Under the pieces are notes generated by a model, which searched no databases, was not told where the DNA came from, and saw only the letters and a program-made list of their open reading frames with translations. This document shows, one piece after another, positions 1 to 52,582 of a stretch of DNA of 52,582 nt (positions are counted from its first letter, which is position 1; each line of letters opens with the position of its first letter). This DNA comes from Phycisphaerae bacterium (lineage in GTDB: Bacteria > Planctomycetota > Phycisphaerae > UBA1845 > PWPN01). The translations under genes were made by a program, and so were the position numbers. Where the stretch lies: assembly GCA_012729395.1 (NCBI GenBank), contig JAAYDF010000180.1, positions 1 through 52,582 of the forward strand, written 5' to 3'.

Positions 1-3
1 ACT

Positions 4-79
4 GGGTGGCACTGGTCTGTACCCAGACCAGTGGCTGTCCGCATTTGGCCACGGGTCGGAGTACCGACCCATGCCACCC
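4..79. repeat. Three-way-junction palindromic intergenic element
   Basis: Three nested inverted repeats form a cruciform-like structure. The outer stem is GGGTGGC (4-10) with GCCACCC (73-79). Hairpin 1 is ACTGGTCTG (11-19) with CAGACCAGT (24-32), a perfect 9-bp stem. Hairpin 2 is GGGTCGG (53-59) with CCGACCC (64-70) and loop AGTA. The arrangement resembles REP or MITE-type interspersed palindromes. No second copy is seen in this window, so the family assignment is inference. Confidence 0.6.
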
Positions 80-153
80 TCGATACTTCGCCTTTGGCAA
101 CTTGCCACTGAACGGCGGATGCACCCCAGGCGAAGCACGCATGGTCGCCGCCG

Positions 154-182
154 TTGATAGCCGCGTGATTCGGCGTTACACT
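154..182 (+). promoter_or_regulatory. Putative sigma70-type promoter for tRNA-Lys
   Basis: The -35 TTGATA (154-159) and -10 TACACT (177-182) are separated by exactly 17 bp. Predicted transcription would begin near 189, about 115 nt before the mature tRNA-Lys, leaving a 5' leader to be removed by RNase P. This is a consensus match by eye only. Confidence 0.45.
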
Positions 183-304
183 GGTTGCGTGGTGTGCGTC
201 TTTCGCGCGTCCGCGGGCCCTGCTTGGCGGCATCCCCCGCCAACCCGTGCCCGTGCCGCGAACCGTACCCCACGCGGACTGCCACACCGACCGCAGTCTG
301 GTCC

Positions 305-377
305 GAGGGCGTAGCTCAGTCGGTAGAGCAACGGCCTTTTAAGCCGTGGGTCCTGGGTTCGAGTCCCAGCGCCCTCA
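305..377 (+). tRNA. tRNA-Lys (anticodon TTT)
   Basis: A full cloverleaf can be drawn. The acceptor stem is GAGGGCG (305-311) with CGCCCTC (370-376) and discriminator A at 377. The anticodon stem ACGGC/GCCGT encloses the loop CTTTTAA, giving anticodon TTT. The T arm is CTGGG-TTCGAGT-CCCAG. No 3' CCA is encoded (the next bases are AATT), so CCA must be added enzymatically. It decodes AAA/AAG lysine codons. Confidence 0.97.
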
Positions 378-491
378 ATTTACCAGCCTTTGCCAACCGT
401 GCCTCATTGTTGGCAGGACAACCACTTAGGGCGGTTTCAGTTCTAAGGCGGGTTTGCGCTGCTTTGTCAGGCGTAGTCCGTTTGTACGGTC

Positions 492-604
492 TAAAGCATT
501 TCACGCAATGGCGTAGCGGCCGCCGCCCCGGTGGCCGGTGAACTCGCAAGGAATACGCCGGTCGCCACGGGGGGCGACCGCTACGATGGAGCGTGAATCG
601 CTCC
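492..604 (+). repeat. MITE-like palindromic element, copy A
   Basis: About 113 bp that align almost base for base with 12595-12709. The left end reads AGCATTTCACGCAATGGCG and the right end GGGGCGACCGCTACGATGG followed by AGCGTGAATCGCTCC. Left and right ends are imperfect inverted repeats of about 33 bp. The central core (556-586) is a hairpin with stem GGTCGCC/GGCGACC. There is no ORF, so it would need a transposase supplied in trans. Confidence 0.75.
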
Positions 605-947
605 ATCCTTGTTCTCCTGCCCCTTTTGTTCCGAGCGAAGGGAGGAGACGACGGAAAGAAAGCAGAAGGCATCAAGGCAGCAGACAGGAGCCAGAATCAC
701 CGCATTACCAAGGACGTTTCCGGATCTTGGCGAAGCTCCATCACCTGGCCAATGGACGCGCGAAGACCGCAACCGCAATCACAAGGCAGCAGAGGCCAAG
801 GAGAGCACCTCTGCTGCCTTGGTTGCTTCTTCGTTCATACAAACCGACAAGCCAATCCCGACCGCTTCCTCACCCGTGACATCGCTGCGCCGCGTCAAGG
901 GCAGGCGGCCCGGCTCTGATTGACGCCACCGTAGCGTTCGGCGCTAA

Positions 948-1044
948 GTCCCCGTAGCGATCATCCCCTGTGGTGACCGGCGTATTTGCTGGAAATCCAG
1001 CGTCCTCCAGCGGCGGTGGCCGCTACCTGATTTCGTGAAATGCT
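948..1044 (-). repeat. MITE-like palindromic element, diverged inverted copy D
   Basis: Read on the minus strand, this segment begins AGCATTTCACG, then GGTAGCGGCC, then AATACGCCGGTCACCACAGG, and ends near GATCGCTACGGGG. The order and spacing follow copies A (492-604) and B (12595-12709), but with many substitutions. It is therefore an older copy in the opposite orientation. Confidence 0.55.
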
Positions 1045-1296
1045 CCGAGCGGTCTTGTGCAAGTGCGTAGCACTCTCGTGGGTCCGAAACAAGAACCATC
1101 GGTTGGCATGCGGGCCATCGCCGCGACAGATTGGCCTAGGACCACTTGGCCCCCCGCGAGCCATGAGCACGCGCAATACGTCGGCCCGAAAGCAAACGAC
1201 AGGCTCATCGCTGCACCCATGGGGCGCCAGGCCGCAGGAAACGGCTCGCCATAGTGCTTGGTGGTCAGCCGATGGAGCAAAGCTCGCACACCATCG

Positions 1297-4200
1297 CTAC
1301 GGACAGGGCCCCGTCGCGTCGAGCCGGTTTCTCACGGCCACCAAGTCGAAGATGTTAACCTGCCCATCGGTGTTGACGTCCGCTCGGACGCTGTCGGCGG
1401 TCACCGGCTGGTTCAATTGGTCGCGGATCTGCTCCAAATCAAGAAGGTCCACTGTGCCATCGCCGTTCACGTCGCCGGCCAGGACGCAAAATGAAAACCG
1501 CGGACCCAGCATGGGGTTGCCGTCGGCATCGACCAAACCCGCCAACGCCACCGCCAGGCAGGTCGTCTCGGCCACGCCGCTCAGTTGAACGGTCATCTGG
1601 TCGCCCGCCAGACCAACGTTCTGGACTACCCCCACAGAGACGCTCACTTCCGACTCATCCGCCACGCCGTCCGCCGCGAACACCGGCTCGCTGAAGGCGA
1701 CGACCAGCTCGCTCACCCCGCCGAGGCGACCCTCACCGAAGGCAAACAAGCCGCCATCAAGAGGCAGATCAAGGTCGAACTCCCCGGCCGCACCGTGTGA
1801 CTTTCGCGAAACCGCGCCAACCACGGTAGGAAGACCAGCATATTCGTATGCCCCCATGTCCGCGATAGCCGTGCCGTCGCCGTCGCCATCCACGATCCGC
1901 GGCGCTCCGTCGAAATCCCTGGTGCCGATGGGCAGGCCCACGGTATTGGTGCCCGCATCAATGCAGGGCGACCCCGGGCGCAACCGGTAGTTGCCCCAAG
2001 GACTGGCGAATTGAGGGTCGGCGTCGATGTTGCCCGTGCCCGAACAACCACCTTGGATGTTGCAGTAGGAGACGGCGACACTCGCTTCGGTGGAACGATA
2101 CAACTGTGACCCGTAGGGTGCGGTGTTGCCCCAGAAAATGCTGTTGACCACACTTGTAGAGTCCTTAGCTGCCTGGATCACGGCGAGCGCCCCACCGGAA
2201 CCCCGGTCTCCGCCGGCCACGTTACCCACAAACGTGCAGTAACGGAATCTGACCTCGGTCTTCGTTCTGTTAACCACCCCTCCCCCGAAGGCAACGCTGC
2301 CGACAGCTCGGTTGGCATGGAAAACGCAATGGGTCACCGTAGCCTGACTGTTCTCTGCATTGTACATTCCGCCGCCCTTGATCCCCGTGTTACCAACGAA
2401 GGAGCAGGCCATGACGGTCGCGTCACTATACTGTCCATTGCGCATCCCTCCGCCGCTTGCGACGATGCTCGTGGCGGAATTCCTGCTAAACAGGCAACCC
2501 ACAACTCTCGGCACCGCGTGATCGTCGTTGTCCATCCCGCCGCCGTCTCCAGCCGAGTTGCCGGTGAAGCTGCATCGCACGACCGTGGGGCTGTTGTTGC
2601 AGTTATACATACCGGCACCCCGCAAGACGGCTGTGTTATCCCGGAAGAGGCAACCCGTCACACTCGGGCTACACCCGTTGTTGTACATCCCCGCGCCCAA
2701 TTGGGCAGCAGAGGCGGCACCGCTGGCGTTCCCGCCGGTGATGGTGAAACCATCGAGGGTGGCATCGTCGGCCCCGACAACCACATGGAAACTGTTATCC
2801 TGCCGCGTGGGCTCGTCGTGGGCCACTTGGCCGTTGTCGTTGCCCAGGAGGTCGCCGCTGAGGATGGTCTCGTTGGCGTTCAGGTCGCGGTCCGTTGGGG
2901 TAAAAACGGTCGGGTCCTCCGTGCCCGCGAAACCGCCGAACAACGTCACGCCCGGCTTCATGGCGAATGATTTTGCCCGGTCACCGTCGCCCGTCGGAGT
3001 GTAGATCCCCGCCGCCACCCAGACCCAGTCACCTGTCTGCGCCGCGTTGATGCCCGCCTGCACGGTCCGCTTGGCTGTCGCCCAGCTCGAGCCGTCGTTG
3101 GCATCGTCGCCGTCAAGCGTCACAAAGACAATGACCGGCCGCCAGTACACAGCCGTCTTAACGCCGCTGGGCTCGAGGCCATCCTTCCACGCCTTGGCCT
3201 TCAGCGTCGTCGGCGATTCAGTGCTGACCGACACACTCTCTCCCGATTCTACCGTCGGGTCATCCTCGGTCGGGTCGCGGCCATCGGTTGTGTAGTGGAT
3301 GATCGCCCCCGGTGTCGTACAGGTGATGGTCACCTGCTGCGAAGCGTTGATGGGCCCACTGTCGGGATCGAACGCCGGTGTCGAAAGCACCGGGGCGGCC
3401 CCCTCATAGGCTCCCATGTCCACGATGGGCGGCGTACCGTTGCCGATATCCGGAATACCAGCCTCATCAAGAAATCGGGGCCCGCCAGCCAGATCAACGG
3501 TCACGCCAGCGGGTACCTCGGCATTCTTGCCCGCGTCGATACACGGACTGTCGGCCAGTAAGCGTAGATCGCCGTAATCATCATCAGTGGTACCCCAGAT
3601 GCCGTCCGAGCCCGGGCTTGGGTGACGCACGAACACCGGATCACAATTGATGTTACCTTCAGTGGCTTCCCATCCGCGAACATCGCAGTGGAATGGCGTA
3701 ACCTGGTAGAGATCCGGAGCGATGGCAGCCTCATTACCCCACACAATGCAATTGGCGATGGTCATGGGTGACGACGAGGACGAGCTGTAGTTATAATACA
3801 GCCCTCCCCCGGTGGCGGCGGAGTTTCCACTGAATACACAGTTGCGGATCAGTGAGGGCGCGGTCCCCGCATACACTCCACCCCCGCTGCTGCCGGCTGT
3901 GTTCCCGCTGAAAATGCAGTTGGTGATTGGGGTATCTCGACCTCCGCCGGCTACCCCGCCACCCGAGTACGCAGCACGGTTGCCAGTGAAAACACAACGA
4001 TCCAGCATGCTGAATGAACCGAGAAGGCAAAACCCTCCTCCAAAGTCTGCCGAGTTGTTGTGGACAACGTTACCACTGATCTGGGTCGAAAGGAAGGAGC
4101 TAGAGACATAGGCCGCGCCTCCGCTGTGGCGAGCACTGTTCCCTGCAATCGTATTGCGGCAGATCTCCATACTGGCGGAGTAGCAGTAGATGCCCCCTCC

Positions 4201-5115
4201 CTCATAAGCAACATTGCCTGTGATCTGGTTGTCGTTGATTGTCCCCGTCACGTCGTAATACCGGGTGAAGGCAATCCCGCCGCCCCACGATTCGGCAATG
4301 TTGTTCGCGATCCTGTTACCTATCACGATCGATGTGTTGGCAGAAATGCCCCCACCACTGCCTGCCGTATTACCCGCAATCGTGTTATCCACAAACGTCG
4401 ATTGATAGGCAAAAACCCCACCGCCATCGTATTCCGCAACATTGTCCTTGATTGTATTGCCGGCCACCGTCACCTGCGACAAGAACATCCCGCCGCCTGT
4501 GGAGGAAGCGACGTTCTCGGTGATGGTGTTGGCGGTTATCATCGCCTCACACGCCGCGATGGAGTAGAGGTAGATACCGCCTCCTATGTCGGCGCGGTTG
4601 CCGATGATTCTGTTGTTCTCCACGACCGCAGAGCTTCTATAGCTGTAGATCCCGCCACCATAGGTTGAACGATCGCGATATGTGCCGATGCCATTGGTGA
4701 TCGTGAAACCGTCGATACGGGTGCGCTCGATTGCGTCTAACGGTATGGTCACAACGCTGCCGACCTGGTTACCGTCCAGGATGGTTTCATGGGCGGTGAA
4801 GTCTCGATCGGCGAGAGCGAAGTTGGCTGGATCCTCGGTACCGGCCAGGCCGCCGTAGAGGGCGACGGCGTCCTTGAGGGTGATGTTTTCTACATAGGTG
4901 CCGGCCGCGACCCAGACCTGATCGCCGGCGGCAGCCGCATCCAGGGCGGGCTGTACGCTGGTGTAGGCATCGGCCCAACTGGTGCCGTCGCCCGCCCCGG
5001 TCGCCCCGGAATCCACGTAGACGACCGTCGCCCCCCACGTGGGACACACTGCAAACAAGACAGCCAGAATCGTGCCGCACATACCAGTCCGCGCGAGCTG
5101 ATCCACGTTAGCCAC
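1297..5115 (-). CDS. Secreted double parallel beta-helix protein with dockerin domain
   Basis: 1272 aa, exported and probably cell-surface. A GTG start is followed by a hydrophobic signal segment (residues about 12-28; an ATG at residue 12 is an alternative start). Residues about 30-550 form a right-handed beta-helix rich in N-x-I/G-N-x-A-x-x-G-G-G repeats, closing with MGAYEG typical of choice-of-anchor Q type proteins. Residues about 565-640 resemble the chitobiase/beta-hexosaminidase C-terminal domain (IIHYTTDGRDPTEDDP). A second beta-helix runs to MGAYEY near residue 1090. The last ~60 residues are a type I dockerin with two Ca-binding loops, DVNGDGTVDLLDL and DVNTDGQVNIFDL. Beta-helices of this kind often bind or cleave polysaccharide, but no catalytic residues could be assigned. 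No cohesin partner lies in the window. The stop abuts about 0.9 kb of non-coding DNA. Confidence 0.88.
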   Translation of the reverse strand: MANVDQLARTGMCGTILAVLFAVCPTWGATVVYVDSGATGAGDGTSWADAYTSVQPALDAAAAGDQVWVAAGTYVENITLKDAVALYGGLAGTEDPANFALADRDFTAHETILDGNQVGSVVTIPLDAIERTRIDGFTITNGIGTYRDRSTYGGGIYSYRSSAVVENNRIIGNRADIGGGIYLYSIAACEAMITANTITENVASSTGGGMFLSQVTVAGNTIKDNVAEYDGGGVFAYQSTFVDNTIAGNTAGSGGGISANTSIVIGNRIANNIAESWGGGIAFTRYYDVTGTINDNQITGNVAYEGGGIYCYSASMEICRNTIAGNSARHSGGAAYVSSSFLSTQISGNVVHNNSADFGGGFCLLGSFSMLDRCVFTGNRAAYSGGGVAGGGRDTPITNCIFSGNTAGSSGGGVYAGTAPSLIRNCVFSGNSAATGGGLYYNYSSSSSSPMTIANCIVWGNEAAIAPDLYQVTPFHCDVRGWEATEGNINCDPVFVRHPSPGSDGIWGTTDDDYGDLRLLADSPCIDAGKNAEVPAGVTVDLAGGPRFLDEAGIPDIGNGTPPIVDMGAYEGAAPVLSTPAFDPDSGPINASQQVTITCTTPGAIIHYTTDGRDPTEDDPTVESGESVSVSTESPTTLKAKAWKDGLEPSGVKTAVYWRPVIVFVTLDGDDANDGSSWATAKRTVQAGINAAQTGDWVWVAAGIYTPTGDGDRAKSFAMKPGVTLFGGFAGTEDPTVFTPTDRDLNANETILSGDLLGNDNGQVAHDEPTRQDNSFHVVVGADDATLDGFTITGGNASGAASAAQLGAGMYNNGCSPSVTGCLFRDNTAVLRGAGMYNCNNSPTVVRCSFTGNSAGDGGGMDNDDHAVPRVVGCLFSRNSATSIVASGGGMRNGQYSDATVMACSFVGNTGIKGGGMYNAENSQATVTHCVFHANRAVGSVAFGGGVVNRTKTEVRFRYCTFVGNVAGGDRGSGGALAVIQAAKDSTSVVNSIFWGNTAPYGSQLYRSTEASVAVSYCNIQGGCSGTGNIDADPQFASPWGNYRLRPGSPCIDAGTNTVGLPIGTRDFDGAPRIVDGDGDGTAIADMGAYEYAGLPTVVGAVSRKSHGAAGEFDLDLPLDGGLFAFGEGRLGGVSELVVAFSEPVFAADGVADESEVSVSVGVVQNVGLAGDQMTVQLSGVAETTCLAVALAGLVDADGNPMLGPRFSFCVLAGDVNGDGTVDLLDLEQIRDQLNQPVTADSVRADVNTDGQVNIFDLVAVRNRLDATGPCP

Positions 5116-5349
5116 CCCCAGATAAGACCATTTGAGAGTACGACCTCACCACCATCCGACACTTGACGGACCTCGGCTATGCACTTCTGTGAGTCTACCA
5201 GAGTCGCAGCAATGCCGCAAGCAGTAGTTCCCCACCCAACGAACATTGGGAGGCCGGACGGCGGAGGCGACCGTCGGCCGCATATAGGGGTTTACCCGTA
5301 GTGGTCGGCCGCGACCAGGCTGGGCAAACGACACTGTGGTCGAATCGTG

Positions 5350-7062
5350 TCAGTCGCCGGCTCGCGTGATGCGCGGGCGGCGGGCCAGTTCCAGGACTCG
5401 CCGGGTCAGTGGGTCGGGCTCGCGCAGGTCGGCGGGGTTGTTGGTAATCAGCGTGGGGATGGCCCTCATGCGTTCGTAGGTCTCGATGCCTTTGTCGAAT
5501 TGCTTGCCGCCGGGCGTCAGGTGGTAGTAGCCGATGAGCCGGGTGTGGTCGCCCCACAGGAACTGGCAGATGTCGTGCTGAGCCTCGACGTGCTTCTGGG
5601 CGAGATCGCCCCAGCCCTCAAGGATATGCGCCTGGGCAAAACATTGCCGCTGGAACGAGATCTCGGTAAGGCCTTCGCCGGCCAGCACAAGCTCGGGGTA
5701 CACCGCCGCGAACTGCTCCTGCAGCACGTGCAGAGCGGCGATGGTGTTCATGCCCTGCACACTCGCGTTGTCGGCGTTCCAGGTGCACAGCGTCTGGTCG
5801 AGGAAGGTCACGTCGGTACTGGTACGCCCGCACACCTCGCCGACCACATCGATGAGTTTGTCGCGCCACACGCCCAGACCGGGGTGAATGAAACCCATGC
5901 GGGTGTAGTCGTGCGTCTCGGGCGGCCAGTGCCAGCCGTCGGGCTGGTTCTTGTCGATGGTGCGCAACTGGAAATCACGAACCACCTGGAAGAACGGGTG
6001 CTGGTAGTACACCGAGAAGTAGTTGAAATGCGGCATGACGTGGAAGCCCATGTCGCGGGCCTTGGCCATGTAGGCAATCGCCTGTTCGCTCGGGATGTAC
6101 TCGGGGTAGTTCACGTCGTACTTGTCGGTGCGCCAGCCGGACAGGTGGATCAACGTCTGCGACGGCGGGTGCGCAGCGGCAAGGGCGTCGAGCATGTCCG
6201 GGTTGGTGCCCGCCCAGCAGACGGCCAGCGAGATGTCCGTGACCCATGCGGGGCGATGCCGGCGCTTCTCGGCCAGGTCGTAAGCGGTGGCCATCCACTG
6301 TTTGTAGCGCTCCGCGGGCACGCGCCAGTCGCCCTTGTAGACATTGAGTCGCCACTCGATGCCGCCGGCGGTACGGTTGTCCCACAGCGGGCCGGGCGAT
6401 TCGCTCTCGAAGCCCACCTCGGTGCGATCGCCGTGCCGCGTCAACTGCAGAGCCTTGTAACGGTAGTCGCGGTCCTCGCAGTGCACCATGAGCGAGAACG
6501 CGCCCCGGGTCGCGACGGTGAGTTGCGCGTTCCAGTCACAAGGCCAGCGAAACCGGTTCGTAGGCGGATGGGGCTGATCCACGCGGAACTGCAGGCCGTT
6601 CACGCACGGCAACGTGACCATGCACTCCGCGTGAAGCGGCACGGTCCAGCGCACCGCCCGCAGCGCCCGACGGTTGGACAGGCCGTCCGGGGTGATTCGA
6701 ATATCGCCGGTATCAGGGTCGGTCACAACGAGGAGGGTCCGCGTCGTGTCCGCACCCGAGACTTCGACGCGCGCCGCGAGTTCGGACAGCCTGCGAACGG
6801 CGACCCGCTCGTGCTTGTCGACATTCAGCAGCGAACCGTCGAGGTACAGCAGGTCGATGCCCGGGCCGGCCGCCGCCGGGCTGGCGAACTCGACGTCGCT
6901 GCCTGCCGGCCGGACCCCGCGAAGAATGGGGCCGTCGAAGTCCGCCTCCACCGTGGCGGTGCGGACGGTGAGCTTCGTCCCGTTGATCTCGATGGCCGCG
7001 GGGCGGGTCGCCGGGGATGCCGCAGCCAGCGACCACGCGAGCAGATAGACCAGACAGAACAT
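5350..7062 (-). CDS. Secreted glycosidase-like TIM-barrel protein (DUF6259-like)
   Basis: 570 aa with an N-terminal signal peptide (MFCLVYLLAWSLAAASPA). The start is supported by a strong GGGAGGA site just upstream. The N-terminal third is a beta-sandwich-like region. The middle and C-terminal part read as a (beta/alpha)8 barrel: GFHVMPHFNYFSVYYQHPFF, then TDVTFLDQTLC with an Asp in nucleophile position, and LVLAGEGLTEIS with a Glu in acid/base position. This layout resembles clan GH-D/GH-like uncharacterised families such as DUF6259, and suggests hydrolysis of a polysaccharide outside the cytoplasm. Family name and substrate are inference. It is transcribed on the minus strand, divergently from the PEP-CTERM gene, with its own upstream region. 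Confidence 0.72.
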   Translation of the reverse strand: MFCLVYLLAWSLAAASPATRPAAIEINGTKLTVRTATVEADFDGPILRGVRPAGSDVEFASPAAAGPGIDLLYLDGSLLNVDKHERVAVRRLSELAARVEVSGADTTRTLLVVTDPDTGDIRITPDGLSNRRALRAVRWTVPLHAECMVTLPCVNGLQFRVDQPHPPTNRFRWPCDWNAQLTVATRGAFSLMVHCEDRDYRYKALQLTRHGDRTEVGFESESPGPLWDNRTAGGIEWRLNVYKGDWRVPAERYKQWMATAYDLAEKRRHRPAWVTDISLAVCWAGTNPDMLDALAAAHPPSQTLIHLSGWRTDKYDVNYPEYIPSEQAIAYMAKARDMGFHVMPHFNYFSVYYQHPFFQVVRDFQLRTIDKNQPDGWHWPPETHDYTRMGFIHPGLGVWRDKLIDVVGEVCGRTSTDVTFLDQTLCTWNADNASVQGMNTIAALHVLQEQFAAVYPELVLAGEGLTEISFQRQCFAQAHILEGWGDLAQKHVEAQHDICQFLWGDHTRLIGYYHLTPGGKQFDKGIETYERMRAIPTLITNNPADLREPDPLTRRVLELARRPRITRAGD

Positions 7063-7409
7063 TCGGTTCCTCCCATGCTACCGTCAAACGGGGAGTCGCC
7101 CACCCGCCAGCGAGCGGACCACCCCTCAGGCGGTGGGGCAGGATTATACCGACGCTCCCCCGCCGCCGGTACCCGCCGTCCAAAGCTCTGTGCACGGCAT
7201 GGTCTTGTGTGAATCCCTGCTCATCACGCCCCCCCCAGACGACCGCAGTCCGCAATCGCCAAGTTCCGATAACATGCTTGCCTTCAACTATTTCGATTAC
7301 ACATACTCCCAAGTAGCGAAACCACCTTGCCAACGCAGGCCAAGGTTCTTATACTTCACAATCTGGACGGGAAAAGTACGTTTGGCATAGCGTTTCCGAG
7401 GAGGGGAAC
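7063..7409. other. Divergent intergenic region with promoter
   Basis: About 350 bp between two divergent genes encoding secreted proteins. It carries the ribosome site of the minus-strand gene at its left edge and a near-consensus promoter for the plus-strand gene at 7327-7355. No further gene or hairpin is convincing here. Confidence 0.5.
7327..7355 (+). promoter_or_regulatory. Strong sigma70-type promoter of the PEP-CTERM gene
   Basis: TTGCCA (7327-7332) and TATACT (7350-7355) are separated by exactly 17 bp. Transcription would start near 7362. That gives a leader of about 48 nt that ends in the GAGGAGGGG ribosome site (7398-7406) before ATG 7410. Confidence 0.6.
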
Positions 7410-8309
7410 ATGACAAGTGTGAGCACCTGGCGCAGCTGTGCGCCCATCGTTTTTGTGCTGGTATTGGCGACCGCGGCCCAGGCATCGCTGTTCGGCGGTG
7501 CGGGGGATTACAACGCTTTCATCCTGAACGATCTGAGCGCCTCCGGCGGCGATACCGAAGGTCGGCTGGCTGTCGGGCACAACACCACCATGTCTGGCTA
7601 CAGCGTAGGATCGCGCCTCAGCAATTCCTATGGCACACTCGATTCTCTGGTTGTTGGTAACAACCTCAATGCCATCGGCGGCTGGCAGGTGTTCAACGGG
7701 AACGCCGTCTACGGCAACACGTTGATTAGCGCTCCCAGCATCGTCTCGCCGAATGCCATTCGCAAGGATACTCCGCTCAATTTCGACTCCATTGCCGTCA
7801 GCATGCGGACGCTATCCAGCCAGTTGGCGAGCCTGCCGGACAACGGCACCTCCAACTACCAATGGACCACGCTCACCATCATCGGCACCGACCCGACGCT
7901 CAACGTGATCACCATCGATCCCGATGACTGGGCTGACGCGTACGACCGCCAGATCACCGCCCCGGCCGGCTCCACCATGATTGTCAACATCCCGGGGACC
8001 AGCAACTCGATGAGAGGCGGTCTCGCCCTCAATGGCGTGGATCGAGGCCATGTGCTCTACAACTTCTACGAATCGGCCAGCATCACCTCAAGCTCGATCG
8101 CAGTCATGGGCAGCATCCTGGCGCCTTATGCGTCAGCCACCATCAGCGGTGGAGCCTTTGAAGGTAATGCGATCTTGCTGAATGCCACCCAGACCAACGG
8201 CGGCGAATTTCACGACTACCCGTTCGTCGGCGTACCCGAACCGGCTACCATCGGAATGCTGCTGATCGGCGCCATCGCGTTCTGGAGAAGAACTCGCAGC
8301 CGGGCGTGA
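7410..8309 (+). CDS. PEP-CTERM protein with choice-of-anchor A domain
   Basis: 299 aa secreted protein. An excellent ribosome site, GAGGAGGGG, precedes ATG 7410. The signal peptide ends near ATAAQA (residues 20-25). The body, from LFGGAGDYNAFILNDLSASG onward, matches the choice-of-anchor A type: a beta-solenoid-like module described in surface proteins that carry varied C-terminal anchors. The C terminus is a typical PEP-CTERM sorting signal: VPEP, then a hydrophobic stretch (ATIGMLLIGAIAF), then WRRTRSRA. PEP-CTERM proteins are processed by exosortase, usually in exopolysaccharide-producing bacteria; no exosortase gene lies in the window. It stands alone with its own promoter. Confidence 0.9.
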   Translation: MTSVSTWRSCAPIVFVLVLATAAQASLFGGAGDYNAFILNDLSASGGDTEGRLAVGHNTTMSGYSVGSRLSNSYGTLDSLVVGNNLNAIGGWQVFNGNAVYGNTLISAPSIVSPNAIRKDTPLNFDSIAVSMRTLSSQLASLPDNGTSNYQWTTLTIIGTDPTLNVITIDPDDWADAYDRQITAPAGSTMIVNIPGTSNSMRGGLALNGVDRGHVLYNFYESASITSSSIAVMGSILAPYASATISGGAFEGNAILLNATQTNGGEFHDYPFVGVPEPATIGMLLIGAIAFWRRTRSRA

Positions 8310-8552
8310 TGAGACCGGAATAACGGCTGGTGGCTCACCCACTCTCTTCGCTTTCTTGGCGACCTTCTGCCGCTCGTCGGCGCTGCTTCACCCTGTCCGC
8401 TGCCCTGCTCGCCGACGCGGCTCCTCGTCGCCTGCTGCTCAAGCAGCGCGATGTCTGCCTGCCACACCTGCGGGACTTGTCCGGCGGCAGATTGATTACG
8501 CAGTGCCGGGCTTCGCATTCGCGGGTGGAAGGCCTGACCAACATCGGTTGCG

Positions 8553-9335
8553 TTACATCCGCAGGTAGAACGTGCCATTCTCCTGCGACACCCGGCACGG
8601 TCGACCAAACGCCTCGCTTAGCACAGTGGAGTTGAGGACGTCGGCCTTAAGACCGCAGGCCAGCGTCCGTCCCTCCCGCAAAACCATGACGCGATCGATC
8701 CAGTCGCCGACCTCCTCGATGTGGTGGGTGACCAGAATGGTATTGGGGGCGCGCTCCTGGTGACACAAATGTCGCAGATCGCGAAGAAACGCATCGCGAG
8801 CGGCCGGATCCAAACCGGAACACGGTTCGTCCAGAATGAGCAGCATCGGCTCGTTCACCAGAGCACGCGCGATCAACACGCGTTGCTGCTCGCCTTGGGA
8901 AAGGTGCTGGTAGCAGTCGTGGGCTAACGTGGCGGCATTGACGCTCGCCAGTGCCCGTTGAGCCCGAAGAACTTCGTCTGGGGTGAACTCGCGATACAGG
9001 CCCATCGAACTATCCAGGCCGGAGAGCACCACTTCCAGGGCGGTATCGCGCGCGGGCATCTGTAACAGCAGAGCAAAGCTGACCCATCCGATCGTCTTAC
9101 GCAGAGCCGGCAGGTTACACTCGCCGTAGAGTTCACCGAGTACCCGAACGGTCCCATCGGTGGGCCATTCATACCCGGTGACGATCTTCAACAGCGTCGT
9201 CTTACCCGAGCCGTTGACGCCCAACAGTGCCCAATGTTGGCCGGGCTCGATCGTCCAGTCCACTTTGGAGAGAATCGTTCGCCCCCCGCGCTGGAACAGA
9301 ATGTCTCGCAACTCAAGCACGTTCATGGCATCCAT
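8553..9335 (-). CDS. ABC transporter ATP-binding protein
   Basis: 260 aa single nucleotide-binding domain. Walker A is GVNGSGKTT near residue 37. The signature LSQGEQQRVLIARAL is followed by Walker B LLILDEPCSGLDP and the switch histidine in ILVTHHIEEVGDW. It resembles ATPases of the YlmA/ModF group, cytoplasmic proteins that couple ATP hydrolysis to an importer or act without a permease. No permease or binding protein is adjacent, so the substrate is unknown. The start chosen is the ATG at 9335 (GGAG upstream); a GTG at 9356 and an ATG at 9326 are alternatives. It is divergent from the IS1380 transposase, so possible partner genes on that side may have been separated by that insertion. Confidence 0.85.
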   Translation of the reverse strand: MDAMNVLELRDILFQRGGRTILSKVDWTIEPGQHWALLGVNGSGKTTLLKIVTGYEWPTDGTVRVLGELYGECNLPALRKTIGWVSFALLLQMPARDTALEVVLSGLDSSMGLYREFTPDEVLRAQRALASVNAATLAHDCYQHLSQGEQQRVLIARALVNEPMLLILDEPCSGLDPAARDAFLRDLRHLCHQERAPNTILVTHHIEEVGDWIDRVMVLREGRTLACGLKADVLNSTVLSEAFGRPCRVSQENGTFYLRM

Positions 9336-9441
9336 TATCCCAGATCTCCATGACACTTACCACGGCGTATACTGAGGTGACGAGTTTTCCAATGAATACA
9401 GGCGAACACGAACCTTACTCCGCTGAAATCTGGAGAATCCA

Positions 9442-10791
9442 ATGGGTAATGCACGCAGGGAGGCGTTGCGGGTGAATTCTGACAGCCGGATCACGCTGGA
9501 GTTCCACGGCGCTGCCCTCACCTCTGATGCCGGATTGGCCGCATATCGCGAACTCGATGAAGCCCTGTCGCTGATGGAGATGGCAGACGAAGTGCTTCGC
9601 GATTCTCGACAAGGGAAGAACACGCGGCACGAGTTGATAGGCTTGCTGCGGCAATCGGTGTACAGTCGCCTCGCAGGTTACGAGGACACGAACGACGCAG
9701 AACGACTGGCTGTTGACCCGGCCATGCGTCAGGTGGTCGGGGGGCGGGCCGCAGATCGCGAGGCGGCATCTACCAGTCAGATGGGTCGCTTCGAGACGGA
9801 GATTCTGACGGCACGAAAGAACCGCAAGGCGCTGATGAACCTGTCGGGGAAGTGGATTGACCGCGTTCGCCAGCGTCGCGCTTTGGATAAGCTGATCCTC
9901 GATCTCGACAGTTCGGTGAGCGAAACCTACGGACGACAGGAAGGCTCGGCGTATAACGGACACTTTGAATGCACATGCTACCACCCGCTCTTCTGCTTCA
10001 ACCACCTGGGCGACTTGGAGCGGGCGTTGCTACGAAACGGAAACGTGGCCAGTGCCGACGACTGGCGTTCCGTGCTGGAGCCGGTGGTCGCTCGCTACCG
10101 CGATCTGGACATCCGCAAGTACTTCCGTGGCGATGCGGCGTTCGCCATCCCGGAGTTGTACTTGTTTCTGGAAGCGGAACGCTACTTGTACGCCATCCGG
10201 CTGAAGTCCAACGTGGTGTTGGAGCGCCACATTCAGCACCTGCTGACCCGTCCGGTGGGCCGCCCACCGAAGAAGCCGGTGGTGCGCTATCACGAGTTTA
10301 TGTACCAAGCCGCCAGTTGGGATCAGGCCCGCCGTGTCGTGGCCAAGGTCGAGTGGCACCAGAACGAGTTGTTCCCCCGCGTCGGCTTCATCGTCACCAA
10401 CATGGGCGGCGGGGCCGCCAGTGTGGTGTGGTTCTACAACCTGCGCGGCACAGCGGAGCAATGGGTCAAGGAAGGCAAGAACGCGGTCAAGTGGACCAAG
10501 CTCTCGTGCCACGACTTCGTGGACAACCAGGTGCGGCTCCAGTTGTTCGCCCTGGCGTACAACCTGGGCAACTTTCTAAGGCGGCTGGCGTTACCTCCCG
10601 GCGTGAAGCAGTGGATGCTGACCACCCCACGGAAGAAGTTGATCAAGATCGGAGCGAAAATGGTGCGTCACTCGAAGTACGTGAGGTTCCAACTGGCCGA
10701 GGTGGCAGTCCCGCGAAGGCTGTTCGCAGCAATCCTGGAGCGCATCGGGCGATTGCGCGTAGCTGCGGTTGGGTTGATGGTCTCGGGATGA
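9442..10791 (+). CDS. IS1380-family DDE transposase
   Basis: 449 aa, apparently intact. The start ATG 9442 has GGAGA just upstream. The family hallmarks are present in order: an N-terminal region with LTSDAGLAAYRELDEAL; the first catalytic Asp in LDLDSSVSETYG; the second in YFRGDAAFAIPELY; and the Glu of the YNLRGTAEQWVKEGKN box with its conserved R/E/K residues. It would catalyse cut-and-paste transposition. I could not identify convincing terminal inverted repeats in the 85 bp upstream or the 380 bp downstream, so the ends of the element are left open and it may be immobile in cis. It lies between the ABC ATPase and the exported isomerase-like gene and shares no function with either. Confidence 0.93.
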   Translation: MGNARREALRVNSDSRITLEFHGAALTSDAGLAAYRELDEALSLMEMADEVLRDSRQGKNTRHELIGLLRQSVYSRLAGYEDTNDAERLAVDPAMRQVVGGRAADREAASTSQMGRFETEILTARKNRKALMNLSGKWIDRVRQRRALDKLILDLDSSVSETYGRQEGSAYNGHFECTCYHPLFCFNHLGDLERALLRNGNVASADDWRSVLEPVVARYRDLDIRKYFRGDAAFAIPELYLFLEAERYLYAIRLKSNVVLERHIQHLLTRPVGRPPKKPVVRYHEFMYQAASWDQARRVVAKVEWHQNELFPRVGFIVTNMGGGAASVVWFYNLRGTAEQWVKEGKNAVKWTKLSCHDFVDNQVRLQLFALAYNLGNFLRRLALPPGVKQWMLTTPRKKLIKIGAKMVRHSKYVRFQLAEVAVPRRLFAAILERIGRLRVAAVGLMVSG

Positions 10792-11172
10792 CTCGACGAA
10801 CCGCTCACAATGGCTCCCGTCGCAATACCACAGGGGGATGCCATGCGCCCATCACGACAAACGGGGCCGAAAAGCCACTTTGGCACGCAAGGAGGGGACC
10901 GTTGTAGGCCGTAAGATCAGAAGAGGCTCGAAAACACGGAAGGCGCATCCGGGGCGGCACTGTACAATGGACGAACACGGCCCGGCGGTGTAGCCGGGCA
11001 GAGTCATCTGAAAAATGTCGGTTGAATCAGCAGCAACCCAAGCGTAAAGTACATACCGCATTCTCGGCCGATTAAAGGGAGCCTTGGTGCGAGACAGCGC
11101 AGCGAGCACCGCGAGCGACTGGATCGTTCGGGGGCAGCTGCTTGGACCGCGGTCAGAAGGAGATGAGCAATC
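10792..11172. other. Intergenic region downstream of transposase with perfect hairpin
   Basis: The region contains a perfect hairpin at 10980-10999: GCCCGGC, a 6-nt loop, then GCCGGGC. It has no T run and so is not a classical intrinsic terminator. A candidate promoter at 11022-11050 follows. The right end of the IS1380 element should lie somewhere here, but I see no sequence that clearly mirrors the left side. Confidence 0.4.
11022..11050 (+). promoter_or_regulatory. Candidate sigma70-type promoter
   Basis: TTGAAT (11022-11027) and TAAAGT (11045-11050) with a 17-bp spacer, about 120 nt upstream of the isomerase-like gene. This is a match by eye with moderate hexamers. Confidence 0.35.
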
Positions 11173-12048
11173 ATGCCAACGAAATACAGCATTTCGCGAC
11201 GGACTCTGCTGAGCGGTACGGCAGTCGGGCTGGCCAGTGCCTGCGCGACAAACGGGATCCGAGCCGAATCAGCACCGACTCCGGATCGCAAAGGCCGAAT
11301 TCGCCAATCCGTTGCCAAGTGGTGTTTTGACGGCAGACTGCCGTTTGAAGATCTTTGCCGCCATGCCAAGCGCATCGGTTATCAGGCAATCGATCTGATC
11401 GGCCCACAGGATTGGCTGACGGCAAAGAAGTACGGGCTGAGCTGTGCGGTAACCCCGGGGCCCGGCTCGAACGCCGATGGCTTCAATCGTAAGGAGCACC
11501 ACGCCGTCCAGGTTGCTCAGATGAAACAGATTATCGATTTGGCGGCTCAAGCAGGCGTACCAAACGTGAGCTGCATGTCCGGCGAACGCAAGGGGATGTC
11601 GGACGAGGAAGGTATTCGCAACTGCATTGAGGGGCTCAAGCAGATTGCCGGCCACGCCGAGAAACAGAGGGTTAACATCTGCATGGAGTACCTCAACAGC
11701 AAGGTCGATCATAAGGACTATCAGTTTGATCACCTTGCTTTCGGCCTCGCGGTGGTCCGGCAGGTCGGCTCGCCGCGGGTCGGCATTCTCTACGACATTT
11801 ATCACGCCCAGATCATGGATGGCGATATCATCCGCACCATTGGTGAACACCACGAATACTTCTTGCACTATCACACTGCCGGCAACCCCGGTCGCAATGA
11901 TATTGATGAAACGCAGGAGCTGTACTACCCGGCCATCATGCGCGCTATCGCCGAGACCGGATACCAGGGCTTCGTCGCCCAGGAGTTTCTGCCGAAGGGG
12001 GATCCGGTTCGCGCCATGGAACAGGCATTCAAGATCTGCGACGTGTAG
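11173..12048 (+). CDS. Tat-exported sugar-phosphate isomerase/AP-endonuclease-like TIM barrel
   Basis: 291 aa. The start ATG 11173 has AAGGAG about 10 nt upstream. The N terminus carries a twin-arginine signal, SRRTLLSGTAVGLASA, so a folded, cofactor-loaded protein is likely exported. The rest is a xylose isomerase-like TIM barrel close to hydroxypyruvate isomerase (Hyi)-like proteins. Candidate metal ligands are Glu in NICMEYLN, Asp and His in LYDIYHAQ, His in FLHYHTAGN and Glu in VAQEFLP. Length fits the family (about 260) plus the leader. The reaction is probably isomerisation or epimerisation of a sugar or hydroxy-acid, with unknown substrate. It has no operon partners. Confidence 0.85.
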   Translation: MPTKYSISRRTLLSGTAVGLASACATNGIRAESAPTPDRKGRIRQSVAKWCFDGRLPFEDLCRHAKRIGYQAIDLIGPQDWLTAKKYGLSCAVTPGPGSNADGFNRKEHHAVQVAQMKQIIDLAAQAGVPNVSCMSGERKGMSDEEGIRNCIEGLKQIAGHAEKQRVNICMEYLNSKVDHKDYQFDHLAFGLAVVRQVGSPRVGILYDIYHAQIMDGDIIRTIGEHHEYFLHYHTAGNPGRNDIDETQELYYPAIMRAIAETGYQGFVAQEFLPKGDPVRAMEQAFKICDV

Positions 12049-12412
12049 CGGCCGTGTTCGGAAGCTGCTGTCCGCGTGGCCGCGCCGTCCAACCGGTTGA
12101 GAGCCTCTGTGTCGGGACGGAATGACTATGCTGATTCGTTCAACTGCGCCCGTTGCTGTGCCAATCAAGGAGTTCCCAATTATAGTGGGTCTGCAACAGA
12201 ACCGCGCACGAGCCGAACCGCGATGCGTCATGGAATCGGCGAACGACCGGCGCCGTCTGCCAAACCACCCGTAGATAGCGGATGCGACAACGCGGCAGGT
12301 TCGCGTGCTGTGGCTGTAGCATGCGTCGGTCGCCAGGAGGCGGGATGGCGTGGAGAAAGAGGCACAGAGGCAGAAGGGGAACAGGCACACAGGCACGTGC
12401 AAGCCATGTGCA
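12049..12412. other. Intergenic stretch, no gene supported
   Basis: A purine-rich, low-complexity patch (about 12350-12400, built from AGGCACAG/AGGCACAC-like units) precedes the two palindromic elements at 12413-12709. I see no gene, tRNA or clear promoter in this stretch. Confidence 0.4.
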
Positions 12413-12518
12413 GGTCGCCACGGCTCGGCTGTCTTCGACGCTGAGCTCGCTTCGTCTGAGCTCAGCGTCGAAGACAGACGAAGCGAGCTCGCCGAAGTCG
12501 GGGGGCGACCGCTACGAT
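12413..12518 (+). repeat. MITE-core variant with nested 20-bp perfect inverted repeat (copy E)
   Basis: The segment opens with GGTCGCCACGG and closes with GGGGGGCGACCGCTACGAT, the two halves of the core hairpin of copies A and B. About 75 bp sit between them. That insert contains a perfect 20-bp inverted repeat (12429-12448 with 12458-12477, 9-nt loop). It also contains an overlapping alternative 15-bp stem (12443-12457 with 12476-12490). A related insert is present in copy C at 38989-39087. Confidence 0.65.
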
Positions 12519-12594
12519 CGGCGGGTGGATAGGAGCGGCGGCGGTTCCCGCAGGTCGCTGGGCCTGGCGGCTACTCCCGGCTCGCAAGATACCC

Positions 12595-12709
12595 TAGAGC
12601 ATTTCACGCAATGGCGTAGCGGCCGCCGCCCCTGGTGGCCCGCGAACTCGCAAGGAATACGCCGGTCGCCACGGGGGGCGACCGCTACGATGGGGCGTGA
12701 ATCGCTCTA
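12595..12709 (+). repeat. MITE-like palindromic element, copy B (complete, 115 bp)
   Basis: This is the best-preserved copy. The left terminus TAGAGCATTTCACGC and the inverted right terminus TAGAGCGATTCACGC extend to about 33-bp terminal inverted repeats, 25 of 33 identical by eye. The right end (TAG on the minus strand, 12707-12709) is the stop codon of the sialidase-like gene. The element therefore ends exactly on that codon. Confidence 0.78.
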
Positions 12710-15676
12710 ATCGTCGCAGGTCACGCCAGCTGATACCTCCGCGCCGCTCACGCAATCCATGAAGTAATCGAAATCGCCGCCGTCAACCTCGCCGTTGCTG
12801 TCGATATCAAGGCAAGCACAATCCTCGACCTCCGTAACGATGTCGCCGTAGCACGCCTGAAATCTGCCGAAATCGCTTTGGTCGACGTCGCCATCGCCAT
12901 CCGTATCCGCGAACGGGTTGCCGCATGGCCCCAACGGTCTCTGACCGGTTTCAAATTGGACGAAAGCGTAGCGTGCGTCCGAGGCAAGCCCACCCGAGTT
13001 GTTGTCTCCCCAAACCACTCTCTTGAAAGAGCGACTCAGCGACTCAGCTCGCGTCTGCGTGCCGACCACGTCGCCATCAAGGTAAAATGACACCGCTCCG
13101 TTGCCATCATCCGCCGCGGGGTCATACACCATCTGAATGGTGTGATACTCGGCGGAAGGATCGAAGGCGGCCAATTGCTGGTGCACCTGGGGCGACGCGT
13201 TTGTCGTCCACAAGCCGGGCGATAAAGTACCGCCCGACGTCACCAGACTCAGCAGCCACAAGTCCCGGTCGTCGTTGACTTCGAGGCAGCTCTGGAACAT
13301 GTCGAGGGCGGAGATGGCACGTACCCGGGCAGTCAACGTCCAGCCGGCAGGATCAGACCATTGGGACGGACTCAACGTGTGCTGGTAGTTGGCTCGTCGG
13401 CCGGCGTTGACGCTGACCTGCCAATGAGGCCTGCCCGAGACACCCGTTACGAGGGTGCGTTCTCCTGTTGAGGTGTTGGTATCCAAGGTCCAAGCTCCGG
13501 CTTCGGTGAGCGGGTCCGCACCGCCGCGATGGGTTGCCGTTCTCGTCTCTTGGGTCTGAACCCGCAGTGTGAAATCGCCGCTTGCCTGCTGGGCTCCGCT
13601 CACGCGAACAAGATACGATTGTGCTTGGGTCACGGGCACGATGAGACAGGAATCCGGACCGCCGCACAACGTGCCGTCGCAGTCATCGTTGCAGATCAGT
13701 TCCTGCCCACCACACCCGTCGAGCACGGAAACGACGGTGTCGAAGCGGCTCCCGCAAGTATCGATCATGAGATCCCCGGTCACCGGCGCGACGTATCGAT
13801 ACCAGACGTCGGGGCTGTTGTTGGAATCCCCGCAGGAAGCGGTCCCATCGCCGGTTGCACCCAGTGTTGACCCTCTGATCGTGCCATCCGTGATCGGCAG
13901 AGCCGAAGCGCAGTCATCGTTGATGCCGATCCGGGCAATGTCCAGGTTGTCGAAGTAGACTGACGAGGGAACACCCGCCGCGTTGCCGGTCCAGCGGTTC
14001 TTCAGCAACGCGACGAAACTCGATGGCGTGCTGGCGGTCCCCGCCACCGTTGCGGAAGCGACCTGGACGCCATTGATGAGCACCTGAAGGGACTCACCGA
14101 GAAGCACGGCGGTCACACGGAATGGTTCCGCCAGCTCGAGCACGCCGTCGCCATCCGTATCAAACGCGAGGCCGTTCAGCGCGGTGGGCAGGCTGCCGGG
14201 GCCGAAGAAGGAATTCAACTGCGAGAACTCCTGCTGGCCCGACACGAAAGGGTTGTCGGCGAAGAGGGTGCTGATCGCACCGCCGCCGGCAGGCATCTGT
14301 CCGATGTAGATGCCGCCGCTGGGATGGATCTGGACGCTGATTTGACCGCCGGAGCTGCTGTCACCGATATTGCCGTCGGACCTGGGCCGACGCAGCAAGA
14401 AACCTCCAGTGTTGTTGCCGAGCGCCTGGGCCGGGTTGTTGATCGCGAAACGCAGATCCGCGGAGATCGCCAGGTCAGGCAGGTCGACATCCAGAGCAGC
14501 GACACCCGCTCCACTGCCGGCCGGGGTGGTGCTGACGCCGAAGAGCAGCATTTGCCCACCGGTGATGCTCGCGACGTTGGCGGCTGCCCCGACCGTCTGG
14601 CGCTCCACCCAAGCCACCCGCGGCTGTTCCGTCGATGCGAGGGCGTCGTTGTCGGCACGTGTGAAGGTGTCAGTCACGCTGACAGGCGTCGAATCTGGAA
14701 AGGCCACCTTCGCCAGGTAGATCGACGGCTTGCCTTCGTGTGACGAGTAGTAACTGATCCAGAGAAGGTCGTTGTACCAGACCAGTCCCGCATAGCTGGT
14801 GTCGCCGCCGGACGGCAGAGTGAGGCACTCGGTGAGGGCGCCCGTGACCGGATCAACCCAAGTCACACTGGTCCGCACGATCCCGTCATAGAGACGGGTG
14901 ACCGCAACGAATCGCCCGTCCGGCAAGCGAATCATATCCGGACCGCCCATGTTGGTACCCATTGGCGTCCACGTCCAGTCTGTGTACGGCGGCTGGGCGG
15001 TTCCCCATAGCGAGTCGCGCAGGAGCACCTTGGCCGTACCGTCCTCAAGGAAGATGATCCGTGAGGTCTCATTGATGATCCCCGATGCCTGCATGTCGGA
15101 TACGAGGGTTGAGAAGTTCGTACCATCGGTGCTCGTGTAAAGGCGAACCAGAACCGTGGGGTTCCATTGGTACCCAATGCCGTACGCTGTGCTGTTGTGC
15201 CACGTGATCCGCCAAAGCCAGACGTTCGGCTCGCCGATCTCAGTGCGCTGTGTCCAGTTCGTGCCATTCTGCGAGAACCAGACGAAGTTGCGGTGAGTCA
15301 CACCGTCGACCGCCACTGGGGTGACTGCGGCGGCATACAGCATGAGTCGGTTATCGGGCGTGATCACCATATGAGGATCACGCAGGTCCTCCGCGGCCGA
15401 GGTGAGAACCGCAACGGATGCCCAAGTACTCCCGTTGGTGGATCGCAGGATCCGGATCGTTCCAGGCAGGGCCACACCGTGCGTTGTGCTCTCGCGGAAA
15501 CAGCAGTACCACGCTCCTTTGTACGCGACGAGATCGGTAAACGAGTTGTACGGGGCAGAATCCCATATTTTCTGGACGCTGACCAACTGAGCCAACCCCT
15601 GCCCGAAGACAGGAACAGCCGCCATGGACAAGGATACGAACACGACACACACGATTCTGAGCCAATCCAGGAACAA
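12707..15676 (-). CDS. Secreted sialidase-like propeller protein with LamG-like and paired EF-hand modules
   Basis: 989 aa. The start is TTG 15676, supported by GAGGTG 6 nt upstream and by the signal peptide that follows (cleavage near VPVFG). Residues about 30-330 form a beta-propeller with Asp-box-like STNGSTW and TSTDGTNF repeats, as in exo-alpha-sialidases. Residues about 340-590 are a concanavalin/LamG-like module. Residues about 595-715 are a Cys-rich pre-peptidase-like domain (NDDCASALPI to DFTLRVQT). A second LamG-like region follows. The C terminus is an EF-hand pair, DTDGDGDVDQSDF and DIDSNGEVDGGDF, ending in VTCDD. It is probably a surface glycan-binding or sialidase-type enzyme; catalytic residues were not assigned. 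Its stop codon lies within MITE copy B. A related C-terminal tail occurs in the PHP-domain protein at 16496-19237. Confidence 0.82.
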   Translation of the reverse strand: MFLDWLRIVCVVFVSLSMAAVPVFGQGLAQLVSVQKIWDSAPYNSFTDLVAYKGAWYCCFRESTTHGVALPGTIRILRSTNGSTWASVAVLTSAAEDLRDPHMVITPDNRLMLYAAAVTPVAVDGVTHRNFVWFSQNGTNWTQRTEIGEPNVWLWRITWHNSTAYGIGYQWNPTVLVRLYTSTDGTNFSTLVSDMQASGIINETSRIIFLEDGTAKVLLRDSLWGTAQPPYTDWTWTPMGTNMGGPDMIRLPDGRFVAVTRLYDGIVRTSVTWVDPVTGALTECLTLPSGGDTSYAGLVWYNDLLWISYYSSHEGKPSIYLAKVAFPDSTPVSVTDTFTRADNDALASTEQPRVAWVERQTVGAAANVASITGGQMLLFGVSTTPAGSGAGVAALDVDLPDLAISADLRFAINNPAQALGNNTGGFLLRRPRSDGNIGDSSSGGQISVQIHPSGGIYIGQMPAGGGAISTLFADNPFVSGQQEFSQLNSFFGPGSLPTALNGLAFDTDGDGVLELAEPFRVTAVLLGESLQVLINGVQVASATVAGTASTPSSFVALLKNRWTGNAAGVPSSVYFDNLDIARIGINDDCASALPITDGTIRGSTLGATGDGTASCGDSNNSPDVWYRYVAPVTGDLMIDTCGSRFDTVVSVLDGCGGQELICNDDCDGTLCGGPDSCLIVPVTQAQSYLVRVSGAQQASGDFTLRVQTQETRTATHRGGADPLTEAGAWTLDTNTSTGERTLVTGVSGRPHWQVSVNAGRRANYQHTLSPSQWSDPAGWTLTARVRAISALDMFQSCLEVNDDRDLWLLSLVTSGGTLSPGLWTTNASPQVHQQLAAFDPSAEYHTIQMVYDPAADDGNGAVSFYLDGDVVGTQTRAESLSRSFKRVVWGDNNSGGLASDARYAFVQFETGQRPLGPCGNPFADTDGDGDVDQSDFGRFQACYGDIVTEVEDCACLDIDSNGEVDGGDFDYFMDCVSGAEVSAGVTCDD

Positions 15677-16495
15677 ATTGACACCTCACTCGCAACAACC
15701 CGGTGTCCCGGGTTTACGCTTCCCCAAGACCGCCGGCACCCAACCCGACAAAAGCATGGAAGACAAATCGCCATCGAGCGGTCAGCCCGCCACCCCACTT
15801 TCCGCAACAAACCAAGCCAATCCACACCGCCATGGCGTTGTGCCACGCTCGGTAAGCTCGCTTGAGATTCGCGGGAAAACGGGGATCGGGCACGCGACGT
15901 CAAGAACAAGCAGGGCTGCGATGCCAATGTCCTGCAAGGCATCGCGACAGGCAGGCTCGCCAAACAAGCACCACGTCAGATCCCACTCCCCCGGTACGCG
16001 CCACCAGCGGAATTCCGTCCCCCCGGAACATCCTTTGCGTTGTGGAAGCATGCTTCCGGCTGTGCAGGTCGGCGATCGCCCCGATCACGTTGTCGATCGG
16101 GAACTTAGCCATCCGCGACCCATCACGAAGGCAAACCCCACGACTGCTCGCACACTTGGCAGTATACGACAATCGGACGGGCGACGCAAGCATTTTGTTC
16201 GACGCGGCGCAACAAAAACGTTCTTGGCTCAGCGACCAGTCCACGCGGCATGGCTGAATTTCGCCGTCCAACGGAACCGACGGCCTTCAGGCGATCAACT
16301 ATGCTGTTTCGGCACACTGAACAAAAAACCGCTTGGCTGGGCGCGTGCTCAGTCGCTTGCCTCCCACAAGTCAAGGCCAGCTCGCGTTCGCAGCTCGTGG
16401 AGACGACGTCCCACGTGACACGGCAAGCGCGAGCTTGGGCTCGACCATGAACAAGGGCTCGTGCGGCCCGGTTGCCGTGAATCACGGCGACTACC
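15677..16495. other. Long intergenic region, no gene supported
   Basis: About 820 bp between two minus-strand genes for secreted proteins. Overlapping frames on both strands lack domains and plausible starts. I see no palindromic element of the families found elsewhere, no tRNA and no convincing ncRNA. It may hold a leader or promoter for the sialidase-like gene at its left edge. Confidence 0.4.
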
Positions 16496-19237
16496 TCAGT
16501 CGTCGCAGGCGGGGTCGGCGGGAATGTCTGCCCCGGCAAAGCACAGGCGCATGCGGCTGAGATCGTAGATATCCACGTCACGGTCGTCGTCCAGCTTGGC
16601 CCTCGCACAGACTGGATCATTCTGGGGCACATAAGCGCCGGTCAGGCAGGCTTGCAGCAAGGCGAAATCGTCGAGGTCCACGTCGCCATCCCAGTCGAGG
16701 TCAGGACGGACAGACCGTACATCGACGGACACCGCGATGGTTCGCGAGCCGTTGAAGGCCTCCGGTGAGGAGACGGTCACGACGGCCTCGTGGAGCCCGA
16801 TCGGCAGGTCGGCCACATCGTAGGACAGCCCCACCGCAACAGGCTCGCCGGCACAGGTGCCGCTTTCGGGAGCAACCCAGAGCCAGTGGGCATCTACCGT
16901 CACGGTGTAGCTGAGCGTACCCGGCCCGGTGTTGGCTACCGTGAAGCTATCGGCGGCCAGGCTGTCACGCCAATGGACACAGCGTTCGATGCGGTCGTGG
17001 CTCAGCCACAGAGTCGGCACCTCGATGACGATGCCGAAGGGGTTGGTGAACGAGGTGCCGCCCTGGCCGATGAGCTCCGCCCGGACATACGTACCGACGC
17101 CGGGCGTGTTCAGGTAATCCAGCGTCGGGCCGACGTGGATCGGCATGCCCATGGAGATCCAGCGGTAGTCCGGAGCGGGCAGCGGCTGCCCGCCGGAGGA
17201 GGCGAATAGGGTGATGGTCCCGCCGGCCTCGTCCCGGACCATGCCGTCGATCACGGGGGTCTGGGTCACATCGCGGGCCGCCGTCGGATGGGTGGCCACC
17301 GAGCTGAAGTAGAACTGCCCGCGTTGCATGGCGTCGCGGACCTGGGCTTCGGTAAGGTCGGCGAGCAGGAAGGTGCTCCAATCGCGGCCCAGATGACTGA
17401 GCGTGTGCATGTCGTCGCAGGCGAGTCCCCACACGGGCCGGTCGGGCATGAGGATCGAGAGGATCTGATCCCAGAGGTAGATGTCGTTACCAGGCCAGAC
17501 GGGCGACCAGTTGCCGTTGTATCGACCGCCCTGGTTGATGACTTCGAGGCCGATGAGATGCTCGTACGTAGTGAACCAGCCCACGTAGTCCTGCACGGTG
17601 TAGCTGTAGCGTCCGGGATGGTTGAGCATGGCCAGGCCGCCGGCCGCTCCGACCTCGCCCAGCGTGCGCTCCAGGTTGTTGGAGGTTGTTTCGTATTGGA
17701 TGAAGAAACTGTTCATGTGATGATGATCAGAGGCCTCGTTGCCCGCGATGGCGACCATGCCCAGGGCGTTCGGATCGCGCTCCCAGTTCTGCCATGGCCA
17801 AGTGCCGCGGTTGTGGTCGGTCAGGGCGAGGATCGAGTATCCCCGCTGGTGGTATTCGTCGATCGCCTCTGCGGGCGTGAGCGAGCCGTCGCTTTGCGTC
17901 GTGTGCGTGTGCAGGTTGGACTTGTGCTGGCCGAAGGTGGTCCAGTCAACATCCGCGTAAGGGTCTACGACCGTGATCCACTCGCGGGCGATCACCTGAA
18001 CCGACAAGTTGGTGTCATCGAGCCCGCCGTCGTTGGCCGAGACAATCGCTGCCGGGCCGCGCGACCCGAGACGCAACAGAACTGGCTGGGCAGGCGGTCC
18101 CCCTTGTGCGAACAGCAGCACAAGCTCTCCATTCACGGCATTCGCAGGGACGGCGATATCGGGTTGCGTGGCGTAGAGAGTCACGGCCACCGGGCGGGTC
18201 TCGTTGCTGCCGGGCGTGATGGCGACCTGGATCCATACGTCGCGTTCCTCCAGGCCTGTCATGCTTGGCGGGCTGAAGGTGACATGACCGACCGCCACCT
18301 CGACCACGAGCGAATCGTCGTCGAGGCCGGCATCATTGGTCGTCGTGATGCTGGCCGAGCCCGCGGCGCCGATCGCCACATTGGCCGTCTGTTGCTCGGC
18401 CCCACCAGCGGGAAAAATGACGGCCAGCTCGCCGCCCGTACCGCCCGTGGGAGATGCGACGGCTGGGTTGTCCGAGGTCAGCGTGACTTGCACGGCCCGA
18501 TCGGCATTGGCGCCGGCCTCGATGGCCACCGTGACCGGACAATCCGCCTTGCCCACCACGGTCTGGATGTGATCGGGTGTGAGGCGAATGCCGATGACCG
18601 GAGGGGTGAAGGTGACGGTCAGCTTGGGGCGCAGAGCGAGTTCGGCGTTCTCGCCGCTGCGGATCTCGACGCCGTCGGTCCCGGTCGGCCGGAAGATCCA
18701 GCCCCAATTGGACGCCGGGTTCGACAACCAGCGAACGAGGCTGGCGGTCACGTTAAGGCTTGCGCTGCCCAGAGCATTGCCGGGGGCACCACCGACGAAA
18801 ACACCGTAATCATCCGGCTGCACGCCGGGACTGCCCCCGAAGTTGTTGTATGTCGTTGCGGAGGTCCAAGGCACCAGGACCTCGTTAACGTCGCCCAGAT
18901 GGCCGGTGTTCGCGATGTCGTAAGTCAGGATCGCGGAGTGGATCGTCGAGCCGCTGGGGATCTGTCCGGCCCCGGAGCCAAAGAGATCCTCGAAACGCAG
19001 CAGGGCATAGTTGATACCGCCGCCATCTTCACCGTCCCATTCGATCACCGCGGCGGAGCCCTGTGAAGTGTCCGGAGCCGCCCCTTTGAGGAAGGTATCC
19101 ACGGTCCCGCCGTACCCGTCGGCCCCTTGCTGGAAGACGAGGGTCTCGGCATCAACCCGCGGAATGAAGGCCAGCGTTGCCAGGCAGAGTGAAACGAATG
19201 TCGCAGCGCGTCCCGCCACCCGCCAGAAACATGCCAT
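16496..19237 (-). CDS. Secreted DNRLRE/CBM96-like, Ig-like and PHP-phosphoesterase protein with paired EF-hand C terminus
   Basis: 913 aa. The ATG at 19237 is chosen because GGAGG sits 8 nt upstream; a TTG 15 nt earlier would place that site inside the gene. A signal peptide ends near RVDAE. Residues about 25-200 resemble the DNRLRE/CBM96 carbohydrate-binding domain. Beta-sandwich Ig-like repeats follow. From about residue 440 a PHP phosphoesterase domain is clear: LHTHTTQSDGSLTP, LALTDHN, GNEASDHHHMN, MLNHPG and GLACDDMH supply the expected His/Asp/Glu metal ligands. A BACON-like domain and an EF-hand pair follow (DLDWDGDVDLDDF and DDDRDVDIYDL), ending PADPACDD. It is probably a secreted metal-dependent phosphoesterase bound to the surface or to glycan; the substrate is unknown. 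Confidence 0.85.
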   Translation of the reverse strand: MACFWRVAGRAATFVSLCLATLAFIPRVDAETLVFQQGADGYGGTVDTFLKGAAPDTSQGSAAVIEWDGEDGGGINYALLRFEDLFGSGAGQIPSGSTIHSAILTYDIANTGHLGDVNEVLVPWTSATTYNNFGGSPGVQPDDYGVFVGGAPGNALGSASLNVTASLVRWLSNPASNWGWIFRPTGTDGVEIRSGENAELALRPKLTVTFTPPVIGIRLTPDHIQTVVGKADCPVTVAIEAGANADRAVQVTLTSDNPAVASPTGGTGGELAVIFPAGGAEQQTANVAIGAAGSASITTTNDAGLDDDSLVVEVAVGHVTFSPPSMTGLEERDVWIQVAITPGSNETRPVAVTLYATQPDIAVPANAVNGELVLLFAQGGPPAQPVLLRLGSRGPAAIVSANDGGLDDTNLSVQVIAREWITVVDPYADVDWTTFGQHKSNLHTHTTQSDGSLTPAEAIDEYHQRGYSILALTDHNRGTWPWQNWERDPNALGMVAIAGNEASDHHHMNSFFIQYETTSNNLERTLGEVGAAGGLAMLNHPGRYSYTVQDYVGWFTTYEHLIGLEVINQGGRYNGNWSPVWPGNDIYLWDQILSILMPDRPVWGLACDDMHTLSHLGRDWSTFLLADLTEAQVRDAMQRGQFYFSSVATHPTAARDVTQTPVIDGMVRDEAGGTITLFASSGGQPLPAPDYRWISMGMPIHVGPTLDYLNTPGVGTYVRAELIGQGGTSFTNPFGIVIEVPTLWLSHDRIERCVHWRDSLAADSFTVANTGPGTLSYTVTVDAHWLWVAPESGTCAGEPVAVGLSYDVADLPIGLHEAVVTVSSPEAFNGSRTIAVSVDVRSVRPDLDWDGDVDLDDFALLQACLTGAYVPQNDPVCARAKLDDDRDVDIYDLSRMRLCFAGADIPADPACDD

Positions 19238-19264
19238 GAATCCTGCCTCCAACCGTTAAGATTA

Positions 19265-19293
19265 CGTTAAGAGGCCGACAAACTCAAGGTCAA
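19265..19293 (-). promoter_or_regulatory. Weak candidate promoter of the PHP-domain gene
   Basis: On the minus strand, TTGACC (19288-19293) and TTAACG (19265-19270) are separated by 17 bp, with a leader of about 20 nt to ATG 19237. The -10 match is poor. Confidence 0.28.
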
Positions 19294-19624
19294 TGTGGGT
19301 GAGCGCGGACGAACGAAAGAACCGCATCCCGCCTCCCGAAGCCACCACCAAAGCGCAAAGCAACCCAGAGGGAAGTCGCGTCAAGCGATGACGTCGGGGT
19401 GACAAGTCCATGACACGACGTCGCGGGCGCACCGCGAAGCGGCAAGCCGTGAGCATGATTGACTCGCCGGCTTGGTGTGGCCGCCGTTGACAGCATCCAC
19501 CGGGCGCTATCCCGAGTTAGTCATCGGAACCAGCGATGAACGCAGATCAACACTGATAAGACTATGAGTTGAGATCACATCGGATCCTGATCCCACGGCA
19601 CTGTGTTTGGCGTTGAGCTGTTGT

Positions 19625-19674
19625 CTCATCCGTGCTCATCCGTGCTCGTCCGTGCTCGTCCGTGTCCATCCGTG
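19625..19674. repeat. 10-bp tandem repeat, five units
   Basis: Five consecutive 10-bp units of the form CTCATCCGTG, with C/T and A/G variants, start at 19625, 19635, 19645, 19655 and 19665. It lies in non-coding DNA. The period is close to one helical turn. A short related direct repeat (CATCGGCGTT twice) occurs near 25082. Confidence 0.75.
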
Positions 19675-19733
19675 GTTCGATTCCGATCGCGAGTAATCTG
19701 GACTATGGGGGCAAGCGCTATAGTGACCGGGCG

Positions 19734-22700
19734 CTACGGGGCGGTCTGGTCTTGGCGACTCTTAGCGATGGCCAAATCGATGAGGTTGATTCGGCCGTCG
19801 AGGTTGAGATCGCACAGGGCGTTGGCGGTCGCGAGCGCCTCGTGGAGGTTTGCGGCGACCAGGCCGAGGTCGGCCAGGTTGACCTCGCCGTCACCGCTCA
19901 CGTCGCCGGCCAGGGCTCGCACTTGGCAATTGGCATCGCCGCCCACCAGCAACCCGGTCCACAGCCCGACGAACTTGCCGGTCACGTCGATCGTATATCG
20001 GCGGCCGTCGGGCAGTGGGGAAAAGCGTTCGCCCGCCGCGGGGTCGAAGCGGACCTCGAGTACGCGGTTGCCGTTGACCAGAGCGACCGAAGTCGGCACA
20101 TAGCTTGTCGGCGGTAGCGTGCCGTCGGAGCCGGTGATCACAACGTCGTTGCCCCCCAATTGCCCGTCGTCGGGCATCACCGGCTCCTCGAACTCGATGC
20201 GGATGAGCCGCAGCCCGTACACCGCCGGCTCGACCACTGGGCCGGCCGAGCCTGTGTCCGCGTCGGTCTTATTGGGGTCCAGGCTGATGACCCACTCGCC
20301 GGCGGCCCCCCGCTGCTGCACCGATTGCCACGAGAGCACGGTACTCAGGTCGAAGATGGCCACGTCGATCGTGGCGACGGCCGTCTGGCCGCAGGCATCC
20401 ACCACCTCGATGGCGAATGTCTCCCAGCCCATAGCCACGGTCGGCTGGTAGCAGATGCGCACACTGTTACCGCCGGCGCCATCGACGAAGGATACAATGC
20501 CCTTGGTGGGTTCACTGCCCGCCTTGACCCGCCAGGTGAGCGGATCGCCCTCGTGGTCGGTCGCGGACAACTGGACTTCGTTCGCCTGGCTGGGGCAGGT
20601 GCTGCCGGTATCGACGACCAGGGAGGCGATCTGCCCCTGCACGATCACGGGAGCTTGATTGACCGCGAGGTTGGCCACGGCGGAGGTGACCGGCCCGCCG
20701 CAGGCTCCTTGTACGCGAACGCTGTAGTCGCCGCTGTGCGACTGGTTCACGGCGGGAATGCTCAGGGCCGGCTCATCCGGGGCACCGGAGATCGGCTCGC
20801 TATTCTTGAGCCATGTGTAGTGGAACGGTCCGGTACCCGCGGCCTGTGCGGTGAACAGGGCCGGCTCGCCTGGACATAGGGCCAGTGGCGTCGGGTCAGC
20901 CTCGATGCTCGTATCCTCGAGGACCACCAGTGAGGCCGCGTCTGACAGCACCGGCGGACCGCAAGGCCCGGTCACCTCGACGCGGTAATCGCCCTCATCT
21001 TCCGGGCTCACCGCAGCGATCACGTAGGTTGCGGCGTCCGGGGCGCCGTCGATTGGGGCGTTACTCTTGAGCCATATGAAATGGAACGGCCCGCTGCCCG
21101 AGGGGGTCACGGCAAAGGTCGCCTCAGCGCCGGGGCACAATTCCAGGCTCGTGGGACCAGCGGCAATGCCTGCCTCCTGCTGGAAGGTCAGTGTCGCCCC
21201 TTGCGAGGTTGCCGATCCGCAGCCGGCGGTCACCACGCAGCGATAGACGCCGCCGTCGCCCTCCTGGACGGGATCGATAGCCAGGGTCGCGGTCTGCGCA
21301 CCGGCGATGGAACCGCCGTCCGCCAGGTCCGCGCTATCTTTCTGCCACTGATAGCTGACCTCGCCTTCTCCGACAGCGGCCACGGCGAAGCCGGCCACAC
21401 CGCCTTCGCAGATCTCCTGGGGCTCGGGATGCTGTGTCACCACAGTAGCCGCCTTGAGCGTCAGGTCTGCCGCGTTCGAGACCGCACTGCCGCAACCGGC
21501 AGTCACCACGCAGCGGTAAGCGGCCTCGTCGGCGGCGTCAATGTCCGAGACGGTCAGTGTGGCGGTGGTCACGCCGGAATAGTGTCCGCCGTTGCCGAGG
21601 TTGCTTGTGTTTTTCTGCCATTGGTAGCTGAGCGTTCCGTCGCCGGCGGCCGTGACGCTGAACGTTGCGGATTGGCCCGGACAGCGGGACCGAGCCTCCG
21701 GATGGCTGGTGATGCTGGTGGCAGTCTTGAGCGACAGGGTCGCGTTGTTGGAGGTGGCGCTGCCGCAACCGGCGGTCGCGATACAGCGATAACTGGCCAC
21801 GTCGTTGGGCTCGATGTTGGCGACGGTCAGGGTGGCGGTCGTCGCGCCGGAGTAATGCCCGCCGTTGCTCAGGTTGTTGCCATCTTTTTGCCACTGGTAC
21901 GAGACGGTGCCGTCGCCGGAAGCGGCCACGGTGAAAGCTGCCGACTCGCCGGCACACTTGGATTGGTTGGCCGGGTGGGTGGTGAAGGCCGTCGCCGTCT
22001 TGAGGGTCAGTGAAGCGCTGTTGGAGTTGACCGAGCCGGCGGAGTTGGTGACGCGGCAGCGATAGTCGCCGGTGACGGTGGCGTCGACGTTCGACACGGT
22101 CAGCTTGGCCGTGCCCGTGCCGGAAAACTTGCCGCCGTCGCTGAGGTCGGTGTTGTTCCGCTGCCAGCGGTAGGAGAGGGTACCGGACCCGGTGGCGGTC
22201 ACGCTGAAGGTCGTGTTCTCGCCCGCGCAGACGTTGCGGTTGGCGGGGTGGGCAGTGATGGTCGGCACGCCGGTGACAGTGACCTGTTTGGTCAGCGTGG
22301 GGCCGAACCAAGCAACGCCGTCGCGGACCATGCGCCAATCGGTGGTGTAGGTGCCGGGTGTGGCCGGGGCGGTCATGGTGAAGCTGAAAGTGTACGTACT
22401 GCCGGGTCGGACTTCGCCGGAGATGTTATGCCGTCCGGCGGCAAAGGGATCGCTGTCGCCGACGGCCCCGAGCCGGAAGTCGCGACCGTTGCTCCACAGC
22501 ACGCCGCGATTGCGATAGACGATGTTCACGCTGTAGGTTTTGTTGATTTCCATGGAGCTGGGGATGGTGTTGCTGACCAGCTCGCAGGAGTACTTGTCCC
22601 AGGTTGGGGAGCGTCCGAAGTAATCGCAGACTCCCTTGTAGATGCCCCACTGGGTGACGGAGCGAAAGAAGTTGTCGATCAGGTACTGGGCATCCTTGTC

Positions 22701-23843
22701 GCAGCGATCGTGGAAGGCGAGCTCGATGAGGATGGCCGGCCGGTTAGGAATGCGGATCTCGCCGAACCCACCGGCGGCATCTTTGACCCCACGACTTGTC
22801 CAGCCGCTGTCGTACATGTCGCGGACGGCACTGATGATGTTGTTGTGCACATTGTTGGCCAGATTCAGGCTGTTGGCCTCGTGAGCCGGGTACTCCATGG
22901 CGGTATCGCGGTAGGTTTCGGTGCCGGTGCCCGCGGCACCGTTGGTGTGGTGCGAGATGTAAATGTGTGAGCCGCGATAGTCGGCAAAGAGCGGACGGGC
23001 ACGAATGTCGTCGTTGAGATCGGTGGTCGAGCTGTCCCAGACACTGGAAGGCAAGCCATTCGCCTGAAGCCAGTATCGGGCGGCCATCTTCCACCAATGC
23101 AGGCCCGTGCCCGAGTGGCAGCAGTTGGACTCGTTCAACTCGCGCGGGACATGCACGGAGGCTCCATCCTGGGTCAGGTACTGATACAGGAACTGCATCA
23201 ATCGCACGCTGTTGGTATCTTCCAGAACGGCTTCGCCAAGCCCGCAGGGGTCGCTGCGTTGCCAGTACCAGGCGGAACCATTCCAATAGCGACCATGCGA
23301 CGGGCCGATGGTGATGTTCAGACCATCGAGGCCCTGAACCGCATCCGGCCCGATGCCGCCGGGGATAGCCCGCGGATCCAGCGGGGGAGGATTTACGTCG
23401 AAATCGACTTTGGTCGGCGGCAGGTAGTCCGCAAGTAGTTGGCCGCGACAGGTGAGTCTGATGCTGCGGATCTCGGGGAAGCCGCCGATCGTGGCCGAGA
23501 ATTGCAGGAAGACACTCCGAAGGGAAGACTCGTCAAGACCGCTGAGGATTTCATCCGAAAGATCGATCTCGGCAGAGTCGCCCACGATCGCAAGTCCGAC
23601 GAGATCGACTCCCGATGGGATATCCGTAGTCAGCCCAGCGGCTTGTTCCTCAGGCGTGGGGCCGGCAATCACGGCCTGGACGGCGACCTCCAGCGGTGAC
23701 TCACCGGGCGGCACCTCGCGTTCGACGATCTCCATACGCAGCGGACCCGGGAATTGGACCTGGACGGTCTCAGCCACAAGCGAACCAGCGGACAGGCAAA
23801 CGAGAATTGCCGCCACAGACCTTAGCGTATGACATCTTTGCAT
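19734..23843 (-). CDS. Giant secreted GerMN / N-acetylmuramoyl-L-alanine amidase with Ig repeats and dockerin
   Basis: 1369 aa. The ATG at 23843 follows an AAGAAGGGGA ribosome site; a GTG 39 nt upstream is not needed. A signal peptide ends near LVAE. Residues about 25-135 are a GerMN domain (SPLEVAVQAVIAGPTPEEQ, IDLSDEI). Residues about 170-420 are an amidase_3-type zinc amidase: LNITIGPSHGRYW, IYISHHTNGAAGTGTETYRD and ILIELAFHDRCDKDAQYLID carry the expected His/Glu/His/Glu ligands. From about 520 onward come six or seven Ig-like repeats with the pattern C..(A/G)..A.F.V.A.G.G..SY.WQK, then an Ig/cadherin-like region. The C terminus is a type I dockerin (DVSGDGEVNLADL, DLNLDGRINLIDL). The likely role is hydrolysis of peptidoglycan cross-bridges outside the cytoplasm, perhaps in remodelling the wall or in attacking other bacteria. 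Confidence 0.9.
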   Translation of the reverse strand: MQRCHTLRSVAAILVCLSAGSLVAETVQVQFPGPLRMEIVEREVPPGESPLEVAVQAVIAGPTPEEQAAGLTTDIPSGVDLVGLAIVGDSAEIDLSDEILSGLDESSLRSVFLQFSATIGGFPEIRSIRLTCRGQLLADYLPPTKVDFDVNPPPLDPRAIPGGIGPDAVQGLDGLNITIGPSHGRYWNGSAWYWQRSDPCGLGEAVLEDTNSVRLMQFLYQYLTQDGASVHVPRELNESNCCHSGTGLHWWKMAARYWLQANGLPSSVWDSSTTDLNDDIRARPLFADYRGSHIYISHHTNGAAGTGTETYRDTAMEYPAHEANSLNLANNVHNNIISAVRDMYDSGWTSRGVKDAAGGFGEIRIPNRPAILIELAFHDRCDKDAQYLIDNFFRSVTQWGIYKGVCDYFGRSPTWDKYSCELVSNTIPSSMEINKTYSVNIVYRNRGVLWSNGRDFRLGAVGDSDPFAAGRHNISGEVRPGSTYTFSFTMTAPATPGTYTTDWRMVRDGVAWFGPTLTKQVTVTGVPTITAHPANRNVCAGENTTFSVTATGSGTLSYRWQRNNTDLSDGGKFSGTGTAKLTVSNVDATVTGDYRCRVTNSAGSVNSNSASLTLKTATAFTTHPANQSKCAGESAAFTVAASGDGTVSYQWQKDGNNLSNGGHYSGATTATLTVANIEPNDVASYRCIATAGCGSATSNNATLSLKTATSITSHPEARSRCPGQSATFSVTAAGDGTLSYQWQKNTSNLGNGGHYSGVTTATLTVSDIDAADEAAYRCVVTAGCGSAVSNAADLTLKAATVVTQHPEPQEICEGGVAGFAVAAVGEGEVSYQWQKDSADLADGGSIAGAQTATLAIDPVQEGDGGVYRCVVTAGCGSATSQGATLTFQQEAGIAAGPTSLELCPGAEATFAVTPSGSGPFHFIWLKSNAPIDGAPDAATYVIAAVSPEDEGDYRVEVTGPCGPPVLSDAASLVVLEDTSIEADPTPLALCPGEPALFTAQAAGTGPFHYTWLKNSEPISGAPDEPALSIPAVNQSHSGDYSVRVQGACGGPVTSAVANLAVNQAPVIVQGQIASLVVDTGSTCPSQANEVQLSATDHEGDPLTWRVKAGSEPTKGIVSFVDGAGGNSVRICYQPTVAMGWETFAIEVVDACGQTAVATIDVAIFDLSTVLSWQSVQQRGAAGEWVISLDPNKTDADTGSAGPVVEPAVYGLRLIRIEFEEPVMPDDGQLGGNDVVITGSDGTLPPTSYVPTSVALVNGNRVLEVRFDPAAGERFSPLPDGRRYTIDVTGKFVGLWTGLLVGGDANCQVRALAGDVSGDGEVNLADLGLVAANLHEALATANALCDLNLDGRINLIDLAIAKSRQDQTAP

Positions 23844-24236
23844 GAACGCATCCCCTTCTTGACTGCGATGAGCAGCAACCACAGGGACTCTTCTTATCCA
23901 GACACCGGAGGGGCGAAATGATGACGCGACTCACCGGTCCGCAAGGGCCGGCAAACCTCCTCCTGCTGATGCTGACTATTGTAAAGCAACAGCTCCGAGC
24001 AGCCAAGCATAATCTTGAGAATCTCGTCGCCTGGGGGGGAGGCCGGGGTGGGCCGCGGGGCCGGCCCGAGGCCGCCGGCGTGGCGGCGTCGCTACAAGCT
24101 CACCGTGAAGCGGAAAGCCGAAAGCCTTGCTGACTCGCAACCCTGTTGCGCCCCCGAAGTCGAAGTCGCGACGCCGGGGCGGACCGTGCTGGTAACGGGT
24201 TGGCTGCGTGACACTGACCGCTCACGGCCGATGGGC
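23844..24236. other. Intergenic region, no gene supported
   Basis: About 390 bp, G-rich around 24029-24080. It should contain the promoter of the amidase gene on the minus strand, but no hexamer pair stands out. Nothing else is recognisable. Confidence 0.4.
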
Positions 24237-24980
24237 TCAGGAAGCCGACGGCTTGCGGCCGAAGATCATCAGTTCCATCTCGTCGAGTCGCGGCCGGCGC
24301 AGGCCCCACTCGCCGGCCGTGCCGCCGTAGACGCCGTCAACGGTGAAGCCGGCCCAGATGAACATTCTGCGGATCTCGGGCGGCGTGTAGCCTCGCTCGC
24401 GAAGACGGAGCGACTTGCCCTCCTCCCCCATCAAGCCGATGACGTCGCTGGTCTCGGTGAGATCCAGCACGCTGAACCTGCCGGCCGCGACATCGTCGTC
24501 ATTGTGCGAGCGGATCATCCGGCAAGCGTTGAGCACGTTGAGAATCAGCCGGCCACCGCCGACCAGTGACGCGCGGATATTCCGCAGGATGGCCATGTCG
24601 TGCTCGAGCGGATCGTCATCCCCGGCCAGCAGACCCATCGAACCTTCGCACAGGCAAATGGCCCCGTCGAACTGAGCCTCGCGTACGAACTCGGTCGCGT
24701 TTGCACAGACCCATTCCACGGTCGCGCCAGCCTGCGTCGCCCGCTGCCGGGCGACCTCCAGCATGCCGGCCGACACGTCCACACCGGTCACCCGGTAGCC
24801 CAGCCTGGCCAACCCCACGCTGTGCCGCCCCGTACCACACCCGAGATCGAGCACTCGCCCGCCGTCACTGACGCCCAGATGCTCCCGCACAAACCCCAGC
24901 TCGGCCTCGGTATTGCGCGTGAAAACCTCGCCGTCGTACTGGTCCGCGAACCCATTGAAGAACTTCGCCCAGTCGTTCAT
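24237..24980 (-). CDS. Class I SAM-dependent methyltransferase
   Basis: 247 aa cytoplasmic protein. Motif I is VLDLGCGTGRHSVGLA (residues about 42-57) and motif II contains VTGVDVSAGMLEVARQRA, so S-adenosylmethionine binding is clear. The C-terminal half contains a beta-rich insert ending in FGRKPSAS. The substrate cannot be read from the sequence; small-molecule methyltransferases of this size are common. The ATG at 24980 is chosen (GGGAG 5 nt upstream; the protein then starts MNDWAKFFNGFADQYD, a usual family opening). An ATG at 25016 is possible but lacks a ribosome site. It is not obviously in an operon. Confidence 0.85.
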   Translation of the reverse strand: MNDWAKFFNGFADQYDGEVFTRNTEAELGFVREHLGVSDGGRVLDLGCGTGRHSVGLARLGYRVTGVDVSAGMLEVARQRATQAGATVEWVCANATEFVREAQFDGAICLCEGSMGLLAGDDDPLEHDMAILRNIRASLVGGGRLILNVLNACRMIRSHNDDDVAAGRFSVLDLTETSDVIGLMGEEGKSLRLRERGYTPPEIRRMFIWAGFTVDGVYGGTAGEWGLRRPRLDEMELMIFGRKPSAS

Positions 24981-25206
24981 GATCGCTCCCACGTTGTCAG
25001 TCCAGCCTTCCAGCATCAGCCAATCAACTCACACGGCAGAAAGAGGCTCAACCCACAGATCCTTCATCACCTTTCCATTCCATCGGCGTTCATCGGCGTT
25101 CACTCGTCGCGGCGCAGCAAGGCGGAGCCGGATCGGCGGTTCGCACGCTTCGGCCCGCCGGCAGAGCCGAGAAGCAACATCGCCACATGCTTCACTAACG
25201 GCCGGG

Positions 25207-26364
25207 TCAGGGCGCCACCGGCGCAAGAATCTTCTCCAGCACGGGCCGATAGGTGACCGCCATGCGATAGAAGCCCAGATCCGTCGGGTGGACGCCATCG
25301 ACGGTGCCGTTCTCGTCGCCGGCCAGTTGGTCGTCGCCAGGCAGGTAATACAGGTGAGCAACACTCTCCTGCTTGAGGTCATCGTACACCTTGCGCAGGG
25401 CGGTGTTACCCGCATTCGCCCCGATGTTGAGTGGACTCTCGACCAAGAGGATCGGGGTATCGCGATGAGCCTCTCGCAGGTGGTGAACGAACGGCTTTAC
25501 CCTTTCGCGGACCATGTCGAGCGTCATATTCGGCAAGCATTCGAGCACGAACAGCGAAGCATCGAGTTCGCCGATGAACTCGGCCATCGCCGGCTCCATC
25601 TTCCCGGAGCCGGAGAAGCCCAAGTTGATGACCTCACGGTCCAGCCATCGGCCGAGAATGGCCGGGTGACACATACCCGCCCGCGACGCGCACCCGCCCT
25701 GGGTAATCGACGTGCCGTAGAACACGATGGGCCGATCCTTACCCCGAGGGCGTGCGGCCGGCCGAGTGATGCTCGCGGCCGGGTCGATGCCGATCTTCAG
25801 ATCCGTGACCCCGTTATACAACGGCAGGTAAAGCAAGTACTCGGTGGTCTTAGCGGGCAGATTATGAGCCAGTTCGTCCAGGGTCTGCTCGGTCTTTGGC
25901 CGCCCTACTCCGATGAATACCCACCGACCGTCCCGCCGGGCGTAGAGATCCAACCCGCTGTTGCCTGTGGCGGCCATATGGTTCATCGCCCCGCCGCCGT
26001 CCCAGACAGCCGCGATGCGTGTCGAGTCGGTCAGGAAGCGCACCACCAAACCCGCCGACCGCCGGCCTAGATCCCACACCGCCGGCGGGACCTTATCCTT
26101 CGCACGGGCCGGCAGCCGATGATAGAACGACTCCGTATCCTGCCAGCCCCGGCCCTCGACAACCAGCTCCTTCGCGTCGTACCACAACAGCTCAGAGCCG
26201 TCGCGTTTTTCCGCCCGGCTCGGGTCCAGGGTCACAAGGTGTTCCGAACGCACCGCCGCGGGTGACGAACCGCCTGGATCACCCACCGCTGGGAGAGCAA
26301 GCCCCGCCGATACAACACAGAACGACAAGACCAGAGTTCCACGAACACAAGCACGATTGCGCAT
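25207..26364 (-). CDS. Secreted SGNH/GDSL-family hydrolase (two-domain)
   Basis: 385 aa. The ATG at 26364 has AGGAG 8 nt upstream; a signal peptide follows (LVLSFCVVSAGLALPAVG). Residues about 50-190 are a beta-sandwich like that of CE2-type esterases. The C-terminal half is an SGNH hydrolase: IVFYGTSITQGGC holds the nucleophile Ser, LGFSGSGKM the block II Gly, and DGVHPTDLGF the Asp-x-x-His pair. It is probably a deacetylase or esterase acting on surface polysaccharide. A second SGNH hydrolase lies 143 bp upstream on the same strand, with a palindromic element between them. Co-transcription is possible. Confidence 0.87.
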   Translation of the reverse strand: MRNRACVRGTLVLSFCVVSAGLALPAVGDPGGSSPAAVRSEHLVTLDPSRAEKRDGSELLWYDAKELVVEGRGWQDTESFYHRLPARAKDKVPPAVWDLGRRSAGLVVRFLTDSTRIAAVWDGGGAMNHMAATGNSGLDLYARRDGRWVFIGVGRPKTEQTLDELAHNLPAKTTEYLLYLPLYNGVTDLKIGIDPAASITRPAARPRGKDRPIVFYGTSITQGGCASRAGMCHPAILGRWLDREVINLGFSGSGKMEPAMAEFIGELDASLFVLECLPNMTLDMVRERVKPFVHHLREAHRDTPILLVESPLNIGANAGNTALRKVYDDLKQESVAHLYYLPGDDQLAGDENGTVDGVHPTDLGFYRMAVTYRPVLEKILAPVAP

Positions 26365-26415
26365 CCTTGACACTCCTATACGAGGGTTCACGAATCAAGA
26401 ACAGAACCGCGCCTT

Positions 26416-26485
26416 TCAGAGCCGCGCCCGCAAGGGAACGGTGTCTCGGCCACGCGAAACCGCTTCCTTACGGGCGCGGCTCTGA
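26416..26485. repeat. REPIN-like inverted repeat between SGNH genes
   Basis: The left arm (26416-26437) and right arm (26464-26485) are inverted repeats matching at 20 of 22 positions around a 26-nt centre. Each arm contains the GC-rich motif AGAGCCGCGCCCG. The right half (26458-26482) matches 49151-49175 at 24 of 25 bases. This is therefore an interspersed family and not a local terminator. Confidence 0.75.
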
Positions 26486-26507
26486 TGGCGTCTATCGCTA
26501 CGGCGCT

Positions 26508-27290
26508 TCACGGGGCAGGCGAGTCCACAGGCGCGGGATGATCCGGCGACGCATCCAGTCTGACCAACGCCTGCTCGATCAGCTCGGCCCAGAGCTTGTA
26601 GCCGGCCGGGGTCAGATGCAATCCATCACGGGCGTACTCCTTGCGTAGCAGGCCTTCGCCGTCGGCAAAGGGCTCGTACACATCCATGAACGGGCAACCG
26701 TGATCGGCGGCGATCTTGGCCAACCGACCGTTGAACTCGACGATCGAGTCCTTCAGCCCCGCGTATCGGTCCCGCGTCGGAAACAGCCCGACGATCAGCA
26801 GCGGCACATCGGGCAGCCGGGTGCGAATGCGCTTGACGACCTCGCGGTAGCATGCGTCGATCGCATCAATCGAGGGCGTGCCGTTGCGCCATAGCTCGCC
26901 CAGGTCGTTGACCCCGTTCTCGATGATGACGATGCCGGGGCTGCAATCGAACACCGAGCTGTCCAACCGATGCAGGATGCCCCGCTCGTCGATGCCGATG
27001 CGGTCGGAGGAGATGCCGCGGTTAACGATCCGTCGGCCGGGCAACAGCTTCGCTGTGTCGAAGCCCTCGATGTGCGACGAGCCGACCATCACAATGTTCC
27101 GGGCGGCCGCGTTCTCTCGTTTGAACTGAGCCACTCGGTCGTAGTAATGCTGTGCCCACTTGTCGAGCGGCTTCGACGCCGGTTTGGATTCCGCTCCCTG
27201 CTCATTCGCCATGACAACACCTATTGCGGCCGACACGCCGACCAACGCCAGCGTCCGCATCGTCTTGATGAAAGGTTTTCCATCCACCAT
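26508..27290 (-). CDS. Secreted SGNH/GDSL-family hydrolase
   Basis: 260 aa. The ATG at 27290 follows GGAGGAG; the longer frame upstream lacks a good site. A signal peptide is present (MRTLALVGVSAAIGVVMA). Block I IVMVGSSHIEGFD carries the catalytic Ser, block III ENGVNDLGE the Asn, and block V ARDGLHLTPAGYK the Asp/His pair. It resembles single-domain SGNH acyl-esterases or acetylhydrolases of the periplasm. It forms a tandem pair with the next SGNH gene downstream (25207-26364), suggesting joint deacylation of one glycan. Confidence 0.87.
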   Translation of the reverse strand: MVDGKPFIKTMRTLALVGVSAAIGVVMANEQGAESKPASKPLDKWAQHYYDRVAQFKRENAAARNIVMVGSSHIEGFDTAKLLPGRRIVNRGISSDRIGIDERGILHRLDSSVFDCSPGIVIIENGVNDLGELWRNGTPSIDAIDACYREVVKRIRTRLPDVPLLIVGLFPTRDRYAGLKDSIVEFNGRLAKIAADHGCPFMDVYEPFADGEGLLRKEYARDGLHLTPAGYKLWAELIEQALVRLDASPDHPAPVDSPAP

Positions 27291-27566
27291 GTGACTCCTC
27301 CATTCTCCCGCGTCCGCACATCCTGACGATTCCGCGTTCCAGCCGCTCTCATCAACGCAAGAACTCCGACTCAGATCGACGTCCGCCATGTCAACGCGCC
27401 ATCACCTTACAGCGATATCTGTGCCGGATGCAACCATTCGCAGTGGCAGTGACCGGTAAAGAATACGGGACTGCCCGGGCGGCCAAGTCCTCCGTCAGTG
27501 GACGCCCCCCCAAGTCGCCAGCTAAGATGGAATGCGTGATGAGCGGCCGATCTCGCGGGAGAGATC

Positions 27567-28556
27567 ATGGTGCCGCCGGACGGCTTTGACAGAAAGACTG
27601 GTTCCCTGCGAATCTCCCTGACAGACCACTGCAATCTGCGTTGCTTGTACTGCATGCCCGTGCAAGCACTGCGGTTCGCTCCACCCGAAGAGTTACTGAC
27701 CGCGAAGGAAATCGAACGCGTGGCTCAGGCCGCTGTCCGCTTGGGCTTTCACAAGTTCCGGCTGACGGGCGGCGAGCCGACGTTGCGGACGGATCTCGTT
27801 GACATCGTCGGGCGACTGGCGGCGATCGACGGTGTGCGCGACCTGGCCATGACCACGAATGGTATTCTCTTGCCCGACCTGGCCCAACCGTTACGGGCGG
27901 CGGGGCTGCGGCGAGTCAATATCCATCTGGACACACTCAATCCAGACAGATTGAAACGGCTCATGCGTTTCGGATCGGTGGATCAGATTCTGGCCGGGCT
28001 GGAAGCGGCGGTGGCGGCCGGGCTGACACCGCTGAAGATCAACTGCGTGGTCACGTTGGGCTACAACGACGCGGACGTGGTCGATCTGGCACGTCTGACG
28101 ATGGAGCATGACTGGCAGGTGCGGTTCATTGAGTTGATGCCGCTGGGCGGCGGGCAGTGTGCCCAGCTGGCCTTGAGCCGGTATGTGCCTACCGCCGCCA
28201 CGCGGGAACGCATCGAGAACGCGCTTGGCCCGCTGGAGGCGGTGCGTAGCCCTAACCCAGCAGATGAGGCCCGGCGCTTCCGTCTGCCGGGCGGCCGCGG
28301 CGAGGTGGCTTTCATCAGCCCGGTCAGCGAGCCTTACTGCGGCACCTGCAACCGGATGCGGCTGACCGCCGACGGTCGATTCCACTTGTGCCTGCTCAGC
28401 GATGACGAGATTGACGTGCGGCCGGCCTTGCGGAATGGGCATGCCGTGACGGTGGACGATCTCCTCCGCCAAGCGATCGCCGCCAAACCCTCGGGGCACC
28501 GGCTGGCGGAAGGGCTGTCCGTGGAACGGCGTCAGATGTTCCAGATAGGCGGGTGA
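27567..28556 (+). CDS. moaA: GTP 3',8-cyclase MoaA (molybdenum cofactor biosynthesis)
   Basis: 329 aa radical-SAM enzyme. Together with MoaC, MoaA converts GTP to cyclic pyranopterin monophosphate, the first step of molybdenum cofactor synthesis. The N-terminal [4Fe-4S] motif is CNLRCLYC, followed by LTGGEPTLR. The C-terminal cluster ligands are in CGTCNRMRLTADGRFHLCL. The C terminus ends in the family's Gly-Gly (MFQIGG). Length matches the family. The start ATG 27567 has GGGAG just upstream. No other mo- genes are nearby, so the pathway must be completed elsewhere. Confidence 0.95.
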   Translation: MVPPDGFDRKTGSLRISLTDHCNLRCLYCMPVQALRFAPPEELLTAKEIERVAQAAVRLGFHKFRLTGGEPTLRTDLVDIVGRLAAIDGVRDLAMTTNGILLPDLAQPLRAAGLRRVNIHLDTLNPDRLKRLMRFGSVDQILAGLEAAVAAGLTPLKINCVVTLGYNDADVVDLARLTMEHDWQVRFIELMPLGGGQCAQLALSRYVPTAATRERIENALGPLEAVRSPNPADEARRFRLPGGRGEVAFISPVSEPYCGTCNRMRLTADGRFHLCLLSDDEIDVRPALRNGHAVTVDDLLRQAIAAKPSGHRLAEGLSVERRQMFQIGG

Positions 28557-28571
28557 TTCCGGGTTGAGCGC

Positions 28572-28784
28572 CTACCACCACCACCAGCCGTACCCATCCC
28601 AGCTATCGTAGTACCATTCGTCGTCGTACCAATACCCGCCGCAATCATAGCAGTCGTCATCACTGTAGCTAGGCCAGTTCCACTCGAATTCGCCATCCTC
28701 ACATTCCACGTCAGCCGCCGGCAGAAAAGCGGTTGAGATGATCATCAGCAAGGCCATGGCGAAACGCCTGTACTTGGTAGACAT
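28572..28784 (-). CDS. Tiny secreted Trp/Tyr/Asp-rich protein
   Basis: 70 aa, not recognised. The ATG at 28784 is preceded by AAAGGA 10 nt upstream. The N terminus is a good signal peptide: MSTKYRR, then a hydrophobic run FAMALLMIISTAFLPAA. The mature part is about 45 residues and very unusual. It contains about nine Trp and seven Tyr together with many Asp/Glu and three Cys, and ends in four consecutive Trp (GYGWWWW). It overlaps no other gene and ends 15 bp from the stop of moaA, with which it is convergent. It might bind metal or a glycan, but that is speculation. Confidence 0.6.
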   Translation of the reverse strand: MSTKYRRFAMALLMIISTAFLPAADVECEDGEFEWNWPSYSDDDCYDCGGYWYDDEWYYDSWDGYGWWWW

Positions 28785-28971
28785 GTCGGTCCCATCCTTT
28801 CTCGGCGAGCATACCCGTACGGCCAAGCGGTTTCCATGCAACTCGGGTCGTACGTCGTCCAAAGCGGGGGTGCACCACGCCTCGGCGGACACCTGAGTCC
28901 AAAACTGACACCGCCGGGGCAAAACCCTTGCACCGCTATCATTGTAGACAATGCAGAAGGCGAAAAGTTGG

Positions 28972-29000
28972 TTGGGTTGAGGGGCACGTCCGGGTACAAT
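28972..29000 (+). promoter_or_regulatory. Candidate promoter of the split uvrA
   Basis: TTGGGT (28972-28977) and TACAAT (28995-29000) are separated by 17 bp. Transcription would begin near 29007, giving a leader of about 47 nt before ATG 29054. I saw no LexA-like operator (CTGT-N8-ACAG) around it. Confidence 0.45.
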
Positions 29001-29053
29001 GCGGGGCTGCTTTCGCCTGGGCGTGCATGGCCGCAGGCAAGGAGGTCGCCCGC

Positions 29054-31033
29054 ATGTCCCCTCAGCTTCTAGCGATTCGTGGAGCCCGCGAGCACAACCT
29101 CCGCAACATATCACTGGACCTGCCCGGCAACCGGCTGATCTGCTTCACCGGGGTCTCGGGCAGCGGCAAGAGCAGCCTGGCGTTCGATACGCTTTACGCC
29201 GAGGGGCAACGCCGCTACATCGAGTCGCTCAGCGCCTACGCCCGGCAGTTTCTGGGTACCCTGGCCAAGCCCGACGTCGACCAGATCAGCGGGCTGAGCC
29301 CGGCGGTGGCCATTCAGCAGAAAGCGACGGGATGGAACCCGCGGAGCACGGTCGGCACGGTCACGGGGATCTACGACTTCCTGCGCGTGCTCTACGCCCG
29401 CGCGGGCCGGCAGCACTGCCCGCAATGCGGCCGACAGATCAGTGCCCAGACCCCCGAGGCGATCGTCGGCAGGATCCTCGCCCTGCCGCCGGAGCTGGGC
29501 GTGCTGATCCTGGCACCGGTCGTCCGGGGGCAGAAAGGCGAACATATCGAACTGCTGGATGATCTTCGGCGAAGGGGCTATGTGCGGGCCCGGATCGATG
29601 GGGTCGTGACCCACCTGAGCGAAGCCCCCAAGCTGGGTCGCCATCACCGACACACGATTGAGGTGGTCCTGGATCGGATCACGGTGCGGGACTCGATCCG
29701 ATCGCGGCTGGCGGAGGCGGTGGAGAACGGGCTGGCCCTGGGCGAGGGCACGGTGATCGTCGCTCCGGCCGAGGGGCAAGAACAAACGGGGGATGCCAAG
29801 CCGCAAATGGCGAAGTCCCGGACCGCAAAGCGGCAAGCGGTCGCGCCGCAAGCAATCACCGGGGAAGCGGCTGTTGCAGGCCTGACACGCGATCTCGTGC
29901 TGTCAAGCCGATACGCTTGCTCGGAATGCGGGATCGGGTTTGAGCCGCCGTCACCGCAGCTCTTCAGCTTCAACTCGCCGACGGGTATGTGCCTGGCATG
30001 CGACGGCATGGGGACCACCTACGACTTTGATCCCGACCTGCTGGTGCCGGACCCGTCGCTGTCGTTCTTTGACCCGTGCATCGAGCTCATGCGGCACACG
30101 CCGGGGCGATGGCGGCGGCACATCTACGAGGGCGTGGCTCGGCATGTGGGCTTCGATATCCGCCTGCCATGGAAGGACTTGCCGCAACGGGCTCGCGACG
30201 CACTCCTGTACGGCACCGGAGACGCCCATATCACTTTCGAGTGGGCGTATCGCCGCTCGCGATGGAAGCACGGCGGAACGTTCGAGGGGGTCATCGCCGA
30301 ACTCAAGAGCAAGCATCGGCAGGCGAAGGCCGGCTTCATCCAGGCACACTACGAGAAGTACATGCGCGTGCGGCCATGCGCTGTGTGCGGAGGAGGACGA
30401 CTCAACGAGCAAGCTCGGGCGGTGAAGGTCGGCGAGCTGAATTTGCCGACGCTGTGCACACTGCCGATCAAAGCCGCCCGAGAGGCTTTGACCTGCCTCA
30501 AGCTAAGCGAAACGGAACAAGTGATTGCCGCGGAGGTGCTCAAGGAGGTTCGCGGCCGACTGGAGTTCCTGTCCAATGTCGGGCTCGACTACCTCACGCT
30601 GGACCGGTCGGCGCCGACGTTGTCGGGCGGCGAATCGCAGCGCATCCGGCTGGCGGGGCAGATTGGCAGCGGACTGGTCGGGGTGCTGTATGTGCTCGAT
30701 GAGCCGTCGATCGGTCTGCACCCGCGGGATAACCAGCAACTGCTCGCGAGCCTGCAACGGCTTCGGGACATGGGCAATACCGTCATTGTGGTCGAGCACG
30801 ACGAAGAGACCATGCGGGCGGCGGACCTGATTGTAGATTTCGGGCCGGGACCCGGGATACGCGGCGGAGAGGTGGTGGCGGCAGGGACGATCGAGGAGAT
30901 CGCCCGCTCGCCGGACAGCGTCACCGGTGCGTACTTGGCGGGGACCAGGGCAATCGAGATCCCCCGGGAACGGCGACCCGTGGATGCCAGAACAGTCCCT
31001 TCCCCCACACCCCGTCGCAAGCGACGGGGCTAA
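29054..31033 (+). CDS. uvrA: UvrA 5' fragment: NBD1 of copy A of a tandem UvrA
   Basis: 659 aa. The start ATG 29054 follows AAGGAGG; a longer frame from 28928 has no such site. Domains in order: Walker A GVSGSGKS (33-40), the EGQRRYIESLSAYARQFLG block, the UvrB-binding and insertion regions, the zinc module YACSECG to MCLACDG (about 288-315), signature LSGGESQRIRLA (about 521), and Walker B VLYVLDEPSIGLHP. This is exactly the N-terminal half of UvrA, the damage-recognition ATPase of nucleotide excision repair. NBD2 is missing; it begins the gene at 31903. The last codons (PRRKRRG and TAA) are encoded by a REP palindrome, so the native C terminus was replaced. An Ala/Lys/Gln-rich insert near residues 240-275 is not typical of UvrA. 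It is either a functional split half or a remnant. Confidence 0.9.
   Translation: MSPQLLAIRGAREHNLRNISLDLPGNRLICFTGVSGSGKSSLAFDTLYAEGQRRYIESLSAYARQFLGTLAKPDVDQISGLSPAVAIQQKATGWNPRSTVGTVTGIYDFLRVLYARAGRQHCPQCGRQISAQTPEAIVGRILALPPELGVLILAPVVRGQKGEHIELLDDLRRRGYVRARIDGVVTHLSEAPKLGRHHRHTIEVVLDRITVRDSIRSRLAEAVENGLALGEGTVIVAPAEGQEQTGDAKPQMAKSRTAKRQAVAPQAITGEAAVAGLTRDLVLSSRYACSECGIGFEPPSPQLFSFNSPTGMCLACDGMGTTYDFDPDLLVPDPSLSFFDPCIELMRHTPGRWRRHIYEGVARHVGFDIRLPWKDLPQRARDALLYGTGDAHITFEWAYRRSRWKHGGTFEGVIAELKSKHRQAKAGFIQAHYEKYMRVRPCAVCGGGRLNEQARAVKVGELNLPTLCTLPIKAAREALTCLKLSETEQVIAAEVLKEVRGRLEFLSNVGLDYLTLDRSAPTLSGGESQRIRLAGQIGSGLVGVLYVLDEPSIGLHPRDNQQLLASLQRLRDMGNTVIVVEHDEETMRAADLIVDFGPGPGIRGGEVVAAGTIEEIARSPDSVTGAYLAGTRAIEIPRERRPVDARTVPSPTPRRKRRG
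31010..31030. repeat. REP palindrome at the end of uvrA fragment 1
   Basis: CCCCGTCGC (31010-31018), AA, GCGACGGGG (31021-31029), followed by CTAAGCAGG. The palindrome and its 3' flank recur in the same orientation at 31784-31811, so they bracket the RAYT gene as direct repeats. The TAA just after the palindrome ends the uvrA fragment. Confidence 0.85.
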
Positions 31034-31108
31034 GCAGGAAGTAGTTCAACACAACAAAAATGAATGGAACGACATTGAACGCGATGCAACGGAACAGGGA
31101 GACGCACC

Positions 31109-31693
31109 ATGATCATCGGTTTCCACTTGGCGTGGACCTGCTACGGGCACTGGTTCCCGAACGATCCTCGCGGATCCTGGTCCGATGAGGTGTGGAAACC
31201 TGAATTGCTGGAATTGCGGAGGCTGGATGACGGGCGGAAGGTGACGCATCCCCGCCCTGTCGAGCCCGGTGAAATGCGGCGGTTCTTGGATACGGCAAGA
31301 GCACGACTGAAATGGGATGTGGTTTGCCTCAAGGATTCGGAGATCAGGATGGTTGGCGGCGCATTTGCGGAGGTCGTCGAGGCCGTGCGGCTGGAGGTGC
31401 ATGCATGTGCGATCATGCCCAACCACGTCCATGTGGTTGTCGGTCGGCATGCCGAATCGTACGAGCGGATGGTCAGTCGGCTCAAGGCGCGAGCATCGCA
31501 GAAGATTCGCGAGGTGCGCGGGATCCGAGCAACCGACGTGCGGCGGGAGCGGGTCCCCATCTGGACGGAAGGCTACTGGGTGCGTTACATCGACAACGTG
31601 GAGCAGATGGACCGGGTCATCGATTACGTCAACCGCAATCCGGGGCCCGACCGACCGCAGCGGTGGTCGTTCGTACGCGGATTCAACGCATGA
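31109..31693 (+). CDS. REP-associated tyrosine transposase (RAYT, IS200/IS605-like)
   Basis: 194 aa; ATG 31109 has GGGAG upstream. The HUH motif is in CAIMPNHVHVVVG (about 100-112) and the presumed catalytic Tyr in VIDYVNRNP near the C terminus, where RAYTs have YI..NP. The N terminus MIIGFHLAWTCYGHWFPND is of the subtype that carries YGHW instead of RRG. RAYTs are single-copy, domesticated Y1 transposases thought to mobilise REP and REPIN sequences. Here REP palindromes lie on both sides (31010-31030, 31783-31804). It sits between the two uvrA pieces on the same strand. It may be co-transcribed with them from the promoter at 28972. Confidence 0.92.
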   Translation: MIIGFHLAWTCYGHWFPNDPRGSWSDEVWKPELLELRRLDDGRKVTHPRPVEPGEMRRFLDTARARLKWDVVCLKDSEIRMVGGAFAEVVEAVRLEVHACAIMPNHVHVVVGRHAESYERMVSRLKARASQKIREVRGIRATDVRRERVPIWTEGYWVRYIDNVEQMDRVIDYVNRNPGPDRPQRWSFVRGFNA

Positions 31694-31696
31694 CGT

Positions 31697-31760
31697 ACCG
31701 TTTGGAAGAAACCGTTTGGAAGACGCTGTTTGGAAGAAGCTGTTTGGAAAGAACTGTTTA
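31697..31760. repeat. 14-bp tandem repeat, 4.5 units
   Basis: Units start at 31697, 31711, 31725 and 31739, with a half unit at 31753. The consensus is ACCGTTTGGAAGAA with GCT for ACC in later units. It begins 3 bp after the RAYT stop and runs into the REP pair. The function is unknown; it could be slippage-generated or part of the element's end. Confidence 0.85.
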
Positions 31761-31804
31761 GCGGCGTCGCTTGCGACGCCGCGCCCCGTCGCAAGCGACG
31801 GGGC
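31761..31804. repeat. Two adjacent REP palindromes 3' of RAYT
   Basis: The first is GCGGCGTCGC-TT-GCGACGCCGC (31761-31782). The second is GCCCCGTCGC-AA-GCGACGGGGC (31783-31804). Both are perfect 10-bp stems with 2-nt centres and share the inner CGTCGC/GCGACG. The second matches the REP at the end of uvrA fragment 1. Confidence 0.88.
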
Positions 31805-31819
31805 TAAACAGGGTAGATA

Positions 31820-31885
31820 ACCTCGACAACATGAACACGAAACCTTAGCAACATGAACACGAAACCTCGACAACATGAACTCGGA
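31820..31885. repeat. 22-bp direct repeat, three units, upstream of uvrA fragment 2
   Basis: Units at 31820-31841, 31842-31863 and 31864-31885 have the consensus ACCTCGACAACATGAACACG plus AA, with a few substitutions. There are no spacers, so it is not a CRISPR array. The run ends 17 bp before the GTG start of uvrA fragment 2, where a ribosome site would be expected but is not obvious. Each unit contains ATGAAC. Confidence 0.85.
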
Positions 31886-31902
31886 ACAAACGCAACCACA
31901 CG

Positions 31903-36912
<5,010 letters not shown>

Positions 36913-36988
36913 ATCGGCGGTCCGTTTCTTTGGGCTCAGCATCCGAAGGGACGGTCAACCACCGGTGGACACCGATCAAGGACAGCGT

Positions 36989-37786
36989 ATGAGCGAGTTG
37001 GTGCCTAACAGGTTGCTGTTTCGTTTTGAGGTGCCGATCCGATATCGCCGGCCGCCGGTGATCGATGGCGACTTGAGCGATTGGCCGGACGAGTACCTTC
37101 TGCCGGACTTCGGCCGGCTGGACGGGAGGGAGTCGTTCGCCCGCGTCTGGCTGGCGTGGCATGAGAGCGGGCTGTTCCTCGCCTGCCGAATCGAGGGGCG
37201 GCGCAGCCCGTTCCAGTGCGATCCGACGGCGTTCTGGAAGGGTGACAACCTGCGGCTCATGACCGACATGCGGGACACGCGCGACCTCAAGCGGGCCTCG
37301 CGCTATTGCCAGCAGTTTTACTTCCTGCCGACCGGCGGCGGGCGCGACCGGAAACAGCCGGTCGCCGGGGCCGCCCGCATCAACCGGGCGACAGAACACG
37401 CCCCACCCGTTCGCGACGGCCTCATCGCCATCGCCGCGACCCGCCAAGCCGCTTCCGCCCTCGATGCCGGCGTTGAACGCGCCGGCCGCCGCGGGGGGCG
37501 GCCGCTACCTGCCGACGCCGAGCGACTGGCATCAGCCGACGAGCGACGTCCATCACCGATCAGCTCGAAGGAACGGTTGCCGGCCGACGTCTACACCCTC
37601 GAAGCCCATATTCCACAAACGGCGTTGTCCGGGTTCGACCCGATCGAGCATTCCCGCATCGGCCTCTACGTCATGGTCGAGGACCGCGATCTAGGCCAGC
37701 AGTACCTGACGGTCGGCGATGAACTCAATTGGCACGTCGATCCGAGCACCTGGGCTACCGGCGTTCTGACACCGATGCCGCGTTGA
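36989..37786 (+). CDS. DOMON/CBM9-like carbohydrate-binding-type protein, with repeat-derived insert
   Basis: 265 aa, not further recognised. The ATG at 36989 (AAGGA 6 nt upstream) is preferred over GTG 36965. There is no signal peptide. The fold pattern IDGDLSDWPDEYLLPDF, VWLAWHESGLFLACRIEG and FWKGDNLRLMTDMRDTRD is that of CBM9/DOMON-like beta-sandwich domains. The C-terminal strand is ADVYTLEAHIPQTALSGFDP to GLYVMVEDRDLG. Between them lies an Arg/Ala-rich stretch (about 155-200) whose DNA includes a MITE core hairpin at 37480-37510. That segment is probably a translated repeat. It follows the uvrA fragment by 76 bp on the same strand and may share its transcript. Confidence 0.65.
   Translation: MSELVPNRLLFRFEVPIRYRRPPVIDGDLSDWPDEYLLPDFGRLDGRESFARVWLAWHESGLFLACRIEGRRSPFQCDPTAFWKGDNLRLMTDMRDTRDLKRASRYCQQFYFLPTGGGRDRKQPVAGAARINRATEHAPPVRDGLIAIAATRQAASALDAGVERAGRRGGRPLPADAERLASADERRPSPISSKERLPADVYTLEAHIPQTALSGFDPIEHSRIGLYVMVEDRDLGQQYLTVGDELNWHVDPSTWATGVLTPMPR
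37480..37510 (+). repeat. MITE core hairpin inside a coding sequence (copy F)
   Basis: The 31 bp align with the core of copies A (556-586) and B (12660-12690). The differences inside the stem are compensatory: GGTCGCC/GGCGACC in A and B becomes GGCCGCC/GGCGGCC here. The hairpin is thus conserved while the sequence changed. It encodes about AGRRGGRPLP in the DOMON-like protein. Confidence 0.6.
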
Positions 37787-37947
37787 CTTGATCCGAGCCG
37801 GGTCGTAGAGTGCCGTCAGGCGTCTCCGTCGTCACAAGGCGGCGGTGCGTGTATAGCGTCCGGGGAGTGGACGAACACCGTCTGAGCCATGCAGCGCGTG
37901 CCGGACGCGCGACCATCGAGGGGCAAGATGCAAGGAGTGCACAAGCC

Positions 37948-38991
37948 GTGGTAGAAACACCCCCGCCTCAACGACCAATTCGGCAACTGTCGCTGGCCCT
38001 GACGATTGCGGGGACGGCGGTTGGGCTCATTCTTCTGGCTGCAGGCGCTTATCTGCTGTTCGAGGCGGGGACACGGACAACGGGAGCGTTGCTTCTGGTG
38101 GCTGGTTTGCTGCTGGCGTGCCAATCGCTTTTCGTCTTCGTGCTCATGGAGACGGCCGGGCAGGCCGAAGCCAATATCCACCGCCTGTACCGCAACTCGC
38201 TGCACCTGCTGGACTCCGTCGATCGGATCGAGCCGCTGATCAAGATGATCTCGCATAACAGCCAGATCTCCGACTCGGCCAAGTCACTGGCCCACCGCGA
38301 CCTTGAACGAGATGCCCTGCGGCAGGCCATCCGCGAGGAAATGTACAGCGGCGAGATGGAGGCCGTGCAGTACCTGATCGACGAGATGGAGCGGCGGTTC
38401 GGCTACCGGCAAGAGGCCCAGAAGCTGCGCGAGGAGATCGCCCAAGTCCGCGAGATGACCATCGAGGAGAAAATCAACGAGGCGATCGTACACATCGAAC
38501 GGCTCATGGCCGAGTATCAGTGGGAACGGGCCGCCCGGGAATCCGAACGGCTGATGAAGCTCTTCCCGCGGCACGAACGAGTCACCAACCTGCCCACCAC
38601 GCTGAACGAACGACGTGAGGCCCGCAAGCAGGAACTGCTCACCCAGTGGAAGCAGGCCGTCGAGCGGGAGGAGGTCGACCACGGCATTGCCATCCTGACC
38701 GAGCTGGATGAGTACCTGACCAAAGAAGAGGCCCAGGCCCTTCAGGACTCCGCTCGGCACGTCTTCAAAGCCCGGTTGCTCAACCTGGGCGTACAGTTCG
38801 GCTTGGCGGTCACCGAGGCTCGGTGGCGCGACGCGTTGGAGGTCGGGCTGAGGATTCGCCAGGAGTTCCCCAATAGCCGTATGGCCCACGAGGTCTCCGG
38901 CAAGGTCGAAACCCTGCGACTCAAAGCCGGCTTCGTCGCCGACGCAGAGATCATCCGCCGCCGCGATACGCAGGAGAAGGGGGAAGGCTAG
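37948..38991 (+). CDS. Membrane protein with two TM helices and long coiled-coil domain
   Basis: 347 aa, not recognised. GTG 37948 is chosen because AAGGAG lies 10 nt upstream; the longer frame from 37810 has an unlikely Arg-rich leader. Two transmembrane helices span about residues 14-38 and 45-68. The rest (about 75-345) is a charged, helical, coiled-coil-rich region with heptad-like segments (EEMYSGEMEAVQYLIDEMER, REEIAQVREMTIEEKINEAI). It may form TPR-like helical hairpins (YQWERAARESERLMKLFP). It is probably an inner-membrane protein with a cytoplasmic helical domain, possibly structural. Its TAG stop is also the terminal TAG of a MITE copy (38989-39087). Confidence 0.75.
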   Translation: MVETPPPQRPIRQLSLALTIAGTAVGLILLAAGAYLLFEAGTRTTGALLLVAGLLLACQSLFVFVLMETAGQAEANIHRLYRNSLHLLDSVDRIEPLIKMISHNSQISDSAKSLAHRDLERDALRQAIREEMYSGEMEAVQYLIDEMERRFGYRQEAQKLREEIAQVREMTIEEKINEAIVHIERLMAEYQWERAARESERLMKLFPRHERVTNLPTTLNERREARKQELLTQWKQAVEREEVDHGIAILTELDEYLTKEEAQALQDSARHVFKARLLNLGVQFGLAVTEARWRDALEVGLRIRQEFPNSRMAHEVSGKVETLRLKAGFVADAEIIRRRDTQEKGEG

Positions 38992-39087
38992 AGCGATTCA
39001 CGCCCCATCGTAGCGGTCGCCCCCCGACTTCGGCGAGCTCGCTCCGTCTGAGCTCAGCGTCGAAGACTGCCGAGCCACAGCGACCGG
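38989..39087 (-). repeat. MITE-like element, truncated copy C
   Basis: It begins TAGAGCGATTCACGCCCCAT, the same terminus as copy B, continues CGTAGCGGTCGCCCCCC, then carries the GACTTCGGCGAGCTCGC insert also found in copy E (12413-12518), and ends near GCGACCGGCG. The left third of the full element is missing. The first three bases are the stop codon of the membrane protein gene (37948-38991). Confidence 0.72.
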
Positions 39088-39100
39088 CGGCGGTTTTCCC

Positions 39101-41002
39101 TCACATCCGGCGACGGCGCCACCAGCAAAGAACCAGAAGAGACCACAGCAACTCAGTGTGATCCTGGCGACGAGCACTGTGCCGCGTGAACAGATCCTCC
39201 GCCACGGTCGAGATGAGCCCCAGATCGGCCAAGGCGGCGGGCGTGACCACGTCGCGGTACATCTCCCGCAACTCCTGTCGAAGAAACTCGCCCACAGGCA
39301 CCTCGAAACCCATCTTACCCCGCCGAATGATCGCCTCGGGCAGCAGATCCCGAAACGCATCACGGAGAATGCGCTTCGTCGTCGCCCCGCGCAAACGGTA
39401 ATCGATCGGCAGGCCGGCCGCGAACGACACGACCTCACGCGACAGCAACGGCACCCGCACTTCCAGCGAATGGAACATACTGGCTAGATCGACCTTGTGC
39501 AGCATGTCGGCCGGCAGACCGATCGCCAGATCGGCGAGCAAAACGGCGTCGAGGCCGTCGGCCACGCCTCCCCCTTCCCGCCACGCGCCGGCGGCAGCGC
39601 GGTAGCGGTCCGCCATTCGTTCGATGCTCAGCCCCGACGAGCGGACAAGCAACTGCCCCGCCGGCGAGTCGTCCAGGATCCTCGCCCAGGCGATGTGCCG
39701 TTCCATGAAATCGGTCCGGTCGCCACGGAGTAGTTTGCGGGCCTGCCGAAGGCGATCCAGCCATGGCGTAGACCTCGCCACCGGCGCAAGCCGCAGCAGA
39801 GGCTCGATCGCCCCCCGGCGAAGCCAGCCGGGCAATCGTCGGTAACGCTCGATGTACTCATGGCCGCGGTACCGCCAGTAGCCAGCAAAAAGCTCATCCC
39901 CCCCGTCGCCGCTGAGAGCGACGGTAACCTGTCCGCGCGCGTGACCACTGACCACGGCGGCAGGTAGCAGCGAGCTGTCGGCAAAGGGCTCGCTCAGGTG
40001 GTTGAGCATGGGCTCGACCGTAGCCAGGATGTCCGCGAACCTGAGTCGGCAGGTGTGATGCTCGGTGCCCAGGTGCCGGGCGACCCGCTCGGCATACGCG
40101 GTCTCGTCATACCGGGGATGGTCGGGGTAGCCGATGCTGAAGGTTTTGACCGGCTGGTGCCCCACTCTGGCAAGGCAGGCCACAACGATCGCCGAATCCA
40201 ACCCGCCGGACAGGAACGCCCCCAGGGGCACATCGGCGACCCGCTGGCTCTCCACGGCGGCTTCGATCAGCCGGCGTAGCTCGCCGCAGGCCTCCTCATA
40301 GACAGGGGGCACGTCCGGTGCGGGAGGCAGATGGGTGAACCGCTCGGGCTCGCGAGGACCGGCCGCGTCAAAGAGCAGCCGATGCCCCGGCGGCAACTTG
40401 TAGACACCCCGGTAGATCGTCCACGGATGCGGGATGAAGCCGAGGTTGAGGTACCATTCCAGCCCTTCGGGGTCGAGGGTCAGATCGAGGTCGGGGATCG
40501 TCTCCAGAGCCCGCATCTCGCTGGCGAAGATGAGACGATCATCCCGGCAGGTGTAGTAAAGCGGCTTGATCCCCAGCGGGTCGCGGGAGAGATGACCGGT
40601 GCGACCGGTCAAGTCCACCACCGCCAGGGCCCACATGGCGTCGAATCGTTCGACGGCGGCCGGTCCCCAGGCGATGCACGCCTTGAGAACAACCTCCGTA
40701 TCGCAGGTGGTGCGAAAAGGCGGCGGAAGCTGCTCGCGAAGCCCGGCGGCGTTGTACAGCTCGCCGTTGTAGACCAACACCCATCGCCCGGAAGGATCGA
40801 GCATGGGCTGAGCGCCCGCCGGGGTGGGATCCAACACCGCCAGCCGGGTGTGGGCCAAGCCGACCGAGAACCCGGGGGCCTCGTGACGCCAGATGCGTTG
40901 GTCGTCCGGCCCACGATGGCCAAGAGCGTCGCGAAGCCGTTCGAGCGAAGCTACCGGAATGGGCCGCCCGCGAAAGTCAACGATGCCCGCGATGCCGCAC
41001 AT
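39101..41002 (-). CDS. asnB: Asparagine synthase (glutamine-hydrolysing), AsnB type
   Basis: 633 aa. It converts aspartate, glutamine and ATP to asparagine, or amidates an Asp or sugar acid in a cell-surface pathway. The start at 41002 is fixed by chemistry: Cys2 of MCGIAGIVDF is the glutaminase nucleophile. The N-terminal Ntn domain includes LGHRGPDDQ and VYNGELYN. The synthetase domain has the PPi-loop AFLSGGLDSAIVVA and LSGDGGDELFAGYWRYRG. Full length agrees with AsnB of about 550-650 aa. Frames extending 111 nt upstream are spurious. The ribosome site is weak (GGGGAA). Such proteins often sit in exopolysaccharide clusters, but no such cluster is visible here. It is divergent from bamA. 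Confidence 0.93.
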   Translation of the reverse strand: MCGIAGIVDFRGRPIPVASLERLRDALGHRGPDDQRIWRHEAPGFSVGLAHTRLAVLDPTPAGAQPMLDPSGRWVLVYNGELYNAAGLREQLPPPFRTTCDTEVVLKACIAWGPAAVERFDAMWALAVVDLTGRTGHLSRDPLGIKPLYYTCRDDRLIFASEMRALETIPDLDLTLDPEGLEWYLNLGFIPHPWTIYRGVYKLPPGHRLLFDAAGPREPERFTHLPPAPDVPPVYEEACGELRRLIEAAVESQRVADVPLGAFLSGGLDSAIVVACLARVGHQPVKTFSIGYPDHPRYDETAYAERVARHLGTEHHTCRLRFADILATVEPMLNHLSEPFADSSLLPAAVVSGHARGQVTVALSGDGGDELFAGYWRYRGHEYIERYRRLPGWLRRGAIEPLLRLAPVARSTPWLDRLRQARKLLRGDRTDFMERHIAWARILDDSPAGQLLVRSSGLSIERMADRYRAAAGAWREGGGVADGLDAVLLADLAIGLPADMLHKVDLASMFHSLEVRVPLLSREVVSFAAGLPIDYRLRGATTKRILRDAFRDLLPEAIIRRGKMGFEVPVGEFLRQELREMYRDVVTPAALADLGLISTVAEDLFTRHSARRQDHTELLWSLLVLCWWRRRRM

Positions 41003-41464
41003 CCGAATGTTCCCCGGCAAACAGACGCAACCTGCGCCCATGTTTGCCATGTATCCTGTACGTCTCTGGGGTCCGGGGACGGGCTCTTCCTTGCCGGCCT
41101 GGGGGCTCTCCACGCGGATCAGTCACTGGGCGGCATGGCGATGCCGTCTCGCCGGAAAGGCTTCAAGCCGAAAAAGTGCCTGCCCCTTCCCAGACACCAC
41201 CGGCGCAAGACCCTGGTGCCACGTTTTGGTGAGCTCGATTGTTTCGATAACCCGGCCGAACGCAAGCCCGACACGTTTTTGACACCGTCAGCGGAGGGCG
41301 TATCATACGCGGCGGCTCCACCGGCATTGGCGGCGGGTGGAGAATGTGACGACTGCCGGCGAACAAGGTCGGCGGCACGCCCCATCAGGCGCGGTCCGGG
41401 CGTGCCCCGCAACCCGACGGCGGTTGATTGGTCCGGTTCCCATATCCCCAGGAAGTCGCTGCTC
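41003..41464. other. Divergent intergenic region asnB-bamA
   Basis: About 460 bp that hold a strong plus-strand promoter (41279-41306) and a 5' leader of about 150 nt for bamA. The open frame that runs in from 40331 through this region is antisense to asnB and not a real extension of bamA. Nothing else is recognised. Confidence 0.5.
41279..41306 (+). promoter_or_regulatory. Strong sigma70-type promoter of bamA
   Basis: TTGACA (41279-41284) and TATCAT (41301-41306) with a 16-bp spacer, close to consensus. Transcription would start near 41313, leaving about 150 nt before ATG 41465. Confidence 0.6.
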
Positions 41465-43900
41465 ATGCCCAGGAACTTCACGAAACGTGCCCCTGTCCGG
41501 CAAGCCCCAGGTCAGCGCGCGATGCGTCGCGGACACACCCTGCGTCGGTGGGGGTGGATGGTGCTGTTGACTCTCCCCGCGGCATCGCACTTGCCAGCCC
41601 AGCAAGCACCGGACGCCGAACCCGGCCCGGCTATCACCTCGCCGTTGGACGGCAGAGTCGTCAGCGTCGTGCGGATCGAAGGCCTCGTCGCCATCGACGA
41701 AGCCTACGTACGCAACCAGATGCGGACCCAACAGGGCCAACCCTATTCGCAAGACCAGCTGCAACGGGATGTCGGCCGACTGCTGCGTACCGGACGATTC
41801 ATCGACGTGCACCCGGAAACGCAGGTGGTCGACGAGCAGGTACAAATCACGCTGCGTCTGACCGAGAAGCCTTCCGTGGCCGCCGTCGAGTTCGTGGGCA
41901 ACAAGAAGTTCAAGCCCAAGGATCTGCTGGAAGCTCTGGCCTTCGCGGCGGGTGACCCGCTCGATCTTTACGATGTCAGCCGTGGGAGAGAGGCCATCGA
42001 ACGGCTCTATCGCGAGAAGGGTTATGCCTATGTGGAGGTGACGTTCGACGAACAACTGATGCGCGACGAGCAGCGCGTTGTGTACACCATCGTCGAGAAT
42101 CAGCGGGTACGGGTGCGAAAGGTACGATTCGAGGGAAACGTTACCTACAGCGCCAGGGAGCTCGAAACGCAGGTGGAGACCAAACCGTTTCTGCCGATCT
42201 TCCGGGCGGGTGACTTCGACCCGGATCGGGCGGAACGCGACGCGGCCAAGGTCCAACAGTATTACCGCGAGCGAGGGTTCCTCGACGCACGGGTCAGCTA
42301 CGTCACCGAATTCGAGGATGTCGCCCGCGAACGGCTGGCACTGATCTTCCGCGTCAGCGAGGGTGTACGCTACCGCATCCGAGAGATCATCATCCGCGGA
42401 AATGAGGTCTTTACCACCGAGCAAATCAGCGAGAAGCTGACCTTGCAGGTGGACGACTTCCTGATGGACGGCCGCGTGAAGGCGGACGTCAAGACGATCG
42501 AGACGGACTACGGTGCGCAGGGCCACATCTATGCCCAGGCCGTGCCGACCTGGGTCTTTGCCGAAGAACCGGAACGGGTGGTGCTCACCCTCACCATCCG
42601 CGAGGGCGAGCAGTTCCGCGTCGGCTGGATCGAGGTCAACGGAAACACGCACACCCAGGAGAAGTGCGTGCGTCGCGAGCTACGCTTTCACCCAGAGGAG
42701 CTGTTCGACACCACCAAGACAGCCAAGGCGGAGCGTCGGCTCAAGGAATCCGGGCTCTTCACCGAGGCGACCATCGAGGCCATCGAACCCTCCAGCGGCG
42801 AAGCCAATGTCCGCGATGCCCTCGTGACGGTGCAGGAAAACCCGCGAACCAATCAGTTCATCGCCGGAGTCGGGGCCAGCAGCGACAGCGGCCTCGTCGG
42901 CAACATCGTGCTGGAGAATACGAACTTCGATCTCTTCGATACGCCGCGGAACTTCAACGAGTTTATCCGCGGTCGGTCCTTCCGCGGGGCCGGGCAAACA
43001 TTCCGCATCCAACTCGAGCCAGGCACCGAGTTGAACCGCTTCCGCATCGACTTCCGCGAGCCCTACCTGCTGGATATGCCCATCGGGTTCGGCACCAGCC
43101 TGTATCTTTTCGAGCGCGGCCGCGACGGCTACAACGAGCAACGGGCCGGGGGTAACGTCAGCTTCGATCGGACCTTCGAGGAGGGCTGGCTGGCCGGCTG
43201 GGTCGGCGAAATCGCCCTGCGAGCCGAGTACATCAATATCAATGACCGCCAAGCATTCGCCGCCAAGGACATCCGCGACGTCGAGGGCGGTAGCTACCTA
43301 TCAAGCGTCAAGCTCTCGCTGCTGCACGACACAACCGACAGCCGGTTCCTCCCGTCCGAGGGCCACCGCTTCAACGTATCCTGGGAGCAGGCCGGGGCCA
43401 TGGGCGGCGACTACTTCTTCAGCAAATTCACCGGCGGGTACACGAAGCACTGGACGGTGGCCATCGACGAAGAGGAGCGTAAGAGCATCGTGAGTGCATT
43501 CACCCGCGTGGGGCAGATCTTCGGCGACGCGCCCGTCTTCGAGCGGTTCTACGCCGGCGGCATCGGCTCGCTCCGCGGCTTCGACTTCCGAGGCATCAGC
43601 CCGCGCGATGGCTTGCGCAAGAACCGCATCGGCGGCGACTTCATGTTCCTCACTGGGGGCGAGTACTCCTTCCCGCTGGTCGGCAAAGCCCTACGCGGCG
43701 TGCTCTTCGCGGATATGGGTACCGTCGAGGAGGAGTTCGGCATCTCCAGTTGGCGGGCCGCGGTCGGTGCCGGCGTACGCATCACGCTCGATATCTTCGG
43801 CACGGTACCCATGGAGTTCGATTTCGCCCTGCCGGTGTCCAAGGACAGCGAGGATGACACCCGCTGGTTCAGCTTCTTTATCGGACTGCCGTTCTTCTAA
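41465..43900 (+). CDS. bamA: Outer membrane protein assembly factor BamA
   Basis: 811 aa Omp85-family protein that folds and inserts beta-barrel proteins into the outer membrane. The start ATG 41465 has AGGAAG about 9 nt upstream. A signal peptide follows a short N-terminal extension (hydrophobic core WGWMVLLTLPAAS, cleavage near LPAQQ). POTRA repeats run from about 65 to 460 (for example VEFVGNKKFKPKDLLEALAF, VRFEGNVTYSARELETQVET and WIEVNGNTHTQEKCVRREL). The Omp85 barrel covers about 470-811 with the conserved FERFYAGGIGSLRGFDFRGI (VRGF-type motif) and a C-terminal aromatic residue (FFIGLPFF). Length is typical (about 800). Its presence supports a Gram-negative-type envelope with an outer membrane. 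Confidence 0.95.
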   Translation: MPRNFTKRAPVRQAPGQRAMRRGHTLRRWGWMVLLTLPAASHLPAQQAPDAEPGPAITSPLDGRVVSVVRIEGLVAIDEAYVRNQMRTQQGQPYSQDQLQRDVGRLLRTGRFIDVHPETQVVDEQVQITLRLTEKPSVAAVEFVGNKKFKPKDLLEALAFAAGDPLDLYDVSRGREAIERLYREKGYAYVEVTFDEQLMRDEQRVVYTIVENQRVRVRKVRFEGNVTYSARELETQVETKPFLPIFRAGDFDPDRAERDAAKVQQYYRERGFLDARVSYVTEFEDVARERLALIFRVSEGVRYRIREIIIRGNEVFTTEQISEKLTLQVDDFLMDGRVKADVKTIETDYGAQGHIYAQAVPTWVFAEEPERVVLTLTIREGEQFRVGWIEVNGNTHTQEKCVRRELRFHPEELFDTTKTAKAERRLKESGLFTEATIEAIEPSSGEANVRDALVTVQENPRTNQFIAGVGASSDSGLVGNIVLENTNFDLFDTPRNFNEFIRGRSFRGAGQTFRIQLEPGTELNRFRIDFREPYLLDMPIGFGTSLYLFERGRDGYNEQRAGGNVSFDRTFEEGWLAGWVGEIALRAEYININDRQAFAAKDIRDVEGGSYLSSVKLSLLHDTTDSRFLPSEGHRFNVSWEQAGAMGGDYFFSKFTGGYTKHWTVAIDEEERKSIVSAFTRVGQIFGDAPVFERFYAGGIGSLRGFDFRGISPRDGLRKNRIGGDFMFLTGGEYSFPLVGKALRGVLFADMGTVEEEFGISSWRAAVGAGVRITLDIFGTVPMEFDFALPVSKDSEDDTRWFSFFIGLPFF

Positions 43901-43910
43901 TGGCGTTCGC

Positions 43911-43942
43911 CCCGGGGACTTGCGGCTAACCCGGGGACTTGC
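43911..43942. repeat. Short 13-bp direct repeat after bamA
   Basis: CCCGGGGACTTGC occurs at 43911-43923 and 43930-43942, 10 bp after the bamA stop. It precedes a small hairpin. Confidence 0.6.
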
Positions 43943-43944
43943 AC

Positions 43945-43960
43945 CCCCGGCTCGGGGTTT
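43945..43960 (+). terminator. Weak terminator-like hairpin after bamA
   Basis: CCCCG, loop GCT, CGGGG (43945-43957) followed by only three T. It could end the bamA transcript before the tRNA-Gln promoter, but the stem and T tract are short. Confidence 0.25.
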
Positions 43961-43998
43961 GCGTCTGCGGACCGGCTCGTGAAGCCGGAAACGGGCTG

Positions 43999-44027
43999 TT
44001 GACGGGGGCCGGGGGAAGAGCTATGCT
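43999..44027 (+). promoter_or_regulatory. Strong sigma70-type promoter upstream of tRNA-Gln
   Basis: TTGACG (43999-44004) and TATGCT (44022-44027) with exactly 17 bp between them. Predicted start is near 44034, about 270 nt upstream of tRNA-Gln. It may also read on into glmU and the housekeeping cluster. Confidence 0.58.
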
Positions 44028-44033
44028 GTGCCT

Positions 44034-44306
44034 TCCCGTCGAAGGCTGCGGGTGACCGGCCTTGGGCGGTTTTACACCACACCCCTTGGGGTACCTTCCG
44101 TGTGGGAGAGTGGGCTTCCGCTTCGCAGCGGGGAGTTCAGACCTCGGGTGCGGTCAACAGGAGAGCCGACGGGCCCATCCCGATTCGCCGGCAAGAAGCC
44201 GGTCCCTCAGGGTTGGGCGACAGGCTCCAAGCTGCGACCGATCTTTGCGGTCATTCGTCGCCAGACAGCAGGCGAAGTGTCGGACCCGAACGCGGGACCG
44301 ATCCGG
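44034..44306 (+). other. Structured non-coding leader or candidate small RNA
   Basis: This is the stretch between a strong promoter and tRNA-Gln, without a supported ORF. Several stable hairpins can be drawn: CCACACCCC with GGGG...GTGTGG (about 44080-44114), CCGCT-TCGC-AGCGG (about 44128-44141) and CCGGC-AAGAA-GCCGG (near 44190). It lacks the hallmarks of SRP RNA, tmRNA and RNase P RNA. It could be a long tRNA leader or a separate small RNA. Confidence 0.3.
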
Positions 44307-44378
44307 TACCCGGTGGTGTAATTGGTAACACACCAGGTTTTGGTCCTGGCATTCCTGGTTCGAGTCCAGGCCGGGTAG
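44307..44378 (+). tRNA. tRNA-Gln (anticodon TTG)
   Basis: The acceptor stem is TACCCGG (44307-44313) with CCGGGTA (44371-44377), discriminator G. The anticodon stem CCAGG/CCTGG encloses the loop TTTTGGT, giving anticodon TTG. The T arm is CCTGG-TTCGAGT-CCAGG. No CCA is encoded. It reads CAA/CAG glutamine codons. Confidence 0.96.
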
Positions 44379-44518
44379 TGTGGCCCGCTCGCATAGCACA
44401 CACGAGGGGAAGGTCCGACCGCCGCACAACCATGGCAGCCCGGTGTCTGCCTGGATGTGATGGATAGGCCGTGCGGCGAGAAGCCTCCGCACACAGAAAT
44501 GGCTCCCGGAGAGCGTTG

Positions 44519-45751
44519 ATGCCCAGCAGACCTACAGCCGCGATCATCCTGGCCGCCGGTCGCTCTACGCGCATGGTCACGGACATGCCCAAGGTGCTCC
44601 ATGAAGTGTGCGGCCGGCCGATGCTGGCCTATGTGGTCGACGCATGCAGGGCAGCGGGCGTTCAACGGATCATCGCGGTCGTCGGATACCAAAAAGAGCA
44701 GGTGATCCAGGCCTTCGCCAACGAGCCAGACATTATCTGGGTCGAGCAGACGGAGCAGAAAGGCACCGGGCATGCGGCCATGGTCTGCCGTGAAGCCCTC
44801 GCGGACTTCGACGGTAACGTGGTTGTGATCGCCGGGGACATGCCGTTGCTGCGGAGCGAGACGCTGCAACTGCTGGTCGACACGCACAAGAAGCAGAATT
44901 GCGCGGTGACGCTGGCCACGGCCGTCCTGGCCAACCCGACGGGCTATGGGCGTATCGTTCGGGACGAGTACGGCAACCTGCAGGGCATTGTCGAGGAGTC
45001 CGACTGCACCGACGAACAGCGGCGGATCACAGAGATCAACCCCAGCTACTACTGCTTTGACAAGGGTTTGCTGCTCTCGGCCCTGGATCAGCTCAAACCG
45101 GACAACGTCAAGGGCGAGTATTACATCACCGACGCGCTGCATATTCTGGTCCAGCAGGGCCACCGCGTGGTGGCGATCACGGCGGTCAAAGCGGAAGAGG
45201 CCGTCGGGGTCAACAGCCGAATGCAGTTGGCCGACGCCGGCCGCATTATGCAAAATCGCATCCAGAGCAACCTGATGCAGAACGGCGTCACCATCGTGGA
45301 CCCGCCGAACACCTGGATCGACATCCGGGCGGTGATCGGGCAGGATTCGGTCATCTATCCGTTCAGTTACATTCACGGACGGGTACGGATCGGAAAGCGA
45401 TGCAGCATCGGACCGTTCGCCTATCTGCGGGAAGGGACCGTCCTGGAGGATGACGTGGTGGTGGGCGTGTTCACCGAGTTGAAGAACTCGACCCTGGGGC
45501 CGGGCACACGGGCCCGCCACTTGAGCTACATCGGGGACGCCCATATCGGGCATCGGGTGAACGTCGGGGCGGGGACGATCTTCTCGAACTTCGACGGCCG
45601 GCAGATCCAACAGGCGGTGGTCGGGGACGACGTCTACATTGGCAATGGAGCGATCCTGGTGGCGCCGCTGGCGGTTTCCAGCGGCCGGCAGATTGCGCAC
45701 GGCGCCGTCGTGCGAGACGGCGGCCCACAGAACGAAGGGGGTGCCACCTGA
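44519..45751 (+). CDS. glmU: GlmU-like UDP-GlcNAc pyrophosphorylase / acetyltransferase, short C terminus
   Basis: 410 aa. GlmU acetylates glucosamine-1-phosphate and uridylylates the product to UDP-GlcNAc for peptidoglycan and lipid A. The start ATG 44519 has GGAG 7 nt upstream. The uridyltransferase signature is AIILAAGRSTRM with K in MPKVLHEV; QKGTGHA and VVIAGDMPLL follow. From about residue 250 there is a left-handed beta-helix of hexapeptide repeats. Acetyltransferase residues are seen as His and Tyr in ARHLSYIGD and Asn in FSNFDG. The protein stops about 45 residues short of the usual 455, so the C-terminal arm is missing. Acetyltransferase activity is therefore uncertain. First gene of a housekeeping cluster, 20 bp before prs. 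Confidence 0.9.
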   Translation: MPSRPTAAIILAAGRSTRMVTDMPKVLHEVCGRPMLAYVVDACRAAGVQRIIAVVGYQKEQVIQAFANEPDIIWVEQTEQKGTGHAAMVCREALADFDGNVVVIAGDMPLLRSETLQLLVDTHKKQNCAVTLATAVLANPTGYGRIVRDEYGNLQGIVEESDCTDEQRRITEINPSYYCFDKGLLLSALDQLKPDNVKGEYYITDALHILVQQGHRVVAITAVKAEEAVGVNSRMQLADAGRIMQNRIQSNLMQNGVTIVDPPNTWIDIRAVIGQDSVIYPFSYIHGRVRIGKRCSIGPFAYLREGTVLEDDVVVGVFTELKNSTLGPGTRARHLSYIGDAHIGHRVNVGAGTIFSNFDGRQIQQAVVGDDVYIGNGAILVAPLAVSSGRQIAHGAVVRDGGPQNEGGAT

Positions 45752-45771
45752 GCAAGTGCCAACCCACATTC

Positions 45772-46737
45772 ATGAACGACCATGACGACGGCCTTCTGAT
45801 CTTCGGCGGATCGTCGAACCCCGCGTTGACCGAGGCCATCGGGCGATTCCTGGGCACGCCGGTCGGGCGGGCGAAGATCGACCGGTTCCCCGACGGCGAA
45901 ACGCTCATCAAGCTGGACGAAGACGTCCGGGGGCGCGACTGTTTCGTCATTCAGTCGACCTGCCCGCCGGTCAATGAGAACCTGATGGAGTTACTGATCT
46001 TCATCGATTGCCTCCATCGGGCGTCCGCTCGGCGTATCACCCCAGTGATCCCCTATTTCGGGTACGCCCGGCAGGACCGCAAGGCCGAAGGCCGAACGCC
46101 CATCACCGCCAAGCTCGTCGCCAACCTCATCAGCCAGGCGGGGGCGGACCGTGTGCTGGCGATGGACCTGCATGCCGAACAGATTCAGGGCTTCTTCGAT
46201 CTGCCCCTGGATCATCTGGCGGCGCTTCCGGTCATCAGCAAGCACATCGAGAGCATGGCTCTCAGCGACTGCGTGCTGGTCTCGCCGGACGTCGGCAACC
46301 TCAAACGTGCGACCGCCTATGCCCAACGGCTGGGCGGCGAACTGGCGGTCATCGACAAACGGCGGATCAGCGGTGAGTGCGCCGTGGCCGAGCGGGTGAT
46401 CGGCGACGTCGAGGGCAAGACGGTGATGCTGTTCGACGACATGATCACCACGGGCGGTACCGCCACGGAAGCGGTACGTATCTTGCGCGACCACGGGGCG
46501 AGCCGGTTCCTTCTGGCGGCAACGCACGCGGTGCTGGCCGATCCGGCACTCAGCCGAATCGAGAAAGCGGGCATCGACTGGATCGTCACCACGGATACGA
46601 TCCCACTGCGTCCGATCGCGGCACAAAGGCTTCCGCAGATCAAGGTGCTTTCGGTAGCCCCGCTGCTGGGTGAGGCCATCCGGCGGATTCACATGGACCA
46701 GTCGATCAGCGAAATGTTCAAGGCAGGCAAGCGATAG
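45772..46737 (+). CDS. prs: Ribose-phosphate pyrophosphokinase (PRPP synthetase)
   Basis: 321 aa. It makes PRPP from ribose-5-phosphate and ATP for nucleotide, His and Trp synthesis. Class I features are seen: RFPDGETLIKL near the N terminus, the ATP-binding YFGYARQDRK, the Mg-binding VLAMDLHAEQIQGFF, and the PRPP loop VMLFDDMITTGGTA. Length matches the family (about 315). It lies 20 bp after glmU and about 46 bp before rplY, as in many bacteria (glmU-prs-rplY-pth order). Confidence 0.96.
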   Translation: MNDHDDGLLIFGGSSNPALTEAIGRFLGTPVGRAKIDRFPDGETLIKLDEDVRGRDCFVIQSTCPPVNENLMELLIFIDCLHRASARRITPVIPYFGYARQDRKAEGRTPITAKLVANLISQAGADRVLAMDLHAEQIQGFFDLPLDHLAALPVISKHIESMALSDCVLVSPDVGNLKRATAYAQRLGGELAVIDKRRISGECAVAERVIGDVEGKTVMLFDDMITTGGTATEAVRILRDHGASRFLLAATHAVLADPALSRIEKAGIDWIVTTDTIPLRPIAAQRLPQIKVLSVAPLLGEAIRRIHMDQSISEMFKAGKR

Positions 46738-46783
46738 CCGGTCGCAACGCGACGGCAAGACGCGATTTCGGAGTACTTGCACA

Positions 46784-47431
46784 ATGGAGATGGCAAAGCT
46801 TCAAGGAGAAACAAGGAAGACCGGCGGCTCTCGGGCGGCCCAGCGGCTGCGCCGGGAAGGCAAGCTGCCCGGCGTCATCTACGGGCACGGCCAGGAGACG
46901 GCACACTTGGCGGTGGACGCCCATGCCGTGGCGGGGCTTGTCAGCGGCGGCTCCCACGTAATCGAGCTGACCATCGGGGGCACCGCTCACTCGGTGCTCA
47001 TCAAGGACGTCCAGTTCGACCACCTCGGGGAAACGCCCATCCACGTCGATTTCGTGCGGGTCGACCTGCACGAGCGGGTGACGGTGTCGGTGCCCCTGGA
47101 GTTCCGGGGAACGCCCGTCGGCATCCAAGAGGGCGGTCAGCTCGACGAAAGCATGATGGACATCGAGGTGGAGACCCTGGCCAGCCAGATCCCTGATACC
47201 ATCCGGGTCAATGTGGCCGACCTCAAGTTGGGCGACATTCTCCATGTGCGGGATCTGGAGTTGCCGTCCGGCATCAAGGCGATGACCAGCCCCGACGCGA
47301 TCGTTTGTGCGGTGCGAGCGAAGGTAACCGCGGAGACTGAGGCTGCGGCGACCACCGCGGAAGGCGAAGCGGCCCAACCGGAAATCATCACCGCCCGCGA
47401 ACACAAGGAAGAGGGAGCCGGGGAGAAGTAG
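46784..47431 (+). CDS. rplY: 50S ribosomal protein L25/Ctc (TL5 type)
   Basis: 215 aa 5S rRNA-binding protein. The N-terminal L25 domain has KTGGSRAAQRLRREGKLPGVIYGHG. The central TL5/Ctc domain has DVQFDHLGETPIHVDFVRVD and ADLKLGDILHVRDLELPSG. An acidic Ala/Glu-rich tail ends it. ATG 46784 is chosen (CGGAG upstream); ATG 46790 is possible. The gene is embedded in the prs-rplY-pth arrangement common in bacteria. Confidence 0.95.
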   Translation: MEMAKLQGETRKTGGSRAAQRLRREGKLPGVIYGHGQETAHLAVDAHAVAGLVSGGSHVIELTIGGTAHSVLIKDVQFDHLGETPIHVDFVRVDLHERVTVSVPLEFRGTPVGIQEGGQLDESMMDIEVETLASQIPDTIRVNVADLKLGDILHVRDLELPSGIKAMTSPDAIVCAVRAKVTAETEAAATTAEGEAAQPEIITAREHKEEGAGEK

Positions 47432-47511
47432 ACGAATGGTGAGAACCCGGCTTGCCGGGCAGGCCTTCAGGCTGCCTCGCGGGCCCAAGACGCCCGAGGA
47501 TGAGCGTGGCG

Positions 47512-48105
47512 ATGAGACTCATCGTGGGCCTCGGCAATCCGGGGCAGAAGTACAAGGGAACGAGGCACAACGTCGGGTTCTGCTGTATCGACGAGCTAGC
47601 CCGGCGATGGCAGGTGGAACTGAGCCGGCGGATGTTTCACGGCATCGGCTGGACGGGCGTGATGCGTGGCGAGCGTGTGCTGCTGCTCAAGCCCGGCACA
47701 TATATGAACCTGAGCGGGCAGTCGGTGGGTGAGGCGGCGAGTTTTCACAAAGTCGCCCCGAGCGATCTGCTGGTGATTGTGGACGACATGGCCCTGCCGA
47801 CGGGGCGACTCCGAGTACGAGCGAAGGGGTCAGCCGGCGGGCACAACGGGCTGTCGAACATCATCGAGCGGCTGGGTCACGAGGATTTTGCCCGCGTGCG
47901 GATCGGTATTGACCAGGTCCGCGGTGAACGAATGGTTGGCCATGTGCTCAGCCCGTTCACGGAAGAGGAAGATCGAATCATGGAGCCGGCCATCCGGCGG
48001 GCGGCGGACGCCGTCGAATGCTGGCTGGCTGATGGGATAGACACGGCCATGAACCGGTACAATCGTTCTGAGGAGCAGGCAGGCGGGTCACAAGAAGCCC
48101 GCTGA
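47512..48105 (+). CDS. pth: Peptidyl-tRNA hydrolase
   Basis: 197 aa. It releases peptides from prematurely dropped peptidyl-tRNAs. It starts MRLIVGLGNPG, placing Asn at about position 9; the catalytic His is in GTRHNVGF. KPGTYMNLSGQSV, VDDMALPTGRLR and GSAGGHNGLSNI are family motifs. ATG 47512 is chosen because the family begins at this residue and GAGGA lies 11 nt upstream. Frames starting 60 nt earlier are not conserved. It is the fourth gene of the cluster. Confidence 0.95.
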   Translation: MRLIVGLGNPGQKYKGTRHNVGFCCIDELARRWQVELSRRMFHGIGWTGVMRGERVLLLKPGTYMNLSGQSVGEAASFHKVAPSDLLVIVDDMALPTGRLRVRAKGSAGGHNGLSNIIERLGHEDFARVRIGIDQVRGERMVGHVLSPFTEEEDRIMEPAIRRAADAVECWLADGIDTAMNRYNRSEEQAGGSQEAR

Positions 48106-48129
48106 CGGCTATTTCGGAGGTGCTCTACG

Positions 48130-48624
48130 TTGAACAAGTACGAAGCGATGTTTCTGTTTGACCCGGCCTTTTCGCCCGAATGGGACAAGATCCAGGCCGA
48201 GGTGGACCGCCTCATGCAACGGGCGGAGGCCAAGTTGATCGTGTGCGGCAAGTGGGATGAGCGGCGGCTGGCGTATGAGATTCACGGCTGCAAACGAGCC
48301 ATCTACGTGCTGGCGTACTTCGAGGCGGCCCCGGATCGGATCTCGGGCATGGAACGCGACGTCCAGCTCTCCGAATCCTGCCTGCGGTGCCTGGTCCTGC
48401 GAGCGGACCACTTGACCGAAGAACAGATGCGAGAAGCCACCACCTCGCCTTGCCATGGCAACGTCCCCGAGAGCATGGCCGGTGAGCACTATCGGCGCGG
48501 CCAGGGAGATCGCCCGGAGCGTCCCCATCACGGCGGTGCCAGAAGAGATGACGCGGAGGGACGCGCGGGCACAGTGGCGGAGGAACCGCCGGCCGAACTC
48601 GACGACGCGATTGACCTCGCCTAA
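48130..48624 (+). CDS. rpsF: 30S ribosomal protein S6
   Basis: 164 aa. The start is TTG 48130 with a strong GGAGGT site about 8 nt upstream. The S6 fold is clear from NKYEAMFLFDP, LIVCGKWDERRLAYEIHGC and AIYVLAYFEA. A Gly/Arg/Glu-rich C-terminal extension of about 60 residues goes beyond the usual ~100 aa. It binds S18 and 16S rRNA in the 30S platform. It is followed after 17 bp by ssb, the usual neighbour. Confidence 0.92.
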   Translation: MNKYEAMFLFDPAFSPEWDKIQAEVDRLMQRAEAKLIVCGKWDERRLAYEIHGCKRAIYVLAYFEAAPDRISGMERDVQLSESCLRCLVLRADHLTEEQMREATTSPCHGNVPESMAGEHYRRGQGDRPERPHHGGARRDDAEGRAGTVAEEPPAELDDAIDLA

Positions 48625-48641
48625 CTTTGAGAGAACAAGCC

Positions 48642-49109
48642 ATGGCAAGCTACAACCGTGTGATCCTGGCTGGCAACCTGACCCGCGACCCACAGTTGTC
48701 GTACACGCCGAGCAACACCCCTGTGTGCGAGTTCGGCCTGGCCGTGAACCGCCGATGGCGCGACAAGGACGGGAACAACCGAGACGAGGTCTGCTACGTG
48801 GATTTGACCTCCTACGGCCGTGCGGGCGAGACGATCAACCAGTACATGCGTAAGGGCAATCCGATCCTGGTCGAAGGACGATTGCGGTTCCAGCAATGGA
48901 CCAGCAAAGAGGGCCAGAAACGCAACCGACTGGACGTGATTGTTGAGAACTTCACGTTCCTGGGCGGTGGACAGGGCGGTGGTCAGGGTGGCGGACAGCG
49001 CCCCGCCGCTGAGCCCAGAGGCGCTTACCGGGGGACTGCGGACGCGGATGTGCCCCCGGCGTATGACGACGACCGACCGCCGCTCGACGACAGCGACACG
49101 CCTTTCTGA
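48642..49109 (+). CDS. ssb: Single-stranded DNA-binding protein
   Basis: 155 aa. The ATG at 48642 has GAGAGA upstream. The OB fold shows MASYNRVILAGNLTRDPQLS, DLTSYGRAGETINQYMRKG and GRLRFQQWTSKEGQKR. A Gly/Gln linker (GGGQGGGQGGGQ) leads to an acidic C-terminal tip ending DDSDTPF, the usual docking site for repair and replication proteins. It lies between rpsF and rplI, where rpsR would often follow. Confidence 0.95.
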   Translation: MASYNRVILAGNLTRDPQLSYTPSNTPVCEFGLAVNRRWRDKDGNNRDEVCYVDLTSYGRAGETINQYMRKGNPILVEGRLRFQQWTSKEGQKRNRLDVIVENFTFLGGGQGGGQGGGQRPAAEPRGAYRGTADADVPPAYDDDRPPLDDSDTPF

Positions 49110-49150
49110 GAAGGCGTGCGAGAACGTGAAGCGGCGCCGAGACCGTGAGG

Positions 49151-49177
49151 AACCGCTTCCTGACGGGCGCGGCTCAG
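49151..49177 (+). repeat. Single REP arm between ssb and rplI
   Basis: The 25 bp 49151-49175 match one arm of the inverted repeat at 26416-26485 (compare 26458-26482) with one mismatch. It lies in the 175-bp ssb-rplI gap where rpsR is normally found. It therefore marks a site of small-element insertion within an otherwise conserved ribosomal cluster. Confidence 0.7.
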
Positions 49178-49284
49178 ATTGGGACGAACTGATCGGGATG
49201 ATGGAATCGGGCGGCCAAAGGCGTGCAACGCCCGGCACGAGGTGATATAAATCAGATTGCGTGCTCATCACGCGAGGTGACGAG

Positions 49285-49860
49285 ATGAAGCTCTTATTGC
49301 GACGGGATATTCCGAATGTCGGCTTGGCCGGCGATGTGGTCGAGGTGAAGGAAGGGTACGCCCGCAACTACCTGATTCCGTACCATCTGGGTGTGCTCCC
49401 CACGACGGCCAACATGAAGGCCATCGAGGAGGACAAGAAGCGGGCGGAAGAAGAGCGTCGGCTACGCCGGTCGGCCCTGGAGAAGCAGGCCGAACGCATG
49501 CGCGACATCGAGGTGACCATCGCGTCGGCATGCAATCCCGAGGGCCGGCTCTATGGCTCCGTCGGGCCGCGAGAGATCGCCGCAGCCCTTCGCGATGAAG
49601 GCCACGACGTCGAAGCCAAGCAGGTGCAGTTGCGCGAGCCCCTCCGCCAAATCGACAATATCACCGTCCCGGTCATGTTCGCCGAGGATCTCGTCGTCGA
49701 GGTCAAGGTCTGGATCGTCCGCGAAAGCGGGAGCGGGGAGATCGAGGAGGAAGAGCCGACGGCCCACCATGATTTCGACGCCCAGGATCGCCGCGGCGGC
49801 AGGGAGGGTGACCGATATGGCCGCGGAAACGAAGTCGACGCCATCGAGACCGATCTCTGA
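49285..49860 (+). CDS. rplI: 50S ribosomal protein L9, extended
   Basis: 191 aa. The start ATG 49285 has GAGGTG 5 nt upstream. The L9 N-terminal domain is MKLLLRRDIPNVGLAGDVVEVKEGYARNYLIP in part; a connecting charged helix (EEDKKRAEEERRLRRSALEK) and the C-terminal domain (GRLYGSVGPREIAAALRDEG) follow. About 40 extra residues, rich in Glu, Asp and Arg, extend past the usual ~150 aa. The last 44 bp overlap the start of dnaB, so the two are translated from one message. Confidence 0.95.
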   Translation: MKLLLRRDIPNVGLAGDVVEVKEGYARNYLIPYHLGVLPTTANMKAIEEDKKRAEEERRLRRSALEKQAERMRDIEVTIASACNPEGRLYGSVGPREIAAALRDEGHDVEAKQVQLREPLRQIDNITVPVMFAEDLVVEVKVWIVRESGSGEIEEEEPTAHHDFDAQDRRGGREGDRYGRGNEVDAIETDL

Positions 49861-51289
49861 CAGCCCGGCATCACCCAGCCCCCTGGAACGCATTCCGCCT
49901 CAGGACATCGAGGCGGAGATGGCCCTCTTGGGGGCCATGATGCTGGATCGTGAGGTGATCGGCGACGTCACCCCGATCATCCACCCCGACGACGTGGACC
50001 GGTTCTACCGGCCGGACCACCGCAAGATCTTCGAGACGCTCTGCCAGCTTTACGAACGTGGCGAGCCGGTCGACTTGGTTGTCGTGCGCGACGAGCTGCG
50101 CCGCCGGGGTATCCTCGATCAGGTCGGCGGCGTCGACTACATCGCCCAGTTAGCCGAATCCATCCCCAATCACCTGCACGCCGAGTATTACGCCCGCATC
50201 GTCCGCGACAAGGCCATGCTTCGCGATCTCATCGGCGTGGCCGCCCGGATCAACGACTCAGCCTATGAGCCGCGGGACGACGCACGGGCCATCCTGGACG
50301 AGGCGGAAGAGATGCTCTTCCGCGTCACCGACCAGCGAATCAGCGAGCAGGCAACCCAGATTCGAGAGCAGCTCGAGGCGGTCTTCAGCCAGATCGAGGC
50401 ACGCGAGGGACATTACATCAGCGGCGTGGCCACCGGGTTCGTCGAGCTCGACGACCTGCTCAGCGGTCTGCAGCCTGGCGAAATGATCGTGATTGCCGCC
50501 CGTCCGAGCATGGGCAAGACAGCGTTCGGGCTAACCATTGCCGAGCACATCGCCGCCAACGACGGGATTCCCGTGGCCTTCTTCTCGATGGAGATGAGCA
50601 AGCAATCGGTCGCCCAGCGTCTCCTGTGCGCCCGGGCACGAGTCAATTCGCACCGCGTGCGGCGAAACATGGTCAGCGAAGAGGACATCCAGGAACTCCA
50701 GCAAGCGTGCGCCGAGCTGTCGGACATGCCCCTGTACGTGGACGACACGCCGGGCATGAGTGCTCTCGAACTGCGAGCCAAGACCCGTCGCTTGCACCAG
50801 CGGCACGGTATCAAAGCGGTGTTCATCGACTACCTGCAGTTGATGCATGGCCCGGCCAAGATTGAGAGCCGCCAGCAGGAAGTGGCCCAGATCAGCCGGG
50901 GCCTCAAAGCCCTGGCCCGCGATCTCAATATCCCCGTGGTGGTCATGGCCCAACTCAACCGCAACCCCGAAGGCCGAACCGACAAAAAGCCGATTCTCAG
51001 CGACTTGCGTGAATCCGGGGCCATCGAACAGGACGCCGACGTCGTCATCCTCCTCCACCGCGAGGACTACTACTTCAAGATCAAAGGCGAGGAGCCGCCG
51101 GAAGAGGTCCGAGGCCAAGCGGATATCATCGTCGCCAAACAGCGCAACGGCCCGACGCGTACCGTGAAACTGCAGTTCACCGAGGAACTCACCCGCTTCG
51201 AGAACCTCAGTGTGGGCGGCGAGCCCGCGTACATTCCCAACAACCAGTACACCGCTCAGCCCGTTATCGACGACCCCGCCCCGTTCTGA
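49817..51289 (+). CDS. dnaB: Replicative DNA helicase DnaB
   Basis: 490 aa hexameric helicase. ATG 49817 has GGAGGG about 8 nt upstream and overlaps the 3' end of rplI; longer frames run antisense-like into rplI. The N-terminal domain starts IPPQDIEAEMALLGAMMLD. The RecA-like domain has Walker A AARPSMGKTAF, FFSMEMSKQSVAQR, Walker B AVFIDYLQLM and LKALARDLNIPVVVMAQLNR. It carries DLRESGAIEQDADVVILLHR and FTEELTRFENL near the C terminus. No intein is present. The rplI-dnaB order is conserved widely. Confidence 0.96.
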   Translation: MAAETKSTPSRPISDSPASPSPLERIPPQDIEAEMALLGAMMLDREVIGDVTPIIHPDDVDRFYRPDHRKIFETLCQLYERGEPVDLVVVRDELRRRGILDQVGGVDYIAQLAESIPNHLHAEYYARIVRDKAMLRDLIGVAARINDSAYEPRDDARAILDEAEEMLFRVTDQRISEQATQIREQLEAVFSQIEAREGHYISGVATGFVELDDLLSGLQPGEMIVIAARPSMGKTAFGLTIAEHIAANDGIPVAFFSMEMSKQSVAQRLLCARARVNSHRVRRNMVSEEDIQELQQACAELSDMPLYVDDTPGMSALELRAKTRRLHQRHGIKAVFIDYLQLMHGPAKIESRQQEVAQISRGLKALARDLNIPVVVMAQLNRNPEGRTDKKPILSDLRESGAIEQDADVVILLHREDYYFKIKGEEPPEEVRGQADIIVAKQRNGPTRTVKLQFTEELTRFENLSVGGEPAYIPNNQYTAQPVIDDPAPF

Positions 51290-51313
51290 CGCACCGGCGA
51301 GGGCATACTCCGG

Positions 51314-52396
51314 TCAAGGACGAATGTCGAGCACCACCTTGAGCGCCGACCCATCCGCAGCCAGACGAAACGCCTCGTCGTGCTCGGCCAAGGGAAACCG
51401 ATGGGTCACCAGGGCCGCGAGATCCAGCTTCCCCCCCGCCGCCAAAGCCAACGCCGCCGCGAAATCGCTTCGTCGCGATTCCGAAGCACCATAGACGCGC
51501 ACCTGCCGGTAATGAATGGCGTTGGGATCTATCGTCGCGACGCTCTTGACGGGGAAACCGGCAAACAGGCTCACCCGACCACACCGTCGCACCGCGTTGA
51601 CCGCGACCGATGCCAACTCCGGCACGCCGACCGCCACGATCGCGGCATCGAACCGTTCGGTCGCCTTGAATTCCTCCGGGCCACAGGTTTCTTCCGCGCC
51701 GAGCCGCAAGGCGATCTCCCGGCGAGAAGCACGCGGCTCCACCACCACGACCTGCCGAAGACGCGTCCCGCATCGTGCCCGCGCCAAGAGCAGATGCATC
51801 AACCCGATCGGCCCGGCACCAAAGATCACCAGCGACTCAGGCCAGGACGCGTCCGCCGAATCCGAGTCCGGACTCAAGCCCATCTCCTCCTGCCCGTTGA
51901 TGCAACAAGCCAGAGGCTCGATGAGCGGCGCCCACGCCAGATCCACGCTCGCCGGCAGCTTGAACAGATTGCCGCGAGCCACCGCGTGCGAGGGGATGAG
52001 CATGTACTCGGCAAATGCGCCGTCAGTGTGATAGCCAAGCGTCCGCCGACCATCGCACAGATTCTCGCGACCCGCCAGACAACAAGCACAGCGTCCGCAG
52101 GACTCCACCACGCAGACCGCCACGGCCTCCCCGGGCTGATACTCGCGGACCCCCGCCCCGACCGCCGCCACCGTACCAGCCCCCTCGTGCCCGATCGGAT
52201 GCCCTACCCGCACATCGCGCGTTTTGGTCCCGGCCACGATCCGCAGATCGCTCCCGCAAATCGCCGCCGTGTGGATGCGAACCAGCACCTCGCCTTCGCC
52301 CGGCAAGGGCCGCGGAATCGACCGGAGCACCAGTCGGCCCGGCCCGTCGAATACCAACGCCTGCATGGTTTCATCGGGTCTCACGCTGTGTCTCAT
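51314..52396 (-). CDS. Zinc-dependent alcohol/polyol dehydrogenase (MDR family)
   Basis: 360 aa. Medium-chain dehydrogenase/reductase: catalytic zinc ligands are Cys in AAICGSDLR and His in GHEGAG; a structural zinc site has four Cys in CVVESCGRCACCLAGRENLC. The Rossmann fold motif is VIFGAGPIGLMHLLLARA. It resembles sorbitol or threonine dehydrogenases; the exact substrate cannot be told. ATG 52396 is reported because GAGGAAGG lies immediately before it. ATG 52366 (MQALVF) may be the more typical start. It is convergent with dnaB, 24 bp away. Confidence 0.88.
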   Translation of the reverse strand: MRHSVRPDETMQALVFDGPGRLVLRSIPRPLPGEGEVLVRIHTAAICGSDLRIVAGTKTRDVRVGHPIGHEGAGTVAAVGAGVREYQPGEAVAVCVVESCGRCACCLAGRENLCDGRRTLGYHTDGAFAEYMLIPSHAVARGNLFKLPASVDLAWAPLIEPLACCINGQEEMGLSPDSDSADASWPESLVIFGAGPIGLMHLLLARARCGTRLRQVVVVEPRASRREIALRLGAEETCGPEEFKATERFDAAIVAVGVPELASVAVNAVRRCGRVSLFAGFPVKSVATIDPNAIHYRQVRVYGASESRRSDFAAALALAAGGKLDLAALVTHRFPLAEHDEAFRLAADGSALKVVLDIRP

Positions 52397-52557
52397 CCTT
52401 CCTCGCCTTCCCCGTGCGCCAGTGCTCTTCGAGCAGTGCGGACCGCGCACCCAACACGCAACTTACCTCCGTCGAAATGAGTTAACCGCTTGAACCAGGA
52501 AGGCTTAAGGGCTGTTTCGGCTTTCAAATGTAGCCACGTACATTTCTGAAATAGTCC

Positions 52558-52582
52558 TTGACAAGATTCGTTATATGTGGTA
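52558..52582 (+). promoter_or_regulatory. Possible promoter -35 box at window edge
   Basis: A perfect TTGACA at 52558-52563 lies 17 bp before the final TA of the window, where a -10 box would begin. It cannot be judged further because the sequence ends. Confidence 0.25.

Follow-up and report, generated by a model that had tools for sequence, protein, structure and literature searches.

Short MITEs of Phycisphaerae appear to insert at YTAR sites and to rebuild TAG stop codons at gene ends

Two genes in a 52,582-nucleotide stretch of DNA from a Phycisphaerae bacterium (hereinafter, the window) terminate exactly at the ends of MITEs, and the same arrangement recurs across two genomes. The best explanation, with a probability of about 0.88, is that an IS630-type MITE that inserts at YTAR rebuilds a TAG where its target lies at a stop codon, that gene-breaking copies are filtered out, and that the rebuilt stop is conserved. 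At the sequence level, this reading is supported by the YTAR context, the TA at both element ends, the distribution of reading frames, the stops that are restored when the element is removed, the conservation of the gene-facing TAG, and the existence of a partner IS with the same ends. The genome that contains the window (G000) is a 5.74-Mb assembly of 370 contigs. The second genome, G053, belongs to another family, and G008 and G009 are relatives of G000 from the same family; the assemblies compared are fragmented and include no genome of the same genus. The MITE copies of the window and the genes that terminate at them are as follows:

Positions 12595 to 12709, no strand assigned: copy B, a complete 115-nt MITE, an imperfect palindrome identical to the family consensus
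Positions 12707 to 12709, minus strand: stop codon TAG of the B gene, composed of the target TA (12709-12708) and the first base of the element, G
Positions 12707 to 15676, minus strand: the B gene, a large ORF of 989 codons that terminates at copy B
Positions 38989 to 39089, plus strand: copy C, a partial copy of the long MITE variant, with one end and about 101 nt
Positions 38989 to 38991, plus strand: stop codon TAG of the C gene, composed of the TA target and the first G of the element
Positions 37810 to 38991, plus strand: the C gene, an ORF of 393 codons that terminates at copy C
Positions 492 to 605, no strand assigned: copy A, a 114-nt MITE, intergenic and away from gene ends, with decayed ends (TAAAGC and TGGAGC)
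Positions 953 to 1047, minus strand: copy A', an old relic, about 75% identical
Positions 12399 to 12521, minus strand: copy B', an internal fragment of the long variant without the terminal TA-GAGC

In addition, 29 nt of the window (37480-37508), within the ORF 36965-37786, match the MITE core at 90%.

The element proper of copy B occupies positions 12597-12707 (GAGC...GCTC) and is flanked by the TA target duplications at 12595-12596 and 12708-12709; joining the flanks points to TAG as the ancestral stop of the B gene. A preliminary description of the window was exact in placing the stop codons of both genes at the outer TAG of the two copies. It erred in treating copy C as a whole MITE (this copy is a piece of a longer variant that has lost its other end) and in calling the B gene sialidase-like: no sialidase family is matched, and the protein contains Pfam galactose-binding and LamG/concanavalin domains along with an Asp-rich, dockerin-like C-terminus. 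Nine orthologues of the C gene product (56-65% identical) stop at the same point to within a few residues, with one stopping about 10 residues later; their stop codons are TGA, TAG or TAA, and the element is absent from each of these stops.

The MITEs are non-coding, range in length from 115 to about 194 nt (G000 contains variants of 115, 139 and up to about 194 nt), and carry terminal inverted repeats with the end sequence TAGAGC(A/G)(A/T)TTCACG, the element proper beginning with G at both ends (TA-GAGC...GCTC-TA). About 45 recognizable copies are present in G000 and 49 in G053; a search of a plasmid collection detected no match. In G008, the same ends border a transposase, and G009 contains a complete, about 1-kb IS bounded on each side by TAGAGCATTTCACG; the ends common to the IS of G008 and G009 are TAGAGCATTTCACGA. 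The G009 IS proteins match HTH_Tnp_IS630 and DDE_3, and NCBIfam names the second part IS630 transposase. A search of G000 started with the G008 transposase identifies a relic in contig C237, in which the transposase C-terminus runs directly into ...CGTGAAATGCTCTG (also ...CATTCAATCGTGAAATGCTCTG), and a DDE_3 search for an autonomous IS in the same genome detects only one weak piece, without MITE ends; the autonomous copy in G000 appears to be dead. Because the MITE ends are the same as those of the IS630 element in G009 and of the relic in G000, the repeats are best classified as MITEs derived from the IS630/Tc1-mariner group. Assignment to REP/BIME elements, which lack a target duplication and are mobilized by the RAYT tyrosine transposase, was rejected given the TA at both ends and the IS630-type ends.

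The IS630 transposase at L317:583-1523 in G009 is encoded in two overlapping frames, which could reflect a mutational frameshift or else a programmed one. In two long MITE copies (L081:2556-2746 and L083:3042-3235), the same internal position is occupied by a nested palindrome (TACCTTCTTGACAATTGTCA...TGACAATTGTCAAGATC) whose length differs between the two. Genomes G010 and G058 contain many matches (e.g., L104 and L105) to the inner stem only (GGTCGCCACGGGGGGCGACCGCTACG-like), without MITE ends, and these repeats might represent either a related or a convergent palindromic family. At the contig ends L075 and L101, MITE copies are broken by another repeat that starts with GATAGTATCGAAACCTGTGTAAATTG / GTAGTGTCAAGTCCTGTGTAAATTG and seems to be the end of a different IS.

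Both ends of intact copies carry TA, and at L065:5680-5907 two adjacent MITEs have a single TA in common (GCTC-TA-GAGC), consistent with the insertion of one of them at the TA next to a pre-existing copy; insertion thus probably duplicates the 2-bp TA. Among intergenic insertions, CTAG is about 11-fold and CTAA/TTAG about 5-fold over-represented relative to the intergenic TA background, and C or T precedes 43 of the 43 IS ends in G008 (a count that leaves out seven G053 ends in the same list). This context preference and the invariant pyrimidine point to YTAR as the insertion target, with CTAG preferred most, in agreement with the earlier proposal that insertion is directed to TAG or CTAG-like sites. 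Three copies (L059, L069 and L072, around positions 3084, 2457 and 3084, respectively) lie in near-identical flanks (gtgcatcttctgt / gaggc(c/t)tgcc); either the element and its surroundings might have been duplicated together or the site might have been targeted repeatedly.

The relationship between the elements and reading frames was assessed by scoring all three frames at each element end for a coding-like ORF (at least 60 codons, codon-usage score of at least 15) that is open to the border. An element end is the in-frame stop of such an ORF in 12 of 66 cases in G000 and in 11 of 76 cases in G053, so that the "two independent coincidences" of the preliminary description proved to be an underestimate of a systematic pattern, with 23 cases across two genomes. 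Gene ends hold about a quarter of the surviving MITE copies, and the gene is mostly unchanged. The ORFs that open into an element border in frames 0, 1 and 2 number 12, 0 and 0 in each of the two genomes (24:0:0 in total), and the terminal TAG of the element is the stop in 23 of these 24 genes, one having lost the TAG. There is no orientation preference, i.e., both types of element ends face genes; given the G at both ends, a TAA or TAG stop hit by the element reads TAG afterwards, irrespective of the orientation of the element. Across 400 kb of G000, all 171 YTAR sites located inside genes are in frames other than frame 0, because an in-frame TAR is, by definition, a stop codon; in the same 400 kb, YTAR coincides with 17 stop codons. 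G008 contains IS630 copies that differ little from one another and hence presumably inserted recently; here, the genes interrupted by the IS number 1, 1 and 3 in frames 0, 1 and 2, respectively, two of these five being short ORFs. Comparison of these counts with the 24:0:0 distribution suggests that insertion itself ignores the frame and that it is the surviving copies that respect it. In G053, one subfamily of the MITE has TATAGC ends, which are unable to rebuild a stop, and, as predicted, 0 of 14 TAT ends terminate a gene, although this sample is too small to carry weight by itself.

Empty sites were reconstructed by joining the flanks of two-ended copies, an approach applicable to 13 of the 23 stop cases, the other 10 having one recognizable end. 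Removal of the element restores an immediate TAA or TAG in 10 of the 13 two-ended cases, copy B included; the third-position purine in these restored stops follows from the YTAR target and hence is not an independent test. The remaining 3 cases restore a Tyr codon (TAT), with the next stop located 4, 9 or 42 codons further on, as would be expected if the elements had inserted at in-frame TA within genes and shortened them by premature stops. As a general explanation, such truncation is quite improbable: it is at odds with the immediate stops at most of the reconstructed sites, with the fact that genes never run into elements in frames 1 and 2, and with the end of the C gene, which is about the same as in the nine orthologues. 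The suggestion that elements that supply a stop are retained survives with a modification, in that the rebuilt stops are conserved and, in most of the reconstructed cases, an existing TAA or TAG was re-made, new stops having arisen at the Tyr codons.

A stop triplet is formed by the three outermost bases of the element in 23 of 24 gene-terminating ends vs 75 of the 118 remaining ends (Fisher p = 7e-4). For G000 alone, the respective numbers are 12/12 and 31/54 (p = 0.003); for G053 alone, p = 0.095, and the contrast is partly due to the subfamily that ends with TAT. Because ORF detection did not require a stop, this comparison is not circular, and the preferential preservation of the triplet suggests that the rebuilt TAG is a functional stop maintained by selection. 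The overall conservation of stop-located copies does not differ from that of the other copies (0.943 vs 0.951, p = 1).

Among the insertions outside coding sequences in G000, 7 of 20 are at stops, compared with the expectation of 6.9% for any TA and 10.1% when sites are weighted by target context; this is an about threefold excess over the weighted value (p = 0.0025), where the gene finder and the context weights are home-made and rest on a few dozen insertions. In G053, 3 of 25 insertions are at stops vs the target-weighted expectation of 11.2%, which is not significant; the genome-wide enrichment of element ends at stop codons implied by the preliminary description thus reaches significance in the former genome but not in the latter. 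A share of about 10% at stops is thus expected from the target sequence alone, and the G053 data fit this value, as would be the case if repeats that start with TAG overlapped at random with genes that end with TAG. Nevertheless, random overlap is an exceedingly improbable account of 23 in-frame cases in two genomes, with the 24:0:0 frame distribution, the conserved gene-facing triplet and the excess in G000. The target sequence and the loss of copies that break genes together account for most of the pattern, and the extra share at stops in G000 may reflect tolerance to insertions near the 3' ends of genes. With respect to gene orientation in G000, divergent intergenic sites received 0 of 11 insertions vs 41 of 143 background sites, and convergent sites look over-represented (6 of 11 insertions vs 31 of 143 background sites).

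This apparent convergent excess, the share of stops in G000 above the target-weighted null, and the high stability of the hairpin (-73.7 kcal/mol, z -7.5) are compatible with the possibility that a hairpin located at a stop terminates transcription or protects the mRNA 3' end, in which case the pattern would stem from the retention of beneficial copies and not from the choice of target. Any palindromic MITE would, however, be expected to form a stable hairpin, and several observations make such a function unlikely. A search for an intrinsic terminator (a G+C-rich stem followed by a T-run) in the region around copy B (12300-12900) detected none; genes are faced by either end of the element; compensatory changes are limited to 1 of 40 pairs; location at a stop is not accompanied by better conservation of the copy, as indicated above; and copy C folds no better than shuffled sequence. 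The terminator or mRNA-protection role envisaged in the preliminary description has accordingly found no support so far.

The preferred reading, insertion at YTAR with the rebuilding of stops, implies the following sequence of events. The MITE would be mobilized in trans by a transposase like those of G008 and G009 and inserted at the TA of YTAR, preferably CTAG, with duplication of the TA. As TA comprises the first two bases of TAA and TAG, a gene hit at such a stop would keep a TAG at the same residue in either orientation of the element, the stop codon being the only in-frame position at which the preferred target can occur inside a gene. Copies elsewhere in genes would be mostly lost, presumably by selection, so that the survivors would be intergenic copies, mainly downstream of genes, and those at stop codons. 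The outer TAG would then serve as the working stop of the gene and be maintained by purifying selection, whereas the far end would decay.

The preference for CTAG is as reported for IS630, which, according to Tenzen and Ohtsubo in 1991, reportedly prefers TA in 5'-CTAG-3'. The TA duplication is also shared with this group: ISY100 inserts almost exclusively at TA, which is duplicated (PMC2170065); the Phycisphaerae copies differ in that they are devoid of a transposase. In the open papers searched, in-frame stop-codon statistics were not found for the IS630/Tc1/mariner family. RUP of Streptococcus pneumoniae, a MITE of about 107 nt that is thought to be mobilized by IS630-Spn1 at TA (PMC2229807, PMC3049150), is described as over-represented between convergent genes (PMC3049150), in line with the lack of divergent insertions in G000; RUP resides in a different host, the likeness is one of description, and this MITE is not known to regenerate stop codons. 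MITEPsy1 of Pseudomonas syringae, a 100-nt MITE, is found at CTAG or YTAA sites (PMC3189936), but has a 4-nt duplication and probably derives from ISPsy2 (IS5 family). In Coxiella burnetii, the 3' end of enhC is modified by a copy of QMITE2 (PMC5896051), but this copy lengthens the protein by 33 residues, in contrast to the stop rebuilt at the same residue by the Phycisphaerae MITE. A search limited to open papers found no direct description of stop-codon regeneration by MITEs.

It can be further speculated that the outer G at both ends is itself adaptive, that, in combination with YTAR, it makes stops a safe harbor in compact, G+C-rich genomes, and that host genes subsequently become dependent on the element for their termination; this extension is tentative and rather doubtful. 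The findings suggest that the target sequence, the first base of the element and the genetic code jointly let a transposon strike the one silent spot of a gene. Under this mechanism, TA-targeting MITEs that start with G or A would be predicted to accumulate at TAA and TAG stops, and those that start with C or T would not. Stop rebuilding by MITEs would also account for some annotated gene ends that overlap a repeat.
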